Translations under genes and position numbers: made by a program
The notes under the pieces: model-generated
Databases searched by the model: none
What the model saw: only the letters and a program-made list of their open reading frames with translations
What the model was told of the DNA's origin: nothing
Assembly (NCBI RefSeq): GCF_005473905.2
Contig: NZ_CP061336.1
Location: 2,348,501 to 2,412,500 of the forward strand
DNA length: 64,000 nt
Direction: 5' to 3'
Origin: Ruminiclostridium herbifermentans
Lineage (GTDB): Bacteria; Bacillota; Clostridia; Acetivibrionales; DSM-1351
Shown here: positions 1 to 64,000 of the stretch, piece after piece
Numbering within the stretch: position 1 is the stretch's first letter
Layout: every line of letters starts with the position of its first letter

Positions 1-665
1 TAGAGAAAAAGGGATACACTGTAAAGCTCATTGAGTTTAGTGATTATGTTCAGCCAAATCTTGCTCTGGGAAATGGCGAAGTAAATGTTAATATGTTTCA
101 GCATTCTGTATACTTAGAGAATTTTGCAAAAGAACATAAATTAGAATTAAGTAGAGTTATCAGTATTCCAACTGCTGGTATGGGAATTTTCTCAAAAAAA
201 CATAAGACACTTTCAGAACTTCCTGAAGGAGCAGTTGTTACTCTTCCGAACGATGTTCCAAATTTGGCAAGAGCTCTAAGGTTCCTAGTACAAGAAAATT
301 TAATAACATTAAAGCCTGATATTGACTTAACAAAGGCTTCTGAAAAGGATATTGCAGAAAATCCTAAAAAGTTGAAGTTTACCCCTGCAGAAGCAGCACA
401 ATTGCCAAGAACCTTAGAAAGTGCTGATATTGCAATAATTAACGGAAACTATGCTATTTCATCAGGCTTATCCTTGGCCGATGCTGTTGCAAAGGAAAAA
501 CTTGAAGAGCCCTATAAAAACATTATTGCAGTGAGAACAGCTGATAAGGATGCACAGTTTGTTAAGGATATTGAGGAAATAGTAAGATCTGAAGCATTTA
601 GAACAGTAATTCTTGATAGCAAAAACATTTTTAAGGATTTTGATTTCCCAGAATGGTTTAAATAA
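1..665 (+). CDS. metQ: Methionine ABC transporter substrate-binding protein (MetQ/NlpA), 5' truncated by window edge
   Basis: The reading frame is open from base 3 and has no start inside the window; the first in-window ATG at 93 is internal, because the residues before it (GYTVKLIEFSDYVQPN, then NVNMFQH) fit the NlpA lipoprotein family. The protein captures L-methionine outside the membrane and feeds it to MetNI. About 220 C-terminal residues are visible, with typical NlpA features such as the FQH stretch and the later IINGNYA segment. The signal peptide and lipobox lie off-window. It is first of a metQ-metN-metI order, with metN 190 bases downstream. Assignment to methionine rather than another NlpA ligand rests on the neighbours. 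Confidence 0.92.
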   Translation, partial: EKKGYTVKLIEFSDYVQPNLALGNGEVNVNMFQHSVYLENFAKEHKLELSRVISIPTAGMGIFSKKHKTLSELPEGAVVTLPNDVPNLARALRFLVQENLITLKPDIDLTKASEKDIAENPKKLKFTPAEAAQLPRTLESADIAIINGNYAISSGLSLADAVAKEKLEEPYKNIIAVRTADKDAQFVKDIEEIVRSEAFRTVILDSKNIFKDFDFPEWFK

Positions 666-688
666 TTTTGCTGGAATGGAGAATAAAT

Positions 689-724
689 ATGATTAAGCTT
701 GAAAAATGCGAAGTTAACATTTAG
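689..724 (+). pseudogene. Duplicated, aborted metN start (RBS plus first codons)
   Basis: An AATGGAGAATAA block followed by ATG encodes MIKLEKCEVNI and then a TAG stop. It closely matches the true metN start 166 bases downstream (AATGGAGAATTATT, ATG, MIRLEKVSVEF). The copy diverges after the sixth codon. A perfect 9-bp inverted repeat (AATGCGAAG 705-713, CTTCGCATT 740-748) begins inside it. I read it as a partial duplication; translation of the 11-codon peptide is possible but unproven. Confidence 0.6.
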
Positions 725-854
725 TGCATACATGGATTTCTTCGCATTGCAAAAAGCCGCAAGCAGCTTTTTGTTAGTTTGATACAATCAAGCAAAGAAC
801 ATACACTTTTTAATTACTATTTCGCTGAATACTACATAAGAATGGAGAATTATT

Positions 855-1865
855 ATGATTAGGCTTGAGAAAGTTAGTGTAGAATTTGAGCAAAAACAGC
901 ATAAGAAGGTTACTGCTGTTAAGGATGTATCACTACATATTAAAAAAGGAGAAATTTTTGGTATCGTTGGTATGAGTGGGGCTGGAAAAAGCAGCCTCAT
1001 CAGAACAATAAATGGCTTGCAAAAGCCTACTAGTGGTCATGTGTTTGTTGATGGTGAAGATATAACCAATATCAGTGGTAAACAGCTTCGAACAGTAAGA
1101 AAAAAAATCGGAATGATTTTTCAGCACTTCAACTTAATTTCAAGAAAGACGGTTGGTCAAAATATTGAGTATGCACTTAAAATTCAAAAGTATCCTAAAG
1201 AGCATAGAAAGACAAGAGTTAAAGAGTTGCTTGAAATTGTAGGATTGACAGAAAAAGAGCATGTTTATCCGGCGAATCTCAGTGGAGGTCAGAAGCAGCG
1301 TGTTGGTATTGCAAGAGCATTAGCAACTAACCCAAAGGTACTATTGTGTGATGAAGCTACTTCTGCACTAGATGTTCAAACCACAGATGAAATTTTGGAA
1401 CTTTTAAAGAAAATTAATAAAGAACTACACATTACAATAGTTTTTATAACACATCAACTGGAAATAGCCAAGATATTGTTTGATAGAATTGCAGTAATGA
1501 GTGAAGGAAGGGTAATAGAAGAAAATGATACATATAATATTTTTGCATCACCATCTTGTGAAGTTACTCGTGCGCTAACAAAAGATAACATAAAATTGCC
1601 ATCGGAGATGGTTAAAGCTGCAAAGGGTGAAATACTCACAGTTGTGTACAAAGGCGAAAGAAGTGTTGAACCAGTTATATCAAATGCTATTAAAAGGTTT
1701 AATATTACTATCAATATTTTGCACGGTAAAATTGAGTATATACAGCAACAGCCCATTGGGACATTGGTTGTTGCAATTGAAGGAAGCGAAGATGAACGTC
1801 AAAAGGCACGTCAATATATCTTTGAGAATGTAGAAGAAATTGTGCCATATAGACAGATTTCATAA
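855..1865 (+). CDS. metN: Methionine ABC transporter ATP-binding protein MetN
   Basis: This is the cytoplasmic ATPase that powers MetI. Walker A is GMSGAGKSS (about residues 39-47), the signature is LSGGQKQR, Walker B is VLLCDEATSALD and the H-loop is FITHQ. Its 336 residues match full MetN, including the C-terminal NIL/ACT-like domain (from about residue 260) by which methionine inhibits transport in characterised MetN proteins. The start is preceded by GGAG. It lies between metQ and metI in one transcription direction. Confidence 0.95.
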   Translation: MIRLEKVSVEFEQKQHKKVTAVKDVSLHIKKGEIFGIVGMSGAGKSSLIRTINGLQKPTSGHVFVDGEDITNISGKQLRTVRKKIGMIFQHFNLISRKTVGQNIEYALKIQKYPKEHRKTRVKELLEIVGLTEKEHVYPANLSGGQKQRVGIARALATNPKVLLCDEATSALDVQTTDEILELLKKINKELHITIVFITHQLEIAKILFDRIAVMSEGRVIEENDTYNIFASPSCEVTRALTKDNIKLPSEMVKAAKGEILTVVYKGERSVEPVISNAIKRFNITINILHGKIEYIQQQPIGTLVVAIEGSEDERQKARQYIFENVEEIVPYRQIS

Positions 1866-2024
1866 ACTTTATTTTTTGAGAATGATGGTGAGAATTCTTT
1901 AAACCCTAAAATTTGATGTTATTTATAAGCATTTATTCAATTGCATTTGACTCTTCTATATCTTAATAAAATAGAAATATGACATTATTAACATCTATAA
2001 CTTTTACAAAGAAGGTGAGTAAAA

Positions 2025-2684
2025 ATGGAAAGCTACATAGAAATTTTTACTGAATTAGGCAAAGCTTCATTAGAGACTCTACAAATGGTAGTAATAGCTT
2101 CGTCAATTTCATGTGTATTAGGTTTTTTTCTAGGTTTAATTTTATATATAACTTCAAATAAGCTTTTGTATAAAAACAGAATTATTAACTCAATAGCAGG
2201 GTTTATTATTAATATTATAAGATCAATACCATTTATAATTCTTCTTGTGCTTTTAGTACCGGTTACATTAAAAATTACTGGTACTGTAATTGGACCTAAA
2301 GCAGCATCAGTGCCTTTGACAGTTGCTTCAATTGCATTTTATGCAAGGCTTGCTGAAGCAGCCTTTGAGGAGGTTGATAAAGGACTGATTGAAGCAGCCT
2401 TGGCAATGGGAGGCAGCTTGAAGGACATTATTTTGGGAGTTATTTTGGTTGAATCATTACCAGGTTTAGTTAGGGCCTTTACAGTAACATTAATAAGTAT
2501 TATTGGTTTATCAGCTATGGCCGGAACTGTTGGCGGTGGTGGTATTGGAGATTTAGCAATTAGATTTGGATACTACCGCTATGAGATGGATGTAATGTTT
2601 ACTTCTGTGGCATTATTAATTTTAGTGGTTCAGATAATTCAAGGCTTAGGTGAAAAAATTGCAAGGGTATTAACCAAAAAATAG
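2025..2684 (+). CDS. metI: Methionine ABC transporter permease MetI
   Basis: A 219-residue hydrophobic protein with about five membrane segments. It has the binding-protein-dependent permease loop (IEAALAMGGSLKDII, about residues 124-138), which docks on the ATPase. An AAGGTGAG ribosome site precedes the ATG. It sits 159 bases after metN, and the gap shows no terminator, so the three met genes probably share a transcript. Length and sequence are usual for MetI. Confidence 0.94.
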   Translation: MESYIEIFTELGKASLETLQMVVIASSISCVLGFFLGLILYITSNKLLYKNRIINSIAGFIINIIRSIPFIILLVLLVPVTLKITGTVIGPKAASVPLTVASIAFYARLAEAAFEEVDKGLIEAALAMGGSLKDIILGVILVESLPGLVRAFTVTLISIIGLSAMAGTVGGGGIGDLAIRFGYYRYEMDVMFTSVALLILVVQIIQGLGEKIARVLTKK

Positions 2685-2728
2685 CTATACAATAAAGCTG
2701 ATGTAGTTTAGTAGATTTTTCTCATAAC

Positions 2729-2772
2729 ATCTCCATAAAATCTCCATAAAATCTCCATAAAATCTTCATATA
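2729..2772 (+). promoter_or_regulatory. 11-bp-spaced direct repeats upstream of the DUF2318 gene (candidate OmpR-type site)
   Basis: Three exact tandem copies of ATCTCCATAAA (2729-2761) are followed by a degenerate fourth (ATCTTCATATA). The 11-bp period is one helical turn, the classic spacing for OmpR/PhoB-family response regulators. Related repeats precede the genes at 4047 and 11471. Binding by the regulator encoded at 8736 is inference. Confidence 0.6.
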
Positions 2773-2817
2773 TTGATGTTAATATAAGCTTAATTATTTT
2801 AAGGAGATGGAGGAGAC

Positions 2818-3354
2818 ATGAGTAAAATTAAACAGGATAAAATGGCTGTAAAGAATTCAAAAAAAATACAAAATAATAATATTGTAGTTATAGCTAGTGT
2901 TGTGGTAGTTTCAGTTGTGGTAATAATTGCGATTGTTGGAATTTTGGGCAAAACTACTAATGAAGCTAGTCAGGCATCAGTTGATAATAGCGATTTGGTA
3001 ATACCTATTAGTGAAGTTAGTGAGACAGCTAAGTATTATCCCTATTCGATAGATGGAACAGATATGGAAATTATTGCGCTTAAAGCTAGTGATGGTACTG
3101 TAAGGACAGCATTAAATACATGCCAGATTTGCTATGATTCTGGTAGAGGATATTATGTACAAGAGGGAGATACGCTCGTATGTCAGAACTGTGGTAACAG
3201 ATTTAGCGCAGACCAGGTTGAAATAGTTAAAGGTGGCTGTAATCCTGTTCCGATAATGAAAGAAAATAAGACTGAGAATGAAGCAAATATAACAATTTCA
3301 AAGGAATTTTTGGCTCAGAATGTTGAGTTATTTACAAATTGGAAAACTAGATAA
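2818..3354 (+). CDS. Membrane-anchored DUF2318 protein with two CxxC pairs
   Basis: A 178-residue protein with a Lys-rich N terminus, one membrane segment (about residues 22-45) and an extracytoplasmic domain. The domain holds CQIC, a GRGYYVQEGD stretch, CQNC and GGCNPVPI, which match DUF2318. The paired cysteines suggest metal or cofactor binding; the family's reaction is not established. The ribosome site GGAGATGGAGGAG is strong. The gene stands alone but its promoter repeats resemble those of two copper-region genes, so I infer a role in metal or copper homeostasis or in electron transfer. Confidence 0.75.
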   Translation: MSKIKQDKMAVKNSKKIQNNNIVVIASVVVVSVVVIIAIVGILGKTTNEASQASVDNSDLVIPISEVSETAKYYPYSIDGTDMEIIALKASDGTVRTALNTCQICYDSGRGYYVQEGDTLVCQNCGNRFSADQVEIVKGGCNPVPIMKENKTENEANITISKEFLAQNVELFTNWKTR

Positions 3355-3400
3355 AATTAAAAATAAGGTGGTTTAGTTGTTACTAGCCACTTTTTTGATT

Positions 3401-3886
3401 TAGTGCTCGTAAAAATTATCTAAATAGGTTACTCGCAAGATATTTGTTGAACTTGAATATGCTCATTATAGTTAATAATATCATCTTACCACATTCAGCA
3501 TACATGATGTTGCAAAAACAGCATTATCTTTATACCGATGTCTATTTACAAGAATAGTACGCGAGTGTAATATATATCTAATTGCGAGGCTCGGTTAGAA
3601 GTTGATGCTAGAAATAATAGGTGAAGAACAAGTATTGTAGCCGACACAGCTACAGGGTGGTAGCTGTGAGTATTAATCCGAGACAGGAGGCCTTGGTAAT
3701 ACGGTCGGCAGAAGTGCTTGTTATTCAACGTAATTATTTCAGCATCAATTTCGTGAGTTAGCAATAGATATATATTGCACGGGAGTACTATTTAAGCAGT
3801 ATAGTATTGATATATCATTTTTTGCTTTAAAACAGACTCTAGAAAAATCAAATTCAATCAAATATCTTTAACTAAGTAGCCCATTT
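3401..3886. mobile_element. Composite non-coding repeat, copy A (degenerate)
   Basis: About 0.49 kb that aligns end to end with the reverse complement of 12020-12565. The left arm (3401-3503) also matches the right arm of the copy at 56875-57107, sharing for example GTTACTCGCAAGATAT and CACATTCAGCATACATGATG. The right arm keeps CTTTAACTAAGTA. No coding frame is evident. Its ends correspond to the better-kept GTACAAACTTA inverted termini of copy D. With copy D it brackets the copper genes. Confidence 0.75.
3504..3839 (+). repeat. ~336-bp inner segment of composite repeat A, structured
   Basis: This core is shared with 12097-12431 (reverse orientation) but absent from the short copy at 56875-57107. 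It begins near TGTTGCAAAAACAGC and ends near TTAAAACAGACTC, the degenerate form of termini resembling IS6-family ends in the other copy. Inside are a perfect hairpin CACAGCTA/TAGCTGTG (about 3650-3673) and the complementary pair GCCGAC/GTCGGC. Internal termini AATAGTACGCGAGTG and CACGGGAGTACTATT form a further inverted pair. Confidence 0.65.
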
Positions 3887-3908
3887 ATTTTTCTAGCATA
3901 AAACTACA

Positions 3909-3941
3909 TCTCCATATAATCTTCACATTTTCATGATAAAA
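3909..3941 (+). promoter_or_regulatory. 11-bp-spaced repeats upstream of the HMA/TauE-SafE/cupredoxin gene
   Basis: TCTCCATATAA (3909-3919), TCTTCACATTT (3920-3930) and TCATGATAAAA (3931-3941) follow each other at 11-bp spacing. They lie about 105 bases before the gene at 4047 and match the repeat upstream of 2818. This is a candidate site for the two-component regulator of this region. Confidence 0.5.
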
Positions 3942-4046
3942 TTTATTAACCGAATTTAGATTTATGCAATAGTTAAATTTCACCTCGACATAGTGTCAAT
4001 TTGGTATCATATAAATTGAATAGTGTAGTTTTTCAGGAGGAATAAA

Positions 4047-5513
4047 ATGGGGAATAGGATAATTAGTAAAATTATTCAAATAGAAGGTATGACCTGTACC
4101 AGTTGTGAGAGAAGAATAGAAAGTTCTCTTAAAAAGCTTATGGGAATGGAAAATGTTAAAGCTATTTACAGCAGTTCAAATGTATATGTGACTTATGACC
4201 CAAATTTAATTAATCTAAATACAATTATAAAAGAAATAGAAAAGTTAGATTACAATGTAAAAAACAAACCTCGTGAAAATAACAGCAGTAAAATTTCAGC
4301 AGAAGCTAAAAGTAAAGACACAAACAGTTTAGAAGTTAGCCAGCTTATAGGAATAGCTGTAATTATATTTGCACTATACATTATTATTAAGAATACTGTA
4401 GGGTTTAATTTTATACCACAGGTTGAGCAATCAATGAGTTATGGCATTTTGTTTGTTATTGGACTGCTTACATCTCTTCACTGTGTTGCTATGTGTGGGG
4501 GAATTAATTTAGCAGTTTGTACTAAATTTTGTATTGGTGCTAATGACACAAAATATGGTAAACTTAAACCTAGTATATTATATAATGCAGGGAGAATTAT
4601 ATCATATACAGTAATTGGCGCAATTGTAGGAGGAATTGGTTCGGTAATAAGTTTTTCTGGTGCTGCAAAAGGTATTGTAGCTATAGCTTCAGGAGTTTTT
4701 ATGGTTATTATGGGAATAAATATGTTGAATGTTTTCCCAGTTCTACGAAAGCTTAATCCTAGAATGCCAAAAATATTTACTAATAAACTGTATGAAGGTT
4801 CAAATAAAAAGGGTCCTTTATATATTGGACTACTCAATGGGTTAATGCCTTGCGGACCATTACAGGCAATGCAGTTATATGCTTTAGGTACTGGAAGTAT
4901 ATGGGCCGGAGCTTTTTCAATGTTTTTATTTAGTCTTGGTACACTTCCTCTAATGTTTGGTTTTGGAGCAATAACCTCAATATTGAGCAGCAAATTTACT
5001 CACAGAATGATGAAAGTAAGTGCAGTATTGGTGTTAATTCTCGGCATTGTTATGTTAAACAGAGGATTTGTTCTATCAGGAGTTAATACTAAAATTGATA
5101 TTGGTGCTGAAAATTCTTCAAGCAATATAGCTAAAATCAAGGGAGATGTACAGGAAGTTACTATGAAAATTGAATCGGGAAGATATTCTCCTATAATAGT
5201 TCAGAAAGGGATTCCTGTGAGATGGACTATTAGCGCCACTAAAGAAGAACTAAATGGCTGTAATAACAGCATAAATGTACCAGAGTACAACATTCAAAAT
5301 AAAAAATTGCAGGTAGGAAAAACTGTTATAGAGTTTATACCTGATAAAACAGGGAATTATATATATACATGTTGGATGGGAATGATTAGCAGTAATATTA
5401 AAGTTGTTGATGATATATCTAAAATTAGTGAGGTAGAACTTGAAAATACTGATTATTCTAGCATCCAAGGAACTTTAAGCAATAGCTGCAGCTGTTGTGC
5501 AGATGGTTTATAG
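4047..5513 (+). CDS. HMA - TauE/SafE-type membrane - cupredoxin fusion protein (copper handling)
   Basis: A 488-residue fusion. An N-terminal heavy-metal-associated domain with MTCTSCE (about residues 14-20) binds Cu(I) in this family. A multi-span TauE/SafE (UreH-like) core starts near residue 130, with HCVAMCGG and, later, MPCGPLQ. A C-terminal cupredoxin-like domain (about 370-455) ends with YTCWMGM, giving Cys and Met ligands. The tail has a CSCC cluster. It probably moves or hands over copper at the membrane; the exact reaction is unproven. The start has a strong AGGAGGA site. It is 40-50 bases upstream of copA. Confidence 0.85.
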   Translation: MGNRIISKIIQIEGMTCTSCERRIESSLKKLMGMENVKAIYSSSNVYVTYDPNLINLNTIIKEIEKLDYNVKNKPRENNSSKISAEAKSKDTNSLEVSQLIGIAVIIFALYIIIKNTVGFNFIPQVEQSMSYGILFVIGLLTSLHCVAMCGGINLAVCTKFCIGANDTKYGKLKPSILYNAGRIISYTVIGAIVGGIGSVISFSGAAKGIVAIASGVFMVIMGINMLNVFPVLRKLNPRMPKIFTNKLYEGSNKKGPLYIGLLNGLMPCGPLQAMQLYALGTGSIWAGAFSMFLFSLGTLPLMFGFGAITSILSSKFTHRMMKVSAVLVLILGIVMLNRGFVLSGVNTKIDIGAENSSSNIAKIKGDVQEVTMKIESGRYSPIIVQKGIPVRWTISATKEELNGCNNSINVPEYNIQNKKLQVGKTVIEFIPDKTGNYIYTCWMGMISSNIKVVDDISKISEVELENTDYSSIQGTLSNSCSCCADGL

Positions 5514-5562
5514 GCAAATAAATTTGCTGTGGCTAATATTAAGAAATTAGGAAGTGATAAAG

Positions 5563-8046
5563 ATGGATAAAAAACAGTCAATTAAGATATCGGGAATGAG
5601 CTGTGCGGCATGTGCAGCTAGAATAGAAAAAAGCCTTAATAAACTTGAAGGTGTTAAACTTGCAAATGTTAACTTTGCAATGGAAAAAGCAACTATTGAA
5701 TATGATGATGATAAAATAACTCCTGAGAAATTTAATGAAATTATAGAAAAGCTAGGCTTTGGTATAGTAAAAGAAGATATACCAAAGGGTAGTAAAGCTG
5801 AGCTGAATATTACTGGAATGTCTTGTGCTGCATGTTCTGCAAAGATTGAAAAAAAACTTAATAGAACTGAAGGCATATTACAGGCTAATGTAAATCTAGC
5901 AACTGGTCGGGCAAGTGTGGAGTATGATATTTCTAAAATTAAAATTAATGATATCATAACAATAATTCAGAATTTGGGATATAGTGCGCAAAGAGCAGAG
6001 GAAATAGACCAAGACAAAGAAAAGGAACGAAACGAAAAGGAAATTAAGACCTTAAAGCTTACACTAATTATTTCTGCAATTTTAAGTGCACCCTTATTAC
6101 TTGCAATGGTATTTTCAATGCTAAATATTCCATTGTTATCTTTCCTTCATAATCCTTTTTTTCAATTGGCAATTGCTACTCCGGTTCAATTTATCATAGG
6201 CTTTAGGTTCTACAAGCATGCATATTATGCGCTGCGTTCAAAGAGTGCCAATATGGATGTCTTAATATCAATGGGTACCTCAGCAGCTTATTTTTTCAGC
6301 TTGTATAATGTGTTTTTTGAAGAAGTTCAGCAAGGTATGATGAAAAGTCTTTACTTTGAAGCTTCTGCAGTTATTATCACATTAATACTTTTGGGTAAGT
6401 ATTTGGAGGCGGTAGCAAAGGGCAAAACCTCTGATGCAATAAAAAAGCTTATGGGATTGCAAGCTAAGACTGCTAGAGTAATAAGAAATGGTATCGAAGA
6501 GGATATACCAATTGAAGAAGTTATGCTTGGAGATATAGTTGTAGTAAGGCCAGGAGAAAAATTGCCTGTAGATGGCAAAATAACTTTTGGCAGTTCCTCA
6601 ATAGATGAATCAATGCTAACAGGCGAAAGTATTCCTGTTGAAAAAAAAGCAGGAGATTATGTTATCGGGGCAACAATAAATAAAATGGGTACCTTCCGTT
6701 TTGAGGCTACAAAGATTGGTAAGGATACCGCATTGTCTCAAATTATCAAGATGGTTGAGGATGCTCAAGGATCAAAAGCACCTATTCAAAAAATTGCCGA
6801 TAAGGTTTCGGGAATATTTGTTCCCGTAGTAGTAGGAATTGCATTACTTACTTTTCTAATATGGTATCTTACTACAATGGATATAACTCAAGCAATTGTA
6901 AGCAGCGTTGCAGTTTTAGTAATTGCTTGTCCATGTGCATTAGGACTGGCAACACCAACTGCAATAATGGTTGGGACGGGCAAGGGAGCAGAACATGGTA
7001 TACTAATTAAAGGCGGAGAACATCTGGAAACTGCATATAAATTAAATACAGTTGTACTTGACAAAACAGGAACAATCACAAAAGGACAGCCAGAGGTAAC
7101 AGATATAGTTGTTTTAGGAAATTTTGATAAGAGCGAAATATTAAAGCTTGCAGCAATTACTGAAAAAAGTTCGGAACATCCATTAGGTGTTGCTATCTAT
7201 GAGCATGGCAAGAAAGAACTTAGCGCTATAGGTGATCCAGATAAATTTGAAGCAATACCCGGCAGAGGTGTCAAGGCAGTTGTAGATAATAGGGTTATTT
7301 ATATTGGTACACGTAAGCTTATGAAGGAACAAAACATTGCAACAGATAATGTTGAAGCTGCCATTGCAAAGCTTGAAGATGAAGGTAAAACTGCTATGCT
7401 GATGGCCATAGATAATGCTTTGGAATCAATAATTGCTGTTGCTGACACATTAAAGGAAAGTTCAAAGGAAGCTATTGAAGAACTAAAGAAAATGGGCATT
7501 GAAGTTTATATGATTACTGGTGATAATAAGAGAACAGCTAATGCCATCGCAAAGCAAGTTGGCATAACTAATGTTCTTGCAGAGGTACTTCCAGAAAATA
7601 AAGCTGAAGAAGTGGAAAAATTAATGGCTAGTGGGAGTATTGTCGCAATGGTGGGTGACGGAATAAATGACGCTCCTGCTCTGGCTACTTCAAATATTGG
7701 AATGGCAATGGGTACAGGAACTGATGTTGCTATAGAGGCAGCAGACATTACTCTGATGAGGGGAGACTTAAGAACAATTCCAGCAGCAATCCGTTTGTCA
7801 AGGAAAACAATGCGAAAGATTAAACAAAACCTATTCTGGGCATTCTTTTATAATATAATTGGAATACCTTTTGCAGCCTTTGGTCTTTTGAATCCAATGA
7901 TTGCAGGAGGAGCAATGGCCTTTAGTTCAGTTTCAGTTGTTTCAAATTCCTTGAGTTTAAAAGGGTATAATCCAACAGAGGTTCCTGGCAGGTTTAAAAG
8001 TATGGAAGAATTTGCAAAACAAGAATGGCAATATAGTAAAAAATAA
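5563..8046 (+). CDS. copA: Copper-translocating P-type ATPase CopA
   Basis: P1B-type ATPase exporting Cu(I) from the cytoplasm. Two N-terminal HMA domains each carry a MSCAAC motif. The membrane CPC motif is in ACPCALG, the phosphorylated Asp in DKTGTIT, the actuator motif in [10 protein letters not shown], the SEHPLG nucleotide-binding motif follows, and the hinge is GDGINDAPA. About 828 residues is normal for two-HMA CopA. A GTG at 5554 extends the frame, but it overlaps the AGGAAG ribosome site, so the ATG at 5563 is preferred. It lies between the HMA/TauE fusion and copZ. Confidence 0.96.
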
Positions 8047-8229
8047 ATAGTTAAGGAGTACTATTCAGGCTTTTTAATATTAACTATAATTTATATTAGT
8101 AAAATAGACTTATATTATGGAACTTTTCATTCAAATAAGTTTGAAACCTTCTAGCTTAAAAGTTTGTGAAGTTATGCTGTATATTATATTGATAAATACT
8201 GAATAGTAACATATAAGGAGGAAATCATT

Positions 8230-8442
8230 ATGTCAAAAGAATTAAAAACTTTAAATGTTGATGGAATGTCCTGCAGTCACTGCGAAAACAGTGTAAAAAA
8301 GGCTGTTGGTGCATTAAATGGTGTATCTAATGTAACAGTAGATTTACAAGCCAAAAAAGTTTCAATTGAATTTGATTCTGAAATAGTAAGTTTGGACATC
8401 ATAAAGGAAACTATTGAAGACCAAGGCTATGACGTTGTTTAA
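8230..8442 (+). CDS. copZ: Copper chaperone CopZ (single HMA domain)
   Basis: A 70-residue single HMA fold with MSCSHC at about residues 13-18, the usual Cu(I) ligands of CopZ/Atx1 chaperones, which pass copper to the HMA domains of CopA. It has a strong AAGGAGGAAAT site and lies 183 bases after copA, so it may have its own promoter. Size and fold are typical. Confidence 0.93.
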   Translation: MSKELKTLNVDGMSCSHCENSVKKAVGALNGVSNVTVDLQAKKVSIEFDSEIVSLDIIKETIEDQGYDVV

Positions 8443-8460
8443 GAAAGATATTTTTTAGTA

Positions 8461-8529
8461 TTAATTAATCCAACTTTCCATTGGAGTTTAATACCTACGA
8501 CTTTTTAACTGGAAAGTTGAATTAATTAA
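8461..8529. repeat. Long inverted repeat of the 'ggaaagttga' family
   Basis: Left arm 8461-8480 (TTAATTAATCCAACTTTCCA) pairs with 8510-8529 over 20 bases with one mismatch, around a 29-base loop. It lies just after copZ. Relatives occur at 55105-55142, and partial ones near 55180, 55822 and 57638, so it is a dispersed hairpin family. It has no T-run that would make it a clear terminator. Confidence 0.65.
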
Positions 8530-8546
8530 GTAAATTAAGTAAAAAT

Positions 8547-8638
8547 AGTGGCAGTATATTGAAGCATTGAAAACTTATCTGTTTAGAACTGAAAGAATCC
8601 AATGAATCTATAGTTGCTATTTTTATAATACTGTCACT
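8547..8638 (+). other. Long-range stem AGTGGCAGTAT/ATACTGTCACT between copZ and the regulator gene
   Basis: The arms 8547-8557 and 8628-8638 pair over 11 bases with one G-U. An alternative pairing exists between AAAAATAG (8541-8548) and CTATTTTT (8617-8624). It could be a leader structure or a decayed element. There is no coding frame in this gap. Confidence 0.35.
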
Positions 8639-8735
8639 TCTAGAAATTTGTTGGGATATATTTGATTAATAAAGATACTGTAAAAGTCTGAATTGAAAAA
8701 GGAAGCCGTAGAATCAGTTTGGAGCTGAAAATTGA

Positions 8736-9437
8736 ATGATTACTAGTGTTAAAAAAATACTTGTAGTGGATGATGAACAAAAGATAGTTGAGGTAGTAAA
8801 ATCATATCTCAATCACAGTGGTTATGATGTATATGAAGCTTATAGTGGAAAGCAGGCTATTGACATTTTTGAAAAATATAAGCCCAATCTTGTTATCTTG
8901 GATTTAATGCTTCCTGATATGACTGGAGAAGATATCTGCAGGCATATCAGAAAGCAGTCTAGAGTACCAATAATAATGTTAACTGCTAAAGTAGACGAAG
9001 AGGATATTTTAAAAGGGCTTGATATAGGTGCAGATGACTACATAACAAAGCCTTTTAGCCCAAGGCAGCTAGTTGCAAGGGTTAATGCTATACTTAGAAG
9101 AGTTACTGATGAGCCTGTTCTGCTAACTAACACCATAGCCTTTAATGAAAATGATTTAGTTATTGATAATCTTAATTATGAAGTAAAGAAGAATAATAAC
9201 AGCGTAAGCCTAACACCAAATGAATATAAAATTCTTATAACTATGATTAAATACCCAAAAAAAACCTTTACTCGAGAAGAGTTGATTAGCATGGCATTGG
9301 GAGAGGATTTTGATGGTTATGACAGAACAGTTGATACGCATATCAAAAACTTAAGACAAAAAATTGAAACTGACCCAAAGAATCCAAAATACATATTAAC
9401 TGTTCATGGTGTGGGCTATAGATTTGGTGGAGAGTGA
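8736..9437 (+). CDS. OmpR/PhoB-family response regulator
   Basis: 233 residues. The receiver domain has D12-D13, phospho-acceptor D56 (ILDLMLPD), the LTAK Thr and a conserved Lys (TKPF). The C-terminal winged helix ends with VHGVGYRF. It partners with the kinase gene that follows. Its position amid copper genes, and OmpR-type 11-bp repeats at three nearby promoters, suggest it responds to copper or envelope stress. That ligand is inference. Confidence 0.93.
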   Translation: MITSVKKILVVDDEQKIVEVVKSYLNHSGYDVYEAYSGKQAIDIFEKYKPNLVILDLMLPDMTGEDICRHIRKQSRVPIIMLTAKVDEEDILKGLDIGADDYITKPFSPRQLVARVNAILRRVTDEPVLLTNTIAFNENDLVIDNLNYEVKKNNNSVSLTPNEYKILITMIKYPKKTFTREELISMALGEDFDGYDRTVDTHIKNLRQKIETDPKNPKYILTVHGVGYRFGGE

Positions 9438-9476
9438 GGTTTGCATAACTAGTATTGTCAAAAGGAGGGTACGTTC

Positions 9477-9533
9477 ATGCCAATAGGCTTATATAATGAT
9501 TTTCAAAATAATAAGGCATGGACATTATTATGA
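9477..9533 (+). CDS. 18-codon leader peptide overlapping the histidine kinase start
   Basis: An ATG preceded at good distance by AAAGGAGGG opens an 18-residue frame (MPIGLYNDFQNNKAWTLL). Its TGA (9531-9533) overlaps the ATG at 9530 of the kinase frame as ATGA. The kinase has no ribosome site of its own here, so the leader may couple translation. A sequencing error that hides a longer kinase N terminus is less likely, because MKYSLKAKLSL is a normal kinase start. Confidence 0.5.
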   Translation: MPIGLYNDFQNNKAWTLL

Positions 9534-10918
9534 AATATAGCTTAAAAGCAAAGCTATCATTATCCTATATTTTTGTTGCATTAATTAGTGTATTTTTGAT
9601 TAGTATACTTTCAAATATTTTTTTTGATAAACAATTTACTGAATATGTTCAGAAAAATCAAGAGCAGAAGAATAAAGAAATTATATCAGCTCTAAGTAAA
9701 CAATATCAGAATTTTGGAAAGTGGAATACTGATATGTTAGAATCCATTGGAGTAAGCGCATTAGAAAATGGGATAATAATAAAGATTTCTGATATATCTG
9801 GAAAAATAATCTGGGATGCAAAAGTTCATAATAATGGGATGTGTCAACGTATTATTGAACATATGTCTCAGAATATGAGCAGTCATTATCCTGATATGAA
9901 GGGTGAATATGTAGAAAAGCCCTACTTTATTTATAATAATTCAGAAAAAGTGGGAGTAGTTGAAATTGGGTCTTATGGTCCGTTTTACTTAAGTGATAAT
10001 GATTTGGCATTTATAAACACCTTAAATAAAATGTTGATAAGCGTTGGTATTGTTTCTTTATTGTTTGCTCTTATCATAGGAACTATAATGGCGAAAAGAT
10101 TAAGTTCACCGATATCAAGAGTTATTACTACAGCAAAGAATATTTCAAAAGGCTGCTATTCAGACAGAATTTTAGAAAAATCAAGTACCAGTGAAATAAA
10201 TCAGTTGACTGACACTATAAACAATCTTGCTGATGCACTTGAAAGGCAAGAAAATCTTAGAAAAAGGCTGACTGGTGATGTGGCACACGAACTAAGAACA
10301 CCTCTTGCCACACTTCAAGGTCATTTAGAAGCTATGATTGATGGCATTTGGAAGCCTGAAAGAGACAGACTAGTTAGTTGTCATGATGAAATTGTCAGGA
10401 TCAACAATATGGTGGGTGATCTAGAAAGGTTAGCGAAGTATGAGAGTGAAAATCTAATACTAGATAAATCAAATTTTAATATTACAGAAACAGTACAACA
10501 TATTATTAATAACTTTGAAAGTGAATATGCTAACAAAGGAATTAATATAGAATTAATTGCAGAAGATGAGTACATTAATGCCGATAAGGATAAGCTTTGT
10601 CAAGTTATAATAAATTTACTAGCTAATGCTTTAAAATATACTCATGAAGGAGGTAATGTGGAGGTAATAATAAAAGGAGATGAGAATATAACGCAAATAT
10701 CGGTTAAGGATAATGGAACGGGTATTTCAGAAGAAGATCTTCCATACATCTTTGAGAGATTCTATAGGGCAGACAAATCTAGAAATAGAATGTCAGGTGG
10801 TTCAGGTATTGGCTTAACTATAGCCAAAGCTATTGTTGAAGCCCACAAAGGGAAAATTGAAGTTATTAGTAAAATTGAATCAGGAACAGAATTTATTGTA
10901 TCCTTACCAAAAAAATAA
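9530..10918 (+). CDS. Membrane sensor histidine kinase
   Basis: An N-terminal membrane segment, an extracytoplasmic sensor region of about 130 residues, a second membrane segment (about residues 168-190), HAMP, then a HisKA box with phospho-acceptor His in AHELRTPLA. The ATPase domain has NLLANALKY (N box), DNGTGI (G1), FERFYR (F box) and GGSGIGLTIA (G2). It should autophosphorylate and pass phosphate to the regulator at 8736. I prefer the start at 9530 (ATGA overlap with the leader) over an in-frame ATG at 9518. The sensor region contains no obvious Cys or His cluster for copper. Confidence 0.9.
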   Translation: MKYSLKAKLSLSYIFVALISVFLISILSNIFFDKQFTEYVQKNQEQKNKEIISALSKQYQNFGKWNTDMLESIGVSALENGIIIKISDISGKIIWDAKVHNNGMCQRIIEHMSQNMSSHYPDMKGEYVEKPYFIYNNSEKVGVVEIGSYGPFYLSDNDLAFINTLNKMLISVGIVSLLFALIIGTIMAKRLSSPISRVITTAKNISKGCYSDRILEKSSTSEINQLTDTINNLADALERQENLRKRLTGDVAHELRTPLATLQGHLEAMIDGIWKPERDRLVSCHDEIVRINNMVGDLERLAKYESENLILDKSNFNITETVQHIINNFESEYANKGINIELIAEDEYINADKDKLCQVIINLLANALKYTHEGGNVEVIIKGDENITQISVKDNGTGISEEDLPYIFERFYRADKSRNRMSGGSGIGLTIAKAIVEAHKGKIEVISKIESGTEFIVSLPKK

Positions 10919-10968
10919 TTTTATACATGATAATGTATTTTAATTTATGAATGAATAGATAAAAATCG

Positions 10969-11015
10969 AGCAAGGCACTCTATAAAATTAATAGATTAAG
11001 TGTCTTGCTTTAGTT
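10969..11015 (+). terminator. Terminator-like hairpin after the two-component genes
   Basis: AGCAAGGCACT (10969-10979) pairs with AGTGTCTTGCT (10999-11009) with one G-U, followed by a short T-rich stretch. It lies 50 bases after the kinase stop. Confidence 0.6.
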
Positions 11016-11359
11016 TATGTTTTTAACAGACATATTGGATTTATCAAATTGTTTCAACAGGTAGGATCGCTTTTATTCATCATCGTTTCCATCGTCAAGT
11101 AAAAAAGGGGTTGAGTTTACTTCTGTAGAATATTAAAGCATCACAACATGATGTAATGACAATATGTATTATTAAGATTAGTCATAAAATTACTATATAA
11201 CAATGTGATGTAATGACGTCATTAATTGATTAATAAAGAATTGCAATTCTATAAAAAATGTACATAGTAATTTCTTTAAATACATTCTTTATATTTTTCT
11301 CTATTTATCTCTATATTTGCTAATTTAATAATGACTTATTAAGGGAAAATTTTTACTTG
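11016..11359. other. AT-rich intergenic region with an 18-bp direct repeat
   Basis: No gene is seen. ACAACATGATGTAATGAC (11143-11160) recurs as ACAATGTGATGTAATGAC (11200-11217), 57 bases apart; the second copy runs into the palindrome TGACGTCA. This may be regulator binding DNA for the gene at 11471. Confidence 0.35.
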
Positions 11360-11392
11360 GCTTCAATTAATCTTCATAAATTCTACATAAGT
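11360..11392 (+). promoter_or_regulatory. 11-bp-spaced repeats upstream of the small Met-tailed membrane protein
   Basis: GCTTCAATTAA (11360-11370), TCTTCATAAAT (11371-11381) and TCTACATAAGT (11382-11392) are contiguous 11-mers like those at 2729 and 3909. They lie about 80 bases before the start at 11471. Confidence 0.5.
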
Positions 11393-11470
11393 ATTTTGTA
11401 AAATTGCTTTGTAAAAAACTTGCTTATTACAAACCAATATACAAACCAATAATGGAAGGGAGCTTTAAAT

Positions 11471-11965
11471 ATGAACATGAGTACAATGACTCACTATATG
11501 GAGTTGCTTGCAGTAAATCAACCATGGAATCTGCTTATTTTTATGGCAATACCGGTTATCTGTGCAGAAACATTAGCAATTTCTGAATTGATAATACTTT
11601 TCACAAGGAATCTAAATAGTATGGCAAAAAAGGTAAGCAAAGTTGTAGGTATTTTCGCAGGACTCTATTTTCTTGGAATTTTCATATATCTTTTATTTAC
11701 TACTGTAATACCTCTTACATTAACAGGTGGATGGAGGGGACCTGTAGATGTGATTGCTGTTGTATTCTATCTTTTAGGAGTAATTCCTTTCGTCGGTATG
11801 TTTTTACTTGAGATAGGAGCAATTGGAAGAAATAGAGATGAAGTTAGTCAGCTAAAACTACATGCTATCCTTGTAGGAATATTTTTGGTAGTTGCACATG
11901 TGGCAATGATATTTGGAATGTTAAGCCCTGATTTATTTACGATGGAGGGAATGGGAGGTATGTAA
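11471..11965 (+). CDS. Small four-span membrane protein with Met-rich ends
   Basis: 164 residues with about four membrane helices. The N terminus MNMSTMTHYM and C terminus MEGMGGM are rich in Met, a common soft-metal ligand. I do not recognise a characterised family with certainty; it resembles small conserved clostridial membrane proteins of unknown function. The GGAAGGGAG ribosome site supports the start. Its promoter repeats match those of the copper fusion gene, so I infer a copper-linked role. It is the last gene before repeat copy D. Confidence 0.6.
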   Translation: MNMSTMTHYMELLAVNQPWNLLIFMAIPVICAETLAISELIILFTRNLNSMAKKVSKVVGIFAGLYFLGIFIYLLFTTVIPLTLTGGWRGPVDVIAVVFYLLGVIPFVGMFLLEIGAIGRNRDEVSQLKLHAILVGIFLVVAHVAMIFGMLSPDLFTMEGMGGM

Positions 11966-12019
11966 ATTACCTCGTTGCGCTAATTTATTTTGAACCTTAC
12001 AGGATAGTATTGGGTTACT

Positions 12020-12565
12020 GGTGCTCTCGTACAAACTTAGATACTTTGTTAAAGGTATATGTTTGAATTTATAGGTAAAAATAGTTGATTTTATCAGGAA
12101 CTGTTGCAAAACATAAAATAATATATCAACAGTAAATTGCTTAAATAGTACTCCCGCGCAAAATATATCTATTGCTTGTCAAGAAATTGACGCTGAATTA
12201 ATTGCGGTGCAGTACCAGTACTTCCGCTGGCCGTATTAACAAGGCATCCTGTCTCGGGTTAATACTCATAGCTACATCCTGTAACTGTGTCGGCTACAAT
12301 AGTTGTTCTTCACCTATTATTTTTCTAGCATCAATTTCTAACCGAACTTCGCAATTAGATATATATTACACTCGCGTACTATTTTTGAAAAAAGATATCG
12401 GTATACAGAAAATGCTGTTTTGCAAAAGCCCTGCGCCAATGAAGCATGGAGGTTGAATGTAGTAAGGCGGTAAAATTAACTAAGATGAACAAAAAAAATA
12501 CAACAAATATTTTGTGAGTAATTCATTTAATTAAGTTCATTTAATTAAGTTTGTACGGGAGTACC
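12020..12565. mobile_element. Composite non-coding repeat, copy D (best preserved, inverted relative to copy A)
   Basis: The ends GGTGCTCTCGTACAAACTTA (12020-12039) and the complement of TAAGTTTGTACGGGAGTACC (12546-12565) match at 17 of 20 positions, so they are terminal inverted repeats. Outer arms match the 233-bp copy at 56875-57107; the core 12097-12431 matches the core of copy A. No transposase is encoded, so it is a MITE-like or structured element. It sits right after the copper region in the opposite sense to copy A. Confidence 0.78.
12097..12431 (-). repeat. Inner segment of composite repeat D with IS6-like ends
   Basis: It starts GGAACTGTTGCAAAACA and ends with the complement of GGGCTTTTGCAAAACA. 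Such ends resemble IS6-family termini (GG..CTGTTGCAAA). Against copy A the core is clearly homologous on the opposite strand. The stem GTATTAAC/GTTAATAC is intact here but weakened in copy A. In the short copy at 56875 the place is taken by about 37 bases with a small TAAAACC/GGTTTTA hairpin. No 8-bp target duplication is visible. Confidence 0.65.
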
Positions 12566-12707
12566 ACAAGCCAGCGATATAAATATTTCATTTTAACGTA
12601 AATTTCGCTAGCGAGCCATAATTAAAATACACGGAGTACTATTTAAGTATTCAGGCACTTAATTGATTTAGTTGCATTATCAGTACAATAAATTTTTCTT
12701 AGTAAAA

Positions 12708-12754
12708 AATACGCTGCGCAACAGCTTATATTAAATACTGATGCGCAGCGTATT
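12708..12754 (-). terminator. Rho-independent terminator of the GH26 gene
   Basis: A perfect 13-bp stem AATACGCTGCGCA (12708-12720) with TGCGCAGCGTATT (12742-12754). On the minus strand it is followed by a T-run. It begins 14 bases after the GH26 stop. Confidence 0.88.
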
Positions 12755-12768
12755 ATATTTATTATAAA

Positions 12769-14526
12769 CTATTTATCTGCTGGGAATTTATCAATTATGC
12801 CAAGCAGCTTCTGCTTCATTAAAGCAAAATCAAGAGCATCTATATTTCCAGAACCATCCACATCTGCATTAGTTAAATCAATTGATACTGTGTTAACACC
12901 TAATAAATAGGATTTTAATAGACCAAAATCTATAGCATCAAAGTTTCCGTCTAAGTTAACATCACCTATTAATCTAGTTGATGGAACAACAAAATTATAA
13001 AGATCTTCTGGAAGTTCATCCAAAGTAATTACTTTATCACTGTTGTAAATGGTTTTTAGGAGTACAGGATCATTTCTGTCAATGAGGTATTCACTATACC
13101 ATGGACAGAAATACAACCACCAAGCACCTTCATTAATTATATTTTTAATGTCTGGAATAACATCGTTTTCAGACATTGCAACCATTTTTGTGTCGTTAGT
13201 ATAATTTACAAGTGAAAGGAATAAACTTGTTGCAGCACTTGTACCCCAATTAGTAGGAGAACCTTCATACTTGTCATATGCAACTATATCTACGTAGTTA
13301 TCTCCTGGATACCATTGCAGAGAATTAGCATATGTATATAGGTTTACTTCCCAAATAAGATTATGGAGTCCATATTTTTCAGTTAGAGTATTGTAAAGCA
13401 GCTTCCATAAACCTTTAAAAGCTTCTGCACCTGATGATCCCCACCAGAACCAAGCACCAGAACCATCTATATTGTTGTAGCCTTCTGCTTCATGGAAAGG
13501 ACGTAATATTACTGGAACATTAGCTTCTTGAAGAATGAGCAGCTGCTCAGCAAGGTCATCAATTGCAGCCATTAGATAAGCGTATTCTTTGGTTGATGAA
13601 TCGAGACAATTAGCAGTTTTAAAGCTGGAAGTTGGCTTATAAGTACATTTTTGCCAATCCACTGCTTCACCAAGCTTATAGCTTGTAAAATCCTGCGGTA
13701 TATTGATATGCCAGCATGCTGTTGCAATACCGCCACGTTCCTTAACCCATTCAATAATACGATCGGTTGTACCATCTTCCCAGCCATAGAGAGGATTATA
13801 GTTCATAAAATCAAAGCCCCTTATTGCTGGATATTTGCCTGTTTTGTTATATATGTAGTCAAATTCATATTCATAATTACCGTCATGTCCACTGCCGTAA
13901 ATTTCCTGCTGACCAGAAATCACACTTTTCCCATAAACACTGGTAAGATATTTCATAAGAGATTTTGTTTCAGCAGTTGCTTTTGGATCGCATAGTGTAG
14001 GTTCAATATTAAGATCTGGCATATCTGCATAGTCAAATGTTATTGTATCGTATATTATATAACCCCAACTGCCTGAGGAACCGATTTCAATTGTCGCAGT
14101 ACCTTTTTCAAGATAAAAGAAACCAAAGCTGTAATCAATCCATTGACCCTTGTTTGGGATGTAGAAATCTCCAATTTTTTTACCATTTACACTAACTGAC
14201 TGAAGTCTTGTTTCATCTATTGCACCTAAATACATCCAACATCTTGTTTTAAGTTCATACATAGCGTTTTCAGGAACATTAACCTTTAATGTTATTGGTC
14301 CTGCATTTGTAACCCAAGCAAACCCAGCACCAGAATATCCAGGATATTTTGTTCCATAGACATCAGTAGCAACAGTAACACCACTTCCGAGAGTACAAGC
14401 TTCAGCTTCAACAGTCAATGGCAGTGAACTTTCAGCTTGTACTGGTACAGAAATTGTTGTAATAACAGTACAGACCATTGCGATGGCTGCAAGCATAGAG
14501 ATAGCTCTGCTATAAATTTTCTTCAT
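12769..14526 (-). CDS. Cellulosomal GH26 beta-mannanase with CBM35 and C-terminal dockerin
   Basis: 585 residues: signal peptide (about 1-32), CBM35-type sugar-binding domain (about 33-165), GH26 catalytic domain (about 170-505), and a dockerin with two calcium-loop repeats (about 520-583). The acid/base Glu is in RPFHEAEG and the nucleophile Glu in MSENDV, the GH26 pattern of endo-beta-1,4-mannanases. The dockerin (repeat cores [14 protein letters not shown] and [14 protein letters not shown]) would anchor it to a scaffoldin. The start is MKKIYS at 14526, just after AAAGGGGTG; an upstream in-frame Met at 14562 lacks a better site. A terminator follows and a palindromic repeat array lies upstream. 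Confidence 0.92.
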
Positions 14527-14856
14527 AAAAAACACCCCTTTTAATAAAATTTCCCCCATCAATAAATAAATAAGAAACTATCCTGTCAAAAAGTCAACAC
14601 GTAATAACGTCATGCTATTAAGTTAACACAAACTGATTATCAAAGCCGCAATATATGCCAAGTTCATCTGTAACAGTTGGATTATATTGAGTGAGTGCTT
14701 TTCTCAGTAGCTATAATGTATTAGTTGATAGTAATTTGCAAATATAATTACAGTTTGGCGCTTTTGTTTAATACAAAATTGAAATTTGAAATAATGCTGT
14801 GCAGCAAGTTGTTTTTAGTGTTTAAAACCAAAGCGGATACTGAAAGTCTTCGCATA

Positions 14857-15250
14857 TTGTATTAAACAAAGTAAGCATTGACAGAGTCAATATACAATTC
14901 GAAACATACTGTATTTAACATAGTCAGTATTGACAGAGCCATATACAGTAAGAATCAGACTGTATTTAACAAAGTCAATTTTGACAGAGTTAATATACAG
15001 TGCAAAGCAGATTGTATTTTACAAAGTCAATTTTGACAGAGTTAATAAACAGTACGAAGTATTCTGTATTTAACAAGTCAGTGTTGACGGAGTCAATATA
15101 CAGTGCAAAACAGACTGTATTTAACAAAGTCAATTTTGACAGAGTTAATAAACAGTACGAAGTATTCTGTATTTAACAAGTCAGTGTTGACGGAGTCAAT
15201 ATACAGTAAGAAGCAGATTGTATTTAACGAAATTATTATTGACTCTTTTA
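14857..15250. repeat. Array of 7.5 tandem ~52-bp units, each a nested palindrome
   Basis: Units begin at 14857, 14909, 14960, 15012, 15064, 15115, 15167 and 15218 (last partial), so the period is 51-52. A typical unit has outer arms CTGTATTTAAC and GTTAATATACAG around an inner dyad GTCAATTTTGAC. Two 103-bp stretches (covering units 4-5 and 6-7) are nearly identical, showing recent duplication. There are no unique spacers. It lies 330-720 bases upstream of the GH26 start. An operator array or replication/partition-type site is possible. Confidence 0.85.
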
Positions 15251-15352
15251 TCGGTATAATTCCTCATATTTAGTCAAATTATAACATATTATTAGAAAAA
15301 TATCAATTTGTACGTAATATTACATATAAATTTATTTTATCTAAAGGTAATG

Positions 15353-15368
15353 TTATTGTGCACAATAA
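15353..15368. promoter_or_regulatory. Perfect 16-bp palindrome TTATTGTGCACAATAA
   Basis: A full dyad in otherwise AT-rich intergenic DNA between the cupin gene and the repeat array. A shorter perfect palindrome GTAATATTAC lies 30 bases away (15313-15322). The shape fits a dimeric repressor site; the regulator is unknown. Confidence 0.4.
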
Positions 15369-15460
15369 TAATATTACAATATTTATTATTGGCAACCTAA
15401 AATGATTAGTAACTTTAAGAGAAAACTCACCAAAATGAAATGTTCTTATTTAGCTATAAT

Positions 15461-15498
15461 AAAATCCAGTTTGAACACAGCCATACTGGATTTTATTA
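15461..15498. terminator. Hairpin ATAAAATCCAGT/ACTGGATTTTAT
   Basis: A perfect 12-bp stem with a 14-base loop and T-rich flanks on both sides. It is about 160 bases past the cupin gene stop and may serve as its terminator on the minus strand. Confidence 0.55.
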
Positions 15499-15656
15499 TT
15501 TTCATTTAACTTATTCAATTTTACAAAATTATTTGTAGGTATTTATGCTTATCATTTAATCATTATCAATGTAAAGTTGTGTAACTTATTTGATTGCTTC
15601 TGCTTTTTACTTTGAACGCATTTTTGAATGTATATTGATTTCTTATTTTATTATAG

Positions 15657-16253
15657 TTAGTGGCCATGACCTTCTTCTGCAGCTTCAGCAATTGCTTTTG
15701 TTGCATGAACTGTACCAAAAGGATGTTGTGGGGGAGCATAGATTGAGTAAAGCTTAAGTGGTCTTCTGCCTGTATTTATTACATTGTGCCATTTACCAGC
15801 AGGTATTATAATTGCAGAATTATCTCGTACATTTGCCTGAAAATTAGGTGTATTTTGATTATCTCCCATAATAACAAGGCCTTGACCTTCTTCAATACGT
15901 ATGAACTGATCGGTTTTAGGATGCATTTCTAGACCAATGTCTTCACCAACATTAATGCTCATTAATGTAAGCTGTAAATGTTCTCCTGTCCATAATGCAG
16001 TACGAAAAGTATTGTTTTGCTCAGTAACTGCTTCTATGTTAACTACAAAGGGCTGTGGTCCATAATCCTTAAAGTTTGCAGAGTTACCTTTATTTTGCCA
16101 GTTAGATGGTTGATTTTCTTGAGCATTATTTTGCTGTGCCATAGGATTATATGCTGAATAAGTACTCTGGTATTCATTACTGTTATCGGAATAATTCATT
16201 GAATTATAGTTATTATTATAAGGGTAGGGAGGCATATACGGTTTTTTATACAA
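15657..16253 (-). CDS. Cupin-domain protein with Asn/Tyr/Pro-rich N-terminal tail
   Basis: 198 residues. Residues 1-65 are low complexity (YMPPYPYNNNYNSMNY and similar), followed by a cupin barrel. Likely metal ligands are in the EMHPKTDQFIRIEEG segment and the later HNV His. The C terminus EEGHGH is His-rich. Cupins of this group are often described as mannose-6-phosphate-isomerase-like, but no reaction can be assigned. The chosen start is a TTG at 16253 after GAAAGGAATG. The prolonged Tyr/Asn-rich tail resembles spore-coat or surface proteins. It stands alone. Confidence 0.72.
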   Translation of the reverse strand: MYKKPYMPPYPYNNNYNSMNYSDNSNEYQSTYSAYNPMAQQNNAQENQPSNWQNKGNSANFKDYGPQPFVVNIEAVTEQNNTFRTALWTGEHLQLTLMSINVGEDIGLEMHPKTDQFIRIEEGQGLVIMGDNQNTPNFQANVRDNSAIIIPAGKWHNVINTGRRPLKLYSIYAPPQHPFGTVHATKAIAEAAEEGHGH

Positions 16254-16355
16254 TTGTTTTCATTCCTTTCAATATTTGATATTATATTATATGTGTTATG
16301 TGAACTAGATGTGTTTAGCAAGTAAATAATATTAGTGTTTGAATTTACTATAAAC

Positions 16356-16416
16356 AACTAATTATATTACATATTAAACTACTAATTATATTACATATTA
16401 AACTACTAATTATTAG
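16356..16416. repeat. 24-bp tandem repeat (2.5 copies) upstream of the 16462 gene
   Basis: Units of AACTACTAATTATATTACAT followed by ATTA repeat at 24-bp spacing (16356-16376 truncated, 16377-16400, 16401-16416 partial). They lie within the probable promoter region of the membrane protein gene. Confidence 0.6.
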
Positions 16417-16461
16417 AAACTCAATTTCAAATTTAAAAAATAAAGAAGGGGAAGAAATAGT

Positions 16462-16959
16462 ATGAATGTTAGTGTAATTGGCGGGGCAGATGGTCCAACC
16501 TCTATATTTATTTCAGATAAGATTGGCTTAAGCTGGATAAATATATTTGGTTTAATTATTGTAATATTAATATTGATACCAAACATTATTTATGCAGTAA
16601 AATTTCATGGTTTACCAAATAAATGTAAGAATAAACCAATGAATATCATAGAGCAAGTTGGTAGATACTTAACAATTTTTTTTAGTGTATTTAATATTGG
16701 TTTGGCTGAATTCGGATTTTCATCAGTGGAGGCATTTATTGTTTATTTTATTGGGAACACAATCTTGATTATAATCTACTGGATTTTTTGGTGTCTGTAT
16801 TTTAAAAAGATGGTTTTATGGAAGAGTATAGCACTTGCAATTATTCCAACGGCAATATTTTTATTAAGTGGTATCACATTAAGACATTATTTATTAGTTT
16901 TAAGTGCTATTATTTTTGGAATAGGTCATATTTATGTAACATATCAAAATGCAAAATGA
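16462..16959 (+). CDS. Membrane protein opening with a decarboxylase-beta-like IGGADGPT motif
   Basis: 165 residues. The N terminus MNVSVIGGADGPTSIFIS matches the signature segment of the beta subunit of Na+-translocating decarboxylases (IGGADGPT), but the rest does not: it has about five membrane helices in only 145 residues, far short of the roughly 370-430 of OadB/GcdB. It could be a small membrane protein that shares this loop, or a heavily rearranged remnant. The start is supported by GAAGGGGAAG. No decarboxylase alpha or gamma gene is near. Function unknown. Confidence 0.6.
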   Translation: MNVSVIGGADGPTSIFISDKIGLSWINIFGLIIVILILIPNIIYAVKFHGLPNKCKNKPMNIIEQVGRYLTIFFSVFNIGLAEFGFSSVEAFIVYFIGNTILIIIYWIFWCLYFKKMVLWKSIALAIIPTAIFLLSGITLRHYLLVLSAIIFGIGHIYVTYQNAK

Positions 16960-17534
16960 GATTATTACAAGCTGAAGGCATCTGTATTCATCTATATTGA
17001 GGTATATACATATATGATTAAGAAGCAAAAAATGACAGGGCTTGATGATTGTTATATTTCTTTATACCATTGTATACCATTGTGATCCTAAAAAACACAA
17101 TCTGATTACAAATCGTCAAGATTAATATTACGCAATAGAGCAATTCATAATTAATAATTTTATTAATAAAAAATTGACGTTAAAGTGCATTTGGTTATAA
17201 ATCATGATAACTATCAGAATTGGATAAAATTTAATTATACGTTATACATAGTAGTTATAGATAGTAGTTTTTCATTATTACACGAAATAATAATTTCGTG
17301 TAATTGGAGGGACGAAAAACTATTTCATTTATTAATAGTATTTACAAGTATTATTTTTCCATAAATCCATATAATTTAATAAATATATAAAAATATTTAT
17401 TATTAAAATATATAAAAAATATGTTTCAGAAATATAATTAATCATATATTGCAACTATTATCGAATACTTAAGCTTTTTTACTTTTTAAACTTATCGGAT
17501 CATTTTACCGCTAATTTATATTATTTGATGTTGA
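16960..17534. other. AT-rich intergenic region
   Basis: No gene is seen. It holds one strong palindrome (17265-17322, listed separately), the repeated word TATACCATTGTATACCATTG near 17063, and long A/T runs towards 17450. Confidence 0.5.
17265..17322. promoter_or_regulatory. Nested perfect inverted repeats
   Basis: The inner arms ATTACACGAAAT and ATTTCGTGTAAT (17277-17304) are perfect 12-mers with a 4-base loop. The outer arms TAGTTTTTC (17265-17273) and GAAAAACTA (17314-17322) are perfect 9-mers. The sequence GGAGGG lies between inner and outer right arms. It could be an RNA hairpin that hides a ribosome site, or an element end. No following gene uses it now. Confidence 0.5.
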
Positions 17535-18148
17535 TTAAACTATACCACATAATTCCAACAGCGGATACTTTATATCTTTTTTGTAATACCAAGCTTCTTT
17601 TCCATAAGCAAACATGACTAGGACTTTATCCTGCTCTTGCTTTTTAATGTATCCAAAATTGCTCATAGCTTTCAACATTGTTTTCAATATTATCAACTCC
17701 AGTTGTTACTTCTGGTACAATAATGTCTTTTACTAGCTTTTGGTTCTCCTTAGTATATTTATCAGTATTTGATTGGAGTATCCAACCTCTATTGTTTGTT
17801 GGAGTATCATAAGTAACAAATAACCATATAGTATCGTCTGTGGTATAGCCTGCGAACAGTATTAGAAAGATCGGTAACTTTTGGACTACTTTCACAAGGC
17901 ATCCATAATAATGGGGTCGATTTACCAACGAATCTATATCTTTCTTGGTATTCCATATAAGTAACAGATAATGGCATGTTATTTTGCTCTGAGACAATTT
18001 GGTCATTAGTTGGTGTTGATGTTATGACATCATTAACTGATGTGATTTCATTATTTGTTAATGGCGATGATGTATTAATAGCAGAGCAGCCTGAGTTAAA
18101 TAATAAAAAGACAGCTAAAACGATTGATATATAAATCTTTTCTTTCAT
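17535..18148 (-). pseudogene. Lipoprotein gene broken by two frameshifts
   Basis: Starts MKEKIYISIVLAVFLLF then a lipobox ending at Cys (NSGCSA), with a GGAGGAAAAG ribosome site. The frame shifts near 17865, continuing as TTDDTIWLFVTYDTPTNNRG, and again near 17650, continuing as KKQEQDKVLVMFAYGKEAWY to a TAA at 17535-17537. Joined, it would encode a secreted lipoprotein of about 200 residues with no domain I recognise. Two indels suggest decay, or sequencing errors in AT-rich DNA. Confidence 0.65.
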
Positions 18149-18276
18149 ACTTTTCCTCCAAATAATAAAATTAGCATAACAATCAACCAAATTCACTTAC
18201 AAAATTATAAAATTAAAATTAGCATATTAATCAACCCAATTCACATACAAAGCTGAAAATTGAAACTATATATAAT

Positions 18277-18374
18277 TGAAACTACAAATAAAACTACATA
18301 TAAAACTACATATAAAACTACATATAAAACTACATATAAAACTACATATAAAACTACATATGAAACTACATATA
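18277..18374. repeat. 12-bp tandem repeat (about eight units of AAAACTACATAT)
   Basis: Near-perfect 12-bp units run through 18277-18374, just past the 3' end of the ATP-grasp gene. Because 12 is a multiple of three the array stays open in frame (Ile-Lys-Leu-His repeats), but this is not a credible protein. Confidence 0.8.
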
Positions 18375-18425
18375 TCCATTACAATGGAATTTTTTCATGA
18401 ATTTTTTATTGTACTCACAAATAAA

Positions 18426-19412
18426 CTAAAATCCCAAAAGATCAAGAACCTTTTTTTCAGCCTGTCTATTAATGCCTTTGTATGGGAAATCATGTATGTG
18501 GAGTGCTGGATTAAAATTTAATTCAATTATACTATAATTATCATTATTTGGTAATTCTTTAATATTATTAATGATAATATCTGCACCACAAATCTTTGCC
18601 CCTACAGCTTTAGCAGCCTCCACTGCAATTATTTTATACTCATTTATAATGTCATCAGTAAAATCTATACTATCTCCGCCTGTGCTTATATTTGAATTTT
18701 CACGCAGATATACTATTTCATTTTCTATAGGAATTGTGTTAAAATCTTTACCTTGAAATGCTAGGTATTCTTTCTCAATAACCCCTAAATTTATCTTCTC
18801 AAGTGGCGTAACATAGCCTTTTCCTCTTAAAGGATCTTTATTTTTTTCTTCAACAAGTTCTGTTATTGTATGCTTTCCATCTCCAGTAACATTAGCCGGA
18901 ACTCTGTGAAGTATTGCAATTACCTCATCATCTATAACCAAAAATCTATACTCTTTTCCTGAAATAAATTCTTCAACTAATACAGATTGGTCAAACTTAA
19001 ATGCCTGTTCTATAGCATTTTTTACATCATAATCGGTATAGGGATTCTTTAAAATTACAACACCTTGACCAAAATTAGTTGATTTTGGCTTAATTACAAT
19101 ATCTTTGCCTTTAAATTCTAAAGTCTTTGTTTTATAGTCATCAATGCTTTTAATTGTTTGACCGCTAGGTACATTCAGCGCTTTTTCTCTCAGAATAAGT
19201 TTTGTAACCTCTTTGTTTTCCATAATTAAAGGAGAAATATATCTATCAGCTGATGTACGAGTTGCCTGTTTCAAATATTCTATTTTATCGTCTTTAATTA
19301 ATCTGATAAAATTATCATCCCAATCCAACACTTCAACCTTAATACCTCTGTTTATTGCTTCCTTAATAATCATTTGTGTTGATAGTTCTAAAGACTCATA
19401 ACCCTTTAGCAT
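18426..19412 (-). CDS. ATP-grasp ligase, glutathione-synthetase half of a split GshF
   Basis: 328 residues. It matches the C-terminal ATP-grasp domain of bifunctional GshF: VIKPKSTNFGQGV (ATP lid), LVEEFISGKEYRFLV, GDGKHTITELVEEKN and IIELNFNPALHIH (metal binding). It should join glycine to gamma-glutamylcysteine. A good AAAGGATGGG site precedes the ATG, so it is a true separate gene and not a read-through fragment. It lies 80 bases after the glutamate-cysteine ligase gene, probably in the same transcript. Confidence 0.88.
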   Translation of the reverse strand: MLKGYESLELSTQMIIKEAINRGIKVEVLDWDDNFIRLIKDDKIEYLKQATRTSADRYISPLIMENKEVTKLILREKALNVPSGQTIKSIDDYKTKTLEFKGKDIVIKPKSTNFGQGVVILKNPYTDYDVKNAIEQAFKFDQSVLVEEFISGKEYRFLVIDDEVIAILHRVPANVTGDGKHTITELVEEKNKDPLRGKGYVTPLEKINLGVIEKEYLAFQGKDFNTIPIENEIVYLRENSNISTGGDSIDFTDDIINEYKIIAVEAAKAVGAKICGADIIINNIKELPNNDNYSIIELNFNPALHIHDFPYKGINRQAEKKVLDLLGF

Positions 19413-19492
19413 CTTTTATCCCATCCTTTGTAATATTTTACTTATTGTTATAAGCACTATAAAAAGAATTTTAACCAATAATTGTGTATATA

Positions 19493-20950
19493 CTAATTGC
19501 ATTGTTTTTTATATTCCAATGCTTTTCTTATGCCAAAAGAGATATAACTTTCTCCCATTGCTTTTATTTCATTTACAATTTTATTTGATGGCAGAAGTGA
19601 CTTGTCTTTTAGCTTTTGAGATTGGGTAATGACACACGCCATATATTTATTGCTATCTACGGCTGCATCCAAAACCTCTGCTAACTGAAAAAGTTTATTA
19701 AAAATTATTTGACCCCAATCTTCTAACAATACTTGACCATCAGTGTATTGATAAAGTTGTAACTTTGTTCTTCTGCCAGAAATAGCCACCAAATTATGAT
19801 TTTTATTAATTAGGTCTAACTCTTTTTGATTTATAAATTCATTGCTTTCAAAAAGACAAAATAGTATAAATACCTGTAAAAAATGCAGTTGTTCAAGACT
19901 TATTCCTATACTTTCAAAGGGATTTATATCTATTATGCGAACTTCAGCATAACTTACGCCTCTTTTTTCAATTGCATCCAACTGGCTTTCACCTTTTTCA
20001 GTAGCTTGCTTTAATCGAATTGGAGAATAGAATTCATTTTCTTTTTGCAGAATATTATCGTTAAGTTGAATCTGCTTTCCTTCTTTGATTATTCCAATCT
20101 TTGAGTACTTTTCGCTTTTAGTAGATAACATTGTCCTTATACTTTGTAGGTATTCATACTTATCGTTATAAGAAACTCCAAACTTATTTTGTTCATCATT
20201 TGAATAGCCTAAACGACTTACACGTAAGGATACAGCATATTTTTTATAATTATCAATGTAATTGCAGCATTCAGGATAACATTTTTTTAATGATTTTATT
20301 TCATTATTAATAACAGAATTAAAAGTATGATGTGAATTGGGTGAAGCTCCAAAAAGGTATATAAGTAGCCAACGATACCTTAAGAAGTTTCTTGCCATTG
20401 TGAAGTATACTTTATCAGTAAATTTAATTCTATCTTCGATGTTTCCAAAATACTTATATAGAACATCAAATAGCTCTTCGCTAAAAGATAAATTAAAATG
20501 TATGCCTGAAATCAACTGCATTTTTTTGCCATATCGATGTGCAAGTCCAAGTCTATATATTTCCTTCTCTTTGCCTTCGGGTGTATCGTCAAATTTTGCA
20601 ATTGGGATAAGTTCTTCTGAGGGAAGTTTTGGAGGCATACTTAATGGCCATAAGTACTCATTTTTTAGCTCATTATTAACCTTCAAAGTCAGTATTTTTA
20701 GATAATTATATGCTTCTTCCACTGAAGGAAACGGAGGTGTAATAAGTTCAATCTGACTTTCAGAAAAGTCTGTAGTAATCTCACTGTTTGAAATCTTATT
20801 GCCAAAGGCTGCTGGATGTTCTGTTAGCGCTAGACATCCATTTTCAGTAACTCTTTGAGACTCTCTCTCAATACCCCATTTTCCTTTTAGCAGAAGCTTA
20901 CTATCTGTTTTTGAAATTATATCTAATACATTTTCAAAATTCCAATTCAT
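19493..20950 (-). CDS. gshA: Glutamate-cysteine ligase (GshA, N-terminal half of GshF type)
   Basis: 485 residues covering the whole GCS fold: GKWGIERESQRV near the N terminus, HPAAFGN, ITTDFSESQIELITPP, ISGIHFNLSF and SYAEVRIIDINPF. It makes gamma-glutamylcysteine from glutamate and cysteine. The sequence resembles the GCS domain of GshF, where this domain is fused to the ATP-grasp domain found here in the next gene. The start follows GTGAGGG. The pair gives the cell the full glutathione pathway. Confidence 0.92.
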   Translation of the reverse strand: MNWNFENVLDIISKTDSKLLLKGKWGIERESQRVTENGCLALTEHPAAFGNKISNSEITTDFSESQIELITPPFPSVEEAYNYLKILTLKVNNELKNEYLWPLSMPPKLPSEELIPIAKFDDTPEGKEKEIYRLGLAHRYGKKMQLISGIHFNLSFSEELFDVLYKYFGNIEDRIKFTDKVYFTMARNFLRYRWLLIYLFGASPNSHHTFNSVINNEIKSLKKCYPECCNYIDNYKKYAVSLRVSRLGYSNDEQNKFGVSYNDKYEYLQSIRTMLSTKSEKYSKIGIIKEGKQIQLNDNILQKENEFYSPIRLKQATEKGESQLDAIEKRGVSYAEVRIIDINPFESIGISLEQLHFLQVFILFCLFESNEFINQKELDLINKNHNLVAISGRRTKLQLYQYTDGQVLLEDWGQIIFNKLFQLAEVLDAAVDSNKYMACVITQSQKLKDKSLLPSNKIVNEIKAMGESYISFGIRKALEYKKQCN

Positions 20951-21200
20951 AAAACCCTCACAATAACTAATTAATAATATTTTATAACTTTATAACTATT
21001 GAATAGCTTTTATTAAATTTATATTTACATAAATTTCTATTTGTAAATTTATGCTGATAATTTATTATGTGCACAAATATATCATGAATTACTTTTAGTA
21101 TTATTGTTCCAATAGGTTCTCAGTTTATTTTATAAATAAAGCTTTCCCTTTTTCGGGAATATGTAATCAAACCTGCATTTTCAAATCATTAAAATAATGA

Positions 21201-21300
21201 AAATTAGTTTAGTGAAGGTTTTAGTTTATTAAAAAAATTAGTTAAGCAAAGGGTTTTAAACAGTTTCTAAAATAAATTAGTTGAGTGAGGGTTTTAAGTA
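21201..21300. repeat. Degenerate repeats (AATTAGTT..GGTTTTA) in the gshA-SnoaL gap
   Basis: Three imperfect units begin AAATTAGTTTAGTGAAGG, AATTAGTTAAGCAAAGGG and AAATTAGTTGAGTGAGGG, spaced about 36-38 bases apart. No gene is seen between 20951 and 21346. Confidence 0.45.
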
Positions 21301-21346
21301 AAGTTTTCAAAAAATCATGAGGTATACAAAAAATTGTATTTAGTTT

Positions 21347-21760
21347 TTACGGTGTCGGTTGAATTATATTTTCTTCAAACAAAGCTTCAAACGTATTTGT
21401 AGCTCCACCATGTTCAATAATTTTACCATCGGCTATTTTATCAATATCAACACCAGTAAATGTCAATCTCTTGCCAGAAGGTTTCATACCTAACCACTCG
21501 CCTTTGTGTGTACCTTCAGCTATAAACTCAGATATAACATAGTCACCATCACAATATTGGCGAATTATTGTCATCTTAAAATCAGGATAAGTATTTCTTA
21601 CTTCTAATAGATGCTGCTTCATTCCTTCTATTCCAACCGGAATTACTTTTTCACCTATTCTAATTGTACAATTATTGTCTATATAGTTTGGAACCTCATC
21701 AATAAGGTTATTTGAAGTAACATTTTCATAGAAATACTTAATTTTTTCTTTTATATTCAT
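21347..21760 (-). CDS. SnoaL-like / NTF2-fold ester-cyclase-type protein
   Basis: 137 residues with the small alpha+beta fold of SnoaL-like polyketide cyclases: EGMKQHLLEVRNTYPDFKMT, then SEFIAEGTHKGEWLGMKPSG and a GKIIEHGG tail. Many such proteins are annotated as ester cyclases without known substrate. A GGAG lies 12-15 bases before the ATG. It is a single gene and nothing around it suggests polyketide work. Confidence 0.75.
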   Translation of the reverse strand: MNIKEKIKYFYENVTSNNLIDEVPNYIDNNCTIRIGEKVIPVGIEGMKQHLLEVRNTYPDFKMTIIRQYCDGDYVISEFIAEGTHKGEWLGMKPSGKRLTFTGVDIDKIADGKIIEHGGATNTFEALFEENIIQPTP

Positions 21761-21965
21761 AAGGCATGCACGCTCCTATATAAATTGATTTTATATACAA
21801 TTTTACCATAATATTTATAATTTATATATAGAAAAGGACTCAATATAAAAGACTAAATATAATACAGGAAACAACTTTTAACATATCAAGTGAGAAGTTT
21901 AATAGATACAAAGTATATTCTGTTTATACTATTACAAATATATCCAAATATAAAGTTAATTAAGA

Positions 21966-22022
21966 AAGGACTACCCAAACTAGTTTGTGAAACTTCATCA
22001 CAAACAGTATTGTGTAGTCCTT
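21966..22022 (-). terminator. Two-stem terminator after the SIS-domain gene
   Basis: The outer arms AAGGACTAC/GTAGTCCTT and the inner arms GTTTGTGA/TCACAAAC are perfect. On the minus strand it is followed by TTTCTT. It lies 44 bases past the stop. Confidence 0.75.
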
Positions 22023-22065
22023 ATAATTTATTACTTAATATACAGGATTTCTTATTAAAAGTAGT

Positions 22066-23103
22066 TTATCGTGTAATAGTAATCTTATTCAATCCTCTTG
22101 GACTGTCAGGATTTAGTCCTTTCAATAATGAAAGATTACATGCAAACATTTGAGCTACTACAACATTAAATAGTGGTGAAACATAATCACTGCATCCTTT
22201 AGGAATTTCAATGCTGCTATTACCCAACTTTAACAACTCTTGATTGTTTGATATAATTAATATATCAGCATCACTATTCTTTAATTTGTTAATCATTTCT
22301 AAAACATCTTTACAAGAAGGTCCTTCTGGTGCATATACAATAACAGGCATATCCCTTTCAACCATTGCAAAAGGCCCATGATGGAAATCAGAAGTTGCAA
22401 ATGCTTTAGCACGCACATACGTAGTCTCCTGTATTTTCAGAGCAGCTTCTAATGCAATTGAATAGTTAATACCTCTTGCAAGAACAAAACATTCCTTCAT
22501 AAATCGATACTTCTGTACTATCTCTTTAATAGTATCTGCTTTGTCAAATATATTGCTCATGATATCAGGTACATTTTTAAGTTCATTTAATAACTCATCA
22601 TTTTGTGCCCACTTTGCAATAAAGTTTATTAAAAGAAACACTGTGGAAGTAAACGTTTTTGTTGCAGCTACACTTTGTTCAACACTTGTATCACAGAAAA
22701 GATGATACTTTGATGTTTGAGCTAGTGGTGAATCCACAAAGTTAGTAACACTCATGGTAATTGCTCCCTGTTCTTTAGCAGCCTTCACTACTTCAATTGC
22801 GTCTGCTGCCTTTCCAGACTGGGAAATACCAATTACAAAGCAATTCTTCATATTTAATTTCTTGTTATACATTGTAAATACTGACGGAGCCGCCAATGAA
22901 ACAGGTATTCCGATTAAAGTCTCAATAGCGTATTTTGCATAAACTGCGGCATGATCTGATGTTCCTCTTGCAGCAATAATTACTGTTGAAATTTCACGAG
23001 ATTTCAAATCAGCTATTAGTTCATCGATAACTGCCATATTGGTAGTAACTGTTTTCTTTAAAACTTCTGGTTGTTCTAATATTTCTTCCCACATCTTAAC
23101 CAT
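22066..23103 (-). CDS. SIS-domain sugar isomerase/deaminase (GlmS C-terminal-like)
   Basis: About 345 residues made of two SIS domains. The first has AARGTSDHAA and GISQSGKAADA, the phosphosugar loop; the second has ARGINYSIALEAALKIQE and SDFHHGPFAM. This is the layout of the GlmS isomerase half, AgaS and FrlB-type proteins, without the glutaminase domain. In a NagR-regulated setting it most likely deaminates glucosamine-6-phosphate. The ATG at 23103 lies six bases after GAGGTG; the GTG upstream is part of that site. A NagR-like operator sits 58 bases upstream. Confidence 0.82.
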   Translation of the reverse strand: MVKMWEEILEQPEVLKKTVTTNMAVIDELIADLKSREISTVIIAARGTSDHAAVYAKYAIETLIGIPVSLAAPSVFTMYNKKLNMKNCFVIGISQSGKAADAIEVVKAAKEQGAITMSVTNFVDSPLAQTSKYHLFCDTSVEQSVAATKTFTSTVFLLINFIAKWAQNDELLNELKNVPDIMSNIFDKADTIKEIVQKYRFMKECFVLARGINYSIALEAALKIQETTYVRAKAFATSDFHHGPFAMVERDMPVIVYAPEGPSCKDVLEMINKLKNSDADILIISNNQELLKLGNSSIEIPKGCSDYVSPLFNVVVAQMFACNLSLLKGLNPDSPRGLNKITITR

Positions 23104-23160
23104 AAATATCACCTCGTATGTTTGTTTGAATTATTATGCTACATATAATACTTGAAGATT

Positions 23161-23184
23161 GTATAGTTGTATATACCACTATAC
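23161..23184. promoter_or_regulatory. Candidate NagR/HutC-type operator upstream of the SIS gene
   Basis: An imperfect palindrome with GTATAGT and ACTATAC arms around TGTATATACC. On the minus strand the centre reads TGGTATATACAA, close to the TGGTATAKACCA-type sites of NagR-like GntR regulators. It lies between the regulator gene (23221-23946) and the SIS start. Confidence 0.6.
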
Positions 23185-23220
23185 CTATTGTACTTCAGCT
23201 TTGATAAGAAATCAATAGTA

Positions 23221-23946
23221 TTAATTTTGCCCCATAAATATTCTAACGCTGTAGTTATACTTATCGGCACGGTAAATATCTCTTTCATAGAATAATTTAT
23301 CTCCATCTTTTGTATAACTTATACCTGAAATTTTAAGTACTGGAATTCCTGCTGAAAGTGCTAGCAGTTGACGATTCTCTTTACTAGCTTTTACTGCCTC
23401 AATTTTATTATCCATATAATTTATATCTATAGAATAATATGTCTTTAAAAGTTCATATAAGGATTTTGTTAAATCTAATTTATTAATATCTGGACAAAGT
23501 TTTTTAGGAATAAAAACTTCTTCTACTGCAATGGGAGTCTCATCTGCAAATCTAAGTCTTTTAATTCTAAACAATACTTGTTCCTGACTTAAATCCAATA
23601 TTTCTTTGATATCATAGTTAGTTTCTTCTGCAAACTCGAGTACCTTTGTTATTGGAACCATTCCTTGCCTTTTAACAGTTTCTGAAAAACTCATTATATT
23701 TCTTTGTTCAAATTTTGCATCGTTAACAAAAGTGCCCTTTCCCTTTTCACGGACTAAATATTTTTCGCTTGCTAATTGATTAATAGCCTGTCGTGCTGTC
23801 ATGCGACTGATTCCTAACATTTCGGAAAGTTCTCTTTCAGAAGGAATAATGCATCCAGGAGGATATTCACCGGACTTTATTTTATTTAATAAAATAGTTT
23901 TTAATTGATAGTATACAGGTATTGGACTTGTTTTATCTATATTCAT
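23221..23946 (-). CDS. GntR/HutC-family regulator (NagR/YvoA-like)
   Basis: About 241 residues. The N-terminal winged helix has SGEYPPGCIIPSERELSEML then SRMTARQAI, followed by a UTRA ligand domain (about 80-235) that binds phosphorylated sugars in this family. The pairing with a SIS-domain gene suggests glucosamine-6-phosphate or GlcNAc-6-phosphate as signal. The ATG at 23946 follows GTGGAGG; an upstream in-frame start is less likely. It is transcribed toward the SIS gene, with the operator between them. Confidence 0.85.
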   Translation of the reverse strand: MNIDKTSPIPVYYQLKTILLNKIKSGEYPPGCIIPSERELSEMLGISRMTARQAINQLASEKYLVREKGKGTFVNDAKFEQRNIMSFSETVKRQGMVPITKVLEFAEETNYDIKEILDLSQEQVLFRIKRLRFADETPIAVEEVFIPKKLCPDINKLDLTKSLYELLKTYYSIDINYMDNKIEAVKASKENRQLLALSAGIPVLKISGISYTKDGDKLFYERDIYRADKYNYSVRIFMGQN

Positions 23947-24098
23947 ATAGGCCTCCACAGCAATTAATCATAAAGATTAATAAATATATGTACATTATAA
24001 CCCAATTTATTAATACTAGCTAGAAATAACACTTATTAAGAAAAAAACTCTCAGTATATAAAAGTCTCATTATTAAATAAATAATTATTAAAAAGAAA

Positions 24099-24127
24099 TT
24101 GACATTCCTAATTTAGGAATATATAAT
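24099..24127 (+). promoter_or_regulatory. Consensus promoter whose spacer is a palindromic operator
   Basis: TTGACA (24099-24104), a spacer of exactly 17 bases and TATAAT (24122-24127) make a textbook SigA promoter. The dyad ATTCCTAATTTAGGAAT (24104-24120), 8+1+8 perfect, fills the spacer. A repressor bound there would block polymerase. It precedes the ROK gene at 24190, so autoregulation is likely. Confidence 0.75.
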
Positions 24128-24189
24128 TAAGTTAATTAATAAATGTCCTTTAATAATTATTTAAAATAAATATGTAAAGAGAGACAATT

Positions 24190-25314
24190 ATGAAACCATA
24201 TATCGCTTCAAATTTAAGAGATATGAATAGAAAAACTGTATTTGACTTGATAGCAAATGTTAGCGAAATTTCACGTTCAGAAATTTCGCAGATAACAGGT
24301 ATAAGTGCACCTACTGTTCTTAAGATTACAAACTATTTATGTGAAAACGGTTTCATAATAAATGCCGGAGAAGGTCAATCACCTCTTGGCAGAAAACCTC
24401 AGATGTTAAAGTTCAACCCAAACTTCGCCTACTCTATAGGTGTAGAGTATGAAGGTGATTATCTCAAAATGGGTATTGTAAACGTTGGTAGTGAAATTAT
24501 TCTCAAAAAAATAATACATGTTAAAAGTGATTTTGAAAATGTGGTAACACATATATTAATAGATAACGTAAAAAGTTTGATAGTTGAGTCAGGAATACCA
24601 AAAGACAAAATTCATGGAATTGCTTTAGGTCTTCCAGGTGCTGTAGACTTAGATAATGATGAAATACGATTAGGGCCTTTAGTTGGCGTTTGTAATACAT
24701 ATCCATTACATAAAATAATTGAAACAATCAAAGACGCATTAAATATATCCGTTTATGTATGTAATGATGTTAATGCTGCCTCTATAGGAGAATACATAAC
24801 TAGAAATCTCAAAAACGAAGATTTAGTTTATATATCTTTAGGTACTGGACTTGGAAGTGGAATTATCCTTGATGGAAATCTACGCTTTGGTAAGCACTTT
24901 ATAGCTGGTGAAATTGGATACCTTGTTTACGATAATAATTTTAAAACTTCTGAGTGTTTACCAGGCTCTTTGGAATCATTAATAAATCTTAATGCATTAA
25001 CATCAAAATTTAAAGATTTTGAAAACAGAATTAAGAATAGAACAAATATTAAAGAAATTATTGATTATATTGCTCCCTATCTCGCAACAACGATATTAAA
25101 TATAATTAGCATAGTTGATGTAAATCAAGTTGTCCTTGGAGGTATCATAATTGATATGTTAGGTAAAGAATTGTTAATCGAAGTTTCTGAGCAATTTAAA
25201 AAATTATCTGCTTTAGATGTAAATATTGATTTACGTAAATGCGATGAACCTGGCATAATAGGTATATCACATCTTATTACTAACGATTATATTAAAAATA
25301 TTTTCTTGTCATAA
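24190..25314 (+). CDS. ROK-family transcriptional repressor (NagC/XylR type)
   Basis: 374 residues. A MarR-like N-terminal helix-turn-helix (SEISQITGISAPTVLKI) is followed by GRKPQML and a ROK sugar-kinase fold with VCNDVNAASIGE, SLGTGLGSGI and HFIAGEIGY. The usual Cys-rich zinc motif of ROK proteins is not apparent after GEIGY, so the domain is probably sensing only. It has a near-perfect own promoter with an operator dyad. It may also control the deacetylase gene downstream or the amino-sugar genes behind it; this is inferred. Confidence 0.85.
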   Translation: MKPYIASNLRDMNRKTVFDLIANVSEISRSEISQITGISAPTVLKITNYLCENGFIINAGEGQSPLGRKPQMLKFNPNFAYSIGVEYEGDYLKMGIVNVGSEIILKKIIHVKSDFENVVTHILIDNVKSLIVESGIPKDKIHGIALGLPGAVDLDNDEIRLGPLVGVCNTYPLHKIIETIKDALNISVYVCNDVNAASIGEYITRNLKNEDLVYISLGTGLGSGIILDGNLRFGKHFIAGEIGYLVYDNNFKTSECLPGSLESLINLNALTSKFKDFENRIKNRTNIKEIIDYIAPYLATTILNIISIVDVNQVVLGGIIIDMLGKELLIEVSEQFKKLSALDVNIDLRKCDEPGIIGISHLITNDYIKNIFLS

Positions 25315-25542
25315 AAATAAATTTTAAACCAGAATAAATTAAATTTAAATATTGTCATATTAATTATACATATATTAGTACTTCTTTTATTACTTCAATT
25401 TATTACTTCTTTGTTGAGGCTCAAATTCTTATATAACATTTATTAATAAACTTAATTAATAAAATATTCATTAGTCTGTTATAGCTTTTTAAGAATCATT
25501 TTTTAAAGGCTACAGAAATAAATTACAAAAGGAGAGATTTAA

Positions 25543-28098
25543 ATGAAGACGGGTAAAAAACTTAGTCGAACTATCGCTGCAGCACTATCCCTAGCAATAA
25601 CCGTAACAATTGCAACACCTGGTAATACTTCTGCGACTCTCAATGACAACAACCGAGGCGCTGATAAGCTATGGATGGCTATTAAGCAAATCACCGGAGT
25701 CTCAACAATTATGGATACTGGTGCGCATCCAGATGATGAGCGTAACTCTATGCTCGCCTATTGCCTATTGGAAAAAGGTGCTGAAACAGTTGTAGTAACA
25801 ACTACATATGGCGCAGGTGGTCAGAATGCTATAGGTAGCGAAGCTGGATTTGCCTATAGTGCAGTTCGTGCTAGAGAACTTCAAGAAGCTGTTGAGATGA
25901 TTGGTGGCGAACTTGTTGTTCTAAGTGAAGAATACGATAACACAGCAGTTGATTTCGGATTCTCAAAGCTAGGTGAAGAAGCACTAGCAATCTGGGACGT
26001 TGATAAGATTACTGAACGTATGGTACGTGCTATTCGTACATACAGACCTGACGTAATTTTCAACTCAGCAAACAATGTTCTTTCTGAACATGGTCAGCAT
26101 CAAGCTACTAACATAATTACAGCTGAGGCATTCAAAAAAGCTGCTGACCCAAAAGCATATCCAGATCAGATAACAAAAGAAGGCTTACGTCCATATCAAG
26201 CTAAGAAGCTGTATGATACAGGAACAGCAGATGATCATACTGCAAAAATGGACTACAAAAAGTATAATGAAATTCTTGGCTTAACATATGAGCAGTTTGG
26301 ACAGAATTCACGTTACTTACATATTTCTCAGAGTATGGGTAAAGTACAAGATGTAACTGCAAATGCTGTTTCATATCACAAACTTATTCAAACAACTCTT
26401 GACAAAAAAATACCTGACAAAGAAGAAGATATGTTTGATGGCATTGAAATGACATATAATGATTTAGCTGCAAACTATTTCAAAACTAAAGATGTTTATA
26501 GATTATTAAATAAACTTCAGGACGATGCTGATGATATAGTTGCTGCATATCCAAACTATACTAAAGTAACAAGTGCAACTCATGACATGATAGATGATAT
26601 AAATTCTGGACTTAAAACAATAAAAAATTCTAAGTTATCAGAAGAAGAAAAATATGATTTAACATTTAGACTTAACACTAAATTAAAACAACTTTATAAA
26701 GTAAGTGAACAGAGCTCAAGCCTTATTGCAACTATCACACCAGCTTCATATGAAGTTGCAAAGGGACAAAGCACAAAGGTAACTGTACAATTATTCAATG
26801 GTGGAAATAGCAATATTAAAGACCTCAGTGTTAAGCTTAACACTCCAGCTGGTTGGAAAGTTACAGCTCCAAAAGAAACAACTGCTTCAAAGATTAATTA
26901 TAATAGTGCTGTAAAATTCGAATATGAAGTATCAATTCCTAAGGATGCAGATTACTTCCACCCATATGCAAAGGTTCCAATGACAGCAACTGTTAGCTAC
27001 AAAATTGATGGTGTTACTGCAGAAACAACTATTGAACCAAACAAATTATTTGCTGTAATGCCTGAATACTCATTACAGTTATCACCTGAAAACTTTGTGC
27101 TTAATACAACTGTATCAAGTACAACTATTCCTGTAACAGTTGGTGTTAGATCATATGTTACTGGTAAAACTTCAACAACTGTAACTCTTGATGTTCCAGC
27201 TGGTTGGAAGATTGAACCAAAGCAAGCAACTGTTGAGTTTACTGGAAGCAATCAAAATAAGACAGCTAACTTTACAATTACTCCTCCAGCTAATTTGAAG
27301 GAAGAAAGATTTGTAATAAAAGCAAAGGCTACAAGTTCAAATATGGTTAGCGATCAAACAGTACAAGTTATCAACTATGACCACATAGGAACAACTTATT
27401 ACCTCTATGATGCAGCTCTCAATGTACAGTCTGCAAAGATTACATTACCTCAAGGACTTAAAGTTGGTTACTTTGATTCAGGTAAAGATGAAGTTTATAA
27501 ATACTTAAAGCAGATAGGTATGAATGTAACAGTACTTGGTGACAATGACGTAATGTATGGAGATCTTTCAAAGTTTGACACTATTGTACTTGGAATTCGT
27601 GCTTATAGAGATAGCGATGCACTAATTACTGCAAATAACAGACTTCTTGATTTCGTTAAAAACGGTGGTAATTTGATTGTTAACTACAGCCAGAATAGCG
27701 CAGCTGATAGATGGGATCCAAGCTTCGCACCATACCCATTGAAAATTGGTTCACCTACTCTAACATGGCGTGTAGTTGAGGAAGATGCAAAGGTAACTAT
27801 CCTTGATCCTAATAATAAGGTGTTCAGTTATCCTAATAAAATTGTTGCATCTGACTGGGATGGATGGGTTCAAGAACGTAGTATCTACAACATTTCAGAA
27901 GCTGACCCTAAATATACAAAATTAATTTCTGCAATTGATAAGGGTTCTGATATAGTACAAGACGGTCAGTGGTTAACAACTAACTATGGTAAGGGTGTTT
28001 ACACTTATACATCAGTAGTTTGGTACCGTCAGATACAGCAGGCTATGGCACCTGGTGCTTACCGTATGTTCGTAAATATGCTTGCACAGAAGCAATAA
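25543..28098 (+). CDS. Secreted LmbE/PIG-L-type N-acetylglucosamine deacetylase with NEW3 domains
   Basis: 851 residues: signal peptide (about 1-32), PIG-L/LmbE deacetylase domain with GAHPDDE (about 61-67), GAGGQNAIG and the distal HGQHQAT zinc site, then NEW3-type beta domains (KGQSTKVTVQLFNGG and VPAGWKIEPK) and a C-terminal Rossmann-like domain (KNGGNLIVNY). Family members remove acetyl groups from GlcNAc-containing molecules using zinc. Export and the amino-sugar regulators nearby suggest action on extracellular GlcNAc polymers or conjugates. The start follows AAAGGAGAG and a strong terminator ends the unit. The substrate is not known. Confidence 0.82.
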   Translation: MKTGKKLSRTIAAALSLAITVTIATPGNTSATLNDNNRGADKLWMAIKQITGVSTIMDTGAHPDDERNSMLAYCLLEKGAETVVVTTTYGAGGQNAIGSEAGFAYSAVRARELQEAVEMIGGELVVLSEEYDNTAVDFGFSKLGEEALAIWDVDKITERMVRAIRTYRPDVIFNSANNVLSEHGQHQATNIITAEAFKKAADPKAYPDQITKEGLRPYQAKKLYDTGTADDHTAKMDYKKYNEILGLTYEQFGQNSRYLHISQSMGKVQDVTANAVSYHKLIQTTLDKKIPDKEEDMFDGIEMTYNDLAANYFKTKDVYRLLNKLQDDADDIVAAYPNYTKVTSATHDMIDDINSGLKTIKNSKLSEEEKYDLTFRLNTKLKQLYKVSEQSSSLIATITPASYEVAKGQSTKVTVQLFNGGNSNIKDLSVKLNTPAGWKVTAPKETTASKINYNSAVKFEYEVSIPKDADYFHPYAKVPMTATVSYKIDGVTAETTIEPNKLFAVMPEYSLQLSPENFVLNTTVSSTTIPVTVGVRSYVTGKTSTTVTLDVPAGWKIEPKQATVEFTGSNQNKTANFTITPPANLKEERFVIKAKATSSNMVSDQTVQVINYDHIGTTYYLYDAALNVQSAKITLPQGLKVGYFDSGKDEVYKYLKQIGMNVTVLGDNDVMYGDLSKFDTIVLGIRAYRDSDALITANNRLLDFVKNGGNLIVNYSQNSAADRWDPSFAPYPLKIGSPTLTWRVVEEDAKVTILDPNNKVFSYPNKIVASDWDGWVQERSIYNISEADPKYTKLISAIDKGSDIVQDGQWLTTNYGKGVYTYTSVVWYRQIQQAMAPGAYRMFVNMLAQKQ

Positions 28099-28121
28099 GA
28101 AATAATAAGATAAATTAGGTT

Positions 28122-28165
28122 AAAGGAGCTGTACACAGTTATTAAACTGTGACAGCTCCTTTTTT
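28122..28165 (+). terminator. Strong rho-independent terminator after the deacetylase gene
   Basis: AAAGGAGCTGT pairs with ACAGCTCCTTT around an inner stem CACAGTT/AACTGTG, followed by a T-run. Confidence 0.92.
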
Positions 28166-28330
28166 GTGTCCCTATATCATCTTTATAGCTCAACATCAAT
28201 AAAAGGAATATTCGCCTCTGGAGACGAAGTACTTGTGTTAAAACAGTAGTAGCAACAGTAAGTCATTCAGAACATGTAGCATATTAAACTGACAAATATC
28301 TGCAAAGCAAATAAATAGTGCTATCTTATT

Positions 28331-28498
28331 CTATCTGAAAAGAATACCTCTAATCAAGAGGACATGCTTGCCATTCTTTAACAAGCGGCAATACTTTGTC
28401 AGTAATTCGGCTGAGTCCTTGATAGGATTTTCTCGTAAAAATTCTCCTATCAATGCTCAGTGCCTTTTCCTTTCGGGACTTTCATTCCTTCTTACCAT
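28331..28498 (-). pseudogene. Short remnant, possibly of an IS256-type transposase N terminus
   Basis: From an ATG at 28498 after TTTGGAGG the frame reads MVRRNESPERKRH, a TGA, then ALIGEFLRENPIKDSAELLT and on to a TAG at 28331. The style recalls the N-terminal part of IS256-family transposases, but this is weak. Just upstream (about 28503-28550) AAACCTCCAAATTGAT pairs with ATCAATTTGAAGGTTT. The rest of 28166-28707 shows no gene. Confidence 0.35.
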
Positions 28499-28707
28499 AA
28501 AAAAACCTCCAAATTGATATATTTATTCTAACATCAATTTGAAGGTTTAAACAAATTTTAAACGGTCTCATAGGAAAGCTACAAATAAAGCCTATAGCTA
28601 ATAAATTTACCTAGAACCAACATCCTAGAGATATTGCAATAACCATACATCCTAAAATTGCAATAACAATTGCAAATATAATATCATAAGTGTCTTTATA
28701 AGGCTAT

Positions 28708-30714
28708 CTATACTTTGAATTTTGAAACAAGCTGGATTAGCATATTGGATTTTTCCTTTGCCAATTCTGCATTTTCTTTTACTACATTTGACATTTGCGT
28801 AATTGATGCTGCACCCTGTGCAATATTGGATGCTCCCTGAGCCTCTTCATTTGCTGAACTCGATATTTCATCAATTGCCTTAACCATATTTTGCATAGAG
28901 GCAAGCAGTTCTTCTGAGGTAGCACTAAAATCACTTACAATATCGCTTATATTAGCTGAACTTTCATTATATTGCTCACTTGAACTAACTAAATACTCGT
29001 AATCTAGCATTACCTTTTTATCAATAAAGTCCATAATTTCTCCAGAACTGCTTGATAGAACTTGTACTGCTTCTAAAATAACATTTGCTACTTCCTGAAT
29101 TCTTGATACTGTTGCCTTTGAACCTTCAGCCAATTTTCTTATTTCATCAGCAACAACTGCAAAACCTTTTCCAGCCTCTCCAGCCCTTGCTGCTTCTATT
29201 GATGCGTTTAGTGCTAATAGATTTGTTTGAGTAGTTATATCTAGTATAGACTGTGAAAGTACATGTATCTGGTCTACTGCTTTTGATTGTTCAATGGCAT
29301 TCTGCAAATCAGCTTTATTTCTAACATAAATCTCCATTGCAGTTTCTTTGGATGATATTGCATTTTTCTTCATCTCACCAGACATAGTGCTTACATTATT
29401 TGCTGTGATTGTGCCTTCATGTGCTTTTGTAGCAATGGACTCTATTGCTGCTTCTATCTCTTCAGCAGTAGCATTCATTTCTTCTGTAGAAGCAGCAGTC
29501 TGTTCTGTTCCTGCTGACATTTCTTGAGTGGTAGAAGATATTTCCTCTATTTTAAAATTAAGTTCATCAACTTCAGAATTTATACTAGTAAGCATCTGGC
29601 TAACGTCTGATGATTTGTTTATAACATCCGTTATAATGCTTCGTAATGATTTTTGCATAGATTCCATAGATTTAGCCAAAACGCCAATTTCGCTTTGATT
29701 TTTCGTGTACTTCTTTGGTACCTCTTTTGAGAAATCTCCTTCTGCTAAAATCTTCATATGATTAGTGGCTAATTCTATAGGTTTACAAAAACCTTTAGCA
29801 ATAATATATGTTAATAATAAACTTACTAAGAGAAATGCAATGGAAATATTCATAATAATTTTTAATAGATGACTTACCTTTTCCATAGCTACAGACTTTG
29901 GTATGGTTATGGCAAGGGACCAATCAGTTCCGCTTACTGGTGAATAGGCTGCATATTTATCACCATTATATTCATACTCGCCAACTCCTGACTTTCCCTC
30001 TGTCATTTCTTTCATAAATGCCGCCATTTGCTCAAGAGATGAATCTTTTTCAACTTCAGTAAATACATTGTAGTATTCAAAAACTAGATTTTTATCCTTA
30101 TGGGCAACAGTAGTTCCATTCTTATTAATCATAAAGGCTGATGAGTCTTCCCCAAACTTAATATTACTTACTAAATTGCTTAACTCATTGCTGTCGCGTA
30201 CAGAAAGCACTACTCCAATTATATTTCCTTGATTATCCTTAATAGGAACTGCAAATGCAACTACCACACCATTTGTTACCTTACTTATAAATGGATCGGA
30301 AGCTGTACGCTGGCCAGAAGAAGCCTTTATATAATAGTCTAAATCACTGACATCAGCTTCAGCACCCAAAGTGGTATGGCCAATTGCTTCATTATCAACA
30401 TATCACATCCATAAATAACCATTTCTTTCAGCTTCTTGTTTTAGAAATGCGAGTTTTTCACTTACAAGCACATTAGGATCCTTTATAACATCCAATTGAG
30501 CATATGCTTCAACTAAATTAAGTTCACTTGCAACATTACTTGAAATAACTTCCGCAGCCTCTTGTGTTACTAGCATAAGAGATTCATCTATTTTTGATGA
30601 CAGTGCATCAGATGAAGTATAATATGCAACACTTCCAAGGCCGATACACAGAACAAAAATCAACATTCCAAAATACAAAGTTAAATTAGTTTTAATACTT
30701 TTTAGTTTTATCAT
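28708..30714 (-). pseudogene. Methyl-accepting chemotaxis protein interrupted by one in-frame TGA
   Basis: One continuous frame of about 668 codons broken only by a TGA at 30403-30405 (codon 104). Before it: a membrane segment (about 13-33) and the start of a Cache sensor domain ending GYLWM. After it: the rest of the sensor, a second membrane segment, HAMP, and the signalling domain with [23 protein letters not shown] to TGA by a single C-to-T change would explain it. Recoding or sequencing error are alternatives. The 3' part alone would lack its first membrane anchor. Confidence 0.82.
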
Positions 30715-31019
30715 AGATTCCCTCCTGTAAAGTCAAACTATATATTGGTTAACATAATTATATCACGGTTTAAAAATAAATGTCGAAATTTAGTGTAATT
30801 CCAAATATTACAACTGATAAAAACTCAATAAGTTTACTTTTAGCTATAATGAATAACTTATTTATAACATTTAATAATTCCTAATCCCTATTCTTTACAC
30901 AAGTAATAAAAAACCGCATAATACTTCGTTTTATTATAAAAAACGGATAGTACCATGCGGTAAGATTTAATTATTTAAATTATTAAATTATTGAATTATT
31001 AAATAATCAATGTTCTGAA
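30715..31019. other. Intergenic region, contains only the listed terminator
   Basis: An AT-rich gap between the receptor start and the ArgH-like stop. Apart from the hairpin at 30911-30962 I see nothing in it. Confidence 0.5.
30911..30962 (-). terminator. Terminator of the long catabolic operon
   Basis: ACCGCAT and ATGCGGT close a hairpin with further pairing of flanking AATACT/AGTACC and an inner stem. On the minus strand TTTTTTATT follows. It lies about 60 bases after the ArgH-like stop. Confidence 0.75.
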
Positions 31020-32528
31020 TTAAGAAATAACTGTAGCTACTGTTTCTTGCAGTTTCTCATCTGAAGATTTTAATTTATCAATAAATTTATTATATAACTG
31101 CTGATTGTTATTAAGTGACTCTAATCTCTTTTCTAGCATTCTTTCTGTTTCAATTGGAGCAGGTCCTCCAGTAATAGTTCTAACATAAACAAAATTAACA
31201 GGATCGAGTGCCTTTTCTATTTCGTCAACCTCAAGATCAATAGGTTTTCCCAGTATTTCTTCTGAAATATCAGCAATAATCTGAGGAGTAATATCCTTTG
31301 CCTTTTTCTCATGTTTCACCATATATTTTACAATTGTACTTGTAATCCTATGACTATGGCGGAAGGATAATCCCTTGTCTCTAACCAATATATCTGCTAA
31401 TTCAGTTGCTGTAATAAATCCCTCGTGTGCTCTTTCAAGCAGAAGCTTCTTATTTACATCTAATGTTGTAAAAACAGAACTAAGCATTTTTAACGCTCTG
31501 ATTGTATATTTTATTGAATCATACAAATGAGGTTGTAATTGTTCCTCTGTATCAACTATATCTCCAAATGGAGTATTATGAAGAATATCAAATACACATT
31601 TTGATTCTGCAATAGCTTTGCTAATAGCAGGCCTTGTTTGTTCAAGGGAGGATGGATTTCTTTTTTGAGGCATTATACTACTGACTTGAACATAAGGATC
31701 AGATAGATAAAATACATTGAATTCCTTTGTACAAAAATCTAATGTATCCTTCATAAATCTTGACAAGCTAGTGTTCATAATCATAAGAGCAGATGCGCAT
31801 TCTGTAAGATAATCACATCCTGCAATTCCGTCATAGGAATTTTCTACAAGTCCATCAAAGCCTAATAATTCAGCAGTCCTTTGTCTGTTAATTGGGAAAC
31901 CTGTAGTTGTAATGGCTGCAGCACCTAATGGACTTTGATTTATGGTATTATACAAGTGCACCAACCTGTCAAAGTCTCTTTCCAATGAATCTTGGTATGC
32001 AAGAATATAATGAGCCAAAGTTGTAGGTTGTGCCGGCTGAGTATGTGTATATGCAGGCATAATAGTTTCTATATTTTCTTTAGCAAGTGAAAGCAATACT
32101 TGTCTAAAAATATTCAAGGCTTCCATTACTTCGAGAACCTTTTCTCTAAGTACCATACGGAATTCACATATATCTATATCATTTCTGCTTCTTGCAATAT
32201 GCAATCTTCCAGCAGTATCCTTACCAATTAAGTTCTCAAGTTCATGTTCTATCATAAAAAACATATCTTCATAGGATGGATCGTATTGCCTATCACTCAT
32301 ATCCATCAAATCTATTTTTTTTAATCCCGATAATATTTCCTTTGCTTCATGCTTTGTAATAATATTTTGCTCAAATAACATTACGGCATGAGCCTTACTT
32401 ATTTGAATAAAAGGTTTTGCGTAATAGTTTTTTTGTGTATCAAATATCGGTGCCAAAACACAATCCTGAAAAGTTTTGCCTGGAAAATGTGTACCGTCCA
32501 TCTGTTCAACATATTCTCTTGTGTACAT
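31020..32528 (-). CDS. Argininosuccinate-lyase-like enzyme (ArgH/fumarase superfamily)
   Basis: 502 residues. The superfamily signature SSIMPQKRNPSSLE (flexible loop with catalytic Ser) is intact, as are ARSRND near residue 120 and YTHTQPAQPTTLAHY (catalytic His region). Such enzymes release fumarate from succinyl-amine compounds. Genuine ArgH usually sits with argG; here it is the last gene of a sugar-transport operon, so a different catabolic substrate is likely. The ATG at 32528 follows AAGGAGGAATTC, 11 bases after the ROK gene stop. Confidence 0.82.
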   Translation of the reverse strand: MYTREYVEQMDGTHFPGKTFQDCVLAPIFDTQKNYYAKPFIQISKAHAVMLFEQNIITKHEAKEILSGLKKIDLMDMSDRQYDPSYEDMFFMIEHELENLIGKDTAGRLHIARSRNDIDICEFRMVLREKVLEVMEALNIFRQVLLSLAKENIETIMPAYTHTQPAQPTTLAHYILAYQDSLERDFDRLVHLYNTINQSPLGAAAITTTGFPINRQRTAELLGFDGLVENSYDGIAGCDYLTECASALMIMNTSLSRFMKDTLDFCTKEFNVFYLSDPYVQVSSIMPQKRNPSSLEQTRPAISKAIAESKCVFDILHNTPFGDIVDTEEQLQPHLYDSIKYTIRALKMLSSVFTTLDVNKKLLLERAHEGFITATELADILVRDKGLSFRHSHRITSTIVKYMVKHEKKAKDITPQIIADISEEILGKPIDLEVDEIEKALDPVNFVYVRTITGGPAPIETERMLEKRLESLNNNQQLYNKFIDKLKSSDEKLQETVATVIS

Positions 32529-32539
32529 AGAATTCCTCC

Positions 32540-33682
32540 TTAATAAAAGCTGATACCGTATTTTTTTGCTAACACTGATCCCACACACCCCAAAACACCT
32601 GCATTATCTTCCAGTTCAGAAAGAACTATTTCTGTTTTTACAGGGGTGAGTCTGGACACTTCTTTTCTAATTGACAATAGTAAACCCAATCCAGCCTTTG
32701 AAACGCCACCACCAATAATAACTGCTTGAGGACTGAGTACACTAACTATATTTGCAATTCCCATACTTAAATATTCAGTCATTTCATTTACTGCTTCAAT
32801 ACACTCAATATCATTATGTGATGCTTTTTCAAAAACTTCCTTACAACTTATACCAAACTTTCTTTCTATTGCACTTCCGGAAGCAACACTTTCAAAATAT
32901 CCATATGCATCAGGTGTATATTTCTCTGTTTGCAGAGCATCCTTTGATAGTACGAGATACCCAATTTCCCCACCTGTATAATTGTGGCCTCTATAAATTT
33001 TATTATCTATTATAATGCCACTTCCAATACCATCTCCAATAGATATAAATACACAGTTATTGTATTCTTTACCTACACCTAACCATTTTTCTCCATAAAC
33101 CGCCATATTAACATCATTGTCAATAAAAACATCTACGCCAAATTCTTTTTTTAGTACATCACATATAGGGAAATCTATCCAATCGAGTTTTGGAACAAAT
33201 CTAGCTATACCATTCTCAATATCAGCAGTACCAGGAATACCTACTCCAACTCCTATAATCTTGTCTCCTAAACCAAGATTTGCTGCCATTTTCTTTACAG
33301 TATTTATGATTAGATTTAAATAATCGTTACTATCGTAATTTTTTTTCTGTAGTACTTCTTTTATTAATATCCGTCCAGATAAATCGCATATTACACAGAT
33401 GCTTTTTGACGCACCTATATCAATACCAATAATATATCCTGCAGATGGGTTAAACACCAGTTCTATAGGTTTCCTTCCGCCAAGCTTTGTTGAAATACCT
33501 TCACCATTTTCCATTATAATATTTTCACTAAGTAATTCTTCAACGATAGATGAAACAGTTGATTTACTTAAATTAGTTAGAGTTGAAATTGCAGCTCTGG
33601 ATATTGATTTTTTTTTAACAATCAGCGAAAGAACAGTATTTCTATTCATTACCTTTATATATTCTGGTGTTCCCTTTATCAT
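32540..33682 (-). CDS. ROK-family transcriptional repressor
   Basis: 380 residues. An N-terminal helix-turn-helix (AISTLTNLSKSTVSSI), then GGRKPIELVF and a ROK kinase-like domain with IGIDIGASKS, DNDVNMAVYGE, IGDGIGSGI and YTGGEIGYLV. The usual ROK zinc cysteines are not seen. It lies inside the operon between the desulfidase-like and ArgH-like genes and is probably the local sugar-sensing regulator. The start has GAAGGAGAG. Confidence 0.87.
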   Translation of the reverse strand: MIKGTPEYIKVMNRNTVLSLIVKKKSISRAAISTLTNLSKSTVSSIVEELLSENIIMENGEGISTKLGGRKPIELVFNPSAGYIIGIDIGASKSICVICDLSGRILIKEVLQKKNYDSNDYLNLIINTVKKMAANLGLGDKIIGVGVGIPGTADIENGIARFVPKLDWIDFPICDVLKKEFGVDVFIDNDVNMAVYGEKWLGVGKEYNNCVFISIGDGIGSGIIIDNKIYRGHNYTGGEIGYLVLSKDALQTEKYTPDAYGYFESVASGSAIERKFGISCKEVFEKASHNDIECIEAVNEMTEYLSMGIANIVSVLSPQAVIIGGGVSKAGLGLLLSIRKEVSRLTPVKTEIVLSELEDNAGVLGCVGSVLAKKYGISFY

Positions 33683-33743
33683 TTCTTGACTCTCCTTCTT
33701 AATTACACATATCTACTATTTTATAACATTTATTATAGAATTT

Positions 33744-35006
33744 CTACTTTTTCTGTGCGCTGAGAATCTCTAACATTATGTTGTCTGCTTCCTTCATACC
33801 TAAATTATTTATAAGTCCGATATTTCGGATATTTTCATCTATATCATCTGTAATAATACCACAGCCTGTTCGTATTCCATTTTTATTCATGGCCATATTT
33901 GCGCTTATTACTGCGCACTCAGCTGCAAAGCTAACCTTAAAGGCACAGCTTTCCTTTGCACCATCACAGAGCATACCACCAATACTTCCTATGACAGTAT
34001 TTATCGCATTTTCAGCTTCTTCCAAGCCACCTCCAAGTAGATAAGTGATTGCAGCAGCAGCTCCAGCTGCTCCGGCAACTGCTGTTCCACACATTACAGT
34101 AAGACGGTTCATTTGACTTTTAATATAAATTGAAGTTAATATGGAAATGCATATTGCAGTCTGTCTTTCATGTTGTGTCTTTTTTAGTGCATCACATACT
34201 GCAGATACTGTTAGAATGCTCAATATACCGAGATTTCCGCTGCCAGCTACGCTAACTATTTGAAACCTCTCTCCTGACATTCTCATTTTAGAAGCATTTA
34301 GCACATAAATACGAGCAAGATTTGATAAATCATTAACAGAAATGTAATCCAGTTGAGCTAGATTTTGAATATATTTTTTTGTTTCCTCTGACATTGCATG
34401 AGTTGCTGCCTTTTTATTGATATCCTCATATTTCAATATTTTGTCATCCATTATTTGTCCATTCACTGCATTATAGAAAAGATTTTGAAAATTCCAACCC
34501 TCATAAAAATACCTTTCATTTATTTTTTTTGGTTTAGAATGATATAATATCTCTTTGTTTTTTTCAATATGATATATCCAATCGTAGTCTCCCATTATTA
34601 CAACGTTAACATAAGATATATCACTTCTGCAGGTAACACTTATATAAAGTGGCTCATCTATATCAGAATAAACCACTTTTACAGGAATCCTATCTAAATA
34701 ATCCGAAACCTCATTTTGCATTTCTTGAGTTACTTCCCCTAATACAGCTAGCTTCAACTCTGGTTTTTTTATAATAGCACCAAGAATTGCAGCGTATTCG
34801 ATTCCAAACTTCTTTATAACAGGGATGCCTACATACACAGCATTTTTGTAAATATTTTTACTTAGAACGATATCAATGCTCTTTAAATCTCCATCAAGAA
34901 TTGCTGCTGCTTGAGAAGATGCAAAAGCTATCGCACCAGGATCAGTGCATCCCATTGTCATTTTAATTTCGTTTTCTAAAATACTGCGTATACTTTCATC
35001 CATCAT
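33744..35006 (-). CDS. L-cysteine-desulfidase-like / UPF0597 (serine-dehydratase-alpha-like) protein
   Basis: 420 residues. It has MGCTDPGAIAF near the N terminus, TVMCGTAVAGAAGA and the late MLCDGAKESCAFK, whose cysteines hold the [4Fe-4S] cluster in characterised family members such as E. coli CyuA (YhaM) and archaeal cysteine desulfidase. Expected chemistry is beta-elimination from cysteine or a like amino acid. Its start overlaps the amidohydrolase stop (TAATG), so the two are translationally coupled, with GGAGG just before. Confidence 0.82.
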   Translation of the reverse strand: MMDESIRSILENEIKMTMGCTDPGAIAFASSQAAAILDGDLKSIDIVLSKNIYKNAVYVGIPVIKKFGIEYAAILGAIIKKPELKLAVLGEVTQEMQNEVSDYLDRIPVKVVYSDIDEPLYISVTCRSDISYVNVVIMGDYDWIYHIEKNKEILYHSKPKKINERYFYEGWNFQNLFYNAVNGQIMDDKILKYEDINKKAATHAMSEETKKYIQNLAQLDYISVNDLSNLARIYVLNASKMRMSGERFQIVSVAGSGNLGILSILTVSAVCDALKKTQHERQTAICISILTSIYIKSQMNRLTVMCGTAVAGAAGAAAAITYLLGGGLEEAENAINTVIGSIGGMLCDGAKESCAFKVSFAAECAVISANMAMNKNGIRTGCGIITDDIDENIRNIGLINNLGMKEADNIMLEILSAQKK

Positions 35007-35950
35007 TATTCCTCCAGCCTTAACAATCTAGCAATATTGTCTCTGAATATAAGCTTTAATTCATCCTGTTTCATACCTAATTCAATACAATCTTTACGTT
35101 GTTCGTCATAATACTGCTTGACAAATCCTCTGGGAAACCATTCAGAGTCAGTACCAAATATTATCCTCTCAGGACCAATTGTTTCATAATATTTTTTAAA
35201 AAGATCCTTAACAGTTAACGGATATGGCATCCAACGAACCCATTGATTACTACCAGATGTATCAACATAAATATTTGGGCAGACCCATGCTAGCTGTAAT
35301 AATTCTTGAGGATGTCCACAACCAAAATGAGGTATGATAAAAGATATATCAGGATGCGCTCTTGCTACATCGTGTATCACCATTGGATTGATATTAACAT
35401 GTGTAGCAAGTCCACCAGCTGCACCCAATATTCCGAAATGAATTAGAACAGGGATTTCATATTTTTCTGCTACTTTCCAAATTGGTTCAAGAGAAGTATC
35501 ATTTATTTTTCCGGGTAAATCTGGTGCTAATATTTTATACCCCTTCAATCCCTGTTCAGAAATAGCAAATTCTAATTTTTCGGCAGCATCTATTTCAAAA
35601 GGATTATGATGCGCATACCCAATAAAATGTTCGGGATGGCTTTGAATAATTTTACTTAAAATTTCATTGTTTCCGCCCGTTACAAAAACCAGCTTTTCAA
35701 TATTGTGCTTTTTCATTTCTTCAAGCCAACGAACAGATGTTGTATTTACATCATCATCTGCTGGTTGCCTCTGTGGGAAATCCCAAGCCTGTGCCCATTT
35801 CTTGCTTTGATATTGGTTTTTAGATTGAAGTTTCAGCCATTTTTCTTTGCCATATTGCTCTATATATTGTTTTTCAAATTCTAAAATATCGTATCCTTTT
35901 ACGTCAAAATGTACATGTGAATCAATCATTTTAAATTCCAATTTTTTCAC
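35006..35950 (-). CDS. Metal-dependent amidohydrolase (amidohydrolase-2 family)
   Basis: About 314 residues, TIM-barrel hydrolase or decarboxylase. Ligands visible are DSHVH near the N terminus, LIHFG (about residue 170), PHFGCGHPQ (about 208) and the late GTDSEW Asp. The substrate is unknown. The annotated start is a GTG that overlaps the GAGGGTG ribosome site; a TTG nine bases later or the ATG at 35929 may be the true start. It follows the ABC permease by a few bases. Confidence 0.8.
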   Translation of the reverse strand: MKKLEFKMIDSHVHFDVKGYDILEFEKQYIEQYGKEKWLKLQSKNQYQSKKWAQAWDFPQRQPADDDVNTTSVRWLEEMKKHNIEKLVFVTGGNNEILSKIIQSHPEHFIGYAHHNPFEIDAAEKLEFAISEQGLKGYKILAPDLPGKINDTSLEPIWKVAEKYEIPVLIHFGILGAAGGLATHVNINPMVIHDVARAHPDISFIIPHFGCGHPQELLQLAWVCPNIYVDTSGSNQWVRWMPYPLTVKDLFKKYYETIGPERIIFGTDSEWFPRGFVKQYYDEQRKDCIELGMKQDELKLIFRDNIARLLRLEE

Positions 35951-35954
35951 CCTC

Positions 35955-36767
35955 TTATGCTTTTAATCCTGTCATGTGTATTCCTTCAATAATCTGCTTC
36001 TGGAAGAAGAAGAATACTATTAATACAGGTATTGTTGCCAAGCTGGCTGCCGCCATTACAAGATCCCATTGATTATATGATTCACCAGAGAATAATGCTA
36101 AACCAACGGGGAGAGTATATATATTGGGCTGATCAACAGCGATAACAGGCCATAGAAATGCATTCCAGTTTCCTAAGAATGTAAATATTCCTAGCGCTGC
36201 CATAGCAGGTTTTACCATTGGTACTGCAGCTCTTAAAAAGATACCAAATTCAGAAAGCCCATCAATTCTACCTGCTTCAAGGACATCATCAGGGACACCA
36301 ATGAAAAACTGCCTCATCATAAATATACCAAAAGCGGATGTTAATCCAGGGAATAATAAAGACCAATAGGTGTTTAGCCAACCAAAGCTAGTACTCATCA
36401 TATACCATGGAATAATTAACATTTCAGTAGGAATCATCAGCGTTGATAAAATTAATACAAACAAAGGTCCTTTTCCTTTAAACGGTAATTTGGCAAAGGA
36501 ATATCCAACAAGAGTATCAAAGCATAGAACTGATACTGTCGTAATTACTGCTACGATAAGACTGTTTTTAAACCATAACAAGAAATTTGAATTTTCTATT
36601 ACTCTTATATAGTTGTTAAAAGTTACTGTTTCCGGTATTATTGATGGACTATATATATCTACTCCGGTTTTTAAAGAAGTGGATATCATCCATAAGAATG
36701 GAAATATCATTATAAAACCGATTATAGTAAGGAATATATAAGTTAAAGCTTTGTAATACTTACGCAT
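35955..36767 (-). CDS. Sugar ABC transporter permease (MalG/CUT1 type)
   Basis: 270 residues with six membrane helices. The EAA loop is EAGRIDGLSEFGIFLRAAVP (about residues 180-199). It is the second permease of the importer, 24 bases after the first, with AGGAGGGTG before the ATG. No ATPase gene is in the operon, as is usual for CUT1 systems that share MsmX-type ATPases. Confidence 0.92.
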   Translation of the reverse strand: MRKYYKALTYIFLTIIGFIMIFPFLWMISTSLKTGVDIYSPSIIPETVTFNNYIRVIENSNFLLWFKNSLIVAVITTVSVLCFDTLVGYSFAKLPFKGKGPLFVLILSTLMIPTEMLIIPWYMMSTSFGWLNTYWSLLFPGLTSAFGIFMMRQFFIGVPDDVLEAGRIDGLSEFGIFLRAAVPMVKPAMAALGIFTFLGNWNAFLWPVIAVDQPNIYTLPVGLALFSGESYNQWDLVMAAASLATIPVLIVFFFFQKQIIEGIHMTGLKA

Positions 36768-36791
36768 TATTCACCCTCCTTTTCTGATAAA

Positions 36792-37697
36792 TTAATAATC
36801 ATATTTTTTATCCAAAACTTTCATTTGGAATAGCGATATTGTTAGTATAATAATGAACAGAACTACTGTTGCAGCACTAGCATAACCCATTTTATAATTA
36901 ACAAAGGCTAACTGGTAGATATATAGTACAACACTTACAGTAGAGTTTAGCGGACCTCCTGCAATTCCCTGTCCACCGGATGTAATATTAAATACCTGTG
37001 TGAATACTTGTAATGTCTGAATTGAAGCCATTACTGTCAAATATACAATAGTTGGATTTAACATTGGAATAGTTATATTTTTAAATCTCTGCCAAGGTGA
37101 AGCACCATCTATTTTTGCAGCCTCGTAATATGTCTGAGGTATTTGTTTGACTCCTGCTAGGAATATAATTGTATAGAATCCTAATGCTTGCCATATTACA
37201 TTTGAGATGACAACAAATATTGCTTGTGAGGTACTATCCAAAAAAGGTTGGGTTTGAAAACCAAAAAAACTAATAATATTATTTACAACACCACCCTGTT
37301 TCATAAACATCCATCTCCATACCCAAGATACAGCAACTACGGATGTTACGTAAGGAATAAATACTACCATTCTATAAATTGACGCACCCTTAGTAATAGA
37401 ATTAAGTAGAAGTGCTATTAATAAACTAAGAATGAGTCCTATAGGTACCGCAAATAATATATACTTTCCTGTATTAATTAGTGATGCTAAAAAGACTTCA
37501 TCATGAAATAATTCTTTAAAATTATCTAAAAATACAAATGGCTTATTTTTTGATAACAAATCCCATTCATGTAAACTAACATTAAATGCATATAATGTTG
37601 GTAATATCCTGATACATATGAAGAACAATATTGGTGCTGATATAAATATATAAGCCCACATGGATTGTCTTCCTTTAATTGAAAGCTTCAGCTTCAT
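36792..37697 (-). CDS. Sugar ABC transporter permease (MalF/CUT1 type)
   Basis: 301 residues, six predicted membrane helices, EAA loop EAAKIDGASPWQRFKNITIP. It partners with the next permease. The start follows AAAGGAGGG. A stem-loop at 37875-37915 separates it from the binding-protein gene. Confidence 0.92.
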   Translation of the reverse strand: MKLKLSIKGRQSMWAYIFISAPILFFICIRILPTLYAFNVSLHEWDLLSKNKPFVFLDNFKELFHDEVFLASLINTGKYILFAVPIGLILSLLIALLLNSITKGASIYRMVVFIPYVTSVVAVSWVWRWMFMKQGGVVNNIISFFGFQTQPFLDSTSQAIFVVISNVIWQALGFYTIIFLAGVKQIPQTYYEAAKIDGASPWQRFKNITIPMLNPTIVYLTVMASIQTLQVFTQVFNITSGGQGIAGGPLNSTVSVVLYIYQLAFVNYKMGYASAATVVLFIIILTISLFQMKVLDKKYDY

Positions 37698-37874
37698 AGA
37701 ACCCTCCTTTTTGAACTTAAGGCTATAGACTTATCTGTACTATGTTATATAGCCACAGTAGCAACTTAATATCAAAAGATGTGAATAAATTGATAAGATA
37801 TAAGATTTTGTAGCACTGTAATCAAATTAATAATGATAATTAATATTTATTTATACTTTTTATGCTTTTAATAT

Positions 37875-37915
37875 ATTGCTCGATGTGTCTATATTTAGAT
37901 AACACATCGAGCAAT
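37875..37915 (-). promoter_or_regulatory. Intercistronic stem-loop after the binding-protein gene
   Basis: A perfect 14-bp stem ATTGCTCGATGTGT / ACACATCGAGCAAT lies 48 bases past the substrate-binding-protein stop and upstream of the permeases. The T-run is weak, so it probably protects the upstream mRNA or causes partial termination, giving more binding protein than permease. Confidence 0.65.
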
Positions 37916-37962
37916 ACTTTTGATATGATAACTAAATAATAATACTTATAGTTTAAAGTTTA

Positions 37963-39291
37963 TTATTTGTTCCAATACTCATCAAATAGAGCTTGTACTT
38001 CTTTAACTGCATCATCTAATGCTTTTCTTGGATCTACATTGTTTAATAAAACTTCATCAATAGCATCCATTAATGCTTTTCTATCTGCATCTTCATCAAC
38101 ATAGAAGTATGAATCAGCAACAGGTAATTGCTTAATAAATGGAGCTAACTTATCATCCTGTAATAATTCAGGATCATCTGCAATTTCATTCTTAGCACCA
38201 ATTTCACCGATTTTTTCTGTCCAAGTCTTCATAGTTTCAACTGAAGTTAAATGCTCTAAGAATTTAACTGCTGCATCAAGTTTTGCACCTGTAGCATTAG
38301 TAGTAATACCATTTGTCCAGAATGAACCAAATGATGTTTCAACTCCATTAAATGAAGGAAGAACAGTAACACCATAGTTCAAATCTTTAGCCTGGCTCTT
38401 TAATGAACCTAGACGGTATGAACCATCAATGTGAAGAGCTGCTTTACCACTGATAAATGCTGTTGAATCATCAGTATAGAAGTCCTTTTCACCTACTTTT
38501 TCAACCTTTGCAAGATTTACTAGGAATTCAAAAGCTTTATATCCGTTTTCTGAAGCATTCCATTGAACAGTTTTCTTATCTTCACTTATAGGCTCTTGTC
38601 CAAACTGTTTGAGAAGAACAGGACGGAACCATGAATGTAATTGACCTGATGGTTGGAATGTAAGTCCTTCTATCTCTAGTTTTCCATTTACTACTTTTGT
38701 ACACTTCTTAGCCATTTCAACTAATTCTTCAACAGTTTGTGGTGGCTTTTCAGGGTCTAATCCGTTTTCTTTGAATATATCCTTATTCCAGAAAAGACCT
38801 AATGTACGAACTGCAGTTGGTACAGTGTAGTATTTTCCATCTATTTTGTTAACCTTAACCATAGGAGCAAATGTGCTCTCTATTTTTTCTGCTGAGAAGG
38901 ATGATGCAGGTAGTTCTTGCAATGTTCCTGCTTTTACATACTTCGGTACCCATCCATAATATAGATTTATAATGTCTGGTCCAGTTCCGGCTGAAACTGC
39001 AGCAGCAACCTTTTGTTGGTATGAGTCATAAGGGAAGTGCTTTTGAACAACTTTAATATTGGGATTTTTACTTTGGAAGTCTGCTATTAATTCATCCATA
39101 AGATTTACTTTTGTTTCGTAAAAATATTGCCAATATTCAATTGTAACCTCTTCTACTGTTGAAGTACTAGAATTAGCAGCAGTAGTACCTTCAGATGTTG
39201 AATCTTTAGCAACTTCATTACCTCCACAACCAGCTAAAAGAGAAACTGACAAGCAACCTGCTAAAATCATAGATAAAAATTTTCTACTCAT
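37963..39291 (-). CDS. Sugar ABC transporter substrate-binding lipoprotein
   Basis: 442 residues. A lipoprotein signal peptide ends LLAGCGG, followed by a Ser/Thr/Glu-rich linker and a family-1 extracellular solute-binding fold (EYWQYFYETKVNLMDELIAD, then VAAAVSAGTGPDIINLYYGW). It would bind an oligosaccharide or sugar conjugate; the ligand cannot be told. The start follows AAAGGAGGA. Confidence 0.92.
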   Translation of the reverse strand: MSRKFLSMILAGCLSVSLLAGCGGNEVAKDSTSEGTTAANSSTSTVEEVTIEYWQYFYETKVNLMDELIADFQSKNPNIKVVQKHFPYDSYQQKVAAAVSAGTGPDIINLYYGWVPKYVKAGTLQELPASSFSAEKIESTFAPMVKVNKIDGKYYTVPTAVRTLGLFWNKDIFKENGLDPEKPPQTVEELVEMAKKCTKVVNGKLEIEGLTFQPSGQLHSWFRPVLLKQFGQEPISEDKKTVQWNASENGYKAFEFLVNLAKVEKVGEKDFYTDDSTAFISGKAALHIDGSYRLGSLKSQAKDLNYGVTVLPSFNGVETSFGSFWTNGITTNATGAKLDAAVKFLEHLTSVETMKTWTEKIGEIGAKNEIADDPELLQDDKLAPFIKQLPVADSYFYVDEDADRKALMDAIDEVLLNNVDPRKALDDAVKEVQALFDEYWNK

Positions 39292-39520
39292 AATATCCTC
39301 CTTTTTTTCTACAAATTGTTTTTAACCAAACAAATAAACCAACTTATTTTACTGCGATTGTTAGAACAGAGTTTACTAGAAAATTGTTACGTAGATATAC
39401 ATTCCCCCTTTAATGGTATTATGCACTATTTGTATTTTGCACATATCCTTGAAGCTTATTAAATTTTGTGAATAAAACATTCATCAAAATTATTATTTTA
39501 TATTTAATTAATATAAAATA

Positions 39521-40447
39521 TCATATTGGTACGTTAGTTTGTACAGTTCCCTTACTATTCATTTCATAAAAAATACTTAAAGCACTTCCAACGGCTCCTC
39601 CATATTTCTTTGTTTGAGTAAGACTAAGTTTTATATCCAAAGGAATTAAGCTTTTAATTTTTCTTGTTAATTCATTTAGAAACTCTGTGCCTTCTTCAGC
39701 CATCCCGCCACCAATTACTACAATTTGCGGATTTAGGATGCAAAATATGGAACTTATCCCCAGCCCTAAGTATTTATAAATATCATCTACTACCTTTTTA
39801 GCAATTTTATCTCCTTGTTTTGCTTGTAAAAATATTTCCTTACAATCAATATTTTTATTGGTTATTTCTCTATAAATCCGGCTTGCTGCAGATGCAGATG
39901 CTTTAGTTTCAAAGAAACCGAAATTATTCTCACTAAATGTTTCATTGTATGCTTCAATTGTTAAGGGTAAATATCCAATTTCACCTGCTTCAAAGCTATG
40001 ACCTCTATATAGCTTACCCCCAATGTATAATCCACATCCAATACCTGTTCCAATAGTAATCATTACAAAATCATCATAATCTTTTGCTGCCCCTAAATAT
40101 TTTTCTGCTAAAGTCCATATATTTACATCATTATCAATAAATGTACTTATACCAAATTTACTTTCTATATGTTCTTTTAATTGCACATTTCTCCAATTAA
40201 ACGCAGGGCATACTATAATATTTCCAGTGTTATGATCAACTGTACCAGGCACCCCAATACCAATTCCGCTTATATCATCATTACTTTCTTTAATAGTGTT
40301 TTCTATTATTTCTTCAATATTTCTTAGGTATTGATCTCCATAATAATCACTTTTTCTAGTGTGAGAGTAAAGGATATTACCACGTTCATCACAAATCACG
40401 GCAGAAATATTGGTGCCCCCAATATCCAAACCAATACTTATAGGCAT
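39521..40447 (-). CDS. ROK-family sugar kinase (no DNA-binding domain)
   Basis: 308 residues, starting directly with the ATP-binding IGLDIGGTNISAVI. It has GIGVPGTVD, FIDNDVNIWTLAE, ITIGTGIGCGL, HSFEAGEIGYLP and VVIGGGMAEEG. It should phosphorylate an imported hexose or amino-sugar. The usual Cys-rich zinc motif is not obvious. It is the first gene of the operon, with AAAGGATG before the ATG. Confidence 0.87.
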   Translation of the reverse strand: MPISIGLDIGGTNISAVICDERGNILYSHTRKSDYYGDQYLRNIEEIIENTIKESNDDISGIGIGVPGTVDHNTGNIIVCPAFNWRNVQLKEHIESKFGISTFIDNDVNIWTLAEKYLGAAKDYDDFVMITIGTGIGCGLYIGGKLYRGHSFEAGEIGYLPLTIEAYNETFSENNFGFFETKASASAASRIYREITNKNIDCKEIFLQAKQGDKIAKKVVDDIYKYLGLGISSIFCILNPQIVVIGGGMAEEGTEFLNELTRKIKSLIPLDIKLSLTQTKKYGGAVGSALSIFYEMNSKGTVQTNVPI

Positions 40448-40599
40448 ATTTCACATCCTTTCCATTTAGTTCGTTTTCATTACCAACCAATATCTATAAA
40501 CTAATATTAAGCCATTATACGATTTATGTCAAGACAAAATTCGCTAATTTTTTATATTATTTTCACTGATGAAAATTTATAATTAAAAGACTGTTCCTA

Positions 40600-40944
40600 C
40601 TAAATAAGCAATGAATAAAATAGTAAGCCAATACCATATGATAACGAATTTAAAACCAATGATATTAAAACTGACTTTTTAACTTTAAATCCACATAATA
40701 AACGGATTATATAAGCCTCAATAATAACAACAGCTATTTCCAAAATTAATATTGTTAATTTGTAACCAAAAACATCAAAAATATATCCAGCTCCTAATGC
40801 TAATAGGTTTATTGCAGGATTAGTTAATAAATTGCATAAAAAAACATAGTACACAAACTGCTTTGATTTACATATAAAAAGCATGCTTGTGCACTCTATA
40901 AGTACTGTTAATATAAAAGCTATTAAGAAGTAAAATAAAATCAT
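40600..40944 (-). CDS. Small four-span membrane protein
   Basis: 114 residues with about four hydrophobic helices and a Lys-rich cytoplasmic loop (FKVKKS). No family is recognised. It is last of a three-gene set with the MFS transporter and the short single-span protein. The ribosome site is weak. Confidence 0.5.
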   Translation of the reverse strand: MILFYFLIAFILTVLIECTSMLFICKSKQFVYYVFLCNLLTNPAINLLALGAGYIFDVFGYKLTILILEIAVVIIEAYIIRLLCGFKVKKSVLISLVLNSLSYGIGLLFYSLLI

Positions 40945-41073
40945 AAATTTTAGTCGCTTTTCTCTTTACTGGTTGATGTTGATTATGTTGCTTTACTGTT
41001 CTTGTTGCATACGTTGTTTTCGTTGTTATTTATTGCTTTTTTGATGTGTTTGCTGATTTTGTTTTTCTAGCTG

Positions 41074-41283
41074 TTATTGCTGTTCTTTTTGTGCTTTTTG
41101 TTGTACTTCTTGAATTGATGAATTCTTTTTCTGTGCCTTATTAATTAGTATCCAAGCTATTACTATTACAGCTAAAACACCAATAACCAAAGTAAAAATT
41201 AAAAAACCGCACCTAGTAGGTAGTCTAAAAGGCGGTGCCACATCACAAAGACAGCTATTAATTAATTGTTCTAACATTGTCAT
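41074..41283 (-). CDS. Single-span membrane protein with a truncated Gln/Lys-rich tail
   Basis: 69 residues: a Cys-containing head (NSCLCDVAPPFRLPTRCG), one membrane helix and a Q/K-rich tail ending KAQKEQQ. Past its TAA the same frame stays Q-rich (QLEKQNQQTHQKSNK, TAA, QRKQRMQQEQ, TAA), so the tail was probably once longer. It overlaps the 3' end of the MFS gene by about 26 bases; the second Met (41277) has the better spacing from AAGGAG. Function unknown. Confidence 0.5.
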   Translation of the reverse strand: MTMLEQLINSCLCDVAPPFRLPTRCGFLIFTLVIGVLAVIVIAWILINKAQKKNSSIQEVQQKAQKEQQ

Positions 41284-42325
41284 CTCTCCTTTTTTGATTT
41301 TCTATAGAAATATAAATACAAATACTCGAAACCAGTATTAGTATAGGTAATACTATTTTTATTATATTATCTGGTAATGTAATTAAATATATAGGAATAT
41401 TGCCAATTAGCAGTGCAAGCGTAGTCAATCCAAACGCGAAGCCCGGCTGATTTTTTAGCTGCGAAGCAATTCCCCAAAGGGTTATTGACATTGTAATATT
41501 AAACATAACAAGACCTATTGAACATAATGCTATATTATTGCAAAAGATACACAATAATGGAATTGACACTAATAATGATAAAACGCCCACATTTCTTGCT
41601 CCAAAATAATCTGCAAGAATGCCTCCCCAAAATTTACCTAAAAAAGCACAGATGCTAGGCAAAATGAATAAAAAAGTATTTGTTTTCCATAAAATTGGTA
41701 CTTGAAAGCCAACATAGGAACGAACAATTATTGAAATAAGGCATAAATAAATAATTATCTTTCCATTTGTAACAATGGGCTTTAATACATTTTGCTTATT
41801 AAAATCGGGTATTACATTGTCTTTATCCATAGCGCAATAAAAGCTAATTGCAAAACAACATCCCAATAAAAGTAATACAATTATCCAAAATGTAACTCCA
41901 TTCCTTCCAGCAATAGTCCCCAGTGCAACACCAATTGCTCCAGATGATACAAAAATTCCTCCCCTAGCAATTTTTCCTTCTGAATATACCAAGGAATTAA
42001 TTCCACCGCCAATATGAAAGACAGCGTTTCCTACCCCACAAAATAATATAGCCAGCCACGGAGAAAAGCCAATCACAACTCCTGCACAAACAAGTAAACA
42101 CCCAACTAAAGCTACTTTAGAGTGCTCAATAGAGCGCATATCCACATAATATCCAATAAACATCTGCAATCCAAAGGCTAGAATATTATATAATAAGAAG
42201 CCTAAGGATATCGTTGTAGGTTCTTCAATTTGCCTGCAGAATGAACCCATTAAAACATAAAAACACGAAAAATCCACTACCATATGGGATATGGTGTAAA
42301 TTGCTAATGACGTTTTGTTTTTCAT
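41258..42325 (-). CDS. Major facilitator superfamily transporter
   Basis: About 355 residues and 10-12 membrane helices. It has motifs of the fosmidomycin-resistance-like MFS branch, such as HMVVDFSCFYVLMGSF, GNAVFHIGGG and LGKFWGGILADYFGAR (loop motif). The substrate is unknown. The ATG at 42325 follows TGAGGTC; the TTG at 42337 would overlap that site. The downstream small gene overlaps its stop. Confidence 0.8.
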   Translation of the reverse strand: MKNKTSLAIYTISHMVVDFSCFYVLMGSFCRQIEEPTTISLGFLLYNILAFGLQMFIGYYVDMRSIEHSKVALVGCLLVCAGVVIGFSPWLAILFCGVGNAVFHIGGGINSLVYSEGKIARGGIFVSSGAIGVALGTIAGRNGVTFWIIVLLLLGCCFAISFYCAMDKDNVIPDFNKQNVLKPIVTNGKIIIYLCLISIIVRSYVGFQVPILWKTNTFLFILPSICAFLGKFWGGILADYFGARNVGVLSLLVSIPLLCIFCNNIALCSIGLVMFNITMSITLWGIASQLKNQPGFAFGLTTLALLIGNIPIYLITLPDNIIKIVLPILILVSSICIYISIENQKRRDDNVRTIN

Positions 42326-42416
42326 AAGGGACCTCAAACTTCATCAATCGTTAATTTCTGACCCACAATTTTTATATCTGTATGTAATCTCCGTATATCC
42401 ATAATTTACAATCTTC

Positions 42417-45400
42417 TCAATTTTTACAATACCACGCAGACTTATGACCTGTTGCTCTACCACCCTTTTCTGAATAGGTGAAGAAGAACCCTAATTTACT
42501 ATAATTTTTTAATTCTTTTTCCAGTTGTTTTCCACCTACAACCCAAAGTGCACCTCCTTTTGCTCTATTGTCAATAACCTCAAATCCTTTATCTTTTAAT
42601 ATTTTATATATGTCTCTGTTGTTGGAACTTGATTCGAACTCCAAAAGATTATCTTTGCTGATTATTTCTTTTTTTCCTACTAAAGTACTTGCTTCTATTT
42701 TAGATTGATTATTATGAAGTGATTCTTTATTATATAAGCTATTCAATCTACTCGCTGCAATATGTTCAATAGATAACTGCAAATCCAAATTATCTAATGG
42801 TAGCTCAAGTGGTAACTGTTCTAGCTTGATATCATTGGTCTTAGTATCAACTTCTGAAGAATTTGTCATTTCAGATTTTCCATATGGTATATCTGTATAT
42901 TTTTTGATATTATATTTATGCGTAATATTATCTCGTTCTATCGTTTCTCCTGTAAAAACATCTTCTTTTATTTTTATTGCACCAAATTCGCCTGATTGCT
43001 CTGTTTCATAGTTGATAATTTTCTCATGCCACTCCCTACGAATTTGCTCTGCACGTCTTTTTATTCTATCAATTATTTCATTTTCCATAGAAATCTTTGT
43101 TTTGTCATCAATATCATCAGATAAATAATTAGGTCTTATCCCATAGCTTTCCAACTCTTTAAAAACCAATTCCATGGTTTCTTCTGGGGCTCTGTAAAAT
43201 TCACTTCCTCTAATTCTGATGAATTTCCAGCCTAATCTTTCCAGAATAGCTTGTCTTTTTAAATCATTCGGCAAATTATCTTGAGTATGCCATTTTTCAC
43301 CATCACATTCTAAAGCAATATTCTTATCCCCATCCTCAATAACTATATCTATTCTATATGCTCCAACGTTCCATTGAGGGATAACTTTGTAACCATGGTT
43401 AACGAGTACATTTATAACTTCCTTTTCAAAGTCTGACTCTGCTCTATTTATTATTTCTATTTTTTTATCAATGGATGGATTAATAGCATGCCTTATTAAT
43501 CTAAGCCTTATATCATTTGGTTTTAAATCAATTTCTGGATTTAATGAATGTACAACCCACATTTGATCCTTTGCTCTACTCGCTGCAACATTATACTTTT
43601 TTCTATTGATATCATTATTACCATCTTCACTTAATAGCCTAACTGGTCCATCTTTTTCACTTGGTCCTTCAACAATGCTTAAAAATATAATATCTCTTTC
43701 ATCACCTTGAAATTGTGATGCCGTTGCACACTGTATTTTTCTATTTTCGTACTCTTTAGGATCTAAATTTACTTGTAAAAATCTATCTATTTCATATGAT
43801 TGCTCATGTCCTAACAAAGAGATTACTCCTATTGTTTTATTTTTATAAACTTCTTCCTCACAACAGGCACAAATCAATGATGCAATATGTTCAGCCTCAA
43901 CTTTATTAACTTTATTAGAAGATTTATATGCATTAGGTACTCTATATTCAATTAGAGCAGGTTTTGTTTTTACTTTTGATCCATCCCGTAAAGGTTTAAT
44001 TCTACCGTTATAAGATAATTGATTGCTGAACTCAATAATCTCTGGTAAACATCTAAAATGCTCAGTTAACATAATTGGTTTAAATCCAGATGTTTTTGCA
44101 ATATCATATATGGATATTTTTCCATTGAATAAATGTTTATTTGGTATCCCCTGTAAATGTTGCTCAATTAATGCACCAACTTCTTCAATTTTTATACCAA
44201 CTGTATCAGGGCTTACTTGTTCATCATCGCCAACTATAATTACCTTTTTACCTAAATATAATGCCGCAAGAGCTAGTATACCAGCTTGACTTGCTTCATC
44301 AATAATTACAACATCAAATTTATTTTTCCTCGGATCAAAATTTTCAACTACACGATTTAGTGGCATGATCCAAACGGGAATTGCAGTTTGGCAAAGTGGC
44401 ATCAATTCTCTTGCCTCTTTTATCAATGCAGGTGCAGTCTTACCAGTGCCTTTTCCAAATAGTTTAATTGTTGCCCTCCAACCCTCAATGGCTTGGGTTT
44501 GAACAACAGATATATTCTTTATTTTTTGATACCATGCTTTTTCAAAAGCAAGAGTTCTCGCATTGCTCATTAATAACTCATTTATCTTGCTCAATTCTTT
44601 TTGTATTGCATTGGCATCATAACTATCAATTCGTGCTATTTGATTGCTAAGTTGTCTCCATTTCCATGCTAATTCTATATTTTCAGGTAGCATACAATCG
44701 CCATGAATTCCATCCCTACTTCTTATGGCTTCACCCCAATCTGGTGCAATAATTTCTAATTTTCTTAATAAATTAGATCGCTCTAAATATATATCTTTCT
44801 TTGCTAACACACTTGAAAGCATACCATATGCCATTGTATATGTATTTGTATCTTTATTAATAATGGCTTGAATAAGATCAATAAATGGTTGTCCATATTC
44901 TTTATATTCATTCAAATAGTTTGCATATTGTGTCCAATCATTTTTTATTTTACCTAATAGTTCAAATTTTCTTCGTTTATCTAAATCAGGTATAAAAATA
45001 TTATTAAGTAAGAGTGAAATAGATTCTATTGGTTTTTCAATTTCAATCACATTAATTTCTTCAAATTTAGCTTTATTAGAGCAAATATCATACAATTCTC
45101 TTGTGAAGTTTAACCAGACATTTTTATACCAACTTAAGGATGAAAAAATCTTGTTACGTTTTTGCTTAACTTTTTCCTCAAAATTATCTATAGTTAAAAT
45201 TGCATTTTCAGATACTTTAGATAATAATTTATTAAACTTTTTAAGTATTTTAGTCTTTTGCAATTCGTAATTAATAATAAATTTTACATTCTCAAAATCA
45301 ACTCTATTTTCTATAACTTTACCATCGTTAGTTATTTCATCTTTAAGTTTTTTCCACTTAGGTTTTGTAATCATTGTTACTAAAGTCACAGGGGCTTCTT

Positions 45401-47636
45401 TTCCAGAATCAATGATTTCATTAAGAATAGAGATACTTTCGTAAGTTACTATTTTGCTTGGTATGTTATAGTCGTTTTCAAAGCGCAATTTTCTATATCT
45501 ATCGTAATATTCAATTAAAACATCAAATTCCTCAAAAGCAGTTTCCCAAAAAGTACAGTATATACTATCTTTTATAGACTTCTCTATAATGGTAGATTGA
45601 TAATTTTCCATATTAGTTAAACTATACCCAATTTCTATAGCTGTTTCCAACAGATTTGACAAAATATTTTCTTCAATATTATCTTTCAAAACTAGTTTGG
45701 GGTTCCACCCCATAAGTTCTTCACTATATCTCAAGTATTCGTCTACACTATTTTTGAAATCATCAATGCTCCATAGTGACTCTAAAGTTGGCAAATTCTT
45801 ACTTAATAATTTATCTTCTTCTAAAGTTATTTGTTGATTTGAATGATACAAAGTATTTAAATCTTCCATTGATAGTGGTAAACCCACAGTATCATCTTTT
45901 GTTTTACCTGGTATATAGTCAAATTTACCTTGTCCAGAATTAATGAATTTAGCCGCATCAATTGGCGTAATTGTTTGGTTTGCAAATACAATATCCTTGT
46001 ACTCCAATGACCGAATTTGAAGGAGTTCTTGACTTTTCGCCTTTGACTTGTTTATCAGTTCATTTCTTTCATTATGGAGTCTTTCAATCTTATTCTTTGA
46101 TTCGTGTAAATCAAGAGATGTACTTTTTATTTCAATCTCATTAATAGCATCATCCATTTCTTGTTTTTGTGAACTTGTACTTAGGAGACTAATACAAAGA
46201 TTTTGAAGGTTAACTTCTTTATTATATTGATCCTTATACACCTTTTCTTTAAGCACAGTTAAAGCTTTTTCAGTATGGCTGGTAACAAGTACACTATTCC
46301 CTTGACTTAATAGATGACCTATAAGATTTGCTATTGTGTGTGTTTTTCCTGTTCCTGGAGGTCCTTGAACTAGAACTGCACCATAGTTATTAATGTATTT
46401 GATTATTTTTAGTTGTTCATTGTTAGCTGGTAAAGTCAACAAAATATCCTGATCAATACCACTCTGATTCCAATCTTCATCAATCACATTGGCTTCATTA
46501 TGTTCTTTGTGGTTACCAATTATATTTTCAAAGAAGTCTGGTAATTCTATATCTGGTTTGTTCTCAATATCACTAATAATATTATCAATAAACGACGAAA
46601 ATCCAAGTGTTCTTTTTCTTAAAAATAGAATTGGATTTGACATTATAACTGGACCATTATAGCCATTTTCAAATACTTCAACTAATTTTCCTTTTTCATC
46701 AACAACATTAATTAGACGTTGAAAAAGCGCACAAGTATTGGATGTATCTGCTATATGGTAATTATTCACTTCTATATCTTGAATTACTTGTGAAAGAACT
46801 TTTTGATTTATTGTTGGAATAACTCTAAGCATAGGTGTATAGAGTTCTGTTTTTAACTCATCACATTTCACAGTAAAAGATGGCTTATCAGGGTTAAATA
46901 TTAATTGAACCTTTTGAAGTAATACAGGGTGATCAATAATTCTAAGGTCTGTATTCCAATATATATGTCCATCTCCAAGTAATAGTTCAATACTTTCAGA
47001 TTCTTTTTTTATATCAGAGTATAACTTAAATAAATTGTTATATAAAATAAGTCCCTGCTCTTTTGGAATTTCTTGTGTTCTCCATCTATTGCGCTTTTTT
47101 GTCCATTCATTATATAAATCTACACGGGCATCTAGGTCAATAAACTTTTCTTTAGTAGAGCAAATAACCTCATCTAAATATTTAAAATTTGTCTTTTTTG
47201 CACCACATTCTGGGCATACCCAATTTTCTGAAACAGAATTAAAATCATTAGCTACAGTTGTTTTTCCTTCTTGGTTAAATTGCTGAGGATTATATACCCA
47301 AGAACAGTTTTTGCAAATATATCTTGCAAACTTTACTTCTTTCGTCATTACCTCTTTATATTGAATCGTCTTGGTATTTAGTTTTTTCCAATCGCCAATA
47401 AGCCATTCAATAAGCAGGTCATTTGGAGCAGGACATGGCTCTAAAACAGGTCTTTTCACTTCTAATATTTTTAATCCATCAAAATCCTGTGTATCATAAA
47501 TAGACCAAATTTCAGTAATTTGTGGCAAATTTGAAAGTTTAATGCTCCATTTTTGTTTTTCAATTTCTGTTATAACAGGATTTGAGAGTTCATTGTAGTC
47601 TTTTAGAAAATTAAAAATATTATTTATGTGAGCCAT
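42417..47636 (-). CDS. Giant SF1 helicase-nuclease with an N-terminal rubredoxin-like domain (probable DNA defence or repair)
   Basis: 1739 residues. Residues about 104-151 form a rubredoxin-like knuckle pair, CKNC at 108-111 and CPECG at 141-145 with WVCPECGAKK context. The helicase has Walker A GPPGTGKTHT (about 428), a long insertion of about 650 residues rich in coiled-coil-like sequence, Walker B VVIIDEASQAG (about 1110) and late motifs TASQFQGDERD and NVAASRAKDQMWVV. A PD-(D/E)XK / Vsr-DUF559-type nuclease follows (about 1400-1500: DIVIEDGDKNIALECDGEKWH). The C-terminal 60 residues (GALWVVGGKQL, GGRATGHKSAWY) recur in such helicases. It resembles DUF4011-helicase-Vsr defence proteins in layout. 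AGGAGG precedes the ATG. It is a lone gene in an accessory region. Confidence 0.85.
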   Translation of the reverse strand: MAHINNIFNFLKDYNELSNPVITEIEKQKWSIKLSNLPQITEIWSIYDTQDFDGLKILEVKRPVLEPCPAPNDLLIEWLIGDWKKLNTKTIQYKEVMTKEVKFARYICKNCSWVYNPQQFNQEGKTTVANDFNSVSENWVCPECGAKKTNFKYLDEVICSTKEKFIDLDARVDLYNEWTKKRNRWRTQEIPKEQGLILYNNLFKLYSDIKKESESIELLLGDGHIYWNTDLRIIDHPVLLQKVQLIFNPDKPSFTVKCDELKTELYTPMLRVIPTINQKVLSQVIQDIEVNNYHIADTSNTCALFQRLINVVDEKGKLVEVFENGYNGPVIMSNPILFLRKRTLGFSSFIDNIISDIENKPDIELPDFFENIIGNHKEHNEANVIDEDWNQSGIDQDILLTLPANNEQLKIIKYINNYGAVLVQGPPGTGKTHTIANLIGHLLSQGNSVLVTSHTEKALTVLKEKVYKDQYNKEVNLQNLCISLLSTSSQKQEMDDAINEIEIKSTSLDLHESKNKIERLHNERNELINKSKAKSQELLQIRSLEYKDIVFANQTITPIDAAKFINSGQGKFDYIPGKTKDDTVGLPLSMEDLNTLYHSNQQITLEEDKLLSKNLPTLESLWSIDDFKNSVDEYLRYSEELMGWNPKLVLKDNIEENILSNLLETAIEIGYSLTNMENYQSTIIEKSIKDSIYCTFWETAFEEFDVLIEYYDRYRKLRFENDYNIPSKIVTYESISILNEIIDSGKEAPVTLVTMITKPKWKKLKDEITNDGKVIENRVDFENVKFIINYELQKTKILKKFNKLLSKVSENAILTIDNFEEKVKQKRNKIFSSLSWYKNVWLNFTRELYDICSNKAKFEEINVIEIEKPIESISLLLNNIFIPDLDKRRKFELLGKIKNDWTQYANYLNEYKEYGQPFIDLIQAIINKDTNTYTMAYGMLSSVLAKKDIYLERSNLLRKLEIIAPDWGEAIRSRDGIHGDCMLPENIELAWKWRQLSNQIARIDSYDANAIQKELSKINELLMSNARTLAFEKAWYQKIKNISVVQTQAIEGWRATIKLFGKGTGKTAPALIKEARELMPLCQTAIPVWIMPLNRVVENFDPRKNKFDVVIIDEASQAGILALAALYLGKKVIIVGDDEQVSPDTVGIKIEEVGALIEQHLQGIPNKHLFNGKISIYDIAKTSGFKPIMLTEHFRCLPEIIEFSNQLSYNGRIKPLRDGSKVKTKPALIEYRVPNAYKSSNKVNKVEAEHIASLICACCEEEVYKNKTIGVISLLGHEQSYEIDRFLQVNLDPKEYENRKIQCATASQFQGDERDIIFLSIVEGPSEKDGPVRLLSEDGNNDINRKKYNVAASRAKDQMWVVHSLNPEIDLKPNDIRLRLIRHAINPSIDKKIEIINRAESDFEKEVINVLVNHGYKVIPQWNVGAYRIDIVIEDGDKNIALECDGEKWHTQDNLPNDLKRQAILERLGWKFIRIRGSEFYRAPEETMELVFKELESYGIRPNYLSDDIDDKTKISMENEIIDRIKRRAEQIRREWHEKIINYETEQSGEFGAIKIKEDVFTGETIERDNITHKYNIKKYTDIPYGKSEMTNSSEVDTKTNDIKLEQLPLELPLDNLDLQLSIEHIAASRLNSLYNKESLHNNQSKIEASTLVGKKEIISKDNLLEFESSSNNRDIYKILKDKGFEVIDNRAKGGALWVVGGKQLEKELKNYSKLGFFFTYSEKGGRATGHKSAWYCKN

Positions 47637-48117
47637 TCGGTTTCCTCCTATTCAAAAGCATTTAGTTTTCATTTGAAAATTTTTTCGTTTTTTGTTTTAC
47701 GACGCATCATCAGCTCAGCTATCATTTTACCATAATTCAATACAATATGGTAAATATTTATATAATTATCTAAAATATAGTACATATTTCTCTACTAACT
47801 AAAAAAATTGCACATATCAATATTTAATCACAAGTCACGAATGCGTATGCATTTCAATTATGACTATTACAATTATTCCAACAAAAAAAGCCACGCACCA
47901 GTAACCTTTACAAACCACCAGTGTGCAGCTTTTTTCACCCATTATATTTTTCTATCAAATCTATTACTGATTTTTATTTTGTTAATGCTAATACTTATTT
48001 TTAATTCAAGCCATTATCAATGCATTGTATATCTGTTACGTTTAAATAAATATATGCTATCACTAGTTTTCACAGAAAATCAGATATACCATCCGTTATC
48101 CCCTTACAACATATAAC
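47637..48117. other. Intergenic region between helicase and receptor genes
   Basis: AT-rich. It contains the terminator at 47885-47937 and no convincing gene; an open frame on the plus strand across it has no ribosome site and runs through the hairpin. Confidence 0.5.
47885..47937 (-). terminator. Terminator downstream of the second chemotaxis receptor
   Basis: AAAAAAGC and CGCAC on the left pair with GTGTG and GCTTTTTT on the right. A T-run follows on either strand. It lies about 180 bases past the receptor stop. Confidence 0.65.
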
Positions 48118-50151
48118 TTATGAGAATCTTTTTACAATTCCGTTGATTGCAAGTGCGTTTTCTTTATTTTGGCTGACAATAACCGTCATTTCTTCTGTTG
48201 TTACTTCTGTTTGGTGCGCTTTAGCCAAAATATCCTGACTGTTCACTGTCTGAGAATCTGGAACATCTGATACTGATTTAATATGAGCCTGAATTGTATT
48301 TACTGTTTCAACGAAAGTTGAAGATGCACCAGCAATATCATCAATAATGACCCGAATATCCTGAATTGACTGATGATAATCATTAGTTGCATTTTTAAAC
48401 TCAACAAACTGTGCTTGTACATCCTTTTCCAGAAATGCAATAACCTGATCAAAACAGGATTGAATATTTGTAATATTATTTCTTGTTTCATTACATATTG
48501 CTTGGATTTGAGTAGCAGTATCAGATGAACTTTTGGCCAAATTGCCAATTTCTCCTGCGACAACAGCGAATCCTTTTCCTACATCACCTGCTCTTGCTGC
48601 CTCAATTGAAGCATTTAATGAAAGTAGGTTTGTCTGTTTTGTTATATCCAGAATCTTTGATGCCATTTCATCTATACGCATCAATGATTGTAAGTCACTC
48701 AATGCACGTTCAATTGTTTTTTGATTTTCTACTATTTGTTCACTGATTGTTTTCATTGAGTCATTTGCGAAGCTTTGCATTTGAGCAACTTTTTCAAGTA
48801 ACGTACTACTATGCAGATTACCCTGACGAATTCTTTCTTCTACCCCTGATACTACATGAGCAACTTCCGCTACCTCATGATCTACTTTTGAAACTGCTGC
48901 ATTTACTTCTTCTGTATGCTCTGCAAATAATGATGTTGCCTTTGCGTTATCTGATACGCATTCTAACAAAACTTCCGATGAATCTTGAATAGCAATAGCA
49001 GATTCACTTAAAGAAGAAGAACAATTGCTAAGAGTATATACAATTTCTTCTAACGCATCATACAAAGAATTCATTGCAGTAGCAATCTGTCCGATTTCAC
49101 TCTTTGTACCAATCCATGGTTCCAATTTTTTATTTTTCTGTAATTTTAAATTTGCAAGTTGTTTGATAGAATCTTCAACATATCGCAAAGGCTTCGTGCT
49201 TAATCTAATCATTAAAAATGACAGTGAACTGATAACAAAAACAAAAAATAAACATATCATACCAAGTACTCTCGAATTCTTATTGGAATCACTATAAATA
49301 TTCTTTTTGCTATCATATGATACTACAGCCAAACCATTTTTGCTGATATATTTGTAACTAGCAACACAATCACCTTCTGTTTCATCAGTATAATAAAGTT
49401 CTCCGTAATTACTGTTACCCTTAATTTTATTGATAACACTTAATAACATAGGATCTTTAATTTACTGTGCAATCAAAGTCTCATCATCGGCAAATATATA
49501 TTTTCCGGTCATAACATTAATCATATAGTATCTAGCTGTTTCTTCTTCTCTTTTCAATTTATTTAAAATATTCTTTAAACTTTCTGCGAATGGTCCACCA
49601 CCTACATAACCTACAATTGTAGTTCCATCTGTGTCATACACAGGGCAGTACATAGACAAAATAAGCTGTCCGTTTGCCGGAGAAACAATTATTCCTGCAT
49701 TATATAGTCCATTTTTCATTGAATCCTGTAATTGTTTTAGACTGTCTCCTTCTTTCCTCCAGGTGCGTCCTACGTTAGAAGCATTTGAATGTGTAATACA
49801 ATGAGTATTCCACTCTCCGATATAAATACCTTCCCAATTATCAAGTCCTGCAAAGTAGCTTTCAGTATAAACTTGTGCAATTGCTTGCTTTTCAGAATTA
49901 TGTACATCCTTTAATAATTCTCGTACTACAGGAGCCTTACTAAAAGAAACTAATAAACTTTCTTGATTTGTTATATACTGTTCAATAAGACTTGTACGCG
50001 CTAAAAGATTTGTATCCACTTGATTGTGCTCTGACTGTTTCATCATGCTGTTAATTGTTGTGTTTGCCATAACATAAAGCAAGCCGATACAAACAATGAC
50101 AATTATCAGTATTCCCAATGTGATTGTTCTAGTTAATTTCCAGTTCTTCAT
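48118..50151 (-). pseudogene. Methyl-accepting chemotaxis protein interrupted by one in-frame TAA
   Basis: A single frame of about 678 codons broken only by a TAA at 49462-49464 (codon 230, after DETLIAQ). The 5' part has the first membrane helix and a Cache-type sensor (YVGGGPFAESLKNI); the 3' part resumes IKDPMLL, then the second helix ([20 protein letters not shown]), HAMP and the signalling tip [20 protein letters not shown]. One C-to-T change from CAA would explain it. This is the second receptor in the window with such a break. Confidence 0.82.
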
Positions 50152-50594
50152 TATTTGAATACTCCTTCCTGTATTGGAAATTAGTACTAAGTTTATAAAT
50201 GCTCATTCTTATATAATACCATATATTTCGACAAATGCAATCAATAAAATATAATATTTTACAAGAAATTCTTAATTTATAATAACCTACGGCAGATGAT
50301 ATTCTCACCTTTTTGCAGTTAGTATAAATAACAAAATCAGTTAGATATGAGTAGTGAATAAGAACTATCTATTAAATTCAGCAGTAAAAATGACGCCAAC
50401 CGTTTCAACGATTAGCGTCATTAAAAATTTCTATTAACTTTTTTATTAATTTTGTGTCTGCAAACATTGATATGTCCACTATTTTTTCTTAGCTTTGCAT
50501 CTACTATATTGTAACATGTACATAATTTCCATTTGTTTTCATGTATATTTGAAGGAAGTACCTCAAGCAATAATTTTAATTGAGGTTTATACTA
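50152..50594. other. Intergenic region, one terminator
   Basis: Contains the receptor promoter region and the hairpin at 50389-50422. I see no gene. Confidence 0.5.
50389..50422 (-). terminator. Terminator of the double-GH43 gene
   Basis: AATGACGC (50389-50396) pairs with GCGTCATT (50415-50422); an inner CGTT/AACG extends the helix. On the minus strand TTTTTA follows. It is about 170 bases beyond the stop. Confidence 0.7.
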
Positions 50595-53500
50595 CTACCT
50601 CTCATAAGGCAGCTTATCATATACCCCCAACAAGTAACCTTTGAGAATTGCCAAGTCAATAGCATTTATTTCGCCATCTCTATTCAAGTCTCCAACATAC
50701 ATTACATCTTTTACGTCAAAGCTGTCTCGCATACCCAGCAGGTACTGTTTTAACAATGCAAAATCAATTGAATCAACTGCTTTGTCACCATTATAATCAC
50801 CTACTATATCATCATTAGCAGCATTTACTATAATTGTTGCTTTAACTCTTACTTCTGATTTCACTTTTCCGTCAGCAAATGGTGAACCAAAGTTTGGTGT
50901 GCCGTCACTGTTCCAGAATAATTTTTGAACACGAGTGTGTCTGCCTGCATCATATAGAGGTTCATAGCTGCCAGATATATATTTTTCTTCTTGACGTGCG
51001 TGGTATACAAGAATATCTTCACTGCCATCCTCTGATACTGTAAAGGTATTGTGTCCTGGTCCGTATTGGCCTGCCTCTGTATTTAAGGTCATTACTGGAT
51101 AAGGTGTCTTCACCCATGATTTAGGATTTAATAAATCGCTGGTATCAGAAGCTGTAAGAAGTCCTATGCAATATAGCGCATCTGTTCCGCTTGCAGAATA
51201 TGCAACGAATATTTTTCCATTTCTTTTAATTACACTTGGTCCTTCGTTTACCTTGTAAGCATGTAATTCCCAATCGTAGGTTGGTTCTGCAATTTTAACA
51301 GCATTAGTTTCAATTGTGTATGGGTCCTTCATTCTTGCAATATATAGGTTTGAGTTAGGATCATTTTGTGCCCAAATCATATACAGTTTTCCGTTATGCT
51401 CAAAAACAGTTTCATCCAGAGAGAAGCCAGTAAATGCCATGTCTGAAGAATTTGTTTTCTTAACAAGACCCTTGTCCTGCCAGTTACTCTTTACCATTGG
51501 GTCTAAATTTCCTGGGCACATCAATACATGAGGACGTATTGCCCAAACATCAGTGCTGGATATTGTAGTTGTATAGTAGATATACCAATTGCCGTCGATA
51601 AAGTGTATTTCAGGAGCCCAAACATGCGGACTCTTATTTCCGCCAAGTGGAGCCTTTGTATATATTACTTTTTCTTCTGCAGTGGCAAGTCCTTGAATAG
51701 TGGTTGCTCTTCTAAGTACAATTCTGTCATATTGGTACATTCCAACATTGTTATGTCCGTTTGAACCGTCTGTATAAGAAGCAGTAAAGTAATAATAGCC
51801 ATCTGTATGCTTGTATATACAAGGATCTGCCCTGTTTAATATAAGCGGATTGTTATACTCATTATCATATAGTGTTCCTTCTACAGTTATAGTTCCAGTG
51901 CTTGGATTTAGAGCAGGCTCAACCATAGCATCCCATGTTACCTTAGCACTTCCTGTAGTACCATTGCTGTAAGTTACATTAACTTTTGAAGGCAATTCAG
52001 GTAATTGACCTGCTTCCTTTTTAAGAATTACATCTTCAGCACTTATAATTTTAACTGGCTCGTTTGGAATGCCAAATTCTTTTGCAATTTCTGTTTCTGT
52101 TAATGCACGGTTGTATACTCTTACATTGTCAAAATAGCCTTTAAAGTATGAATCTCCTGAATAGAAGGATTTACCTAAATAAGCCAGCAGCCCTGTACCT
52201 AAATCCGACATTGATAAGGATACATTATTGTTTCTGCCAAGCATTAAGCCATCCTTATAAATTGCCATACTAGTAGGCGTTATTACCAGCTTTATATTCA
52301 TCCACTTGTTTGCTATTGCTGCTGTTGTGGCTTTAACTTCTTGTTCGTTTTGAAATGAATTTATTGTTATGGCATTTCTGCTTTCAGTATCTCTAGTTCT
52401 AAGGAACATGTATTTATTAGTATCTTTTCCCACTGTAAAGGTAAAGAAATTACCTGATACTGTTATGGGCTTAATGTCCATTGAAATAGTTACAGTGTCT
52501 CTGCCATCAAAGAAGCCCTGAGGAAATGCAGCAAAAGTATTTGTTGTTCCATCTAGATATAATACTTGAGAATTTTTCTCAGAGTCCCTTACATAAGTTG
52601 CGTTTCCACTTAATGTACCAGTTCTATTATTACCTGATGTATCAGCTATTGCATTTCCTGACTTTGTTTCATCAAATTTATATTCTAGTACTGGCTTTTG
52701 TTGTGGCTCCTCAAAAGTCATACCACCCCATTTTGCCATTACAGCATTGTATTCTGCCTGTGTTATAGGCATTACTGTTCCATGACGAGGCCCAGTTGGC
52801 AACTTGTACTCTGAAGAGTTCAATTTTGTAAACACACCTGAAGAAATGTCTGTGGATACCATTGGATAGTAACCGCTGCCTCCATAGTAGTCTAATAGTA
52901 GACACCATTTGTTCTGACCGTTAAACTTGAATATTGCTGGGCCTTCAACACCTCTCTGACTTTCAACACTAGTTGATTGCAAATATACGAAATTCTTATT
53001 CAGTAACTGGTCACATTTATCTATTATAATGTTTTTATTTACCTCATCCTTTGAAAATCTGTAATATATACCTTCATGCTTGATGATGGTTGTATCTATT
53101 ACATCATTACTTCTGTCAATATATAGCTTTGGTTCGGTAAAGGTGTAGAAGTCTCTTGTTTTTGCTATATATATTCTAAACTTACTAAAGTTATCTGCTC
53201 CTATTCTAGATGCCCAGAACATCACATATTCTCCTGTTTTATCATCGTATACAATTTCAGGAGCCCACGTACAGCCTGCATCATCTCTTGAAACCTTAAC
53301 CAGCCTTTCTTTAGACCAGTTCACTAAATCATTGGATTCCCAAACAACAACAGATTTACTTCCGTATGTTCCGGCATGATCCCAGCCCTTGCCATTTGCT
53401 ATTCTCAGGTCTGTTGCTACCATATAGAACTTATCACCTTCAGGTGATCTCAAGATATACGGATCACGTACACCTTTATCTCCAACGGTTGAAGTCAATA

Positions 53501-54959
53501 CTGGATTGTTATTATTCAGTTCATTCCAATGAAGTCCATCTTTACTTGAAGCAAAGTATATCTGCTCTGCATCTGGTCTATTAGTGCCAGTAAAATATGT
53601 AAAGAAATATGCCTTATAATCTGATTCACTTATAGGCTTTGGCTTAGCCTTAACAGTAATAGTTAAATCTGTTGTACCAGTTGCAGTTCCTCTAGAAAGT
53701 TGCGCTGTTAGTTTTACTTTGGTGTCTTGGCTTGGTCTTGTAACAACACCAGCAGGTGTGTTATCATAACCTGAATTAATTATTTCATTTACATTAACAA
53801 TATCAGGTCTGTCAGTTGTCCAAGTTAAATTAACCGCAACTCCGTCCACAACAATTGATTTAGGCAATGTTATATTTCCACGTATATCATTTGCATTAGG
53901 AATGGAAAGCTGCCTTTTTGCCAATTCAATAATTGGGTCTTCTCCTGGCAATATTGCTTTTACCGTTACATTAAATACCTTAGTATCTTTTACATTTCCT
54001 CTTGCAATTGTGGCTGTAAGTGTGACTTGCTTATCTGTATCAGGATATTTAGGGCGAGTAACATTACCTGTTGTTGAAATAATACTTGTATCTGATGATT
54101 GCCAGGTAATAGTACTTCCATTTACTCCTGCTGTTGGCAAAGTGATTTTTGAAATAACAGAACTTAAATCTCCAAGGTCTAGCTCAGCTTTATCCATTGC
54201 AACGATATCAGCCGATAAGATATTACTAATATCAACAACCTCTGACTGGCTTAGTGCTCTGTTGTAAAGTCTAAAATCAGCCACTTTACCATTAAAATAC
54301 TTATCCTCAAGATAAGGTGCTCTTCCAATAAAATTTTCTACTGTAGACTCGATATCTTTAGGAGCATATTTGACATTTTCATTAGATGCCACTTTAACCC
54401 CATCAACATAAAGAATACCTGTAGTTCCTTTTTGAGTATATGTAACATACTTCCATACTCCTGTGCTGAATGCCGAACTTACTCTAGTGTTTTGTTCGTC
54501 ACTCCAATGTTCTCTTGCAAGCATAACCCTGTATACATTAGGTTCTAGCAAGAAACCAAAATAATGTGCGTTTACGTCTTTTTTGGAATCTATAGTAGTA
54601 CCAAAAGTGAATATCCAAGATGGGGTAATGTTAGCCGGGTCAACAAAAATTCTTGCACTAACCGTTGTTTCTGTCAGCCCTGATAATAATCCATTGGGCA
54701 TTCTTATATACCCTGAGTTACCATCTAGCGAAATTGCGCCAGAACCATTCTGTGCAGCTATCCAGCTGTAGTTACCATACAAAATTCCATCTCTTCCATT
54801 TCCAGAAGAATCGGTTACTTTTGTGCCAGTTCCCTCGTTAAACTTGTACCAAAGCATCAAACTAGCATCAGCATTTGCTTTTCCTTCAGGTAAAAAAGAA
54901 AATAGTTCAACAATGAACACGGCAATTAGAAAATAAGACAAAATTCGCTTTTTGAACAT
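50595..54959 (-). CDS. Cellulosomal enzyme with two GH43-type propeller domains, two LamG domains and dockerin
   Basis: 1454 residues. In order: signal peptide (1-30), LamG/concanavalin-like domain (about 33-240), two atrophied Ig-like domains (about 248-435), first GH43-like five-blade propeller (about 445-750; RDPYILRSPEG, CTWAPEIVYD), second LamG (about 760-975), Big-type Ig domain, second GH43-like propeller (about 1040-1370; NRADPCIYKH, HVWAPEIHF, FSLDETVFE), and a C-terminal dockerin (about 1390-1450). GH43 enzymes cut arabinan, arabinoxylan or galactan. Two catalytic propellers in one chain suggest paired activities on a branched substrate. The start follows AGGAGGG. Neighbours are other side-chain enzymes and an AraR-like regulator. 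Confidence 0.87.
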   Translation of the reverse strand: MFKKRILSYFLIAVFIVELFSFLPEGKANADASLMLWYKFNEGTGTKVTDSSGNGRDGILYGNYSWIAAQNGSGAISLDGNSGYIRMPNGLLSGLTETTVSARIFVDPANITPSWIFTFGTTIDSKKDVNAHYFGFLLEPNVYRVMLAREHWSDEQNTRVSSAFSTGVWKYVTYTQKGTTGILYVDGVKVASNENVKYAPKDIESTVENFIGRAPYLEDKYFNGKVADFRLYNRALSQSEVVDISNILSADIVAMDKAELDLGDLSSVISKITLPTAGVNGSTITWQSSDTSIISTTGNVTRPKYPDTDKQVTLTATIARGNVKDTKVFNVTVKAILPGEDPIIELAKRQLSIPNANDIRGNITLPKSIVVDGVAVNLTWTTDRPDIVNVNEIINSGYDNTPAGVVTRPSQDTKVKLTAQLSRGTATGTTDLTITVKAKPKPISESDYKAYFFTYFTGTNRPDAEQIYFASSKDGLHWNELNNNNPVLTSTVGDKGVRDPYILRSPEGDKFYMVATDLRIANGKGWDHAGTYGSKSVVVWESNDLVNWSKERLVKVSRDDAGCTWAPEIVYDDKTGEYVMFWASRIGADNFSKFRIYIAKTRDFYTFTEPKLYIDRSNDVIDTTIIKHEGIYYRFSKDEVNKNIIIDKCDQLLNKNFVYLQSTSVESQRGVEGPAIFKFNGQNKWCLLLDYYGGSGYYPMVSTDISSGVFTKLNSSEYKLPTGPRHGTVMPITQAEYNAVMAKWGGMTFEEPQQKPVLEYKFDETKSGNAIADTSGNNRTGTLSGNATYVRDSEKNSQVLYLDGTTNTFAAFPQGFFDGRDTVTISMDIKPITVSGNFFTFTVGKDTNKYMFLRTRDTESRNAITINSFQNEQEVKATTAAIANKWMNIKLVITPTSMAIYKDGLMLGRNNNVSLSMSDLGTGLLAYLGKSFYSGDSYFKGYFDNVRVYNRALTETEIAKEFGIPNEPVKIISAEDVILKKEAGQLPELPSKVNVTYSNGTTGSAKVTWDAMVEPALNPSTGTITVEGTLYDNEYNNPLILNRADPCIYKHTDGYYYFTASYTDGSNGHNNVGMYQYDRIVLRRATTIQGLATAEEKVIYTKAPLGGNKSPHVWAPEIHFIDGNWYIYYTTTISSTDVWAIRPHVLMCPGNLDPMVKSNWQDKGLVKKTNSSDMAFTGFSLDETVFEHNGKLYMIWAQNDPNSNLYIARMKDPYTIETNAVKIAEPTYDWELHAYKVNEGPSVIKRNGKIFVAYSASGTDALYCIGLLTASDTSDLLNPKSWVKTPYPVMTLNTEAGQYGPGHNTFTVSEDGSEDILVYHARQEEKYISGSYEPLYDAGRHTRVQKLFWNSDGTPNFGSPFADGKVKSEVRVKATIIVNAANDDIVGDYNGDKAVDSIDFALLKQYLLGMRDSFDVKDVMYVGDLNRDGEINAIDLAILKGYLLGVYDKLPYER

Positions 54960-55104
54960 TTACATCCCTCCTAAAATAATTTTCATACATTCCCCTATAA
55001 ATACTCTGATTTTATATTGTTATTTAAATAATTTTCGTTGGAATAATTAATATCAATAATCAACTCTTTCAGTAATAAATTATAGGTGCAGGAGATTTTT
55101 ATCA

Positions 55105-55142
55105 GGAAAGTTGATTATTAAAATTATTTATTCAACCTTTCC
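55105..55142. repeat. Inverted repeat of the 'ggaaagttga' family
   Basis: GGAAAGTTGA (55105-55114) pairs with TCAACCTTTCC (55132-55142) apart from one bulge. A further half copy TGGAAAGTTGAG lies near 55180. The family also occurs at 8461 and near 57638. Confidence 0.55.
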
Positions 55143-55602
55143 AGCTAAAATTAAAAGATTAAACTTATATAAAATTATAAATGGAAAGTTGAGTTATTTA
55201 TTTAAATTATCCAACATTAATCTAAGTGGAACTTAAGTTGCTTAAAATAGTTAATGAATCATAGTATTTATTTAAAAGTCAGAAGGTATTTAGTTTGCCT
55301 TTAGTAATATTTTATCATATTTAAATAAATAATAGTAAATATTAGCATATTTAGGTCAAAAATTTGCACTTATAGAGAGTAAAGAAAGCTACTGATTATG
55401 AAGATTTCAATCATAAAATCAACATTCAGTAGTTAATGTTTTTGGGTTTATCTTACCAATAGAAAGACAAAAAATAATTGCATAATTTAGATGGTGAATA
55501 TTTATTCCCAAACTAATTGATGCAATTATTTTTTATAACTCAAACTCGGCAGACTTAATTACGGCTTAAGTCCCGATAAACTCCACCTGGGATTTCTGAA
55601 TA

Positions 55603-55780
55603 TCATGCCTGCCACCGTATAGGAGTAGAATCAATCTTCCACAAATCTCCCCAATCATCATTCTTACATAGTTTCAAGCGAACATCCTTACTCTCATCGA
55701 TGAACACAACTCTCTGCACTAAAAACCGACTCAATCGCCTCAGTCACTGACAAGCGGATAACCTCAAATAACTAAAGCGT
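55603..55780 (-). pseudogene. Unidentified coding remnant with a frameshift
   Basis: On the minus strand one frame reads VTEAIESVFSAE and the next, after a slip, RVVFIDESKDVRLKLCKNDD and WGDLWKIDSTPIRW, ending at a TGA (55603-55605). Its base composition is richer in GC than its surroundings. It looks like the 3' end of a real protein, but I do not recognise the family. Confidence 0.35.
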
Positions 55781-55975
55781 ACCTATACTAACTTAACAGT
55801 GTCTTAATCTGATTAGCAAACTGGAAAGTTAAGCATGTAAGCAAAAGTAATTTTCTAGTTATATTGGCAATAAACTATTGATAATTCCCGCACCAATAAC
55901 TTTTGTGTGCTAAGATTGAGTTTATAATTTATCACTCAGATTGACCATCCATTTGAAAAATTAAAGTATTTTTGC

Positions 55976-56572
55976 TTATAAATTATGCCTTGCTCCCCAA
56001 AGAAAATATTTTTGGCACCAAGTACCCCAAGTGCTTAAAATTTGTACATCCTTTTCTTCATTTAAGTTAGAAATCCATAAATCATTTCCAATATATATTC
56101 CTACATGAGTAATAACCTTATCAGCTCTTGTGGAAAAGAACATTAAATCCCCAAGCTGAAGCTGCTTAAAGGTCATAGGCTGCCCTGTTCTTGCCTGTTC
56201 ACTGCTGACTCTTGGTAAATTTACTCCAAACTTTTTATATATATGCTGTGTCCAACCACTGCAATCAGTTGAATATGGAGGATTATTTCCACCGTATTTG
56301 TAAGCAGTAACAGATTGAAGTGAACGTGCATAGTCTACTAAATCTCTTTTCTTTTGATCTTTTGTTCTTACAATAATATAATCATTTACGTCAATCTTGT
56401 TTGGATTCTCAATATGTGGATTTAAGGAAATTAAATCTGCTAAACTCATATTAAATTGCTTGGCGATCTTTGCCATTGTGTCGCCCTTTTTAACATAATA
56501 TTCAGCATTAGCAGATGACGCAGAAATGGTTACAAAAACTGCTACTAATGCCGCTGCTATTATTTTTTTCAC
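55976..56572 (-). CDS. Secreted LysM - NlpC/P60 peptidoglycan endopeptidase
   Basis: 198 residues: signal peptide (1-23), one LysM wall-binding domain (about 24-70, YYVKKGDTMAKIAKQFNMSL) and an NlpC/P60 domain (about 75-198). The catalytic Cys is in STDCSGW and the His in ITHVGIYIG; the third polar residue usually found after that is less clear (LWISNLNEE). It should cut stem peptides in cell-wall turnover. GTG start after GGGGAG. It stands alone. Confidence 0.88.
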   Translation of the reverse strand: MKKIIAAALVAVFVTISASSANAEYYVKKGDTMAKIAKQFNMSLADLISLNPHIENPNKIDVNDYIIVRTKDQKKRDLVDYARSLQSVTAYKYGGNNPPYSTDCSGWTQHIYKKFGVNLPRVSSEQARTGQPMTFKQLQLGDLMFFSTRADKVITHVGIYIGNDLWISNLNEEKDVQILSTWGTWCQKYFLWGARHNL

Positions 56573-56874
56573 GAATTTTCTCCCCTTTTATCTGTAATTG
56601 TGAATGTTCACAGACTTATTATCTCTTTTTTCTACTGATAATATTAGAATTTTGGTTTGCAATTTCTTCAAAACTTACAAATATATTTTTTACTAAAAAA
56701 TAGATATAATTTTTTGAAATGATTTTGCCTTTATAATATACAATATTAATACTAGTTACTCGAGTACCAGTGTTATTTGAACTAATCAGTAAGGTTGTTA
56801 TTACATCATGATAACTTATCCATTAATGTTAGCTTATTTAAACTTAAATCACATAATCTTTTATTGTCTATATT

Positions 56875-57107
56875 GGTATGCAAGTACAACTTAGATAAAT
56901 ATGATACTTGGTTAAAGATATTTGTTTGAATTTGTAGGTTAAGAATAGTTTATTCTGCCGTAAAACCCTTCAGGACATAGGTTTTAGCGAAACAATGAAG
57001 CATGGATGCTGAATGTGAGCGACGGAATAATTAACTATGATGAACTAATACAAATTCAAAAGATATCTTGTGAGTAACACATTTTGATAAGTTTGTACGG
57101 GAGTACC
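56875..57107. mobile_element. Composite-repeat family, short copy C lacking the inner segment
   Basis: 233 bp with ends GGTATGCAAGTACAACTTAG and TAAGTTTGTACGGGAGTACC, matching both ends of copy D. The outer arms align throughout, for example GTTTGAATTTGTAGGTTAAG and CAATGAAGCATGGATGCTGA. In place of the 335-bp core it has TAAAACCC...GGTTTTA. This defines the boundaries of the inner segment in copies A and D. Confidence 0.75.
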
Positions 57108-57193
57108 AATAAAACAGCACTATAATCATCACTTAAATTCTTTTTCCAAGTATACTCTCAGGTTTTTTCAAATATCTTTGTACTGTCAAAGGA

Positions 57194-57536
57194 TTATATT
57201 GGAAAAGGAATCAATAATTGAAGCACTTCTCTAGTACACAGACAAGCTATGGTAGGTGAAAGATAATCTTTACCAACAATATCTGTTATCTTGTTTTTTA
57301 TATCATTTTTTCCAGCTATAAGTGCCGTATTTGCTTCACTCTCATGATGGTCATAATAATTAAGTAATCCGCTAAATACCGTAGCACCAAAAGTACCTCC
57401 TGAAACACAGCTTATTCCAAATAAGTGATTTCTAAAATCAGGACAATCTCTTTGGACTCTTGCTAAAAACTGTGCACTCCAATATGCAGCACATATACCT
57501 CCTCATTCAGATAAAACAATAAACATAGGAACTTTC
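57194..57536 (-). pseudogene. Remnant of a patatin-like phospholipase gene
   Basis: The frame reads PMFIVLSE, TGA, GGICAAYWSAQFLARVQ, then FRNHLFGISCVSGGTFGATV and DYLSPTIACL to a TAA at 57194. It matches the patatin nucleophile region (GxSGG-like motif, here SCVSGGTFG with Cys replacing the usual Gly) and the preceding GGGxxAAYW oxyanion loop. The stop would come from GGA to TGA. The N terminus and the rest of the domain, with the catalytic Asp, are missing. It lies just beside repeat copy C. Confidence 0.7.
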
Positions 57537-57872
57537 TGACTTTTGTCAATTGATTATTCTTTTAAATCTATTCTAAAGTATCCTATTAATAACTAATCTT
57601 TCCTAAATGAATGTATAGGTATCAAACATATCAAATGGAAAGTTAGTTAAATCAACTGGAAAAGTTGAATTTTTTAGTTGTTTAGCTTATCAATTGAAAG
57701 TTAGTAAATAAGCAAAAAAAATCACCCTATCATATTTGATAAGGTGATAGCATTAAAATATAACGAGCTATTTTACTTTAGAGCCTTAATTACTTAAACT
57801 ATAAATTGCTATACCAATTTAATTATATTATTCTTCATTAAATTGAAAATAAACCCGCTAATATTTTAATAT
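57537..57872. other. Intergenic region with GGAAAGTTAG-type repeats
   Basis: TGGAAAGTTAGTTAAATCAA, CTGGAAAAGTTGAATTTTTT and TTGAAAGTTAGTAAAT occur within 57635-57705. The GH43 terminator follows. No gene is seen. Confidence 0.5.
57719..57748 (-). terminator. Terminator downstream of the GH43-CBM6 gene
   Basis: ATCACCCTATCA pairs with TGATAAGGTGAT around a short loop; on the minus strand TTTTTTT follows. Confidence 0.8.
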
Positions 57873-59474
57873 TTATTTTACTGGAAGCGAAGGGATACTT
57901 CCAAGTAAATACTGTTTAAGATTTGCAAAGTCAATAGCATCAACAGCATTGTCTAAATTTACATCTGCAGCTAATTTTCCATTCTCAGCTGGGAAATCAG
58001 TAATGCTACCCATTAGATATTGTTTTAGTGTAGCAAAATCTAGAGCATCAACGATTTTATCTCCATTTACATCTCCATAAATAACAGTAGGTTGTGTTGT
58101 TGCTGCATTAAATTTCCACCAACTTACATTGAGGAGGTAATCGCTTCCACCTGTGAATCTGAGGTATAAATCATGTACACCTGTTGCACCACTAACAGCA
58201 CAAGTTTTAGTTTCATAAGTTTGCCAACCACCAGTTGATGGTACTTCTAAAGTACCAACCAATTTTCCTGTTGGGCTGTCTAAACGAAGCTCTATATTTC
58301 CTCCTTTAGTGTTACTTGCTACTCTAGCCTCAAAACTTTTAGCGCCATCGCCAAAATCGACGCCTCTCACTCTAATCCAGTCTCCATTTTCAATAAATGC
58401 AAGATTACGTCCGCCTTCACCGCATTCTTCTGTTTCAATACCACTTTGCTCAGCCATAGTTACTGCTAAATTCTTTACATATGGATCTACGTATTTTAAC
58501 TGTTGTAAACCGTCTTTTGTGATTGTAACTTTCTTTATAGTACCATCAGAATTATATTCTAGACGGTCTATACAAACATTTCTTTGATATGTTGTGTCAA
58601 CTTTATTTTGCATTGCTACATATCTATTATGATATGCAATATACCAATTATCTTTAAATGTAAATATTGAATGATGGTTATTGTTACCGCTGTTATCAGG
58701 TGGATTAGGTAATACTGTACCCTTATGCACGAAACCTGTTGTAGGTTTATCACTCATCATATATTCAATAGTAGCCGCACCTTTTGAGAAGTTACTTGAA
58801 TATGTAAAATAGTACTTTCCTTTATACTTATGCATGTATGAAGCTTCAAAGAATAGTGGAGCTGTCATTGTTTGAGCAGAACCAACAGTACTTACCATAT
58901 CATTGCCTAACTTGATAACTCTTATATTACTTTCACCATTTCCTCCGAAATACATATAAGCTTGTCCGTCATCATCTACAAATACACCTGGGTCAAATAA
59001 CCACATATTGTTTGCAGGCATAACTCCAGGAGTGTTAGAATCTACTAAAGGCTTAGTTCTTACATCTTTAAAAGGACCTGTTGGGCTATCACTTACAGCA
59101 ACACCGATAGCACTTCCGCCATTACCATAATACAAATAGAACTTATTATTACGATAAACTATTTGAGGTGCCCATGACTTAGTTGCTCCCCAACTGCAAT
59201 CTTTAGATGGAGTAAAAACTTCACCATGGTCTGTCCAGTTCTTCATATCATCAGTTGATATACATGTAATATCAGAAATTATGTAATTTTCTTGACCATC
59301 ATTATCATGTGACATATAAAGGTAAAGTCTTCCGTTATACTCAACTCCAGTAGGGTCTGCTGTATAACGCTGAGAGAATATTGGATAGTCTGCAAAACTA
59401 ACTGATGCTGAAGAAAGCAATATAGCACTACTTATAAAAGCAGCTGCAAAAATTTTCTTGATTTTATTAAACAT
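57873..59474 (-). CDS. Cellulosomal GH43 arabinofuranosidase-type enzyme with CBM6 and dockerin
   Basis: 533 residues: signal peptide (1-28), GH43 propeller (about 30-325), CBM6-type domain (about 335-460) and a dockerin (about 468-530, DALDFATLKQYLMG and DAIDFANLKQYLLG). Catalytic features are YTADPTGVEYNG (Asp base), LFDPGVFVDDDG (pKa Asp) and PLFFEASYMHKY (acid Glu). GH43 plus CBM6 in this order is typical of arabinoxylan arabinofuranohydrolases and xylosidases. The start follows AAGGGGG. A candidate AraR site lies about 350 bases upstream. Confidence 0.9.
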   Translation of the reverse strand: MFNKIKKIFAAAFISSAILLSSASVSFADYPIFSQRYTADPTGVEYNGRLYLYMSHDNDGQENYIISDITCISTDDMKNWTDHGEVFTPSKDCSWGATKSWAPQIVYRNNKFYLYYGNGGSAIGVAVSDSPTGPFKDVRTKPLVDSNTPGVMPANNMWLFDPGVFVDDDGQAYMYFGGNGESNIRVIKLGNDMVSTVGSAQTMTAPLFFEASYMHKYKGKYYFTYSSNFSKGAATIEYMMSDKPTTGFVHKGTVLPNPPDNSGNNNHHSIFTFKDNWYIAYHNRYVAMQNKVDTTYQRNVCIDRLEYNSDGTIKKVTITKDGLQQLKYVDPYVKNLAVTMAEQSGIETEECGEGGRNLAFIENGDWIRVRGVDFGDGAKSFEARVASNTKGGNIELRLDSPTGKLVGTLEVPSTGGWQTYETKTCAVSGATGVHDLYLRFTGGSDYLLNVSWWKFNAATTQPTVIYGDVNGDKIVDALDFATLKQYLMGSITDFPAENGKLAADVNLDNAVDAIDFANLKQYLLGSIPSLPVK

Positions 59475-59899
59475 TTAGAATACCCCCTTAAAATAATTTA
59501 CTGTTTTTGCTGTCTTATAAGTGCTGTTATTTTGCACTTTAAATACAAACAAATTTAAGTCTAATCTGCGTTCAAAGCCAAATTGAAAGTTTATGAACTA
59601 AATTATATGTACATTACTTTCGTTTCTGATTATTTTTGGTAAATTAGGCTTTAAACATTAATCACTTAAGCATTTCCCCCCAATTTTTGCTTGATCTTTA
59701 GTTTGAATGGACTGCCACATTTCATTGCCTTGCAATTACTTACTTTTTAAATGGAAAATTAAATTTTTTATGCGATAGTCCAATTAACCTCCTTTCATTT
59801 AAAAATATTTGATTTATACAATCTTGTACAGTTGTGCATACAAGTAAGTATAAACATTAAATAACTCATCATTACGCATTATAATAGAAAAATCTAATT
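59475..59899. other. Upstream region of the GH43-CBM6 gene
   Basis: 425 bases with no gene. It holds the candidate AraR operator (59823-59844) and A/T-rich promoter DNA. Confidence 0.5.
59823..59844. promoter_or_regulatory. Candidate AraR-type operator CTTGTA-N10-TACAAG
   Basis: A perfect 6-bp dyad with a 10-base spacer in the gap between the araR-like gene and the GH43 gene. Known AraR sites carry TTGTAC/GTACAA half-sites, and one half here reads TTGTAC. The spacing is not canonical, so confidence is modest. Confidence 0.4.
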
Positions 59900-60994
59900 C
59901 TATCTTTTTCTGCATGAGTCTTTTATAATAAGTTTAGGTATAATTATCTTTTGTATAGGATTATTCTTGTAGTTTTTATCATTAATTAACTGTAAAAGTA
60001 TCTTTGCTGCCTCTTCCCCTAATACTTCTTTTGGATGACTAACGGTAGTAAGCTTCACAGGACAATTCTCAGATAAGAAAGAATCATCAAACCCAGTAAT
60101 TGAAATATCATCGGGTACTTTTAGTCCTAATTTATTAAGTAATGGAAACATTTTAAAAGCAATTTCATCATTATAACAAGCAATTGCATCTATATTTCTT
60201 TTTTCTTCAAGCATTTGCTTAATTATGGCAAATGGTTTTATTTCTTGCTCTTCAGTATGATACCATATAACTGAATCTGGGTCATATGGCAGCCCAGTAT
60301 CGGTTAATGCTTTTGCATAGCCTCTATGTCTGTCTATGCCCTGAGTATCATCTGCTTTAAAAATTCCAACAATATTCTTATGTCCTAGCTTAGCAAGGTA
60401 CTCCACTACAGAATACATACCTGCAACATCATCTAATACTACTTTAGATTTACCTTCTAACTCTCTGTAGTCACCATGTAAAAACACATAAGGAATATTA
60501 TGCTTATCAAAAGCTTCATAAAATTTAAGATTATTAGAAAAAAGTGCGCTCTTTGTAGGCTCAATAATCAATCCTTCAATATCCTTACTTAAGAGGTCTT
60601 CAAAATAAAGAGCTTCATTATTTAAAATATTACTTGTATTTTTCAAAATAATGCTATACTTATTGTTTGATAGTACTCTCTCTATACCTTCTATAACTCT
60701 TGGAAAAATATATTCTGAAATATATGTCATTATAACACCAATATTTTTGGAATCATTTCTCTTACTGCTTCTGCTTAGGCAAAAAGTTCCTCGACCATGT
60801 TCGGTATAAAGATAGCCTTCATTTACTAGCATTGATATAGCTTTTCTTACAGTATGTCGACTTAATTTATGTGTTTCAGTAAGTGTATTTTCTGATGGTA
60901 TTTGCTCTCCGGGCATTATCCTTCCCATTAATATCTCTTCTTTTAAATGTTCCATAAGCATATAATACTTAGGTTGATTATTTCTACTTTGCAC
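59900..60994 (-). CDS. araR: AraR-like arabinose repressor (GntR helix-turn-helix plus LacI-type sensor)
   Basis: 364 residues. The N-terminal GntR winged helix (GRIMPGEQIPSENTLTETHK, then SRHTVRKAISML) is joined to a periplasmic-binding-protein-like sensor domain (about 80-360; VIMTYISEYIFPRVIEGIE, SITGFDDSFL). This chimera is the hallmark of AraR, which releases DNA on binding arabinose. The GH43 neighbours, which yield arabinose, support it. GTG start after TAGGGGT. Confidence 0.87.
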   Translation of the reverse strand: MQSRNNQPKYYMLMEHLKEEILMGRIMPGEQIPSENTLTETHKLSRHTVRKAISMLVNEGYLYTEHGRGTFCLSRSSKRNDSKNIGVIMTYISEYIFPRVIEGIERVLSNNKYSIILKNTSNILNNEALYFEDLLSKDIEGLIIEPTKSALFSNNLKFYEAFDKHNIPYVFLHGDYRELEGKSKVVLDDVAGMYSVVEYLAKLGHKNIVGIFKADDTQGIDRHRGYAKALTDTGLPYDPDSVIWYHTEEQEIKPFAIIKQMLEEKRNIDAIACYNDEIAFKMFPLLNKLGLKVPDDISITGFDDSFLSENCPVKLTTVSHPKEVLGEEAAKILLQLINDKNYKNNPIQKIIIPKLIIKDSCRKR

Positions 60995-61305
60995 TTTGAT
61001 ACCCCTAAAACCAAAATTTGTATATATTACTATAAATAATTATATAATATAAATTCAAGTATTACAATTAATTATTTTATGACATTTTTCGCGCTTTAAA
61101 TATTAGCTACTAATTCATCAAATATCTTGGAAGTATTACATTCAGATAAGTTAAAGAATAAATAAGTCAGTACTTAAAATTTACCTTTAAGGTTTAAAAA
61201 TAATTAGCACAGCCAGTTAAAATTCTAAGAATATTTTTACAACAAACTATTGATAAGAAAGATAATTAGGACAGATTATACCTAAATGTGTCCTAAAACA
61301 AGTCA
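60995..61305. other. Intergenic region upstream of araR
   Basis: AT-rich. An AAATTTGTATATATTAC word near 61014 could be a half-site for AraR itself. Nothing else is seen. Confidence 0.4.
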
Positions 61306-61907
61306 TTATTTCGATGGTAAAAAATCAATTGAGCCTAAAAGATACATTATAAGAGCAGCATAGTCAAGTGCGTCAATGAAGCCATCTCTATTAGTATCAG
61401 CAGCTTCCTTACTATCTAATTCAGTTATTATTCCAATTAGGTATGCTTTCAAAGCCGATAAATCAATTGAATTTATCTCCCCATCCATAATAATATCACC
61501 TAATTTGAAAGCGACTTTGGGAGTCAAAATTATTTCATTACTTGCAGCCGATAAATTACCAAATACATCCTTTGATTTTACAGTTAGTCTATGAGAAGTG
61601 TATTCTGATAAACCAGTTATAATACATTGGGTAGTTTTACTAGCAGAAATTAGTTTAGAACCATCATAAATATTATAACCTGCTACACATACATTATCTT
61701 TAGCTTCTGTCCAAGACAAGCTAATTGTTGAATTGGTAAGATAAGAACACGTAAAATCTGTAGGCGCAGTTGGTGCTTCAGTATCTTCTGGAGGCTCAAT
61801 TACAGTATAATTCATTTTAGTAATATCAGCACTTCCATTGCTTTGGTAGCCATCTACTAAAAACTTACGTCATTGAATTTTTTCTGAATAGGAGATTCAA
61901 TAAAAAT
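61306..61907 (-). pseudogene. 5'-truncated cellulosomal protein: FN3 domain plus dockerin
   Basis: The frame is open from a TAG at 61908 down to the stop at 61306 but has no start with a ribosome site; the first ATG (61815) is internal. It reads the tail of an upstream domain (FNDVSFLVDGYQSNGSADIT), a fibronectin-III domain (APTAPTDFTC to NEIILTP) and a dockerin (INSIDLSALKAYLIG, IDALDYAALIMYLLG). The catalytic part is missing, which suggests a deletion next to the GH53 gene. Confidence 0.72.
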
Positions 61908-61940
61908 CTATTTAACAAAACGCTAAGTGAATATAGTTCA

Positions 61941-63893
61941 TCAATTATTATATTTATAAGCATTTATTGCTGGTAAAATTACATGATTAAAATCAAATAG
62001 CGTTGTATTAGCTACAACATTTGTATCTGCTTTATTAGTTGCCTCAACAATAGCCCAGCCCACACCATTTTGTTCTACCATTACAGGGTCCCAGTAAATG
62101 TCTCCGATACATCTTCCATCTTTTACATTCTTCAAAGCATTAAATAATTCCAGCAAAAAGTCTCTTTGACCATTTGGTGAACTTTCATAATAATTTTCAT
62201 ATGCACCATTATTTTTTAGCTGTCCCTCATATCCATTAGGCAAATATTTATTAAAGTTATATCCTGTTTCCATGATTATAATATCTTTATTATATCTGGC
62301 ACAAATCTTGTTACAGAAATCAACTACTTTGTTTGCTGTAATGCCCGTATAATAAGGATAATATGAAGCACCTATAATATCGTACTTTATATTGTAAGTT
62401 TTACAGTTATCAAAGAACCATATGTATTTGTCAGAATTACCAGCATCGTCTAAATGAAGTATTACTTTTGTATTAGGACTTACCTCTTTTACTGCCGTAT
62501 ATCCTGCATTAATAAACCTTCCTAAATTAGCAAAGTTATTGTAGCTGCCATATGGATATAGCATGCCTGCCTGTATTTCATTTCCAAGGGATACTGTTTC
62601 AGGTATTGTGCCTTGTGCTGCCATTTGCTGCATAACACTTTTTGTATAGTTATAAACCAAATTTTCTAGTTTAGCTACTGCGTCTTGAGTGGATAATCCT
62701 GCGATTTGTGATTTCCAATCTGTAGGAATATTCTGAGTCAAACCATTAGTCCAAAAATCACTATAATGTAAAGTAAGCTGAATAGCCATATTTGCATTTT
62801 TTGCGCGCTTTGCCAATCTTAAGATATCCTCAAGGTTCAGATAATTTTCCTTTAAATAATATTTACCATCTCCGCGACCCTTTCCAGGATTATTATATAA
62901 TCTAAGTCTCGCAATATTCCAACCATTATCCGCTAATAGCTTAACTGCATCCTGCTCTTTTCCGTTTGAATCATAAAACTTAGCTCCCATATCTTCTACA
63001 TAGGTTAATTCAGAAATATCTCCTCCCACGTAGAACTTCTTTTGCTGTGACTGATTGCTTTCTCTATTGATAGTAAAATCATCAAGATTTACCCAATTTT
63101 TTGCGTTGGCATCACTATAGAAGCCAATTCTAATATTACCGTCTGCACCAACTTGGACTCCTCTAACTGTAACTAAGGTCCATCCATATTGCTGTGAGTT
63201 CTCGGTATTTAAAGCATTTGTTACTGGAATAGCTGTCATGCATTTATTTTGTCCTGTTCCGTGTGCATAAAGATATGCACTGTTCTGGTTTCCACCATTT
63301 TGAACGTAGCAGGTTATATAATAGTAACCCGGCTGCAGTCCTGTAACGTCTTGATAAATATCCGATACATAATTGGATTCAGCATAACAAGATAATTGAT
63401 AACGCCCTGTACGAGATGCTCTTGAAGATGCATAAGTAGCACCTGTTGTATTTTTAGAGCCTAATGTCCATCCATTAATACTGCCATCCTCAAAGCCGGT
63501 ATTAGTAAATACTTTATTAGCAGGTTTACCTGTAGGAAGAGAATAAATTATTTTCATTAAATAGCTTTTTAGTATTGCGAAATCAATAGCATCTATCTGA
63601 CCATCAACATTTACATCAGCAGCTGATAGATTTATCCCCTGAGAATCGCTGCCTAATAAATGTTTTTTTAATAAAGCATAATCAATAGCATCAATATTTC
63701 CATCATTGTTTATGTCGCCATATGTAGTAATAGAGGTATTAGCATTTAATTGCCTTTCATTTAATGTGATAGTGGAATTTGACAATGCGCTGAATGAAGA
63801 ACTAATATCTGTTGCCTTTATATCTTGGGGTAAAACAGTCATTGAAATGAATATACTTAATGATAGTATTATTCCAAAAACTCTTCTTTTCAA
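61941..63893 (-). CDS. Cellulosomal GH53 endo-beta-1,4-galactanase with N-terminal dockerin
   Basis: 650 residues: signal peptide (about 1-28), dockerin near the N terminus (about 58-120, [14 protein letters not shown] and [14 protein letters not shown]), a carbohydrate-binding jelly-roll domain (about 127-280), then the GH53 TIM barrel (about 290-645). Acid/base Glu is in SLGNEIQAG and the nucleophile Glu in [10 protein letters not shown]53 enzymes cut type I arabinogalactan. Most dockerins sit at the C terminus, so the N-terminal place is notable. TTG start after GGGAGAGG. Confidence 0.92.
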
Positions 63894-64000
63894 AATAATC
63901 CTCTCCCTTTTAATAAATTTGTTTAAGATGGTTAGAACTCAAATTAATATTAATATTGTAGTACTAGCTTACGGAGATTTCTGAGAAAACTTATAAAATG

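Follow-up and report, generated by a model that had tools for sequence, protein, structure and literature searches.

A predicted rubredoxin domain within a helicase-nuclease of Ruminiclostridium herbifermentans, a possible member of a candidate defence family

Layout and relatives of the helicase-nuclease

Among described proteins, the closest to the one considered here are the Hhe/DUF4011-helicase-Vsr proteins, in which an SF1 helicase is followed by an MTES_1575/Vsr-type REase, the anti-phage protein ProA (NCBIfam NF058533) and PDC-S37, a candidate single-gene defence family of PADLOC. We compared with them a protein encoded in a 64,000-nucleotide stretch of the R. herbifermentans genome (the whole stretch of DNA analysed, hereafter the window). 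The list of open reading frames of the window places a 1739-aa ORF with an ATG start on the minus strand at 42417-47636. Its features, in window coordinates, are as follows; other loci are referred to by handles such as L004.

42417..47636, minus strand: helicase-nuclease ORF with the embedded, predicted rubredoxin, 1739 aa (ORF list, Pfam, homologs)
47644..47649, minus strand: Shine-Dalgarno sequence aggagg, 7 bases ahead of the ATG (read from the DNA)
47352..47636, minus strand: residues 1-95, family-specific N-terminal domain, first half (alignment)
47163..47345, minus strand: residues 98-158, insert missing in relatives, L004 having the short loop INDEGN there; ends uncertain by a few residues either way (alignments, DNA comparison)
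47184..47324, minus strand: residues 105-151, match to PF00301 Rubredoxin (Pfam profile)
47304..47315, minus strand: residues 108-111, knuckle 1, CKNC (motif placement)
47205..47216, minus strand: residues 141-144, knuckle 2, CPEC (motif placement)
46437..47162, minus strand: residues 159-400, N-terminal domain, second half, where the model has a helix at 169-211 and strands at 216-258 (alignment, model)
46020..46424, minus strand: residues 405-539, SF1 helicase domain AAA_11 with GPPGTGKT (Pfam, motif placement)
44397..46019, minus strand: residues 540-1080, long region separating helicase motifs Ia and II (alignment, motif placement)
44208..44309, minus strand: helicase motifs II (IIDEASQ) and III (alignment, motif placement)
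43551..44084, minus strand: residues 1185-1362, helicase domain AAA_12 (Pfam)
43152..43430, minus strand: residues 1403-1495, MTES_1575/Vsr-type REase (Pfam, 102.4 bits, cut-off 38.2)
42420..42674, minus strand: residues 1655-1739, C-terminal module, weak match to the ZorC C terminus, E 2.2e-5 (PADLOC profile, alignment)

Both helicase domains, AAA_11 and AAA_12, are found by Pfam, and the helicase motifs are readable by eye. The latter were picked out in the homolog alignment and then placed on the sequence. With MTES_1575 scoring above its cut-off, this bears out the layout proposed in a sequence-only reading of the same DNA, namely a module preceding an SF1 helicase that is followed by a Vsr-type nuclease. 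The same reading had likened the protein to DUF4011-helicase-Vsr proteins, and this likeness holds for the helicase-nuclease part only. The succession of SF1 helicase and MTES_1575/Vsr REase (for MTES_1575, see Biol Direct 2013, PMC3710099) is shared with the Hhe/DUF4011-helicase-Vsr proteins, whereas the window protein has no DUF4011 match among its best 25 Pfam families and its score with NCBIfam Hhe (172.9 bits) is far below the cut-off of 2000. DUF4011 membership is not supported, as the family is not among the best 25 of the 32 Pfam families with matches at E<=1 (the last of the 25 has an E value of 0.025, and the remaining seven rank lower). ProA is likewise similar over the helicase-nuclease part (profile positions 1278-1722), whereas the overall score of 222.5 bits is far short of the cut-off of 1500.

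The best PADLOC model for the window protein is PDC-S37 (230.7 bits in two stretches). The two are of similar length, the profile having 1550 positions, whereas the best stretch of the window protein, matching profile positions 905-1385, is limited to the helicase-nuclease part. PDC-S37 matches all nine members of our alignment, the window protein included; Hhe, MkoC and MkoA also match all nine, more weakly. With an SF1 helicase and a Vsr/MTES_1575-type nuclease in a single gene, the group most likely destroys invading DNA: from its domains, the helicase would load on and unwind foreign or aberrant DNA, and the nuclease would cut it.

Members of the group differ in their ends. Ends similar to the ZorC-like C-terminal module are found in L041 and L086 and not in L004, L005 and L040; in this comparison the tail seems to be exchanged between members. 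In L004, L005 and L040 each tail has two copies, recognised by eye, of the short motif [FY]-D-[FY]-R, which the window protein lacks at its end. A separate observation concerns the region between the helicase motifs of the L008 homolog, where CPHC and CGQC (residues 645-668) possibly form a zinc ribbon.

Sequence and predicted fold of the insert

The N-terminal region contains two cysteine pairs, C108-x2-C111 and C141-x2-C144, that the sequence-only reading had already noted for their rubredoxin-like context. Sequence profiles agree with it. The score of PF00301 on the 1739-aa protein in hmmscan against Pfam is 39.4 bits (cut-off 23), and the spacing C-x2-C-x29-C-x2-C, identical to that of rubredoxin, did not occur in any of 20000 shuffles of the same protein. 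Using phmmer, we found 63 distinct PDB sequences matching at E<=0.01, the best being a rubredoxin (2pve_A, E 1.3e-11); by name, the best 60 of the 63 are rubredoxins or proteins matching over a rubredoxin part, namely rubredoxin chimeras, flavorubredoxins, hydroxylamine reductases and a sugar transporter. A search of the organism's own genome gives three PF00301 matches, with 91.2 bits for L001, a free-standing rubredoxin, 46 bits for the helicase-nuclease gene and 24.6 bits for a frame of 224 aa.

For the predicted structure, residues 1-416 were modelled by AlphaFold with an alignment of six relatives that have no insert, so that the insert was modelled without any rubredoxin rows. In the resulting model (pLDDT 73, about 51 in the insert loop 121-130) the insert is flanked by the long strands 96-108 and 151-164. 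Rubredoxins are the top Foldseek matches in the PDB (E 3.2e-4, probability 1.00, TM normalised by target 0.79, rmsd 4.7), the rmsd being 4.2-4.7 in most rows of free rubredoxins. The best VIA-align row has an rmsd of 0.9 over 44 residues and a Z of 7.7, a value in the range (below 8) that, by the tool's own note, can mean merely a common arrangement. All of the best 50 VIA-align entries are rubredoxins or entries aligned over their rubredoxin part; taken up by rubredoxins, this list covers the fold of the insert alone. A single-sequence model of 84 residues is weak (pLDDT 59), and its first matches are again rubredoxins. In other words, comparison of the predicted models with known folds by Foldseek and VIA-align gives a rubredoxin fold, and the rubredoxin module that had been suggested for the N-terminal region is supported by both sequence profile and predicted structure. 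The insert is thus predicted to adopt the rubredoxin fold, with a single Cys4 metal site presumably occupied by Fe or Zn. By the models, the rubredoxin domain looks real.

Since the Cys4 sites of zinc ribbons and rubredoxins look alike, an unrelated zinc ribbon might mimic rubredoxin by convergence, and the CPHC/CGQC pair elsewhere in the L008 protein implies that members of the group can carry Cys4 modules. We consider such convergence highly improbable, given the rubredoxin spacing and the set Y4/Y13/F30/W37/F49. Moreover, the profile (Pfam), PDB-sequence, Foldseek and VIA-align matches are all to rubredoxin, and we disfavour the zinc ribbon on these grounds.

Occurrence of the insert and its possible role

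The closest relative found, L004, is 69.6% identical over 1541 alignment columns and has a short loop in place of the rubredoxin. The alignment also shows no insert in L005 (57% identical) and L040 (49%). Altogether, among 51 distinct readable homologs the window protein is the only one with the cysteine pairs in this loop; they are absent in all 50 others, L004, L005 and L040 included. Homologs were counted as distinct if not identical over a 60-residue stretch, and they include the eight rows from which the profile was built. The 50 consist of 47 homologs with a match spanning the loop and three with a match split there (one of these, L045, being without the middle of the domain); left out of the count were 11 rows not covering the loop, two of which are second halves of counted homologs, and five matches of the phylum draw. 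The sequence-only reading had named non-conservation of the cysteines among homologs as evidence against it. In a sense this is what we observe, as it is the entire domain that the 50 homologs lack, which points to a private insertion. The absence in relatives is observed; by parsimony, the domain would have been gained once rather than lost many times. A likely course is that a rubredoxin-coding segment was inserted in a tolerant hairpin loop at the surface of the N-terminal domain in this bacterium's lineage. The loop is variable, as L078 has about 42 extra Cys-free residues there. This stretch of the L078 frame (residues about 112-162) is charged and perhaps helical.

The family search that had been proposed for the same fusion returned no second case in the genomes, plasmids, phages and viral contigs inspected. 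In 197 genomes, 117 of which gave a match to residues 1-419 at E<=1e-5, no other rubredoxin fusion was found; apart from the frame studied here, those longer than 1000 aa were limited to G020, G093 and G174, none of them matched over the rubredoxin part. PF00301 occurs in 134 of 148 relatives, and the longest frame among the matches listed is 664 aa; the window protein's own weaker match is not listed there, so weak fusions could escape. With residues 1-419 as the query, four of 72,556 plasmid records matched, two being helicase relatives (L040 and L041) and two matching over the rubredoxin part alone; the whole-protein query matched 429 plasmid records, of which L040 and L041 are the two that were read. 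Five phage records matched, none over the N-terminal part. Viral contigs contributed 1 + 15 loci: nine of the 15 have an N-terminal match with no C-x2-C in any of the nine frames, and the other six, having no N-terminal match, are uninformative on the insert. No report of a rubredoxin fused to a helicase-nuclease was found in the open PMC literature, where most subscription journals are missing. The components are known, and the combination is new to the literature searched and the homologs inspected, the window protein being its single instance so far.

An insert that a single one of 51 readable homologs has, in a loop that tolerates some 42 additional residues in L078, could be a neutral passenger, that is, a chance insertion that folds harmlessly and has no function of its own. 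Rubredoxin also serves as an artificial insertion partner in receptor chimeras, as seen from PDB names and titles, and therefore appears to be a benign insert. Nonetheless, the G+C content of the insert equals that of the whole gene (0.30 in both), giving no sign of a fresh arrival, and despite wide divergence from the rubredoxins of relatives all cysteines and the core are kept, as expected of a fold that has been under selection for some time. We regard a mere passenger as unlikely.

What the insert has kept and lost was assessed against 32 rubredoxins from the examined loci, including that of the own genome. These were picked by a pattern that required the Cys pairs, an aromatic residue and CP at knuckle 2, and one of G, S or A following a Cys pair; invariance at these positions is hence partly built in. 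With this proviso, the insert keeps 10 of the 15 positions invariant in the set; the five lost are Y11 (replaced by W), G18, D19, G27 and T28. Preserved are all four cysteines, Y4, Y13, P15, F30, W37, P40, G43, K46 and F49, with Y4 and F30 being nearly invariant in the 32 rubredoxins. Compared with ordinary rubredoxins of PF00301, the predicted fold, the Cys spacing and the core aromatics are alike. By contrast, the insert sits in a 1739-aa protein, its net charge is +2 compared with -2 to -11 in the 32 rubredoxins, Gly10 of knuckle 1 is replaced by Ser, and loop 18-28 is degenerate and has lost its Gly/Pro character; the acidic surface and the Gly/Pro-rich loop, both missing here, are typical of rubredoxins and not strictly defining. 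Rubredoxins dock to rubredoxin reductases by their acidic face. The pattern of changes, read from one sequence, suggests selection for a metal-held fold and no longer for docking to ordinary redox partners. The loss of acidity could also follow merely from embedding in a large protein.

Based on these observations, we favour, at about even confidence, a Cys4 metal knob that a probable defence nuclease has acquired and that has a structural or contact role instead of carrying electrons. The rubredoxin would project from the N-terminal domain as a metal-stabilised Cys4 knob and would probably make contact with a partner, with nucleic acid or with another part of the enzyme. We prefer a knob to an electron shuttle because the Cys4 site and the hydrophobic core are kept while the acidic surface is gone.

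An alternative is a gate responding to redox state, O2 or NO, in which oxidation or nitrosylation of an Fe site would switch the helicase-nuclease, for instance restraining it during anaerobic growth or releasing it under stress. All four ligands and the core aromatics are kept, in the model the domain stands out from the N-terminal domain on two long strands and precedes the helicase, and the free-standing rubredoxin L001 of the own genome means that Fe-rubredoxin is probably made in the cell. However, electron transfer of the ordinary rubredoxin kind is made less likely by the lost acidic surface, knuckle 1 and loop 18-28 are altered as described, and no rubredoxin reductase or NO gene was recognised in the 20 window proteins scanned with Pfam. 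The absence of the domain in every other readable homolog further implies that the group can be active without it. Gating by redox state or NO is possible, with less support than the contact knob; we judge it distinctly unlikely. The boldest version, that this would be the first of its kind among defence enzymes acting on nucleic acids, gated by redox state or NO through a rubredoxin centre that senses the oxidation state of the cytoplasm or nitrosative stress and licenses or restrains DNA destruction, is a long shot, a shade less probable still.

The protein offers a natural case of rubredoxin as a mini-domain within a large nucleic-acid enzyme. If the domain is functional, it would extend the role of rubredoxin past electron transfer and tie DNA defence to metal or redox state in a testable way. 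The absence of the insert in a 70%-identical relative makes a clean comparison with and without it possible. Even as a passenger, the domain would mark a loop that accepts whole domains.

Genomic neighbourhoods

The group has a patchy distribution: at E<=1e-10 it was found in 2 of 58 genomes of the order, 13 of 391 in the draw from the class and 34 of 398 in the draw from the phylum, the own genome being included in each. Among the neighbours sampled, clear defence genes are present near the homolog at five of nine loci of relatives. They comprise a type I specificity subunit in L004; type I R, M and S together with an HEC-06-like gene in L005; AbiH, PDC-S31 and PDC-S20 in L007; an annotated type I system in L040, on a plasmid; and type I R in L086, on a viral contig. 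The sampled neighbours at L006, L008, L009 and L041 include no countable defence gene: neighbours resembling RecQ and DinG (L006, L008) and a partial match to MzaA (L009) were not counted as defence, and in L041 a single neighbour, without a match, was scanned. For the window copy itself, 10 nearby proteins gave no convincing match to a defence model. Nine of these 10 have no PADLOC match, and the tenth, a chemotaxis gene, has ZorA matches (best E 1.4e-5) so weak that we took them as chance. The Pfam scan of 20 window proteins did not reveal a recognisable defence gene either.

In the two closest relatives, a similar-looking gene of 577-578 aa lies near the homolog (L004:8115-9848 and L005:7265-8995) and weakly resembles the mREase_IV/PbeA models. 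It has one weak match (26%) elsewhere in the window's genome. This gene might be a partner gene of the helicase-nuclease.

The window copy lies between a transporter-like gene and the chemotaxis gene. Of 11 genomes examined in the genus, two, the own genome among them, have the former, and the spot is therefore probably variable. The latter, a methyl-accepting chemotaxis gene (48118-50151, minus strand), contains one in-frame stop that divides it into two same-frame ORFs of 229 and 443 aa. Elsewhere in the window there are dockerin glycoside hydrolases, which Pfam assigns to GH26 and to GH43 with CBM6 (12769-14562 and 57873-59474), and on a third gene (50595-54959) a dockerin-like C terminus was recognised by eye. 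Judging by these dockerin-bearing glycoside hydrolases, the host is probably a cellulosome-forming bacterium.
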